From an uncultured Nitrospira sp. (GTDB lineage: Bacteria; Nitrospirota; Nitrospiria; Nitrospirales; Nitrospiraceae), in the NCBI GenBank assembly GCA_902500775.1, contig CABVRZ010000048.1:1-32120 (forward strand): a stretch of 32,120 bases of DNA, given 5' to 3'. Position numbers and translations under genes: made by a program. Of the stretch, positions 1 through 32,120 are shown piece after piece (position 1 is the first letter of the stretch; the number at the start of each line of letters is the position of its first letter). Under the pieces are notes generated by a model that did not search any database, was not told the DNA's origin, and saw nothing but the letters and a program-made list of their open reading frames with translations.

Positions 1-2
1 TG

Positions 3-1829
3 CCTTCACTGGCTATCGGTGAAGAGACTCATGCGGGCGATGCGGCAAAGAAGGACGGGGATAAAGTCGAAAAGGGTCGGGATGTCTATTATAAGACAGA
101 AGGCATCGTGTCTGGTGCTCCGGCTCCTAAGACGACGGATGGTGTTAAGGACTATCCGAGGTATAACTTTGAAAGTCGTGTGTTGCTCTGGTTTGCGAAC
201 CAGCAGCATCTCTACTACGGCAGCTTTGTGCTGGCTGTGCCGATTTTCTGCATGATCATCGAGTTTATGGGGGTTGTGACGAAGGATAAGGCGCTCGCGA
301 AGCGCTATGACCAATTGGCTTATGATTTCATTAAGATCAGTCTTACTGCCTACTCCCTCACGGCTATCCTGGGAGGTATTCTGATCTTTACCTTCTTGAC
401 TCTGTATCCGGCCTTCTTCTCCTATTTGTCTGGCATCTTCCGTCCTGTCATGCACATCTATGCATTGATGTTTGTGGCGGAGAGTGGAACTCTCTACATT
501 TACTACTATGGATGGGACAAGATGAGGGAGGGCTTCCTCAAGTGGATCCATTTGAGCATGTCCGTCGTCTTGAACGTCATCGGGACATTGCTCATGTTCC
601 TCGCAAACTCTTGGATCGGTTTCATGATGTCGCCTGCTGGCGTTGATGAGCAGGGTCGGTACCTCGGAAATATCTGGCATGTGATTCACACCGCACTCTG
701 GAATCCACTTAACCTCCATCGAATCCTGGGTAATATGGCCTTTGGTGGTGGTGTTGTCGCGGCTTATGCTGCGTACAAGTTTTTGGCCTCAAAAACGGAT
801 GAGGACCGAGCCCATTATGATTGGATGGGCTACATCGCTATGGCTTTGGGTGTGGCGTTTCTGATCCCATTGCCATTTGCCGGATACTGGCTCATGCGTG
901 AAGTTTATGCGTATCGGCAGCAGATGGGTATTACATTGATGGGCGGACTGCTTGCCTGGTTGTTCATCATTCAAGCCACCATGATCGGAATCCTGTTCTT
1001 GAGCACCAATTACTATCTCTGGCAGGCCATGGGTCGCATGCGCGGGGCAGAGAAATATCAACGATACATCAAGTATCTGGTCTTCCTGCTTGCCTGCGGT
1101 TATATGGTCTTTATTACTCCGCACACGATGGTAATGACTCCGGCGGAGCTGAAGGCCATGGGAGGTCAACAGCACCCAGTGTTGGGTAACTATGGGGTTA
1201 TGTCTGCGAAAAACGGAGGCATTAACGTCATTATTACAACCACGGTCTTGAGCTTTGTCTGGTATATGCGAGGCAATAAAGTCTCGACTGTATCTTGGGC
1301 GAAGTTCGGTAATATCTTTATGGGCGTGTTCTTCGCTTGTGCATACTTCAATATTATCTTCCTTGCTGTGTACGGATATTACATTCCGGCAAACGTCCGG
1401 GTTGGTCTGTCAGTTCCTCAGGTGGCGACAACTCTGTCCTGTCTCTTCTTCATGTTTGCTTTAAATAGCTTCATGATGAAGGGTGCCAAGCAGATGGGGC
1501 CGATTGAGTGGGGTAAGATCTCCGCTCGTTCGCAATATGCTCTCATTATGTTGGCGACCGCGTTTACCTGGATGATGGGTTTGATGGGCTATATTCGCTC
1601 GTCGGTCAGGCTCTTTTGGCACGTCAATGAAATCATGCGGGATAATTCCCCTTGGGCCTATACCCATACGGTAGGATTTGCCGCCAACATGATTTCAGCC
1701 AACGTGTTGTTTTTCTGGATTACTATTCTCTTTGTTTTCTGGTTGGGTAGCTTAACGGCGAAGAAGGTTCCGGTTGAGTCAAAGGCCGGAATTCCTGGTA
1801 GTGTTCCGCAGCCGGCACCCAGTCATTAA
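3..1829 (+). CDS. Cytochrome bd-like oxidase subunit I (CydA-like), 5' end outside window
   Basis: This is a large hydrophobic protein, probably the catalytic subunit of a bd-like terminal oxidase in the cytoplasmic membrane. The frame is open to the left window edge. A GTG at 108 exists, but the upstream codons read as a plausible hydrophilic leader, so the true start is probably before the window. The N-terminal block SRVLLWFANQQH matches the CydA motif that carries the first haem-ligand histidine, and LHRILGNMAFGGG resembles a second conserved histidine helix. I count roughly a dozen or more hydrophobic segments. A charged C-terminal tail follows the last helix. It leads an operon of cytochrome c proteins, which suggests that electrons arrive from or pass through c haems rather than only from quinol. 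Nitrospira genomes are known to encode such divergent bd-like oxidases. The exact donor and proton pumping cannot be read from sequence. Confidence 0.85.
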   Translation, partial: PSLAIGEETHAGDAAKKDGDKVEKGRDVYYKTEGIVSGAPAPKTTDGVKDYPRYNFESRVLLWFANQQHLYYGSFVLAVPIFCMIIEFMGVVTKDKALAKRYDQLAYDFIKISLTAYSLTAILGGILIFTFLTLYPAFFSYLSGIFRPVMHIYALMFVAESGTLYIYYYGWDKMREGFLKWIHLSMSVVLNVIGTLLMFLANSWIGFMMSPAGVDEQGRYLGNIWHVIHTALWNPLNLHRILGNMAFGGGVVAAYAAYKFLASKTDEDRAHYDWMGYIAMALGVAFLIPLPFAGYWLMREVYAYRQQMGITLMGGLLAWLFIIQATMIGILFLSTNYYLWQAMGRMRGAEKYQRYIKYLVFLLACGYMVFITPHTMVMTPAELKAMGGQQHPVLGNYGVMSAKNGGINVIITTTVLSFVWYMRGNKVSTVSWAKFGNIFMGVFFACAYFNIIFLAVYGYYIPANVRVGLSVPQVATTLSCLFFMFALNSFMMKGAKQMGPIEWGKISARSQYALIMLATAFTWMMGLMGYIRSSVRLFWHVNEIMRDNSPWAYTHTVGFAANMISANVLFFWITILFVFWLGSLTAKKVPVESKAGIPGSVPQPAPSH

Positions 1830-1911
1830 CCTGTGTCTTCTTTGCTAGTCGGCTCAACGGACAGGAGGGGACAAGTCCCCTCCTGAGTTGTAGCTGTAGG
1901 AGGTCACGACC

Positions 1912-3216
1912 TTGGGTAACTTGATTGCAGAAGCACTGTCGATGGGTTGGATGGCTCTGGCCATCCTTGCGGGTCTGCTGGTTTACTTTCAAGTAAGTAT
2001 CAGCGACCCTGCTGCGAAGAAGCGCGCAGTATTTAAGACGTTCATTGGGATTGTATCCTGTTTCCTTCTCTTTATGGCGATCGCCAATTACAAGACTAAC
2101 TTCTATGGCGAAAGCCGGTTGCTCCCTGTCTCATTAGTGATGATCACGGTGACAACCTTCATCATGGCGCTGTACTTCACGAATCTTGGGGCCCTCCTCA
2201 AGATCGGTGGCATGATGTTCTTCGTGGCTGCGTTCCTTTCTGGTTACGGGAACTGGCTTCCTCAAGTGGAAGGTGGCTTTCCGCCGGTTGAGGAGAAGGT
2301 TACGTGGGAAACCATGTCTACTCAGCAGCTGGCTGACAAGGGTGAGGAAATTATCTTTGGCGGGGTCGGAAAGAATAAGGAGCAAGGTGCGATCGGTAAG
2401 GGACAATGTCCGCTTTGCCATGCTTTCCACGCCGGTATGCTCGGTGAGAGAGCGCCAAACTTGTTAGGTTTGCCAACACGCAAGGAGCGCTTAGAGGACC
2501 CTAAGTATTCTAAGGGTAACCCGTCAAAGCGTGAGTATTCGGCCAAGGAGGCATTCCCAGGTTCAGGCACTGCCGAGACCGTGCAGGAATATATTGCAGA
2601 GTCACATGCCTGTCCGAGTTGCTATGTCGTTGCCGGCTATGGGGTGAAAGGCACGAACGATAAAGAAAGCCCGATGCCCTCGATTCATAAGCCACCAATA
2701 TCTCTCAGTCTCGCAGAGCTTGCAGCCGTTGATACTTGGATGTATGCGCGCGAAGGGATCGAGCCTCCATCATTCGATGAAATCGTGAAGTCGTATGAGA
2801 AGTTCGTTCCTGAGGCAGACCGTCCGAAGCAGGCAGATGATAAGCCAGCAGGGGCCACATCGCTGCTGGCAGATGGGTCAGAGCCTGTTGATCAAATTTT
2901 TGCCAAAGCTCAGTGTGTGTCTTGCCATACCATCCCTGGTATTCCTGGTGCCATGGGGACGATCGGTCCGAAGCTTGAGGAAGGGACCACTGCGGCGCAG
3001 CGTATAAAGGATCCAGCCTATAAGGGCACAGCAAAGTCATCTGCTGAATATATTATGGAGTCGATTGTTGATCCGAGCGCCTATGTTGTGAAGCCATTCC
3101 CGGATAAGACAATGCCGGCTATCTTCGGACAAAAATTGAGCGCTGGAGCATTGAAAAAAATTGTTGACTACTTATCGCAAGTAAAAACTGGGGCGCCACC
3201 ACCAAAGATTTCATAG
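1912..3216 (+). CDS. Membrane-anchored diheme cytochrome c protein
   Basis: The 434-residue protein has about four N-terminal membrane helices (residues ~4-27, 44-61, 70-92, 95-115). Two periplasmic cytochrome c domains follow, with haem motifs CPLCH (C166, H170) and CVSCH (C335, H339). The two domains look like a tandem duplication: both carry a downstream block of the form EYI-ES-PS-YVV followed by MP. In domain 1 this block contains CPSCY, which is the counterpart of DPSAY in domain 2 and is therefore probably not a haem site. The TTG start is chosen because AGGAGG at 1898-1903 lies 8 nt upstream. It sits 82 bp after the oxidase gene on the same strand, so it is likely cotranscribed and a partner subunit or electron carrier of the oxidase. 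The role is inferred from context. Confidence 0.85.
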   Translation: MGNLIAEALSMGWMALAILAGLLVYFQVSISDPAAKKRAVFKTFIGIVSCFLLFMAIANYKTNFYGESRLLPVSLVMITVTTFIMALYFTNLGALLKIGGMMFFVAAFLSGYGNWLPQVEGGFPPVEEKVTWETMSTQQLADKGEEIIFGGVGKNKEQGAIGKGQCPLCHAFHAGMLGERAPNLLGLPTRKERLEDPKYSKGNPSKREYSAKEAFPGSGTAETVQEYIAESHACPSCYVVAGYGVKGTNDKESPMPSIHKPPISLSLAELAAVDTWMYAREGIEPPSFDEIVKSYEKFVPEADRPKQADDKPAGATSLLADGSEPVDQIFAKAQCVSCHTIPGIPGAMGTIGPKLEEGTTAAQRIKDPAYKGTAKSSAEYIMESIVDPSAYVVKPFPDKTMPAIFGQKLSAGALKKIVDYLSQVKTGAPPPKIS

Positions 3217-3257
3217 TCCTCAGTTGATCATTATGCGTGAGTAAAGGGAGTTTGCCG

Positions 3258-4295
3258 ATGAAAGCGTTGATGTCTCTTGGTGCTTTGATTGGAGTAGCTG
3301 GGCTGCTTCTTTTGGGTGGAATGTTCTTTGACGTTGTTCCATCCAATACGGTGCGATTAGTCGAAGGGTATATGCCGATCCAGCTGCTGCTTGAAGTGGC
3401 ATGCTTTGTGATCGGTTTTACTGGGCTGAGCTACATGATGAATGCGATGGGTATGGCTCTCCCTAGGTTTTGGCAAGGGATCGGGTTTTGGATATTTTTA
3501 ATGGTCTATCTGAAGTATCGCGTCTATCCTCCGATCCCCTTCAGCGTACGTGCAATGTATGGAACGGTGGGTCTTGTCACGGTATTCATGTGGGTGTCCG
3601 CTAATGAAGAGGACTGGAAGAAGTTTAAGCAGCCTATCATGAATGTCCTTGATGCACAGACCGGAATGAACAGGCTTCTTCGGTACGCATACCTTGTTCT
3701 CATTCCCATTCTAATTGGTGGGTTCTCTTTCAATGCGATGATGCCGAAGTCGGAAGAGCCTATTGAGCTTCGGACAGTACATCCTGCGCCTCCTGCAAGT
3801 ACGAAGGTGCATGGGAAGACGTATACGCTGCAAACCTCACAGAACCCCTATCGGGTTAATCCGGAAGGGAAGTACGATCAAGAATTCTCGAATGCCAATA
3901 TTGTCGAGCAGGGAATGGGGCGTTTGATGAAACCAAATGCCAACCCATGGGATGAGAAGAACCAAGGTTATCTGAAGTATGTCAGAGAAGGTGGAGAGAT
4001 TTTCTTCCAAAATTGTCATTTCTGCCATGGTGACAACCTGAATGGGAGAGGGCTGCACGCCTTTGCCTTCAATCCAATTCCTGCAAATTTTACCGATCCA
4101 GGCACGATCGCACAGTTGCAAGAAACATTTATCTTCTGGCGCGTTTCGAAGGGTGGTATCGGATTACCCAATGAAGGATTCCCGTGGGCTTCAGTCATGC
4201 CTCCATGGGAACAACACCTGACCGTGGATGAAATTTGGAAAGTCGTTTTGTTTGAATATTGGCACACCGGCTACTATCCACGGACTTGGGATTAG
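3258..4295 (+). CDS. Membrane-anchored monoheme cytochrome c protein
   Basis: The protein has about 345 residues and roughly five hydrophobic segments in its first half. The C-terminal cytochrome c domain has one haem motif, CHFCH (C253, C256, H257), followed by GDNLNGRG, typical of class I c domains. A likely distal methionine lies in the SVMPPWE block. I prefer ATG 3258 over the in-frame GTG 3237 because AAGGGAG at 3244-3250 lies 7 nt upstream of it. It follows the diheme cytochrome gene by about 40 bp in the same orientation. The combination of a multi-helix anchor and one c domain fits an electron-transfer subunit attached to the oxidase complex. The exact partner is inferred, not shown. 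Confidence 0.83.
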   Translation: MKALMSLGALIGVAGLLLLGGMFFDVVPSNTVRLVEGYMPIQLLLEVACFVIGFTGLSYMMNAMGMALPRFWQGIGFWIFLMVYLKYRVYPPIPFSVRAMYGTVGLVTVFMWVSANEEDWKKFKQPIMNVLDAQTGMNRLLRYAYLVLIPILIGGFSFNAMMPKSEEPIELRTVHPAPPASTKVHGKTYTLQTSQNPYRVNPEGKYDQEFSNANIVEQGMGRLMKPNANPWDEKNQGYLKYVREGGEIFFQNCHFCHGDNLNGRGLHAFAFNPIPANFTDPGTIAQLQETFIFWRVSKGGIGLPNEGFPWASVMPPWEQHLTVDEIWKVVLFEYWHTGYYPRTWD

Positions 4296-4350
4296 TCGCT
4301 ATACCCCTGAGAATGCCAAACCAAACATAATGAAGATTATGAGGCCAAAC

Positions 4351-6123
4351 ATGATGGACAGTATGACTCAGAAGGCCGGGATCATCGCGGCTGCAGCCTT
4401 CGGAGTGGTTTTAGTGTCGAGTGCTGGATATTCGTCAGTTTCAGCGCAAGGGCTCCCCGAGGGATTTAAAAAGGGTGATCTGGCGCCTGAACCTTCTGCA
4501 GAAATGATTGAAGCGGGGAAGCGAGTCTATTTCACCAAGTGCGTCTGGTGCCATGGTGTCGATGGGGCAGGTGACGGGCCTGGTGCCGATCGTCTCTGGC
4601 CTCGCCCACGTAACTTCAATCAAGGAACATTCAAGATTCGGCATACGGCCAGCGGAGAGTTGCCCTTGTTTGACGCCAAGAAGCCGATCCCAGGTCAAAA
4701 TGATCTCTTCGAAACGGTGACGCATGGTTTACCCGGATCTGCGATGCCTCCGTGGGAAGGTATCTTGAGTGAGGAGCAGCGTCAGCAAGTCCTCTCTTTC
4801 GTGACGACCCAGCTCGTCAAGGATCGAAAGTTTACCGATAAGCAGTCAGAGAGCCAAACAGTGCTTCAGTTGGCTGATTTGAAACCGAAACCTGCCACCG
4901 ATGAAAGTCGAAAGCGTGGTGGTGAGTTAATCGTTGAAAAAAAATGTGTCGAATGTCATGGCATGGAAGGTCGTGGTGATGGAAACGCCTTCAATCTGAA
5001 AGATGACTGGGGCTTCTCCATTCAGCCGGCCAATTGGCATAAGTGCTGGAACTTCCGTGGGAGCCGTCAGGATCCCTACAACGTAGCGAACATTTTTAGA
5101 ACGTTCTCGACTGGTGTGAACGGTACACCAATGCCTTCGTTTGCAGACAACACCACTGTTGATGAACGCTGGGACATTGCCAACTTTGTCAATTCTCTTT
5201 GTGAACGGGATCCACTGGGTAACCCCCTGCCAATCGATCCTCTGACTGATAAACCCAAAATCAATTTCGTCATTCCATCGGATATGGTCGAGGGGGAAAT
5301 CCCAACCGATCTTGAGCATGAAGCGTGGAAAAAGGCTCCAAAGCGATACGTGGCTATGGGAGGGCAGATTACCCACAAGCCAAGGAACTTTGTGAATCGG
5401 CTTGACGATATTTGGGTGCGATCACTCTACAATGATAAACACATTGTCTATCTGGTTGAGTGGGATGACCGAACGAAGAGTGTGGCCGAAGGTAAGCTCC
5501 CTTGGGCTCCTACGCAAGTCAATATCGATGTCAAAGAACAGGATCCCAAGACCGGTGAAGAAGGATCCATTGCTGCCCACCAAAATAACTATGCCGTCTA
5601 TAATGACGCGATTGCCATTGAAACCGCGGTGAAGTGGAAGGAGCTTCCAGCTCCCATCAAGCCGAGGTACTTGTTCGGTACGAACGAACAGTTCCCCATG
5701 GATATTGTGAAGTGGGAAGCGGACGGATCGCTTCGTGCCTTCAAAGGGACGGGCTGGGATAAAGACTTTGAAGAGCGCGACAATTACGAAGAGGCCATGA
5801 AGCTCTTGAAGGCGGAGTGGAAGAATGGCCGGTGGTACGTCATGATTCAGCGGCCTGTCGGAAATAAGAAGGATCAAGATTACGATGAAGATACCTTCTT
5901 TGAAGTGGGCCAATATATCCCAACGGTGTTCTTTGCCTGGGATGGTCATAATGGTGATGCAGGACGGAAGATGGCTGTGTCAGCCTTCTACTACACCTTT
6001 ATGAACCCACCAGTCCCACAGGAGACGTATATTTATCCGGTCGTCATCGCGGTCGGTGTGGTTCTCTTAGAGGGCTGGGTCTTGACCCGCCGTTCAAATA
6101 AGAAAAAAGGAAAGACACTGTAG
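4351..6123 (+). CDS. Diheme c / ethylbenzene dehydrogenase gamma-like haem-b protein
   Basis: This modular exported protein (about 590 residues from ATG 4351) has a signal-like N-terminus ending near VSAQG. Two cytochrome c motifs follow, CVWCH (C64, H68) and CVECH (C199, H203), each followed by a G-GDG block. A long beta-rich domain (about 240-550) resembles the haem-b-binding gamma subunit of ethylbenzene dehydrogenase and related DMSO-reductase-family enzymes. A single C-terminal membrane helix (YIYPVVIAVGVVLLEGWVL) ends in a basic tail. The frame is open back to 4228, inside the previous gene. I prefer ATG 4351 because GAGG lies 6 nt upstream, but 4330 and 4354 are also possible. It is the last gene of the oxidase operon and is followed by a terminator. 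Similar c/b fusions are discussed as gamma-like subunits in Nitrospira nitrite oxidoreductase systems; that link is inference here. Confidence 0.82.
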   Translation: MMDSMTQKAGIIAAAAFGVVLVSSAGYSSVSAQGLPEGFKKGDLAPEPSAEMIEAGKRVYFTKCVWCHGVDGAGDGPGADRLWPRPRNFNQGTFKIRHTASGELPLFDAKKPIPGQNDLFETVTHGLPGSAMPPWEGILSEEQRQQVLSFVTTQLVKDRKFTDKQSESQTVLQLADLKPKPATDESRKRGGELIVEKKCVECHGMEGRGDGNAFNLKDDWGFSIQPANWHKCWNFRGSRQDPYNVANIFRTFSTGVNGTPMPSFADNTTVDERWDIANFVNSLCERDPLGNPLPIDPLTDKPKINFVIPSDMVEGEIPTDLEHEAWKKAPKRYVAMGGQITHKPRNFVNRLDDIWVRSLYNDKHIVYLVEWDDRTKSVAEGKLPWAPTQVNIDVKEQDPKTGEEGSIAAHQNNYAVYNDAIAIETAVKWKELPAPIKPRYLFGTNEQFPMDIVKWEADGSLRAFKGTGWDKDFEERDNYEEAMKLLKAEWKNGRWYVMIQRPVGNKKDQDYDEDTFFEVGQYIPTVFFAWDGHNGDAGRKMAVSAFYYTFMNPPVPQETYIYPVVIAVGVVLLEGWVLTRRSNKKKGKTL

Positions 6124-6161
6124 TCTTTCATTGAACCGCGAATAGGCGTTGTTCTGTCGAA

Positions 6162-6190
6162 GGGGGTGGGGATAACCCACCCCCTTTTTT
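6162..6190 (+). terminator. Intrinsic terminator of the oxidase operon
   Basis: A 9-bp perfect GC-rich stem (GGGGGTGGG at 6162-6170 and CCCACCCCC at 6176-6184) with a 5-nt loop is followed directly by six T (6185-6190) and an AT-rich stretch. It lies 39 bp after the last cytochrome gene and just before mobA, so it separates the respiratory operon from the housekeeping genes. Confidence 0.93.
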
Positions 6191-6210
6191 ATTTATAGAG
6201 TGATGGATTC

Positions 6211-6849
6211 ATGATCTCCGATGTCACAGGGGTTCTTCTGGCGGGAGGAAAGAGTCGACGAATGGGTGTCGATAAGCGTTTCCTTACCGTGGGGGAGCGT
6301 CCCCTGCTGGAGAGGAGCCGCAATGTGCTTTCCCAGATTTTTGAACGTGTGTGTATCGTAATCGCCCAGGATAGTCCGCTACTCGAGGCTCAGATCCCAG
6401 TCGTGCGTGATCTCATCCCATCTTCCGGAAGTTTAGGAGGCATGTATACCGGTCTACACCAAGCCGCAACGCCCTATGTCTTTCTCGCTGCCTGCGATAT
6501 GCCCTTTATCCGTACAGACCTTGTACGGCATATGGTTAACCAAAGAGATGAGATGGATGTGGTCATGGCTTATTGGAACGGCCAACCTCAGCCGACTCAC
6601 GCAATCTACAGCCGAAACTGTCTGCCCGTTGTGGAGGAACTCATTAAAGGTGGTGATCTGAAGATACAGCGGCTGATTACAGCTCCTGCACTCCGCGTTC
6701 GTCTGATTGCAGAAGACGAAATTCGCAAGATTGACCCCGACGGGCGATCGTTTCTGAATATCAATACACCGCCTGATCTTGATCTCGCTCGCTCTCTCTG
6801 CGGTGATCTAATGGATGATCGATACGGTGACCCCACGGAACATGCATGA
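6211..6849 (+). CDS. mobA: Molybdenum cofactor guanylyltransferase
   Basis: MobA attaches GMP to molybdopterin to give the bis-MGD type cofactor used by DMSO-reductase-family enzymes such as nitrite oxidoreductase and nitrate reductases. The N-terminal nucleotide-binding signature is clear: GVLLAGGKSRRMG followed by D21 and K22. The metal-binding acidic motif CDMPF (D96) and a late NINTP-DL motif are also present. Length (212 residues) is normal. The start ATG has only a weak Shine-Dalgarno site. The stop overlaps the next gene's start as ATGA, so the two are translationally coupled. Its position after a respiratory operon fits an organism with abundant molybdoenzymes, but a direct link is inference. 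Confidence 0.92.
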   Translation: MISDVTGVLLAGGKSRRMGVDKRFLTVGERPLLERSRNVLSQIFERVCIVIAQDSPLLEAQIPVVRDLIPSSGSLGGMYTGLHQAATPYVFLAACDMPFIRTDLVRHMVNQRDEMDVVMAYWNGQPQPTHAIYSRNCLPVVEELIKGGDLKIQRLITAPALRVRLIAEDEIRKIDPDGRSFLNINTPPDLDLARSLCGDLMDDRYGDPTEHA

Positions 6850-7832
6850 CACGGTCGCTAGTCATTGTGCATCCAGGCTCCTTGGGAGATGTCCTGCTGG
6901 CAGTACCGGCGATGCGTCGACTTAGAGCTCGGTCCAACGGGCGAGAAATTCTACTGGTTGCCCAGGAGTCTATCAGTCGGTTGCTCATCGCTTGTGGCAT
7001 CATCAATGACTGGATGTCGTGGGAGGGACCGGCTGGGGCTGGGCTTTTTTCAAGCGGCGTTCCACTGCCCTGTAAGCTCAGGGTGTGGTTGAATCGATGT
7101 GATATTGCAGTTGCTTGGATGGATGACAACGAGGACGCCCTTCGTACCACTTTCGAAGAATTTACAGTCGCCGAAGTACGGATTCAGTCCCCATTCTCTC
7201 CTGTATTACGCACGAGGCATCAGAGCCACCGTTTTCTTGAAACGCTGGAGGAGCCAACCGATGATGGGTCCTTGGAGAAGTTCATTCATGTTCCGCCAAG
7301 CGCTGTTGAAGAGGGCATCGCCTGCCTTGAGCGTATCGGGATTCCAAAGGGACGGCCATTTGTGCTGGTGCATCCTGGAAGCGGCAGCGTGCACAAGTGT
7401 CTCGATCCAGAAACCATGGCGGTCATCATTCAGAGGCTTGATCAGAAGGGCCTGGTCCCGGTTGTCATCGAAGGGCCCGCAGATCAGAATGTCCTGGAGC
7501 ATGTGCTGAAGGTCAGTAACCGAAGGGTGCCGATTCTTCGAAATCTTGATCTCACGACGCTTGCGGGAGCGCTTGTCCAAGCCAGGTTCTTTCTGGGGCA
7601 TGATTCAGGGGTGACTCACCTGGCTGCTCTCTTCGGTGTCCGTACCGTTGCCGTCTTCGGTCCGACCGATCCAGATCAATGGGCCCCGCTCGGGGATCAT
7701 GTGACGGTTGTGCAAGGCGCACCCTGCCTCTGCCGATCATGGCAAGCTGTACGACAATGCCATGAGAAACCGTGCCTTAGTGTGTCGCCCCTTCAGATTA
7801 TCGGCTTACTGGAAGCCTCGGGCTTGGCGTAG
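6846..7832 (+). CDS. Glycosyltransferase family 9 (ADP-heptose:LPS heptosyltransferase-like)
   Basis: Proteins of this family transfer heptose from ADP-heptose to the lipopolysaccharide core at the cytoplasmic face of the membrane. Visible motifs are the N-terminal HPGSLGDVLLAVPAMRRL, the central VLVHPGSGS that begins the donor-binding domain, and the C-terminal GHDSGVTHLAALFGV and VFGPTDP-QWAP blocks typical of GT9. The 328-residue length is normal. The last 40 residues contain a small cysteine cluster (CLC, C, C), common in this family. It overlaps mobA by 4 bp. The exact sugar and acceptor cannot be told from sequence, so no gene symbol is given. Confidence 0.88.
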   Translation: MTRSLVIVHPGSLGDVLLAVPAMRRLRARSNGREILLVAQESISRLLIACGIINDWMSWEGPAGAGLFSSGVPLPCKLRVWLNRCDIAVAWMDDNEDALRTTFEEFTVAEVRIQSPFSPVLRTRHQSHRFLETLEEPTDDGSLEKFIHVPPSAVEEGIACLERIGIPKGRPFVLVHPGSGSVHKCLDPETMAVIIQRLDQKGLVPVVIEGPADQNVLEHVLKVSNRRVPILRNLDLTTLAGALVQARFFLGHDSGVTHLAALFGVRTVAVFGPTDPDQWAPLGDHVTVVQGAPCLCRSWQAVRQCHEKPCLSVSPLQIIGLLEASGLA

Positions 7833-7943
7833 CTTTAATCGGAACCCATCGGAATTCAAGGTGATCCGCCTTGTCTCTTTCTGTCTCAGAATGTTAGAGT
7901 ACTCCGTTGATTTCCGTTCATTTGTAACGGCGGAGGGGATTTT

Positions 7944-9668
7944 TTGTCACAAGGTATCGTCCAAGGTAAGGTCACCACTGCGTTGCTGACGGCTCTCAAT
8001 GGGGCAAAGCTAAAAGGGCAGCTCAAGACGCCGGTCTGGCCGACGCTGAGTCTGGATGCTCCCAAGCGACCGGAGTGGGGAGACCTAGCCTCGACTGTGG
8101 CAATGTCACTGGCCGCCTCTGAGCAGAAGGCGCCGCATGACATTGCTCAGATCATTGTCGACAATCTTGCTGAGCGAGACCAACTGTTTGACCGAGTGGA
8201 AATTGTCAGGCCAGGTTTTTTGAATCTCACCGTCAAGCCAACGCTTTGGCAGGAAGTCATCCTGGAAATCACAGCACAGGGGCAGGCATATGGGCGGACG
8301 GATGTTGGGAAAGGCCGTCGAGTCTTGGTTGAGTATGTGAGCGCCAATCCCACCGGTCCATTGCATGTTGGACATGGTCGAGGCGCTGCGGTTGGACAAG
8401 CCGTTGGGCGGCTGTTGCAGGCCGTCGGATATGATGCTGCGAGCGAGTACTATATCAACGACGCCGGACGGCAGATGAAATTGTTGGGTGCGTCGGTGTA
8501 CGCACGATACCTCGAATTGTCAGGTCGCCCCTTCACGTTTCCGGAGGATGGGTATCACGGGGCATACGTTACGGCAGTGGCGCAAAAAATAAAGGGCCAA
8601 CTTGATGGGATAGCCGGCGATCTGAGTTCGGAGGACCTCCAGGCTCGTTGCCGAACGCTTGCGTACCAAGAACTGCTGGAGCACATTCGCGATGACCTCA
8701 AGGCCTTTGGTATCGAGTTCCACTCATGGTTCAGCGAAGCTTCTCTTCTGGAGTCACAGGCTGTGGAACGGGCGTGCGATGAATTGAAAGCCCGGGATCT
8801 CTTGTTCCAAGAAGAAGGGGCTTGGTGGTTTCGGTCATCGACCTACGGAGACGAGAAGGATCGCGTCGTTAAAAAGCAGGACGGCGAATACACCTACTTG
8901 GCCTCTGATATCGCCTATCATCACGACAAACTGCGGCGTGGCTATGATCTGTTGATTGATGTCTGGGGAGCCGACCACCATGGGTATATTCCCCGGATGC
9001 AAGCTGCGGTGCAGGCGTATGGCCACCCGAAAGAACGTCTGCACGTCGTGTTGGTGCAGTTAGTGAAGCTGCTCCGGGATGGCACTGAAGTGAAGATGTC
9101 CAAGCGGACCGGCGACTTCATTACCATGCGGGAAGTGATTGATGAGGTTGGAGCTGACGCGGCGAAGTTTTACTTTTTGATGCGTGACTCCAAAACGCAT
9201 TTGGAATTTGATTTGGAGTTGGCCAAACAGCGATCCAAGGATAATCCGGTGTACTATGTGCAGTATGCCCATGCGAGAATTTGCCGACTGTGGCGTGTCG
9301 CATCCGAGCGAGGTATCGCCCGTCCGTCAGCGAGTGAAGCGGATCTCACGGTGCTCACGGACCCGGACGAGTTGGGCTTGATCAAGAAGCTGGCTGCCTA
9401 TCCAGAAGTGCTTCAGGCAAGCGCCCAGGCGTTCGAGCCGCATCGGGTGACCTATTACCTTCAGCAGTTGGCGGCGCTCCTACATCAGTTCTATCACGAT
9501 CACCGAATTCTTCCACCGGCTGCTGAGCCAGATTCTGATGGGTCGATGGTGGATGAAATACTCACACCCAACCGTACTGCGGCACGACTGGTCTTGATGG
9601 GAGCGGTCCAGCAAGTGATTCACAATGGGCTTGATGTGCTAGGTCTTTCAGCCCCTGAGCAGATGTAG
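7944..9668 (+). CDS. argS: Arginine--tRNA ligase
   Basis: This class Ia aminoacyl-tRNA synthetase charges tRNA-Arg. The N-terminal Add1-like domain (about 1-110) is followed by PTGPLHVGHGRG, the HIGH motif (H141), and later by the KMSKR motif (K384-K387), then an all-helical anticodon-binding domain with an AHARI-RLWR stretch at its start. Length (574 residues) is standard. TTG 7944 is chosen as start because GGAGG at 7932-7936 lies 7 nt upstream and the N-terminus then aligns with the family. The 111-bp gap before it follows the glycosyltransferase gene and may hold a promoter. Confidence 0.96.
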   Translation: MSQGIVQGKVTTALLTALNGAKLKGQLKTPVWPTLSLDAPKRPEWGDLASTVAMSLAASEQKAPHDIAQIIVDNLAERDQLFDRVEIVRPGFLNLTVKPTLWQEVILEITAQGQAYGRTDVGKGRRVLVEYVSANPTGPLHVGHGRGAAVGQAVGRLLQAVGYDAASEYYINDAGRQMKLLGASVYARYLELSGRPFTFPEDGYHGAYVTAVAQKIKGQLDGIAGDLSSEDLQARCRTLAYQELLEHIRDDLKAFGIEFHSWFSEASLLESQAVERACDELKARDLLFQEEGAWWFRSSTYGDEKDRVVKKQDGEYTYLASDIAYHHDKLRRGYDLLIDVWGADHHGYIPRMQAAVQAYGHPKERLHVVLVQLVKLLRDGTEVKMSKRTGDFITMREVIDEVGADAAKFYFLMRDSKTHLEFDLELAKQRSKDNPVYYVQYAHARICRLWRVASERGIARPSASEADLTVLTDPDELGLIKKLAAYPEVLQASAQAFEPHRVTYYLQQLAALLHQFYHDHRILPPAAEPDSDGSMVDEILTPNRTAARLVLMGAVQQVIHNGLDVLGLSAPEQM

Positions 9669-9687
9669 CTCCTCACTCTCCACGAAC

Positions 9688-10866
9688 ATGATGCAGTATC
9701 ACATTCACCAACGTGAGTCACATACCAAAGGTCGCATCGGCCAGTTGACGACAGACCATGCCACGATTGAAACTCCGGCGTTCATGCCGGTAGGATCCCT
9801 GGGGCCGGTCAAGGGACTTGAACCTAAGGATCTTCAGGAGTTAGGGTTCGGCTTGATGCTCAACAATGCGTACCACCTGTACCTGCGTCCTGGGCACAAG
9901 ATTGTCGCAGAGATGGGAGGGCTGCATGCCTTTACCGGCTGGTCTGGCGCCATCCTCACGGATAGTGGAGGATTTCAGATCTTCAGTTTGGCAAAATTGT
10001 GCGCGATTACTGATGATGGGGTCACGTTCCAATCGCATATCGACGGTTCGACACATGTCATTACACCGGAGAAGGCGATCGAGATTGAGGAGGCCTTAGG
10101 GGCCGACATCATTATGGTGCTTGATCAGTGCGTGGCGCTTCCTGCCGTCCGGGAAGTTGTGCAGGAGGGAGTACGTCGGACCAAGCTCTGGGCAGAGCGC
10201 TGTCAAGCCGCGCGTCGTCGGACGGACCAGGCCTTGTTCGGGATCGTTCAGGGTGGATTGGAGGCTGACATACGCGTCACATCGGCTCGGGACTTGGTGC
10301 CGTTAGGGTTCGAGGGCTACGCCATCGGTGGATTGTCCGTTGGTGAAAGCAAGGCGGACATGTACAGGATGCTTGATGTCACGGTTCCGGAGTTGCCGGA
10401 GTCGAAACCTCGGTATCTCATGGGTGTGGGACTTCCTGAAGACTTAGTCGAGGGCGTTGCTCGAGGGGTTGATCTCTTTGACTGTGTCGTTCCGTCGCGC
10501 CATGGGAGAACGGGGTCGCTTTTTACCGCATCAGGGCGGGTTGTGATCAAGCAGGCGAAATATGCGGATGATGAACGGCCGATCGATTCCGATTGTGGGT
10601 GCCCGGTGTGCGCCCGGTATTCCCGGGCATATCTGCATCACCTGTTCATGGTCAAGGAGATGTTGGGGGCTCGGCTCAACACGATCCACAACCTTTGGTA
10701 TTTCGCCGAGCTGATGCGTGGTATTCGGGAGGCCGTGCGGGAGAACAGGTTTCCAGCGTTCCGCGAGGCCTTTTATCGTCACCGTGATCGACAGGCTGCG
10801 GGAGAATGTTCTGGGGAAGGTGAGTCGAATCCTCACCGGGAATGCGAAAACAGTTATCAGACATAG
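9688..10866 (+). CDS. tgt: Queuine tRNA-ribosyltransferase
   Basis: The enzyme exchanges guanine 34 for the queuosine precursor preQ1 in tRNAs with GUN anticodons. Visible motifs are TDSGGFQ (D92, active-site aspartate), GIVQGG, GYAIGGLSVGE, the nucleophile region DLFDCVVP-R-GR (D265) and the zinc site C303, C305, C308 plus H334. The protein is 392 residues. The last 20 or so (after RDRQAAG) run past the usual family end and look unconserved. The Shine-Dalgarno site is weak, and two ATGs are adjacent at 9688 and 9691. It is 19 bp after argS and just before yajC-secDF. The tgt-yajC-secD-secF order is widely conserved. Confidence 0.95.
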   Translation: MMQYHIHQRESHTKGRIGQLTTDHATIETPAFMPVGSLGPVKGLEPKDLQELGFGLMLNNAYHLYLRPGHKIVAEMGGLHAFTGWSGAILTDSGGFQIFSLAKLCAITDDGVTFQSHIDGSTHVITPEKAIEIEEALGADIIMVLDQCVALPAVREVVQEGVRRTKLWAERCQAARRRTDQALFGIVQGGLEADIRVTSARDLVPLGFEGYAIGGLSVGESKADMYRMLDVTVPELPESKPRYLMGVGLPEDLVEGVARGVDLFDCVVPSRHGRTGSLFTASGRVVIKQAKYADDERPIDSDCGCPVCARYSRAYLHHLFMVKEMLGARLNTIHNLWYFAELMRGIREAVRENRFPAFREAFYRHRDRQAAGECSGEGESNPHRECENSYQT

Positions 10867-10881
10867 AAGGGAAGATGTGCG

Positions 10882-11223
10882 ATGTTGATGGAATCACTGG
10901 CATGGGCGGAAGGAACGGGTGGAGGCGGTGCAGCAGCGGGTGGCGGAGCAGGAGGGATTCTGTCGTTGGTCCCCTTTCTGCTCATCTTTGTGATTTTTTA
11001 CTTTCTTCTTATTCGGCCCCAGCAACAAAAGCAAAAGCAGCAACAAACGTTGTTGGACGCCATTAAAAAGGGCGACAAGGTAGTAACCACCTCAGGTATT
11101 TGGGGAACCGTCACCAATCTTGGGAAAGATACTGTCACCTTGCAAATTGCGGACAATACCAAAGTCAAGATGCAGCGGGAGAACATTTCCCGACTGCGAA
11201 CGGAAGACGAAGATAAGGAGTAG
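10882..11223 (+). CDS. yajC: Preprotein translocase accessory subunit YajC
   Basis: This small single-pass membrane protein associates with SecDF and the SecYEG translocon. The 113-residue product has a glycine/alanine-rich N-terminus, one membrane helix (about 27-45, LVPFLLIFVIFYFLLI) followed at once by the family signature RPQQQKQKQQQ, then a small beta-domain with GDKVVTTSGIWGTV. The start follows a GGGAAG stretch. The glycine-rich leader is longer than in E. coli. It lies 15 bp after tgt and 39 bp before secD. Confidence 0.95.
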   Translation: MLMESLAWAEGTGGGGAAAGGGAGGILSLVPFLLIFVIFYFLLIRPQQQKQKQQQTLLDAIKKGDKVVTTSGIWGTVTNLGKDTVTLQIADNTKVKMQRENISRLRTEDEDKE

Positions 11224-11262
11224 AGTCGCGTCGGTCAAACAGGATAAGGGGTTGAGGGCGAG

Positions 11263-12900
11263 ATGAAAAAAGTAGGTGGGCGCTTATGGTTGTTGGCACT
11301 GGTGTTGGTGGGATCGTTTATCTCATTTCTTCCCTCCTATCCGCCGCTCTATCAAGCCATGCCGAGTTGGTTGAAGACGGTGCTGCCGAATAAAGGCATT
11401 ACGCTGGGGTTGGACCTGCAGGGCGGCATTCATATGGTGTTGGAAGTGGATGAGGATCGTGCCGTGGAAATCGCCGTGGATCGATCGGTCACGGCATTGC
11501 AAGATCTTGTGACGGAGAAGAAGATTGTCGTCGACTCGGTCAAGCGCGTCGGCCATGACCAAATTACGATCCAGGTCTCAAATGCTGACGCCAAAGCATC
11601 CACTCAAAAACTGGTCGACAACTTCCCGAGTTTCGTCGAGAACGAATCGGCGGAATCCGCAGCGACCGTCGTGTGGGTGCTGCGTGAGGCGGAGACCAAG
11701 CGAATCAAGGACTCCGCAATCAATCAAGCTTTGGAAACCATTCGGAACCGAATCGATCAATTCGGGGTGGCGGAGCCGATCGTGCAGCGGCAGGGATTGA
11801 AGCAGATCGTCGTCCAGCTCCCGGGCGTCAAGGATCCAAAGCGTGCCAAGGATCTGATCAAAGAAACGGCGTTGCTCGAATTCAAGATGTTGGATGAAGA
11901 CATCCGACTGGATTTGCCCGGGCATGTTGCGAAGGACAAAGAGGCTGAGGTACTGCAGCAGTTTGAGAGCAAACTGCCCGAAGGCGATCAGATCTTGTTC
12001 GAGCGGGTGGTTGACAAGGACACGGGAGTCGAGTTTCGCGCTCCCTACGTGGTCAAGAAGCGCGTGATGTTGACCGGCGATGTCCTGAGCGACGCGCGGG
12101 TCGCCATCGGTCAATTCAACGATCCCTACGTATCGATCACCTTTGATTCCAAGGGTGGGCAGGAGTTCGAGCGAATCACGGGGGAACATGTCAAGAAGCG
12201 CATGGCCGTGGTGTTGGATAACACCATCTACTCCGCACCGGTGATTCAGGAGCGGATTGCCGGCGGGCGGGCGCAAATTACAGGGACATTCACAACACAG
12301 GAGGCCAACGATCTGGCCATCGTGCTGAGGGCCGGTGCGCTCCCGGCTCCGTTGAAGATTGTTCAGGACTTGACGGTGGGTCCATCGTTGGGGCAGGACT
12401 CCATTGACAAGGGCGTCAGGGCGACCTTGATCGCTGGAGTCATGGTCGTCGTGTTTATGATTGTGTATTACCGGCTGTCCGGGCTCATTGCAGATTTTGC
12501 CTTAGCGTTGAATCTTATCTGTCTGATGGGGGCGTTATCGGCATTGACGGCAACGTTGACCCTTCCTGGGATCGCGGGCATTGTATTGACGATCGGAATG
12601 GGTGTCGATTCGAACGTCTTGATTTTTGAACGGATTCGAGAAGAACTTCGAAGTGGGAAGGCCGTGCGGTCGGCTATCGATGCGGGGTACGACAAGGCCT
12701 TGCTCACCATTATCGACTCGCACGTCACGACCCTGATCACGGGGGTGGCGTTGTTTCTCTTTGGGACCGGACCGATCAAGGGATTTGCCGTGACGCTGTG
12801 CTTAGGCATCGCGATCAATCTGTTTACGGCATTGGTCGGGACGAAAGTGATTTTTGATCTCTTGTATCAGAAGCAGAAGGTTGAAGCGCTGAGCATTTAA
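11263..12900 (+). CDS. secD: Protein translocase subunit SecD
   Basis: SecD forms with SecF a proton-driven membrane complex that helps pull exported proteins through SecYEG. The 545-residue product has an N-terminal membrane helix, the D1 motif GLDLQGGIHMVLEVD, a large periplasmic region with RIDQFGVAEP-VQRQG and ITG-FTTQEANDLA-VLRAGALP, then five further helices with GMGVDSNVLIFERIREE (D5). The start ATG is preceded by a GAGGGCGAG stretch. It is followed 2 bp later by the open frame of secF, whose better start is at 12963. Confidence 0.96.
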   Translation: MKKVGGRLWLLALVLVGSFISFLPSYPPLYQAMPSWLKTVLPNKGITLGLDLQGGIHMVLEVDEDRAVEIAVDRSVTALQDLVTEKKIVVDSVKRVGHDQITIQVSNADAKASTQKLVDNFPSFVENESAESAATVVWVLREAETKRIKDSAINQALETIRNRIDQFGVAEPIVQRQGLKQIVVQLPGVKDPKRAKDLIKETALLEFKMLDEDIRLDLPGHVAKDKEAEVLQQFESKLPEGDQILFERVVDKDTGVEFRAPYVVKKRVMLTGDVLSDARVAIGQFNDPYVSITFDSKGGQEFERITGEHVKKRMAVVLDNTIYSAPVIQERIAGGRAQITGTFTTQEANDLAIVLRAGALPAPLKIVQDLTVGPSLGQDSIDKGVRATLIAGVMVVVFMIVYYRLSGLIADFALALNLICLMGALSALTATLTLPGIAGIVLTIGMGVDSNVLIFERIREELRSGKAVRSAIDAGYDKALLTIIDSHVTTLITGVALFLFGTGPIKGFAVTLCLGIAINLFTALVGTKVIFDLLYQKQKVEALSI

Positions 12901-12962
12901 CCATGACGCCATCGGTACTGACTGTCCAGGGTGAAGCTCAGGGCTATCAAAAGGGAGCGCGC

Positions 12963-13880
12963 ATGTTAGAGATTCTAGGGAAAACCAACTTTGATTTCAT
13001 GGGTAAGCGCCAGTTCGCCTTTCTTTTTTCAGGCCTCATGGTGCTGCTTGGGCTGATCGCGCTCGTGCAGATTGCGCGAGGATCCGCCAATCTCGGGATC
13101 GACTTTGCCGGGGGAACTGCGGTCCAGCTGAAGTTCGACCAGCCGGTCCGGATCGACGAAGCGAGGAAGGTGCTGGAGACCAACGGTCTCAGTGAGACGG
13201 AATTACAGGAATTCGGGCAGGACAATAAGCTGCTCATCCGAGTCAAAGCGTCCACGACGATTGAGGAAAAAGTGGCGGAACGTGTAGTGGCTATCTTCTC
13301 CAAGGAGTTCCCCAACAATAAATTCGTGGTCGACTCCACCACCGAGATCGGCCCGACCATCGGGGAAAAACTTCAAGAAGATGCGCTCGTGGCCATCGTC
13401 ATTTCGTTTGTGGGCATTATTCTCTACATTGCGGCCCGATTCGAACTGCGTTTTGGAGTCGCGGCGGCGCTGGCGACCTTTCACGATGTGTTGGCCGTCG
13501 TCGGAGTCTTTTATATTTTGGACAAAGAGATCACACTTCTAATTGTGACGGCACTCCTGACACTGGCCGGGTATTCGCTCACCGATACGGTAGTCGTCTT
13601 TGACCGGATCCGAGAAAATCTGAAGCAGCGTCGCCGTGAGAGTGAGGAAGCGACGATCAACAGCGCGGTCAATCAGGTCTTAAGCCGGACCATCGTGACG
13701 AGCTTGACGGTGGTGCTGGTCCTCATTCCCTTGACCCTGGCAGGAGGCGAAGTTCTCCATGATTTTTCGCTGGCCCTGTTGGGGGGGGTGATTTTTGGGA
13801 CCTATTCGTCGGTGTTCGTCGCCAGCCCTCTCTTATTATTGTGGCCCGGAACGCAGGGCCGCCTCTTGAAACGCAATTGA
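12963..13880 (+). CDS. secF: Protein translocase subunit SecF
   Basis: SecF is the partner of SecD in the membrane. The product begins MLEILGKTNFDFMGKR, followed by a first helix and the motif GIDFAGGTAVQLKF, a periplasmic domain, then five helices with AARFELRFGVAAALATFHDV and SLTDTVVVFDRIREN. I prefer ATG 12963 over the in-frame ATG 12903 because AAGGGAG at 12951-12957 precedes it and the extra 20 residues of the longer version do not look like family sequence. Length is then 305 residues, normal for SecF. It ends the housekeeping run. Confidence 0.95.
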   Translation: MLEILGKTNFDFMGKRQFAFLFSGLMVLLGLIALVQIARGSANLGIDFAGGTAVQLKFDQPVRIDEARKVLETNGLSETELQEFGQDNKLLIRVKASTTIEEKVAERVVAIFSKEFPNNKFVVDSTTEIGPTIGEKLQEDALVAIVISFVGIILYIAARFELRFGVAAALATFHDVLAVVGVFYILDKEITLLIVTALLTLAGYSLTDTVVVFDRIRENLKQRRRESEEATINSAVNQVLSRTIVTSLTVVLVLIPLTLAGGEVLHDFSLALLGGVIFGTYSSVFVASPLLLLWPGTQGRLLKRN

Positions 13881-14027
13881 TCGAATGGTGCGGTAGCGCC
13901 ATGTCCCTCATTCGCGTCCAGCGTGGCGTCCAGGGTGAACCGTGGACGGGGCAGGGACTTCTGAGCCGACGCCTGCCGCAACAACGTTTTTTGTGAGAGG
14001 CGCCGTACGGCTTCTCCTGGTGTCATC

Positions 14028-17000
14028 ATGTCGATCTGGAGCCGGCCATATAGTCTCCAGCAGAAAATCATCGGCGCGATCGTCCTGGTCGGCCTCCTCC
14101 CGCTAGCCCTCCTGCTTGTCCTGATCTATGCGGAAGAACGACGGGTGCTGCGCGAGACGACGGGCTCGGATTTTAAGGAAGTGGCCGTGGAAGCCGCTCG
14201 TCGGATTGAGATGCATGTCACGCGGGGGATGAACGAAGCTCAACAGCTTGCGACCACACCGTTTCTCCATACAGCCGTTCTTGAGGCGAACCGGACCTAC
14301 GAAGGCAAGGATGCACGCAGCATTGTTGAGATTATCAAGGAGTGGCAGCAGCGATGGGGACAGCGGGCGAAGCGAAGCGAGTTTCCGCTGTTCGTCAACC
14401 GGATTGTGACCAACTACTTGATTCAGTGGCATGAGATTCGAAAGTCGGACTATATCGGCATCTTGGTGACCGACGGACAGGGCGCGTTGGTCGTCAGTTC
14501 GATTCCGCAAGTGGAATACTCCTACGCCAAAACAGCTTGGTGGCAAGCGGTTGTCAAGAACGGTAGCCGACGACCCTATGTAGGTGAGATCGTCTTCGAT
14601 CCCTCGTTTGGTACACATGTGGTGGCAGTGGTGGCACCGATTCTGGATGATCACCGTCGAGCGGTGGTCGGAGCCGTCACGATTCTGCTGCGTCGCGATA
14701 CGCTCTTCCACTCGATCGCAGAGGAGTCGTTTGGTGCGACCGGACATGCCATGTTGGTAGCCACAGATGGGGGAGTCGTCATTTGTCCGATCCTCGCGCC
14801 GGAAGCCCATTCGGTCGATACCGAATTCCTTAGTGCATTCGCTACTGAGAAGGCAGGGTGGCTCATTGCGGCTGATGATTGGCACGGCAACAAGGATGCG
14901 CTCATTGGGATGGCGCCGGTGCGGTTTACCGATCTCCTGGCACCAGGAAGTCTTGGCGGGAAACGCTGGATGACGGTGGTCCGTCAGGATCCTGCCGAAA
15001 CATTCGCGCCGCTGGGTGCCTTAATCGCCAAAGTTCTTCTCTTCGGTGCGGTGGTGTTAATGGGACTGGGCGGAATCGGAGTCGTTGTCGCCCGTCGGAT
15101 CGCGAAACCGGTTCGTGTGTTGCATGCTGGCGTCCAGCAGATTGGTAGCGGTCGTTTGGACCAGCGGGTGGAACTCAAGACTGGTGACGAAATCGAAGGG
15201 CTTGCCCAGGCCTTCAATCAGATGGCGACCAATCTTCAACTTTCCTTCGGGCAATTGGAACAGCGGATCACCGAAGTCAGACAACTGGAGGAAAAATATC
15301 GAGACCTGATCGAGCACGCGCCGGAAATGATTTGCCAGCTGGATCGTGGGGGGCGGCTGGTCCATGTCAATAAGACGGGACTTGATAAGCTCGGGTACGG
15401 CCGGCAAGAGATGTTGAGTATGAAGTTGTGGGAACTAGTGCCCCATGGTCAGGAAGGCCAGGTGTTGCACTATCTCGAACAGTTGGTATCTCGGGGGCAG
15501 AGTTCGATAGAGACCGTGTTATTGACGAAGGGTGGCCGACGGATTGATGTCGAAATTCATGCGACGGCGCTGTTCGATCACGAGCGAGGCGGGTTGGTGC
15601 ACTCTCGCGCCTTTGTGCGAGACGTGACGGAACGACGTCGATTAGAGCAGGAGTTGCAACGGTATGCTGTGGGATTAGAACAGGTCGTGTCGGAGCGTAC
15701 CAAGCAGTTGACCGTCTCGCAAGCTCGCTACAAGGCCCTCTTCGATGTGGTGGCGGATTCCGTGTTTATGGTCGGCGTCGCGGGAGAGATCGTTGCCGTG
15801 AATGAGCGAGAGGCACAGGTCTTAGGATATGCGGAATCGGAGGTCGTCGGGAGGCCTATCCGTGATGTCTTATTCCCGGAGTATCACGGGGCGTTCGCAG
15901 GATGGCTAGCCGATGTGAGTGTTGAACAGCAGCAGGTGACGACGAAGGAGATTGCCGTGTATCACGCCGATCGCCATGAAGTTCCGGTGGAAATGGACCT
16001 GATACGAGTCAATGGGACTGACCCCCTGCTTGTCATGGTGCAGCTTCGGGATATTACCGCTCGGAAGAAACTTGAGCGCCAGCTCCAATCTTATCGAGAG
16101 GATCTTGAACTCAAAGTCACCGAGCGAACGCGAGAAATCGAGGAGACGAAGCAATACCTGGAGAATCTGCTCGAAAATGCCAATGATGTCATCTATACGC
16201 TCGATCTTGATCAACGGTTCACCTATGTCAACAGTAAGGTCAATGCCTGGGGGTATCGCAAGGATGACCTGATAGGCCGTCCCTATCTCTCGCTTCTGTC
16301 ACGGCGTCATCGTGGGCGCCGTCTGAAGAGTACGTTGGATATCGATGCCAAACAGGTGTACGAGGTCGAAATTGTGACTCGTCTGGGTGAGCTGCGCACC
16401 GTGATGGTCAGTGTCTCGCCGTTGCATGGGGTGGACGGTCGTATCTTGGGAGTGCTTGGCATCGCGCGAGACATGACGGAGACCAAGAAGCTGGAACGAC
16501 AGATTCAAAACGCAGAAAAACTGGCGTCGATCGGCAAACTCGCGGCCGGCGTGGCGCATGAGATCAACAATCCGCTGGGTGGGATCCTGAATTGCCTCTA
16601 TAACCTGCGAAAAGGGACACCCTCTCCGGCACGCCAGGAGGAATACTGGGCGTCGATGGAGCATGGTGTCCGGCGCGTTCAAAAAATCGTTCGCCAATTG
16701 CTCGACTTTTCGCAACAGCATGAGCCGGCGTTCAGCCAGGCCGATATCAACCGAGTCGTCGATCAGGTGCTGACGCTGACGAACCATCTGTTCGCTCCCA
16801 GTCAAATTCGCTTGGAGATCATACAGGGACAGGGCCTTCCGCCTGTCATGGTTGACCGGCACATGATCGAACAGGTGCTGATGAATTTGATCCTCAATGC
16901 CGTACAAGCGATGAAAAACGGCGGCGTGCTGACCATCCGGACTTCCGTGTCGGAAGGCGTTTGTCGTGTGGATGTGCAAGACTCCGGGGCTGGCATTCCG

Positions 17001-17207
17001 GATTCGGTCCTCTCACGTATCTTTGATCCCTTCTTCACGACCAAGGGCGAAGGAGAGGGAACAGGGCTAGGTCTCTCGGTGAGCCTCGGTATCGTTGAGC
17101 GTCACGGGGGGAAGATCTCGGTAGAGAGCGAAATTGGGACGGGCAGTACGTTCACCTTGCACTTACCGGTTTCACGAGACCGAGCTTTGGTGGAGAAGGA
17201 CGTATGA
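14028..17207 (+). CDS. Membrane sensor histidine kinase (Cache-like, HAMP, 3 PAS)
   Basis: The 1059-residue kinase has TM1 (about 12-31), a large periplasmic sensor of the double-Cache type (about 32-330), TM2 (about 333-357), a HAMP linker (about 350-405), and three PAS domains starting near residues 423, 567 and 711. Coiled-coil connectors contain two repeats of the form ER-K-L and ERTREIEETK. The HisKA domain has the phospho-acceptor in VAHEINNPLGG (H844), and the HATPase domain has NLILNAVQAM, DSGAGIP, FDPFFTTK and GTGLGLS. All catalytic boxes are intact. It overlaps the downstream regulator by ATGA, so the two are coupled and certainly a cognate pair. The ligand is unknown. The start ATG lacks a clear Shine-Dalgarno site. 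Confidence 0.93.
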   Translation: MSIWSRPYSLQQKIIGAIVLVGLLPLALLLVLIYAEERRVLRETTGSDFKEVAVEAARRIEMHVTRGMNEAQQLATTPFLHTAVLEANRTYEGKDARSIVEIIKEWQQRWGQRAKRSEFPLFVNRIVTNYLIQWHEIRKSDYIGILVTDGQGALVVSSIPQVEYSYAKTAWWQAVVKNGSRRPYVGEIVFDPSFGTHVVAVVAPILDDHRRAVVGAVTILLRRDTLFHSIAEESFGATGHAMLVATDGGVVICPILAPEAHSVDTEFLSAFATEKAGWLIAADDWHGNKDALIGMAPVRFTDLLAPGSLGGKRWMTVVRQDPAETFAPLGALIAKVLLFGAVVLMGLGGIGVVVARRIAKPVRVLHAGVQQIGSGRLDQRVELKTGDEIEGLAQAFNQMATNLQLSFGQLEQRITEVRQLEEKYRDLIEHAPEMICQLDRGGRLVHVNKTGLDKLGYGRQEMLSMKLWELVPHGQEGQVLHYLEQLVSRGQSSIETVLLTKGGRRIDVEIHATALFDHERGGLVHSRAFVRDVTERRRLEQELQRYAVGLEQVVSERTKQLTVSQARYKALFDVVADSVFMVGVAGEIVAVNEREAQVLGYAESEVVGRPIRDVLFPEYHGAFAGWLADVSVEQQQVTTKEIAVYHADRHEVPVEMDLIRVNGTDPLLVMVQLRDITARKKLERQLQSYREDLELKVTERTREIEETKQYLENLLENANDVIYTLDLDQRFTYVNSKVNAWGYRKDDLIGRPYLSLLSRRHRGRRLKSTLDIDAKQVYEVEIVTRLGELRTVMVSVSPLHGVDGRILGVLGIARDMTETKKLERQIQNAEKLASIGKLAAGVAHEINNPLGGILNCLYNLRKGTPSPARQEEYWASMEHGVRRVQKIVRQLLDFSQQHEPAFSQADINRVVDQVLTLTNHLFAPSQIRLEIIQGQGLPPVMVDRHMIEQVLMNLILNAVQAMKNGGVLTIRTSVSEGVCRVDVQDSGAGIPDSVLSRIFDPFFTTKGEGEGTGLGLSVSLGIVERHGGKISVESEIGTGSTFTLHLPVSRDRALVEKDV

Positions 17208-18649
17208 AAGGGTTGGCTGTTCTGCTGGTCGATGATGAACCATTGATGCGCCTTTCGATGTTGGATGCATTGGAGGCCGTCGGCTGTGATGTCCAGGCCG
17301 TGGCGACGGGTTTGGAAGGGATCGAGGCCATTGAGAAACGATCCTTTGATCTCGTCATCACCGATCTCCGGTTGCCGGGAGCTGATGGGCTCACGGTGCT
17401 TAGGACGGCTAAAGAGAAGGCGGCCCAAACAGAAGTGCTCATGATTACCGCACATGGGTCTGTGGAAACTGCCGTCGGGGCCATGAAGCTGGGGGCCTTT
17501 GACTACATCACGAAACCGTTTCAGATGGAGGAATTACTGCTCATCATTGAACGGATCGGCGGGGTGATCGCCCTACGGAGAGAAAACCAGGATCTCAAGC
17601 ATCAGCTTGAAGATAAATTCTGTTTTCACGGCATCTTAGGGGCCAACAGCCAGATGCGGGCAGTTTTGGACAAGATCAAGATGGTGGCGGAAACTGATTC
17701 CACAGTTCTCATTGTCGGGGAGAGCGGCACGGGGAAGGAACTGGTGGCCAATGCCCTCCATCAGAACAGCCTACGTAAGGGATCCCCCTTGATTAAGGTC
17801 AGTTGTGCCGCCTTGCCCGAAACGTTGCTGGAGGCAGAACTCTTTGGCCATGAGAAAGGCGCGTTTACCGGCGCCTTGCGCCAGCGACGGGGGCGATTCG
17901 AAATGGCCAACCGAGGGACGTTGTTCCTTGATGAAATCGGAGAAATTTCGCCCGTCGTGCAAGTGAAACTCCTGCGGGTCTTGCAGGAACGAGTTTTTGA
18001 GCGGGTCGGCAGTAACGAACCGATTGAGGTCGATGTCCGGCTCGTCTGTGCTACGCAAAAAGATCTGCGTAAGGAAGTGGCGCAGGGCCGGTTTCGGGAC
18101 GATCTTTTCTACCGGCTCAACGTTGTGCCGATCCTTGTCCCACCCCTTCGGCAACGGCAAGAAGACATCATGGTGATTGCCGAGCATGTGCTGGAAACCT
18201 GTTCGCCAAAACTGAACAAACAGCTGCGCGGATTTTCCCAGCCAGCCCGAGAGTTGCTGCTGCGGTATTCGTATCCGGGAAACGTGCGAGAGTTGCAGAA
18301 TCTCGTGGAGCGGGCTGTCGCCTTGGGGCGAGATCGGACGATGGTTCAGCCCAGCGACCTCTGTGGATTTCAGTCCTGTCCGTACTCCGGAGGCAGTGTG
18401 CAAGAAGCCTGTGGTTTTTGTCATGAAGGGTTGACCGGAGGGAACAGAAAACAGGCTGCCTTCATGACCTCATTGGCCGTAGCTCGAGAAGGCTTTGAGA
18501 AGGACTACATCGTCTCGGTGCTGGAGCGAGTTGAAGGGAGTCGTACGACCGCATCGAAGATTTTAGGGTTATCCCGGAAGGCCTTGTGGGAAAAGTGCAA
18601 GCGCTATGGGATTCCCTCGGCGTACGACGACCAAGGAGAACGCGCGTAG
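17204..18649 (+). CDS. NtrC-family sigma-54-dependent response regulator
   Basis: The receiver domain has D10, D11, phospho-acceptor D54, T82 and K104. The AAA+ domain has Walker A GESGTGKE (172-179), the sigma-54 contact loop GAFTGA (219-224), Walker B LFLDE and the FRDDLFYRLNV block. The C-terminal Fis-type helix-turn-helix is in the last 50 residues (TTASKILGLSRKALWEKCKRYGI). The protein thus activates sigma-54 promoters after phosphorylation by the coupled kinase. An unusual feature is the linker between AAA+ and HTH, which carries four cysteines, C387, C392, C403 and C406, the last pair reading CGFCH. Targets are not visible in this window. Confidence 0.95.
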   Translation: MKGLAVLLVDDEPLMRLSMLDALEAVGCDVQAVATGLEGIEAIEKRSFDLVITDLRLPGADGLTVLRTAKEKAAQTEVLMITAHGSVETAVGAMKLGAFDYITKPFQMEELLLIIERIGGVIALRRENQDLKHQLEDKFCFHGILGANSQMRAVLDKIKMVAETDSTVLIVGESGTGKELVANALHQNSLRKGSPLIKVSCAALPETLLEAELFGHEKGAFTGALRQRRGRFEMANRGTLFLDEIGEISPVVQVKLLRVLQERVFERVGSNEPIEVDVRLVCATQKDLRKEVAQGRFRDDLFYRLNVVPILVPPLRQRQEDIMVIAEHVLETCSPKLNKQLRGFSQPARELLLRYSYPGNVRELQNLVERAVALGRDRTMVQPSDLCGFQSCPYSGGSVQEACGFCHEGLTGGNRKQAAFMTSLAVAREGFEKDYIVSVLERVEGSRTTASKILGLSRKALWEKCKRYGIPSAYDDQGERA

Positions 18650-18713
18650 ACTTTCTGCGATCCTGGATTTCTTTGTCCAGCCTGGGGGCTTTTACGATCC
18701 TGGTATGAGGACA

Positions 18714-18747
18714 CACGCAGGGCGCCGTGAATAGGGCACCCTGCGTG
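18714..18747. terminator. Hairpin between convergent genes
   Basis: The stem CACGCAGGG/CCCTGCGTG (9 bp) is extended by 3 more pairs after one mismatch, with a loop of about 8 nt. It lies between the end of the response regulator gene and the end of the RTX gene on the other strand. There is no T-run on either strand, so it may be a weak bidirectional terminator or an mRNA-end stabilising hairpin. Confidence 0.5.
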
Positions 18748-18759
18748 AAGTCGTGATGC

Positions 18760-20091
18760 TTACAGGAGGATGTCGGTGCCAGCCCCTCCGACGACGAGTG
18801 CCGGGGCACCGACTAGTTGAATCTGAAACTCCGCTGCTGTATCAGCATCGGTGCTCCCTGAGAGAACTCCCCCGGCATACCGAAGCTGGCCCGCTGTTGT
18901 AAATGCCGCATTGCCAATGTAGGTAAAGGCCTGGTTTCCACTCACCAAGGCATTGGCATCGATCGCGGTCAGGTCGATCTTGTCGCCGATCCCGGTACCA
19001 GCTTCAAATGCAATAATGACATCTCTGCCAACGTCAAGGAGGGTATCGCTGACGGAGTTGTATTTGAAGGTATCGGCACCGAAGCCGCCGATGAGAGCAT
19101 CGGCCCCAGCGCCACCGGTTAACAGGTCATTGCCATTGTCGCCGTTGAGCAGGTCATCGCCGCTGCCACCGTTGAGTTTGTCATTGCCATCCAAACCGGA
19201 GAGCATGTTGTTGGCGCTATTGCCGGTTATGACATTATTATTCCCGTTGCCCGTACCATTGATGGTGGCTGCGCCCGTCAAGACCAAGTTCTCGATTCCG
19301 GTTCCCAGGGTATAGGTTACGGATGCCTGTACTTGATCTACCTCACCCACAGTGTCAAAAAACTCCTGCACTATATCCTGCTCGTTGTCCACGATGTAGG
19401 TATCGCTCCCATCGTCGCCGTTCATCGAGTCAGCCCCGGCTCCACCATTCAAGAGATCGTTGCCGCTGCCTCCGCTGAGAAAGTCATCACCAATCCCTCC
19501 GTTCAACCGATCGTTGCCTGACCATCCGTTCAGAATGTCGGTGCCAGTCAGTCCCGAGAGTATGTTGTTGCTGTCATTGCCAGTGATGAAATTATTCATC
19601 GCGTTGCCGCTGCCATTGATGGCAGCAAAACCGGTGAGATTGAGATCCTCGATCCCAAAGCCCAGGGTATGGGTGGCAGACGACTCTACGCGGTCAAATC
19701 CACCCTCTTCATCGTCAAAGAGTTCCATGGTTACATCGCCCGCGTTGTCCACAATGTAAAGATCATTTCCGTCGCCACCGTTCATGATATCGGCGTCTAT
19801 TCCTCCGTTCAACGTGTCGAAGCCGTCGCCGCCGTTCAAGATGTCGACCCCTGCTTCACCGTTTAATAGGTCGTCGCCAGTGCCTCCGTCAAGGTTATCA
19901 ATCCCGGCTCCTCCATTCAGGAAGTCGTTGCCGCTGCCGCTATTGAGTGTGTCGTTGCCGTCTCCGCCGTTGAGCGTGTCACTACCGCGTTCTCCAAAAA
20001 GTTGGTCGTTCCCATCAAACCCGTTTATTTCATCAACACTGAGTGTGCCCCTGAGAATGTCATTCCCTGATGTTCCGTTTATGATCGCCAC
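18760..20091 (-). CDS. RTX (hemolysin-type) calcium-binding repeat protein
   Basis: The 443-residue protein consists almost wholly of glycine/aspartate nonapeptide repeats of the form GGxGxDxLx, which fold into a calcium-binding beta-roll. Between repeat blocks are two longer modules beginning YIVDN and containing TLG-GIE-L-LTG-A-INGTGN, an internal duplication. The last 110 residues (DTFKYNSVSDTL... DKIDLTAIDA... GQLRYAGGVL) resemble the C-terminal domain of serralysin-type proteins, which carries the uncleaved type I secretion signal. No N-terminal signal peptide and no protease domain is seen, so it is likely secreted by a type I exporter and acts as a surface or matrix protein. GTG start with AGGAGG 5 nt upstream (CCTCCT at 20097-20102 on the + strand). 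No exporter genes lie nearby. Confidence 0.88.
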   Translation of the reverse strand: MAIINGTSGNDILRGTLSVDEINGFDGNDQLFGERGSDTLNGGDGNDTLNSGSGNDFLNGGAGIDNLDGGTGDDLLNGEAGVDILNGGDGFDTLNGGIDADIMNGGDGNDLYIVDNAGDVTMELFDDEEGGFDRVESSATHTLGFGIEDLNLTGFAAINGSGNAMNNFITGNDSNNILSGLTGTDILNGWSGNDRLNGGIGDDFLSGGSGNDLLNGGAGADSMNGDDGSDTYIVDNEQDIVQEFFDTVGEVDQVQASVTYTLGTGIENLVLTGAATINGTGNGNNNVITGNSANNMLSGLDGNDKLNGGSGDDLLNGDNGNDLLTGGAGADALIGGFGADTFKYNSVSDTLLDVGRDVIIAFEAGTGIGDKIDLTAIDANALVSGNQAFTYIGNAAFTTAGQLRYAGGVLSGSTDADTAAEFQIQLVGAPALVVGGAGTDILL

Positions 20092-20102
20092 AACAGCCTC
20101 CT

Positions 20103-20594
20103 ACTATTTGGTTTGTGCTTCTGACTGGATCTTCGTGACCAAGCCCAATGAGAGTGAACGGCTCCCGTGGTGGTCCCACTCTCACCCATCGTTCATTCTC
20201 GGTACTCCCTGTGTTCTATTTCTCCCTCCGCTGCCAACCTCCTTTCTTTTTCTGCCGATGGACGTCTCGGCTCGTACCCAAATCCGACCACGTACCCTTG
20301 AAGGACACGCCCTTCGGAGTGACTTCTGTATGCCGGTTTGGTTGTTGCGGGTCCTTACGCCAACAGTCATGGATACGGCACGGATGGTGCTGGAATTGAT
20401 AAGGCTCAAGCATCGGTGAGTTGGTTCGTATTCCAATCAAAATGTATTGCAAGCAAATCTGGTGCCGACCTTGAGAGTGCAGACTCGTAATCTAAGCAAA
20501 GTTTAAATTGTAAGCATTCAATACTATGTATGAGATATGCCCATCGAGTTGACCTGTACGAAGGCCGTTGCCTGAGGAAGAAGGTGTATCTGAA
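20103..20594. other. Noncoding region upstream of the RTX gene
   Basis: This stretch holds the presumed promoter of the RTX gene (leftward). Open frames on both strands here are short and have no recognisable content. The part from about 20440 to 20560 is AT-rich. I looked for a -24/-12 sigma-54 promoter on the RTX strand and found no match with correct spacing. Confidence 0.5.
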
Positions 20595-20660
20595 TGGATT
20601 CGGTCAGTGAATCAAATTGGATTCAGCCGGTGAATCAAATTTGATTCGGTCGATGAATCT
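20595..20660. repeat. Three tandem 23-bp repeats, each with a GATTC-N7-GAATC palindrome
   Basis: Repeat units start at 20595, 20618 and 20641 with an exact 23-bp period; the third is cut at 20 bp. Each holds an inverted repeat GATTC, 7 nt, GAATC. Arms are identical in all three units, while the spacers vary slightly (GGTCAGT, AGCCGGT, GGTCGAT). Conservation of the arms with variable spacers is what a series of operator sites would look like. It is located about 500 bp upstream of the RTX gene and just before a regulator remnant. Confidence 0.85.
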
Positions 20661-20800
20661 AGAGTGCGTGCTGGGTGGAGCTGATGGTTGTGGTTGAGCT
20701 GGCCCAGTTCAAGGTGTAGGGGGCGAGGTGTTACTTGTTGATTGCCAAACACATGGTATGGCTCTCCCATCGCAATATCTATTGTGCGGATATCCTCTCC

Positions 20801-20925
20801 ATGCTTGAACGGGGGCTATAGAAGTCGTATGACCGCATTGCAAACCTTGGCACCCTCGAGAAAGGCACTCTGGGAAAGGTATAAGCGTTACAGAATCCCC
20901 TCGACGTATGACGACAACGGAGAGA
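20801..20925 (+). pseudogene. Decayed copy of the response regulator's C-terminal HTH
   Basis: This segment aligns with 18518-18645, the end of the NtrC-type regulator. One frame reads SRKALWERYKRY-IPS-YDD-GE against SRKALWEKCKRY-IPS-YDD-GE in the intact gene; by hand count about 23 of 36 residues agree. The DNA identity is about 70% over 100 aligned bases without gaps. Upstream, the homology continues for at least 20 bp in another frame (MLERG against VLERV), with a stop codon and a 1-nt shift between them. No receiver or AAA+ part is present. It is therefore a remnant of a second, diverged regulator gene or of an old partial duplication. Confidence 0.75.
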
Positions 20926-20970
20926 GCCTAGGAAGTCTCTCCTGTGCCGTGAAGCGATTCGGTAGTCCGT

Positions 20971-22371
20971 CTATGACGGCGTGACGGTCTGCTCTAGTAG
21001 GGTGTGCAACGACTGGTGGAGGCACTTCGCCACCGCGGCATTGCCGGCAGCTGAATAATGGTCGACCAAAAACCGGTCTGCGGGATTCACATCTAGCAAA
21101 CAGGGAGTTGGGTCAAGGAACGGAAGACCAGCCTCTTGCAGTACTCGCCTCCCGATGGGAAGAATCGAGGGATTTGCAAAATCAGCTTTGCTCGGGAAAT
21201 AAATCAAGATCGGGGTCGATCCGGCCTCAGTTGCTGAACGAACAAAGCTCTGGAGAATCGATTTATTGACCGACAGAGTGTCAGCTAAATAATCCGCTTT
21301 CCACTCCGGATACATCGTCGAGAACAGTCGAAAGAGGTACAAGAAATGAAGTGTACCCGCTTCCCATTCGTTCCGTTTGTAGCTAGTTTGATGATGAAGA
21401 AAGGGGAGATCCGAGGGGGAACTGTAGGCGAAGATCTCACTAGGAGCCATTGTCGGGACATTAATCGCTGTCAATCCACTATCTCGCCCGATGAAGCGAG
21501 GTTTTGAAAAAGGCCAGTCCCACTGAGGGACGGCCAAGAACGGATAGACCCACATCGTGCGAGTGAGGTCGTGAGAAATGAGGCTGAAGAACACAACCTG
21601 TGGTTTTCGTCCAGCCACGTCTTTCTGATAGCGCAGATAGGTCTGATCGACCCCGTAGCAGGGAACGCCGTAATTCAAGATTTTGAACTTGTCGCCCAAC
21701 ATCTGACCAAGGTGAAACGCCCAGCTCTCCTCATATCGTACCTCTTCAGCAAATGTGAACGAGTCGCCCACCAAGGCAATCTCTGTGCTTCCCTCGGACT
21801 TCGCAACGGACATCCCCGGATGTACGATCCGCGTTCCCAATGAACTGGAGAAGTAGAGTCCATTGGCGCTATGCCTGTCCGGTCCTACAGTCCAGCCGAG
21901 CTGGTTATCATAGATGATGTAGGAAAGATCGCCATCAGCCTTCTCCATGTGCTGCTGGTAACGGAGTTTGACCTTGTCAAAGCTTTTGGGATTCAATGGC
22001 CGATTGCCAATAGTGTCACCATACGGGGAAGGGAGAGACCCTGCTCGCACGATGAGCTCACCGGTTACCATAAGCAGGGCTAGGGCTACCAGGTTCATCC
22101 CTAAGACGAGCGCGAACCGGAGAGATGAATGTCGCCGACTGAACCGATAGTGGTGTATGACCAATCCCCCAGCGATGAAGAATATCGTGATAGCACAGAG
22201 AAAAGTCATTCCAAGCTTGCTCGTGAAGAAGGCGTCGAGGGGCTGGAGCCCTCTCATGTGCATCGTGGCAGCGATGACCCCAATGGACAATTCCCAGATC
22301 GAGAGCGAGACGAGAAACAGCAATTCCTGATTGGTGAGTGAGGTTCCTGACGTCGGTCCATCGTCTCCCAT
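20971..22371 (-). CDS. Three-helix membrane protein with periplasmic SGNH-hydrolase-like domain
   Basis: The protein (466 residues from ATG 22371) has three N-terminal membrane helices (about 17-37, 54-74, 86-106) and a long extracytoplasmic domain. The domain has the SGNH block I motif ALVGDSFTF (S204) and the late D-x0-H motif VDHYSAAGN (D437, H438), so a nucleophile and a catalytic Asp-His pair are present. Such proteins often esterify or de-esterify cell-surface polysaccharides. The frame is open to a GTG at 22428, giving 485 residues. I chose ATG 22371, but neither start has a convincing Shine-Dalgarno site. It stands alone, convergent to the regulator remnant. The substrate is unknown. 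Confidence 0.75.
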   Translation of the reverse strand: MGDDGPTSGTSLTNQELLFLVSLSIWELSIGVIAATMHMRGLQPLDAFFTSKLGMTFLCAITIFFIAGGLVIHHYRFSRRHSSLRFALVLGMNLVALALLMVTGELIVRAGSLPSPYGDTIGNRPLNPKSFDKVKLRYQQHMEKADGDLSYIIYDNQLGWTVGPDRHSANGLYFSSSLGTRIVHPGMSVAKSEGSTEIALVGDSFTFAEEVRYEESWAFHLGQMLGDKFKILNYGVPCYGVDQTYLRYQKDVAGRKPQVVFFSLISHDLTRTMWVYPFLAVPQWDWPFSKPRFIGRDSGLTAINVPTMAPSEIFAYSSPSDLPFLHHQTSYKRNEWEAGTLHFLYLFRLFSTMYPEWKADYLADTLSVNKSILQSFVRSATEAGSTPILIYFPSKADFANPSILPIGRRVLQEAGLPFLDPTPCLLDVNPADRFLVDHYSAAGNAAVAKCLHQSLHTLLEQTVTPS

Positions 22372-22429
22372 AGCTTTCAACCTACTTGTGTAAGAAACGC
22401 CTACACTCAAGGGAGAACCAGCTCCCACC

Positions 22430-23040
22430 GTGAGATGGATTGTCTGATGGTGATCTCATTGTTCACTCGAATAGATCACGCGATGGCTGCCTCGACAAGC
22501 GGCGTTCATTGCGAGGGGAGACATTGGGTCGCTGTATTCTGCATGAGGCACGCCAATACGTATATGAACTCAGTCTATCAGTAGCCCTTCGACTTCATCT
22601 TCCGATGAACCGGTAGTCATTCAAGAAAAACACCTGAGCCGTTGATTGAAAATGACCTGAGGAAGGATTGGGAGGGATGGCTGACCTTAGGCTGTAGCTG
22701 TTCCAGGGGAGGGAGATGCCGCAAGGTGAGATAGAGCGTTGCTAGACTGCAGGGGATGAGTACTCCGAGTAGTGTATACGGTTTCGTGTACCGGTCACTG
22801 GTAGGTCAATCGCTGTGCGCGGACTATGTCCGTTACCATAGGGTTGTAGAGGGACGCTAGGCCGTGTGTGCTTCCAACCAAAAAGCCACTTGGATGAGCG
22901 AGGGGACTCCTGGAGGCTAGCGCAGAAACGCTGTCTCATAGGCCGGGAGTCGAAAGTGGCGAGGCGGCTCCCTCTTAGGTTCTTGTGCGCCTAAACGGTG
23001 TGGGGATGGACTTATAAGTCGGGAATTCAGGGTGATATGA
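22430..23040. other. Intergenic region without a recognised gene
   Basis: About 600 bp separate the divergent SGNH-type gene and the small exported protein gene. Open frames are short (up to 65 codons) and their products are not recognisable. The region must hold promoters for both neighbours, but no specific element could be assigned. Confidence 0.5.
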
Positions 23041-23090
23041 TGAAACACTGTCGACGGGGCAGTATTGTTTACCATAAGAAGGGGAGAACT

Positions 23091-23504
23091 ATGGCAATGA
23101 AGCGCGTGCGGGCTCTTATGAGTCTCTTATGGAGTATTGTGTTGTTCACAGGTGCGGCGTTAGCGGCGGAACCGCCGGATGTTGAGAAGTTTGTCAACGC
23201 TCGCATTGAAATCGGCGAGATGATGACGAACTACTTCAAGGGTGGAGGCGGGTATGGGGACGGACAGCGACCATCTCCCGAGCGCATGAACGAGATGAGG
23301 GCGGATATTAATAGTAAACTGACAGCCATTCTTGCCAAACGCGATCTGACGCTTGAGGACTATCGGGCACGCAGCGCCGACGTGTTTGCGGATGATGCAG
23401 CGGTCAAGCAGTACCTGAGCGAGCATCCTGACCTTAAACAGCGTTACGACGCGCTTCCACTCGATCGGATGGGTCGTGGGGGGAGTACTGGGAGGGGGTA
23501 TTAA
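23091..23504 (+). CDS. Small exported protein of unknown function
   Basis: The 137-residue product has a clear signal peptide (MKRVRALMSLLWSIVLFTGAALA, likely cleaved before AEPP). The mature part is charged and mainly helical, begins with PPDVEKFVNARIEIGEMM, has a glycine-rich patch (KGGGGYGDG), and ends in a glycine/arginine-rich tail. I choose ATG 23091 over the upstream in-frame ATG 22998 because AAGGGGAG lies 4-6 nt before it and it gives a proper signal peptide. No cysteine or known catalytic motif is present in the mature part, so a periplasmic structural or stress role is possible but unproved. It is 49 bp upstream of the aldo/keto reductase gene. Confidence 0.7.
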   Translation: MAMKRVRALMSLLWSIVLFTGAALAAEPPDVEKFVNARIEIGEMMTNYFKGGGGYGDGQRPSPERMNEMRADINSKLTAILAKRDLTLEDYRARSADVFADDAAVKQYLSEHPDLKQRYDALPLDRMGRGGSTGRGY

Positions 23505-23553
23505 GGGTATCAGCTTGTTTCGGTGAGTTGTTCCTCTAGAGGAATCCCATCTC

Positions 23554-24525
23554 ATGCAATATGTTCATCTCGGTCGCTCAGGGCTCAAAGTCAGTCGGCT
23601 CTGTCTGGGGACGATGAATTTTGGGCCTCAGACGAGTGAGTCGGACAGCTTTGCCCTGATGGATCGGGCCTTGGAGCAAGGCATCAACTTTTTCGATACG
23701 GCTGATGTGTACGGATGGAAGCTCGGCGAAGGCTGGACGGAGCAGATCATCGGCCGTTGGTTTGCGCAGGGTGGAGGCCGTCGGGGCAAGGTGGTGCTGG
23801 CTACGAAGGTATTCGGCCGCATGGGGGACTGGCCGAATCAGTCGCGCCTGTCGGCCCGCCATATCAAGCAGGCCTGTGAAGCGAGTCTGCGACGGCTTCA
23901 AACCGACTGGATCGATCTGTATCAGATGCATCACGTCGATCGTGGAACACCATGGGAAGAAATTTGGCAAGCAATGGAACAGCTGGTGAGGGAGGGTAAG
24001 GTCCTCTATGTGGGCAGCAGCAACTTTGCTGGATGGCATCTGGCTCAGGCGCAGGAAGCAGCGCGCAACCGAAATTCTCTGGGCTTGGTGTCAGAGCAAA
24101 GTCTGTACAACCTCAATGAGCGCACCATTGAGCTGGAGGTCGTTCCTGCTTGTGAGGCCTATGGGATCGGTCTGATTCCATGGAGTCCCCTGGGGCGTGG
24201 GCTCCTAGCCGGAGTTCTGCAACCAGTCGACAGCGGGCGCCGCGCTGACGAAGATCTGAAGAAGGAGATAGCGAAGTCGCGCCCCAAATTAGAAGCCTAT
24301 GAAGCTCTGTGCTCAGGGCTTGGTGAACGTCCAGCGGACGTTGCGTTAGCGTGGCTACTGCATCAAAAAGCCGTCACGGCACCAATTATTGGGCCACGCA
24401 CCATGGAGCAACTGAATGGCGCGATGCGGGCGCTGACTCTCACGTTGAGTCAGGAAACGATGAAGCAGCTGGACGACCTGTTCCCCGGTCCGGGTGGCAC
24501 CGCACCGGAAGCCTACGCGTGGTAG
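23554..24525 (+). CDS. Aldo/keto reductase
   Basis: This is an NADPH-dependent oxidoreductase with a TIM-barrel fold that reduces aldehydes or ketones. The catalytic tetrad is complete: D48 in FFDTADVYG, Y53, K85 in ATKVFG and H126 in YQMHHVD. The nucleotide-binding end is seen in VGSSNFAGW, IPWSPLGRGLLAG and APIIGPRTMEQL. The 323-residue length is typical of the YajO/Tas-like subgroup. Adjacent to the small exported protein gene on the same strand, but a common role is not evident. The substrate cannot be read from sequence. Confidence 0.92.
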   Translation: MQYVHLGRSGLKVSRLCLGTMNFGPQTSESDSFALMDRALEQGINFFDTADVYGWKLGEGWTEQIIGRWFAQGGGRRGKVVLATKVFGRMGDWPNQSRLSARHIKQACEASLRRLQTDWIDLYQMHHVDRGTPWEEIWQAMEQLVREGKVLYVGSSNFAGWHLAQAQEAARNRNSLGLVSEQSLYNLNERTIELEVVPACEAYGIGLIPWSPLGRGLLAGVLQPVDSGRRADEDLKKEIAKSRPKLEAYEALCSGLGERPADVALAWLLHQKAVTAPIIGPRTMEQLNGAMRALTLTLSQETMKQLDDLFPGPGGTAPEAYAW

Positions 24526-24570
24526 CAGTTTGGAATTTCGTGGATCAATCGAGGGTTGAATACCTTAGGG

Positions 24571-25173
24571 TTACAGTGCCTCTATAAATCGAAGGGCCTT
24601 TCTCGAAAACCGATTTGTGGCCCGCGATGTAAGAATCTCCTTTGCGAGAGGGATATCCAACTTGGCCAGCTGCGTAGCCCTGAAAGCAGTTGTACGGTCT
24701 GCACGCCAGCCAACGCATTGGTGGGATGTTGACTGGTAACTTTCCGCCACGCGCCTGCGAAGCTCAGCGTCGTGAGAGACCGATGCCAGCAACCAATCTA
24801 GCGCATCAAGGCGGCGGAGACCATGCGGTTCTGACCGGGCCAAATTTAATAGCAACTCAACTTCCTTTACGCTTCTCTCTCGATCCAGTTTGATCAAGAT
24901 GCTAAGGGGCCAGGCGGCCACACTAACGACGCGATTGGGCTCATGTTGTTCGTGAGCGGCAGTAAGTGACTCTTCAAGAATGTGGATCGAATCTGGTAGC
25001 GGACTAAGAGCCTGAGCTACTGCGGCGAGTGATTGACAGCGATACCAGGGATGGCGAATACCTCTGGCCATCGCAAGCGCAGCAGTGGGGTCTTTCCTGA
25101 AACGGAGTAGTTCATCGACAGCAGCACGACCTCGCACATCTTCTGGGAGAATTTCATCAAGCCAGTCATCCAA
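24571..25173 (-). CDS. Unknown helical protein
   Basis: The 200-residue product is soluble and almost wholly alpha-helical, with a repeating pattern of about 35 residues (for example AALAMARGIRHPWYRCQSLAAVAQAL) like a helical-hairpin repeat protein. No signal peptide, membrane helix or catalytic motif is seen. The start is TTG 25173: a TGA stop in frame lies just 6 nt upstream, and a GGAG sits about 12 nt upstream. Function unknown; a protein-protein interaction scaffold is one possibility. It is convergent with the aldo/keto reductase gene. Confidence 0.55.
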   Translation of the reverse strand: MDDWLDEILPEDVRGRAAVDELLRFRKDPTAALAMARGIRHPWYRCQSLAAVAQALSPLPDSIHILEESLTAAHEQHEPNRVVSVAAWPLSILIKLDRERSVKEVELLLNLARSEPHGLRRLDALDWLLASVSHDAELRRRVAESYQSTSHQCVGWRADRTTAFRATQLAKLDIPLAKEILTSRATNRFSRKALRFIEAL

Positions 25174-25261
25174 GATATCTCATGACTCCATAACATGTTG
25201 CACACAGGAGAGTGACGAACAGCCTTCTGGGCATGGATGCTTTCATGCGCGGATGTATCGC

Positions 25262-25615
25262 TTAAAGCTGATCACCAGCTCGATTCCCACAATGTGGGCA
25301 TTTCTCTAGTGTCAGTAAGCATGTGAGCCATACGCCTGCAGGATTGGTCTTAAGTATGTGTGCCGCTACCTTGGCTTTACAGGCAGGACACCGCACACTC
25401 AGCCATAACCAGGTGAGCGCAACCACCCCGGTAATTATGAAGCAGAAGCTGAGGGTGACTTGGTCAGGGAGAGCCGGAACATCTGGGCTCGGGACATTCA
25501 CCCGCCACACAAAGAGTACGAAAAGGCTTAGGCTCACCGCGATCATGAAAAGGAACAGCCACACTTTCCACTGTTGTTCAGTGTGGCTCATCCAGGAAGC
25601 GTTCTTCGTCGCCAT
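25262..25615 (-). CDS. Two-helix membrane protein with C-terminal zinc ribbon
   Basis: The product (117 residues from ATG 25615) has two membrane helices (about 19-39 and 55-75) followed by a four-cysteine zinc-ribbon: CPAC at the start of the domain and CPHCG near the end, separated by about 27 residues that contain a conserved-looking WLTCLLTLEKC. Small proteins of this shape are widespread and mostly uncharacterised. A TTG at 25636, with AGAGG nearby, is an alternative start. It is transcribed in the same direction as its two neighbours. Confidence 0.6.
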   Translation of the reverse strand: MATKNASWMSHTEQQWKVWLFLFMIAVSLSLFVLFVWRVNVPSPDVPALPDQVTLSFCFIITGVVALTWLWLSVRCPACKAKVAAHILKTNPAGVWLTCLLTLEKCPHCGNRAGDQL

Positions 25616-25738
25616 CAGGAAAGTATACCTGACCAAAATCCTCTGAAAAGATAAATGCGGATGGCATTGAAAGAGGGTCGGTTTTGAGGCGAGAGTGGAT
25701 CAAGCCAAAAACCACTGCTTCTGAATCCAAGAACTTGC

Positions 25739-26254
25739 TTAGTCACTCAACTGTACCCATTCGAACTTCTCGCCAGTCCAGCCATAAGCTCTCGCCCAAG
25801 ATTCGTATCCAAAATAGATAATAACATCCCCGTTGCTTCGAAAAGTCCTCCCTTCATATGTATCTTCCATACCAGGTTCGTGCCACAAGCTGCCGGGATA
25901 ACCATCTTCCTCATCAAGTACCTCAACTTCCCAGTGGTGGGTTTCCTTTTTTGCCAGTAACAATTTTCCAACTTTCTGCCATCCAGAGCCACGGTCTGTA
26001 AGTATCACGTACACGGTCCGCCCGGCTCCATATACATCCACTTTGGCAATTCCTGGGCACCCGTGACTGGATTCCTTCTTTGTAAGTACATGGAAACCGG
26101 GATAGCGTTGTTGGATGATCTTCTGAACAGCGGTCGGAATGGTCTCCGAGCAATGACTGCGGCGGGTAGCGTCAGCACTAGCCTGGGTACTGAAAGAAAA
26201 TATCGAGTAGAGAAGGAATGTGAGCAAACAGCCTATGATCTGGCTGGCGTTCAA
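25739..26254 (-). CDS. Exported protein of unknown function
   Basis: The 171-residue product has a signal peptide (LLTFLLYSIFSFSTQASA) and a mature domain with two cysteines that could form a disulfide (SHCSET and HGCPGI). The motif QKIIQQRYPGFHVL near the start is of the kind seen in periplasmic proteins with a PepSY-like or beta-propeller fragment, but I cannot assign a family. The start is TTG 26254, overlapping the upstream gene's stop as TTGA, which suggests translational coupling to the TPR protein gene. Confidence 0.65.
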   Translation of the reverse strand: MNASQIIGCLLTFLLYSIFSFSTQASADATRRSHCSETIPTAVQKIIQQRYPGFHVLTKKESSHGCPGIAKVDVYGAGRTVYVILTDRGSGWQKVGKLLLAKKETHHWEVEVLDEEDGYPGSLWHEPGMEDTYEGRTFRSNGDVIIYFGYESWARAYGWTGEKFEWVQLSD

Positions 26255-26670
26255 CGCTTAGCCGCAAGCTTTTCGTTAATAGCTTTGAGAAAGGGCTCGG
26301 TATATTCCTCTCGCCAGGTAGGAGCCAAGTCATGGGCCCGTTGGATCGCGTCTAGGGCCTCTGAGAATTGGCCAAGCTGGTAGTAGGCCTTTCCTCGATA
26401 CCAATGAACGTGTAGGTCCTTGGGAAACATCTTTTCTCGCTCCTCCACAAGCTTGAGGACCTCCGTCTCTTTCCCTTCTTGCAATAAGGTCGAAGCGCGA
26501 TCAGAAAATGAGTCAGAATCATTCGACCGTTCGAACGATAACGACATTTCATATGAAAGCCAACCGAAGGTGCCTGCTATTACAGCAAATGATAGTGCGA
26601 GCACGACGGTGAACCATTTGATCCATCGCAATTGTCGAAGAATCTGCTCTGACATATCCGTTGTCATCAT
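26251..26670 (-). CDS. Membrane-anchored TPR protein
   Basis: The 139-residue product has one N-terminal membrane helix (about 18-40) and one to two TPR motifs: DSFSDRASTLLQEGKETEVLKLVEE and HWYRGKAYYQLGQFSEALDAIQRAHDLAPTW. It probably tethers a protein-interaction module on the outer side of the membrane. The Shine-Dalgarno site before ATG 26670 is not evident; an in-frame ATG is also at 26655. Its stop overlaps the start of the exported protein gene, so the pair is likely one operon and may work together. Confidence 0.7.
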   Translation of the reverse strand: MMTTDMSEQILRQLRWIKWFTVVLALSFAVIAGTFGWLSYEMSLSFERSNDSDSFSDRASTLLQEGKETEVLKLVEEREKMFPKDLHVHWYRGKAYYQLGQFSEALDAIQRAHDLAPTWREEYTEPFLKAINEKLAAKR

Positions 26671-26689
26671 CTACAGGGACTTATATTGA

Positions 26690-27537
26690 GGGACATTCGA
26701 CCATGAGCATCTTGTATTAGCAATGAAAAGCTCAAACTTGAAAAGTGCTCGGAAGGATATCGAAGAAGTGGAATAGGGTCCTAAATGATTTATTTTTTGA
26801 CCAGCATCAGCATAAGTCTAATTCCTTCAGAAATCGACCAACTTTGGGCGGTATTTCAGATGGGGATTTTGACAGGAGTGTCTTGGGGATTGTCGGGAAG
26901 TCTACACCCTGGATCTCGATGGTGCTGGCATTCAATTGGACTATCTGATAGCCATCGGTCGTATACATCGGCTAAGGGTCGGAGACCGATGGTCGAAGAA
27001 CGGCCAGAAGCGGAAGTTCGGCGCCGAGATCACCTCGCCATAAAGCGGTCCTCAGCCCTGTCGCATGAACGTTCGCCATAACTGGGCCAATAGAACGGAA
27101 GCTGTCATATCCCACCTCACGCCTCTCCTCCTATTGACCAGATCTGGAACCGTGCCTCTCAGATGTCAGCCTCAGCGCTGAATAGCATCGGCGTCGTGCC
27201 TGCCACATGAACCTGTTATCTTGTCGCGCTCATATTCACCTCAGGATACAGGAGTCCTTCCTACGAGGGGCAATGGAACGGACGGTGCGAGACACAGCCA
27301 TCTGTTCAGTGGTGATCAGGAACGAACGGCGCGGGACATGTTGAACCCACGCAACAGTCATGACGCATTCCAACGTGCCCACGGGCTCTCAGTCAGTCAC
27401 TGAGAAAGCTTCCGCTACGCAGCAGTATTTTTCAACTTGTAGAATCGCTGTGGCGCACTATCACAGCTTTCGTTCCATTGCTCCTGGGGCGACAGCTTGC
27501 CGATACTGTTGCAGAACAGCTATGCTGAAGCACTGGC
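26690..27537. other. Long stretch without a convincing gene
   Basis: Open frames here are short, overlapping on both strands and unrecognisable. The best candidate is a 53-codon ORF on the - strand (26807-26968) that begins MYTTDGYQIVQLNAS and has an open, stop-separated frame behind it, as in a decayed gene; it lacks a Shine-Dalgarno site. The region looks like gene debris. Confidence 0.45.
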
Positions 27538-28215
27538 ATGACACGATCCGGCGTCATATTTTATCCGTTCCATCTGTGCCACGAGCGCACCTTGCAGTGG
27601 CTGCTGGCGCGGTATCAGCAGGTGCATTTCCGGGACTATATGGCCATACAAGTCAGTCCTTTCTGCGGGACCACGGCCTTTCCCGAACGTATGGGCGATG
27701 CCTTCCCCGACCTCCTGGCAAGCAAGCGACTGGTGCAGGGATACAACGTCAGCGGACCGCTCACGCCGGACACCTGCATCGCCGTGGATCGTGATCTCAC
27801 AGATTCAACGTGGCGTGGGCTCTTTCATAGCGCGTTAGTGGAGAATCGCCGATTCCAACGCGGTCTGTTCGACGGCACAGACATCACTGGACGTCACACA
27901 GATGGCCATGCCGAGCAGCCCTTGATGGTTCGTCTGAAGGATATTTCGTTCGAGACGACTCCCTTTACGGTGGCCGGTATCCGTCAACTCAGCCGGCAAC
28001 GGCTTATCGGCAGAGAAGCGGATCTCTTCGACTATGGCCTGGCCCTACTGAAAACCTCCGCCTCACTGGTGTATACGATACAACTGGCGACGGCTGAACA
28101 GTTGGCCGTTGCAACTGACTCGCGCGCCCATTTCACATTACTCACTCGGCTGATAGAACGAATGGGCTTCACGATCGAGAATGGGTTGGTCGAACAAGGC
28201 ATGTCTTCACCATGA
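27538..28215 (+). CDS. Unknown cytosolic protein
   Basis: The 225-residue product has no signal peptide or membrane helix. It begins GVIFYPFHLCHERTLQWLLARY, a pattern loosely like proteins of DUF6236 type, but I would not assign it. Other visible features are QVSPFCGTT and a C-terminal helical half (LFDYGLALLKTSASLVYTIQLATAEQL). Shine-Dalgarno site before ATG 27538 is weak. A short ORF overlaps its stop as ATGA. It stands in a gene-poor region, and its codon use appears normal for the window, so it is probably a real gene. Confidence 0.6.
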   Translation: MTRSGVIFYPFHLCHERTLQWLLARYQQVHFRDYMAIQVSPFCGTTAFPERMGDAFPDLLASKRLVQGYNVSGPLTPDTCIAVDRDLTDSTWRGLFHSALVENRRFQRGLFDGTDITGRHTDGHAEQPLMVRLKDISFETTPFTVAGIRQLSRQRLIGREADLFDYGLALLKTSASLVYTIQLATAEQLAVATDSRAHFTLLTRLIERMGFTIENGLVEQGMSSP

Positions 28216-28325
28216 CACTCAGGCTCGAACCTCCGCCCATGCCTGCCCCATCAACGCCCCAAACAATTCCGGATGTCACTGAAGACATTGAGACCGGCAA
28301 GCGGATTGGGGAGAAGCCGGGATAA
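28212..28325 (+). CDS. Possible 37-codon ORF coupled to the upstream gene
   Basis: ATG 28212 overlaps the stop of the preceding gene as ATGA. The peptide is proline-rich at its start (RLEPPPMPAPSTPQTIP) and acidic, then basic, at its end (DVTEDIETGKRIGEKPG). There is no own Shine-Dalgarno site. The overlap suggests translational coupling. It could equally be a chance frame. Confidence 0.3.
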   Translation: MTLRLEPPPMPAPSTPQTIPDVTEDIETGKRIGEKPG

Positions 28326-28329
28326 CGGA

Positions 28330-29377
28330 ATATTCGATCAGATCAGGGTAAATGACGCCGTGTACGTCTGCTTTGAGTCGATGGCTGCCGGTTGCCTCTG
28401 TCAGCATCTGCCTGAACAAGGCTAGGCTTCTCAATAACTTTACATCGATTCACTCCTGCGCTCATTGCGCCCAAGATGAAGGTGTCAGGTGTGAAGCCCT
28501 GCTGGCTGTCCTATTCCTCGCGCGTCCTGATCTTTCCCCGCGTGACCGATTTCTCAGGCTTCATCGCATTCGTGCAAACATCTTTGTGGCTCACTGATTT
28601 GGACCAGTCTTTCCCAGGACTGCGGGCGCTGCGCCCGAAGCCTATGACTGGTAGGCTGTGCTCCCGCTTCATGCTCGGCTTCCCGCTTGGCTCTGTTCCA
28701 TGCAGTCCGGAGATAGTGATCTGATAGACCATCTGGCCTGCTTCCGAAACATGGCCAGGGTAGGTGTGGTGTGCCATGTGGACCTGGCTTGAGGAGTTTC
28801 GTCTCTAGGTCCTCTTTAGCGTATTTTGAAGCCCTCTTTCTTGCTCACCCCCCTTGACAGATTTGAAACCTCGCTCCTGTTGCTCAGAGTCGTCATCCCC
28901 AGAAATGTGTTGAACCTGTGGATAACCGTAGGATAGATGACACGAGCGCCAGGAATAAGTTGATTTGCTTGAATTGTGTCAAGTTCTATTTCTAGGAATA
29001 TGCAAGAACGCAATGAACTTAAGCTGTTACCACTATTACTTGTGGTGCTGTCTAGGTAAAGCGGATGCCTAAAAAGTAGGCACTTTGATAAATAGATACG
29101 CCATTTGCACCGTCTTTTATTGAATTCTGCACTTTGTGCACAGGGCTATCCACAGAAGATGTGGAATGTGAATTCTCGTGCCATTCCCAATCTAGACGGC
29201 GGGATTTTGAGCAACTGTCTAGAATTCTTAGGTTCCTTAGAGGTTCAAGTGCGGGTTGTATTAGCGTGACTGTATCGATACCAGCTGGATAGACGTTTCC
29301 TGACAAGGTTTGGGTCGAGAGTTGAATAGATTTTCAGGAGTTGAGTGCGACTGGGAGGGGTTTTCTTCAATAGCTTC
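28330..29377. other. Long stretch without a convincing gene
   Basis: Open frames are short on both strands and none is recognisable. The 28900-29180 part is AT-rich and contains TGTGGATAA (28917-28925), the complement of a consensus DnaA box, and CTATCCACA (29146-29154), one base from the consensus. The region may hold gene remnants. Confidence 0.45.
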
Positions 29378-29953
29378 TCAGGTATAAGGCGGAGCATGCC
29401 CCGGTTTCCACTTGATGCTGCAGCCGATGCTGGGTTTCTGATTGCCATCGACAGGTTTACCGTCGAGTACAGCTTGGATGGCAGCGCGGAGATCATGGCC
29501 GGTCACCGGCTTGTTGTTACCGGGGCGGCTGTCATCGAGTTGTCCATGGTAAGCCAGACGATGATCTCGATCAAAAAGATAGAATTCTGGAGTACAGGCC
29601 GCACGATAGGCCTTCGCGACCTCCTGCGTCTCGTCGTGACAGAACGGGAACATGAAACCTAGACGTATGGCCATTTCTTTCAATTTCGGCGGGGCATCAT
29701 CGGGATAGTTCTTGGAATCATTACTGCTGACCGCGATGATCCCCAAATTTGTCTCCCGATAATCATGTCCGAGTCGGGCAAGTTCCTGCTCCACGTGTAC
29801 GACATAGGGACAGTGCCGGCAGATAAACATGACGAGTAGCCCTGTCCTTGTCGCAAACGAGTCAAGCGAGTAGCGTTGCCCAGTTACGACGTCCAGTAAA
29901 TCGAACGGCGGTGCTGTGGTTCCAATCGGGAGCATGGTTGAAGTCATGGCCAT
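29378..29953 (-). CDS. Thioredoxin-family (AhpC/TSA-like) protein
   Basis: The 191-residue product has a peroxiredoxin/thioredoxin-like fold: LPIGTTAPPFDLLDVVTGQ at the N-terminus, the redox motif FICRHCPYV (C45, C48), VSSNDSKNYPDDAP, and the cis-proline region CTPEFYLFD. A C-terminal extension has GCSIKWKPG. This is the well-known subgroup of redoxin-domain proteins with CxxC in place of the single peroxidatic cysteine, so it probably acts as a thiol-disulfide oxidoreductase in the cytosol. ATG 29953 and ATG 29947 are both possible. It is divergent from the SIMPL gene with 174 bp between. Confidence 0.88.
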   Translation of the reverse strand: MAMTSTMLPIGTTAPPFDLLDVVTGQRYSLDSFATRTGLLVMFICRHCPYVVHVEQELARLGHDYRETNLGIIAVSSNDSKNYPDDAPPKLKEMAIRLGFMFPFCHDETQEVAKAYRAACTPEFYLFDRDHRLAYHGQLDDSRPGNNKPVTGHDLRAAIQAVLDGKPVDGNQKPSIGCSIKWKPGHAPPYT

Positions 29954-30127
29954 GAGAGAGCTTGTTGCTGCGTGATGGAGTGAGAGAATGCCGGATGTCT
30001 TCAGCCTGGGTCAAGTGGCGAGGGGAGGGCATTTCTTGCGTCAGTGTGGCAACGGGACTATGCTGAGTTTTCTGGTGTAGAGCTGTGGGAAGGGCTAGGT
30101 GATCATTGATGATTAAGGAGGCGGGCC

Positions 30128-30850
30128 ATGCGGAGTCTTTGGTTGTTGATTCTGTTGGCGGTTCCGGTCGTGACGTTGGCTCATGATGTAACCACGTCCG
30201 CGACATCAACTCTCACCGTCAGCGAAACTGGGATTGTGGCGCATGCGCCGGATACAGCGTTCGTGACGTTCGGCTTGGAAACCGCTGGTAAATCACTCGC
30301 CGAAGCGCAAAAGCGGAACAGTGCGACCATGAGCAAAATCATGGAGCGCTTGCGGGAGTTACAGGTCGACAAGGAGCGAATCCAAACTTCCTCATTCACA
30401 GTCTCTCCTCAATATCGACCGCTGCCGAACCGTCCGACTGAGGCATCGCCTGCTACTCCCGAAATTATCGGCTACGTCGTGAGCAACATGGTGACTGTGG
30501 AAATCCGTGCTCTCGACAAAGTTGGTATCGTCATCGAAGAAGTCTTGAAGGCCGGTGCGAATAACTTTCAGGGATTGCACTGGGGGTTGCGTGATGAGCA
30601 GGTGGTCCGTCTGAAGGCGTTGAAGCAGGCTGCCGCAAAGGCACGTGAGAAAGCCTCGGTGCTGAGCGACACGTTGCAGGTGAAACTCACGCGGACTCTC
30701 TCGGTGACTGAAGGAGGCCAGGCGATTCGACCTCCTATGCCTATGGCACGCATGGCTATGGAAGCCAGTGCCGGCGATGTGCCGATTTCATCGGGGGAAT
30801 TGAAGATCGAAGCCACGGTGACGCTGGTCTACGAAATCGCGCCGAGGTGA
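30128..30850 (+). CDS. Exported SIMPL-domain (DUF541) protein
   Basis: The 240-residue product has a signal peptide (MRSLWLLILLAVPVVTLA) and a SIMPL domain with the features LTVSETGIVAHAPDTAFVTFGLET, SKIMERL, IQTSSFTVSPQY and IIGYVVSNMVTVEIR, ending in KIEATVTLVYEI. Family members are periplasmic or outer-membrane associated, and some affect oxidative stress resistance or signalling; the biochemical role is unknown. Start supported by AAGGAGG at 30115-30121, 6 nt upstream. Confidence 0.9.
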   Translation: MRSLWLLILLAVPVVTLAHDVTTSATSTLTVSETGIVAHAPDTAFVTFGLETAGKSLAEAQKRNSATMSKIMERLRELQVDKERIQTSSFTVSPQYRPLPNRPTEASPATPEIIGYVVSNMVTVEIRALDKVGIVIEEVLKAGANNFQGLHWGLRDEQVVRLKALKQAAAKAREKASVLSDTLQVKLTRTLSVTEGGQAIRPPMPMARMAMEASAGDVPISSGELKIEATVTLVYEIAPR

Positions 30851-30874
30851 ACACAGGCAGGTTGACTGATAACT

Positions 30875-30892
30875 TGAGTCACACGTGACTCA
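30875..30892. promoter_or_regulatory. 18-bp dyad TGAGTCAC-AC-GTGACTCA
   Basis: Perfect 8-bp inverted arms with a 2-nt centre, 24 bp after the SIMPL gene and upstream of the restriction-gene stump. The centre is too short for a hairpin loop without opening the inner pairs, so it fits a protein-binding dyad better than a terminator; no T-run follows. Confidence 0.4.
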
Positions 30893-31062
30893 TTTACCAT
30901 CGCTCCATCTCACACAACAAGTTCCTCATAGCTCCTCGCACGCCATCATTTTGCCTTAAGAAATTTGAGGCTCGGTTGCGCAAATCAATGATTTGTTTGT
31001 GGAAGTTTTCGAATGATGTTCTTCTGCCCACTGGAGTTTTTCAACCAGATATCTCGGTCTCT

Positions 31063-31216
31063 ATGGGGCAAGCACCTACTGTTGTTTCCAACCTCGTCGA
31101 ACGGTTCGATCGCAACCGCGAAGCCTACAAGAATCACAGTTATAACGAAACACAGGTTCGCCGAGAGTTCCTTGATCCATTCTTAGAAGCACTCGGTTGG
31201 GATGTGGCCAATAAGG
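31063..31216 (+). pseudogene. N-terminal stump of a type IIG restriction-modification protein
   Basis: From ATG 31063 the frame reads MGQAPTVVSNLVERFDRN-EAY and then YNETQVRREFLDPFLEALGWDVANK, the well-known N-terminal block of Eco57I-like fused restriction-methyltransferases. The family block normally continues with G-AEAYKDV; here the similarity stops after NK at about 31215 and the frame runs into IS sequence up to a stop at 31332. The rest of the gene, including the methylase domain, is absent from this window and may lie beyond the IS. The frame is open upstream to 30976, but the family start matches 31063. Confidence 0.75.
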
Positions 31217-32120
31217 GGACTGTTGAAGAAAGCGGTGTGTGGCTCAGGGAAGACGCCGATGGCCCAAACGATCACGCCAATGGTCTGCGAGGAACGTCTA
31301 CGCGTTCGGCACTCCCCGTAGGGTGGTCCTGAGTCGATATCGGCGAGGAGGGGGGGCTCTTTTGAGCAAGGTCCGTGGACCCTGTCCTGCGCCTAGGCCG
31401 CCACGAGGTTTGCGTCGAGGACGACCAACCGTTTGAGGTGAACCACCATCGCCTGCAAGCAGGCCGCGAATTGATTCTTCGCCACGCCGCGGTACCGCAC
31501 CCGCTTCGGGCGGTGGGCAAAGACCCGTTCATAGGGCGCTCGCAGATGCGTATACCACCGATCGCGATCCCGATTCTTGGATCGCATATTATTCCGTTGA
31601 ATGGCCGCGAGATGACAGTTCCGCTGGGCGGCAGCCTGCCGAGCGGGGGCCGTACAATAGCCTTTATCCCCATAGATCGCCCCTTGGGTGGGGCAGACAT
31701 GCCGGAGGCCTTGGGCATCGGGCAAATTGGCTGGAGTGGTCGCCACCTTGTTGATCAGCCCGGATTGCATGTCCACGCTGACATGCTCTTTATAGCCGTA
31801 CCAATATTTCTTCTTCCCTTTACAGCCAATCCGGGCTTGTGTATCCACCGCCACTTTCGGCAGCACCTCATTGTTCAGCTTCTCGATGTGCTGTTGGCGC
31901 GCTTTATCGCGCTCTTCCCACAGCGTGGCTTTGGCAATCAGATGCGTGGCATCCACAAAGGTGAAGACTTCACTCATCAGCCCGGCTGCTTTGAGCTGTT
32001 CGCGCATCCTGGCAAAGAGTGGGGAGAGGCGAGTCGGCCCGATGCGGGTACGAACACGACTGAAGAGGCTGTAGTCGGGCGTGGGTTCCGACAACGTGAA
32101 CCCGCACAACCATTTGGCGG
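31216..32120 (-). mobile_element. IS5-family insertion sequence, one end outside window
   Basis: The element contains a DDE transposase read leftward. Its left edge is placed near 31216, where the restriction-gene similarity ends and the sequence GGGACTGTTGAAGAA begins, which looks like the terminal inverted repeat of many IS5-group elements. The other end and the target duplication are outside the window, so the boundary is an inference. Confidence 0.7.
31393..32120 (-). CDS. IS5-family transposase, 5' end outside window
   Basis: This is a DDE transposase of the IS4/IS5 superfamily. Visible are LSEPTPDYSLFSRVRTRIG, the first aspartate in FTFVDATHLIAKATLW, KKKYWYGYKEHVSVD, the second aspartate in AIYGDKGYC, and the glutamate region APYERVFAHRPKRVRYRGVAKN near the C-terminus. 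The frame stays open to the window edge (codons for AKWL precede the TTG at 32109), so the N-terminal part is cut off. No internal stop is seen, so the copy may be active. Confidence 0.88.
   Translation of the reverse strand, partial: AKWLCGFTLSEPTPDYSLFSRVRTRIGPTRLSPLFARMREQLKAAGLMSEVFTFVDATHLIAKATLWEERDKARQQHIEKLNNEVLPKVAVDTQARIGCKGKKKYWYGYKEHVSVDMQSGLINKVATTPANLPDAQGLRHVCPTQGAIYGDKGYCTAPARQAAAQRNCHLAAIQRNNMRSKNRDRDRWYTHLRAPYERVFAHRPKRVRYRGVAKNQFAACLQAMVVHLKRLVVLDANLVAA

Follow-up and report, generated by a model that had tools for sequence, protein, structure and literature searches.

How does a cytochrome bd-like protein work when it is encoded without CydB and beside several c-type cytochromes? 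The question is raised by the window, a stretch of 32,120 nucleotides from an uncultured Nitrospira sp. that forms the left end of contig C48 and carries four colinear genes, bd3-cc4-cc5-altC. In many Nitrospira that oxidise nitrite, no haem-copper oxidase is present (PMC6606698, PMC10579370), and their respiration is therefore thought to depend on an uncharacterised bd-like complex. Whether the module reduces O2 or feeds the quinone pool is a matter of nitrification energetics. We lean, by a modest degree, towards a cytochrome c-fed bd-like O2 reductase that has neither CydB nor the known quinol site.

The four genes and their cytochrome motifs

The cluster was predicted to span positions 3 to 6190. 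Its start at 3 stands, and its actual end is at 6123 (Table 1). The ORF for bd3 in the relative L038 is 30 residues longer than the window copy. Pfam recognizes c-type domains in cc4, cc5 and altC, which contain two, one and two CxxCH motifs, respectively, in agreement with the claim of a CydA-like protein with three cytochrome c partners. Hydropathy gives cc4 the four helices first assigned to it, whereas cc5, credited with five, has three or four by hydropathy and five to six in a low-confidence AlphaFold model.

The altC protein consists of an N-terminal hydrophobic, signal-like segment, two CxxCH motifs, an EB_dh-type domain (Pfam EB_dh, 3.6e-8) and one C-terminal helix. It scores 34.2 bits against PF09459, barely above the cut-off of 33.3, which marks it as carrying an NxrC-type haem b domain; its match to TIGR03477 (4.8e-15) is yet under the cut-off of that model. 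In PDB sequence searches (E<=0.01), the best match to altC is 6h5l_B, a 'conserved hypothetical cytochrome protein' (5e-40), followed by general cytochromes c. The same searches connect cc4 to the diheme protein 7zs0_A (3e-12) and to 1w2l, and cc5 to 8smr_G only. The cc5 model (pLDDT 54) has no PDB match at E<=0.001, a result that is uninformative at such pLDDT. The CPxC pair of cc4 is present in all 12 aligned cc4 sequences from the class Nitrospiria and absent from all seven that are more distant or paralogous. In two relatives (L105 and L106), the cc5 gene is apparently fused to altC, as expected for parts of one complex.

Table 1. Genes, haem-binding motifs and conserved histidines of the module, in window coordinates
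Feature	Position	Strand	Remarks
bd3, CydA-like membrane protein	3..1829	+	608 aa present; contig edge truncates the N-terminus
bd3 H69	207..209	+	column of E. coli CydA H19; His in 128/128 bd3-family rows with a letter
bd3 H183	549..551	+	column of E. coli CydA H126; His in 158/158
bd3 H239	717..719	+	column of E. coli CydA H186; His in 159/159
bd3 H540	1620..1622	+	C-terminal signature M525..M528..R532...R536..WH
cc4, membrane-anchored c-type cytochrome, two CxxCH	1912..3216	+	Pfam, hydropathy
first CxxCH of cc4	2407..2421	+
CPxC pair without following His	2611..2622	+	within first cytochrome domain of cc4
second CxxCH of cc4	2914..2928	+
cc5, membrane-anchored monohaem c-type cytochrome	3258..4295	+	start probable
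CxxCH of cc5	4014..4028	+
altC, alternative NxrC-like protein	~4339..6123	+	two CxxCH and EB_dh / DMSO-reductase-II haem-b-subunit-type domain
first CxxCH of altC	4540..4554	+
second CxxCH of altC	4945..4959	+

A CydA-like core that has lost the Q-loop

Pfam matches bd3 to Cyt_bd_oxida_I (4e-20) over residues 58-305 only, and the PDB sequence search (E<=0.01) returns a single entry, 9r2g_A, subunit I of a bd menaquinol oxidase (9e-6). The AlphaFold model (pLDDT 71) resembles E. coli CydA 6rx4_A with a VIA Z of 24.4. For this model, Foldseek ranks CydB chains below CydA, and CydB is not among the VIA matches listed, which is uninformative either way. The model and an N-terminal segment seen in relatives together give about 14 helices. 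A CydA-like core of this size without the known quinol site is a feature of the OR-N bd-like proteins, and bd3 has these traits.

The columns of E. coli CydA H19, E107, H126 and H186 are intact in all 16 OR-N rows. The histidine at H540 is also invariant, occurring in all rows with a letter there across four OR-N paralogue groups. Other columns have changed. E99 is replaced by a gap or Tyr, none of the 16 rows has Met at M393, and all 16 have Leu at E445; the last two results are the same under three MAFFT settings and come from a C-terminal region where the alignment is weak. H19, H186, M393 and E445 are haem ligands of canonical cytochrome bd. With E99, M393 and E445 lost, the haem set of bd3 is unreadable from sequence, a point against the oxidase reading.

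No conserved quinol-binding Q-loop was seen in bd3. The E257 column holds Met in 16/16 OR-N rows and the K252 column holds Met in 14/16, with neither Lys nor Glu in these positions, and the CydA profile homology of bd3 stops at E. coli residue 253, where the Q-loop starts. A residue scan of the bd3 family for a copper site found no Cys at 95% conservation or above. No window protein matches the haem-copper oxidase family PF00115. Haem-copper oxidases use six histidine ligands. Among eight bd2-type proteins (putatively NIDE0901-like), His occurs in six or more rows at five columns, four of which are common to all four groups. A haem-copper-type site in the bd3 family was rejected because conserved histidines are too few; a CuB site has been proposed in print.

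The missing CydB and the upstream region

The predicted absence of CydB beside the CydA-like gene was confirmed, as PF02322 has no match on contig C48 or on contig C20. Placed on L038, C20 ends about 690 bases before the start of C48, the gap being unseen in the genome itself. As far as the upstream region can be reconstructed in this way, no standard cydB lies directly upstream; C20 contains two FGE-sulfatase-like genes, a DUF3047 gene and a second CydA-like gene, and CydB is not among them. The two CydB matches of this genome are on C35, adjoining canonical CydA, and in a piece of C14 with five stops.

The original prediction also suggested that cc4 and cc5 may jointly replace CydB as the second membrane half. 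Both proteins have membrane helices and adjoin the CydA-like gene, and CydB is absent. However, hhalign comparison with CydB yields probabilities of 5.8% for cc4 and 0.2% for cc5, which is no profile kinship. In addition, the helix number of cc4 varies: 8 of 19 aligned sequences, among them L094, L095, L097 and L101 from the same class, show only one hydrophobic segment, and several relatives show one to three, compared to the four helices predicted in the window. The first helix of cc5 is missing in the f2, f3 and f4 rows. The substitution is highly improbable, and it was discarded on the profile comparison and the variable helix number.

The only CydA/B-type partner in the neighbourhood is the second CydA-like gene, bd4, about 3.5 kb upstream of bd3. 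The two might form a CydAA' heterodimer served by the three cytochromes. This spacing recurs in 13 of 16 Nitrospirales loci, with one further fragment at a contig edge; bd4 and bd3 fall into one group of the tree (100/100), with a split between the two at 86-93%; and a CydAA' pairing has been proposed for OR-N1/OR-N2 (PMC12342949). However, bd4 is not seen near bd3 in either f4 locus, G180 has no second CydA-like match, and the three CydA-like matches each of G203 and G209 are bd3 plus bd1- and bd2-type proteins (the bd2-type protein of G209 by position only). We consider the heterodimer improbable. It is compatible with a cytochrome c-fed oxidase and could hold in Nitrospira alone.

Distribution of the module

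The four genes are colinear in all 16 chosen Nitrospirales loci and in eight of nine genomes of the same class outside this order, the ninth being cut by a contig end; L107 and L108 are left out of this count. In L100, altC is split in two ORFs, and in G227 it lies on a different contig than bd3, perhaps as a paralogue. In one draw of 56 Nitrospirales genomes, bd3, cc4 and altC are each found in 55. Of the best 80 loci listed by a contig scan for relatives, 79 carry Nitrospirota-type titles; the remaining one, L186 (79% identical), is titled Nitrospinota, which we suspect is a naming matter. No plasmid relatives were found by tblastn, and no relative is among 39 pattern hits for viral contigs.

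The module is also found where NxrA is not. NxrA has no match (E<=1e-100) in any of the nine same-class genomes outside the order, eight of which carry all four genes, and none (E<=1e-30) in four f4 genomes, of which three have cc4 and two show all four genes; such absence is imperfect evidence, since NxrA is matched in only 48 of the 56 Nitrospirales of the draw and the eight without a match include the single-contig G022. PMC12342949 cautions that NXR can be lost in assembly. All nine same-class genomes without an NxrA match have an altC match, so altC does not occur only with NXR. Its presence in genomes without NxrA indicates that the module does not depend on nitrite oxidation. The NxrA query also matches eleven genomes outside the class at 39-42% identity, which are probably other type II enzymes.

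The respiratory inventories of some genomes bear on function. The eight NxrA-free genomes with all four genes lack CydB, and six of them also lack a haem-copper oxidase match. G039, a single contig with NxrA, lacks matches to CydB and COX1, and each of its four CydA-like proteins has an OR-N-level score. Provided that this organism lives by O2 respiration and possesses no O2 reductase of a different kind, an OR-N protein must reduce O2. In G180 (96% complete), bd3 is the sole CydA-like match, and CydB and COX1 have none; two molybdopterin-family matches make an acceptor other than O2 possible there. The genome of the window, G022, G039, G176 and G118 also encode bd1- and bd2-type proteins. As that pair has been proposed to be the terminal oxidase, O2 reduction in those genomes may not be the task of bd3.

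Electron route and alternative functions

The favoured complex would be of the OR-N type, built from a single CydA-like membrane core and three subunits that are c-type cytochromes. Electrons from a periplasmic donor, in Nitrospira either nitrite oxidoreductase or a cytochrome c, would be delivered to altC, which would hold one haem b and two haems c. From there they would move through cc5 and cc4, both anchored in the membrane, to haems on the kept histidines of the core, where O2 would most likely be reduced.

The main rival keeps the bd scaffold but makes the complex a cytochrome c:quinone oxidoreductase and not an oxidase: in reverse electron flow, the proton motive force would drive electrons from cytochrome c at the nitrite level up to the quinone pool. 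We judge it unlikely, but a serious contender. A reverse-flow role has been proposed (PMC3578206, PMC6606698). Clusters of this kind have been described in the anaerobic anammox bacteria (PMC3578206, PMC8026999), which also counts against an oxidase. The genome has a second candidate oxidase in bd1/bd2, and the loss of E445 and E99 fits as well. However, the known quinol site has left no sign in the K252 and E257 columns or in the CydA homology, which ends there, and the module is present in genomes without NxrA and in one as the sole CydA-like match. An alternative quinone site in bd3 is possible. We think it fairly improbable that a bd-fold complex without O2 reduction passes electrons from periplasmic c-type cytochromes to the quinone pool in a proton-driven reaction that predates, and is independent of, nitrite oxidation.

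It is quite doubtful that the set serves nitrite oxidoreductase specifically, anchoring it in the membrane and carrying its electrons away, with altC in the place of an NXR gamma subunit. The NxrC-type EB_dh domain of altC accords with such a role, as do extra bd3 copies within about 0.4 kb of nxrA in G055 and G230. High transcription of the set under nitrite oxidation is reported in PMC6606698, where an anchor role is considered; the same paper notes a lower transcription of alt_NxrC_2 and for this reason doubts that it belongs among the core subunits of NXR. Also against this role are the genomes described above that carry the module and lack an NxrA match. The NxrA-free lineages that keep the module, and G180, where the module has the only CydA-like match, are natural tests of whether the module reduces O2 or feeds quinone.

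Relation to known systems

Canonical CydAB quinol oxidase shares with the window the CydA fold and the H19, E107, H126 and H186 columns. Unlike it, the window set is without CydB and the Q-loop, has lost E99, M393 and E445, and has c-type cytochrome partners. A cluster from Nitrospinae, Nitrospirae and anammox bacteria (PMC8026999) contains the same kinds of genes, namely a bd-like oxidase, diheme and triheme cytochromes c and an alternative NxrC. It differs in haem counts, as the window proteins have two and one CxxCH motifs and the CPxC pair. Its authors report that Gln and Phe stand at positions proposed to bind Cu or haem. In anammox Scalindua, O2 reduction is ascribed to a cbb3 oxidase and flavodiiron proteins (PMC13253579), and the terms bd-like and CydA are absent from that paper. 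In TO_1 of Candidatus Manganitrophus (PMC9040806), a periplasmic cytochrome b accompanies a bd-like protein; the host belongs to the Nitrospirota and lacks nitrification genes. TO_1 may be a forerunner of the NXR-free occurrence, if it is the same module rather than the bd1/bd2 one.

By its sequence, the window set belongs with the OR-N type bd-like proteins, which are described as oxygen reductases and also discussed as CydAA' (PMC12342949, PMC10839748), and with which it shares a CydA-like core, no known quinol site, a supposed cytochrome c donor and a home in the Nitrospirota. OR-N1 and OR-N2 are proposed to pair, whereas the module also occurs in a genome with one CydA-like match. Related clusters were correctly anticipated in Nitrospira. 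Judged by synteny, from which the name is given, the window set is the already known bd-like_3 / alt_NxrC_2 set of Nitrospira moscoviensis (PMC6606698). That cluster has the same four genes in order, namely a bd-like gene, two membrane c-type cytochromes and an alternative NxrC, with a second bd-like gene nearby. No substantial difference is seen between the two, and their CydA-like proteins (L156 for N. moscoviensis) are 93-94% identical.

Gene content and upstream context

Contig C48, one of 79 in a 4.53 Mb assembly, makes up the entire window, and its source is judged by its relatives to be a Nitrospira. The window begins with a module of four genes, bd3-cc4-cc5-altC (table below). The last of these also has a sub-threshold match to TIGR03477, the haem b subunit of type II DMSO reductase (NCBIfam).

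Features of the module and related loci
Feature	Location	Description
bd3	window 3-1829	CydA-like protein, truncated at contig edge; Cyt_bd_oxida_I confined to residues 58-305 (Pfam)
cc4	window 1912-3216	Membrane-anchored cytochrome; c-type domain (Pfam); 2 CxxCH
CPxC pair	window 2611-2622	Within first haem domain of cc4
cc5	window 3258-4295	Membrane-anchored cytochrome; c-type domain (Pfam); 1 CxxCH
altC	window, about 4339-6123	Alternative NxrC-like protein; c-type and EB_dh domains (Pfam); 2 CxxCH
FGE-sulfatase-like pair	L038:5056-7174; L054:4-1891	Between bd4 and bd3, each protein with an N-terminal helix
CydB-like stretch	G000:C14:35781-36569	Own genome; five internal stop codons
bd2	L052:17788-19497	Sole copy in own genome, contig C1
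Extra bd3-like genes	L112:8145-14078 (G055); G230:C1:2318486-2324010	About 0.4 kb or less from nxrA

The original prediction of a bd-like protein lacking CydB is supported by the upstream region as far as it could be reconstructed. Placement on a relative (L038) puts the end of contig C20 about 690 bases before the window, a gap unseen in the own genome, and no CydB occurs on C20. The genome's CydB matches lie on C35, adjoining a canonical CydA, and on C14, where the interrupted stretch is probably a decayed cydB. Reading backwards from bd3, relatives carry two FGE-sulfatase-like genes, in some cases a small open reading frame, a gene for a DUF3047 protein and then bd4, the second CydA-like gene, which in the own genome sits on C20 (L054). 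One or both FGE-sulfatase-like genes also precede bd3 in loci without bd4 from the same class, Nitrospiria, outside the order Nitrospirales (for example, L094, L097 and L098).

Residues and fold of bd3

Profile alignment matches residues 59-309 of bd3 to residues 9-253 of E. coli CydA (97%) and ends where the Q-loop starts; the C-terminal halves of bd3 and canonical CydA give 3%. Residue columns, numbered as in E. coli CydA, were compared across 11 canonical sequences and 16 of the OR-N type, a bd-like oxygen reductase family without a known quinol site, under three MAFFT settings. H19, E107, H126 and H186 are retained in all 16 OR-N rows. The E99 column is a gap in two settings and Y153 in one, and no OR-N row has Met in the M393 column. 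K252 is replaced by Met in 14 of 16 rows and E257 by Met in all of them; with the homology ending at its start, no Q-loop was found in bd3.

The E445 column is L527, adjoining an invariant M528, in 16/16 OR-N rows. In a larger set, numbered as in bd3, His occupies positions 183, 239 and 540 (H183, H239, H540) wherever a row has a letter. At H69 a single bd4 row departs from His, and H374 is His in all bd3 and bd4 proteins, 8/9 of the more distant paralogue bd1 and 7/8 of bd2. The signature M525..M528..R532..R536..WH540 is a candidate for a new haem or proton site.

The predicted structure of bd3 (pLDDT 71, pTM 0.69) matches CydA chains along its length (6rx4_A: VIA Z 24.4, 331 residues, rmsd 4.7). 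Foldseek gives a low whole-chain TM-score, about 0.35, which leaves the packing of the C-terminal half uncertain. Once the CydA chains are set aside, the best VIA match of this model (m8321fe80a3f6) is 6btm_F (Z 18.1, 317 residues, rmsd 4.5), which belongs to alternative complex III as chain F and scores well above the remaining matches.

The middle proteins

The suggestion that cc4 and cc5 stand in for CydB is not sustained. Against CydB, hhalign gives 5.8% for cc4 and 0.2% for cc5, and helix number varies among relatives: the window's cc4 has four hydrophobic segments, against one in 8 of 19 aligned sequences (L094, L095, L097, L101, L102, L104, L105 and L109), and the first helix of cc5 is absent in the aligned sequences of families f2, f3 and f4. 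The model of cc5 is of low quality (pLDDT 54), and a structure search from it was uninformative. Both proteins are most plausibly anchored electron carriers. The CPxC pair of cc4, present in 12/12 aligned class members and 0/7 distant or paralogous rows, could form a disulfide or metal site.

Paralogous modules

The own genome carries bd1 on contig C1 (L052), followed by two one-haem cytochromes with two and three hydrophobic segments; then come an EB_dh protein, with a helix at its C-terminus, and a cytochrome with two CxxCH motifs. The three-segment cytochrome is 37% identical to cc5, and the set appears to be the same module, its altC divided between two genes. A few genes away are a Rieske protein and bd2, a divergent copy (tree branch 0.69) with Ala in the TPH motif, where 7/8 bd2 proteins have His.

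In the tree, a single group (support 100/100) unites bd3 and bd4 with two more genes of family f7; within it, the bd3/bd4 split is weaker (86/87 and 93/92). Module-borne genes of f13, f18 and f19 fall outside this group, and bd1 and bd2 farther still; a module with a single CydA-like gene is thus likely the older state.

Distribution of the module

In one draw of 198 Nitrospirota genomes searched with bd3, cc4 and altC, each protein occurs in 55 of the 56 Nitrospirales, which belong to families f1 and f3; the exception is G223. The four genes are colinear in all 16 selected Nitrospirales loci and in eight of nine genomes from the rest of the class; in the ninth, the contig cuts the locus. Variants include altC split over two open reading frames (L100), an apparent cc5-altC fusion (L105, L106) and a divergent form (L102, L109, L110, L111). 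The extra bd3-like copies near nxrA are 79% (L112, which lacks cc4) and 82% (G230) identical; further copies have no cc4 nearby (L169, L176, L184).

The module also occurs in genomes without an NxrA match. NxrA (E ≤ 1e-100) is found in 48/56 Nitrospirales versus 0/9 same-class genomes and, at 1e-30, in 7/8 genomes of family f2 and 0/4 of f4, absences to be read with caution because most genomes are drafts and because G022, a single contig from the same genus as nitrite oxidisers, likewise has no match even at 1e-30. Family f4 has the module (cc4 in 3/4 genomes, and the complete set of four in L048 and L049).

Absences of O2 reductases cover CydA-like, CydB and COX1 proteins in genomes that are mostly drafts. 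CydB (E ≤ 0.001) matches 0/9 same-class genomes and 35/56 Nitrospirales, one of them under the family cut-off, so 21 of the latter hold the module without a CydB match. COX1 occurs in two of the nine (G209, G225). In G180 (96% complete), bd3 is the sole PF01654 match, CydB and COX1 searches gave no match, and molybdopterin-family matches number two. G039 (single contig, 100% complete) has NxrA, no match to CydB or COX1, and four CydA-like proteins that all score at the OR-N level.

We conclude that the module probably encodes a bd-like complex of the OR-N type fed by cytochrome c. O2 would be its likely acceptor; the main rival explanation is that the complex drives reverse electron flow to quinone.

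Relation to described clusters

The window's gene set is real and already described. As the original prediction had noted, related clusters are known in Nitrospira: N. moscoviensis (L156) has this gene set in an identical order. PMC8026999 describes a cluster of this make-up conserved across Nitrospinae, Nitrospirae and anammox bacteria, and PMC12342949 and PMC10839748 use the OR-N nomenclature of Murali et al. 2021. In PMC9040806, TO_1 of Manganitrophus may already document a related cluster that occurs without nitrification genes. To these descriptions the present analysis adds the distribution without NxrA and CydB, a residue map, and arguments against a replacement for CydB.
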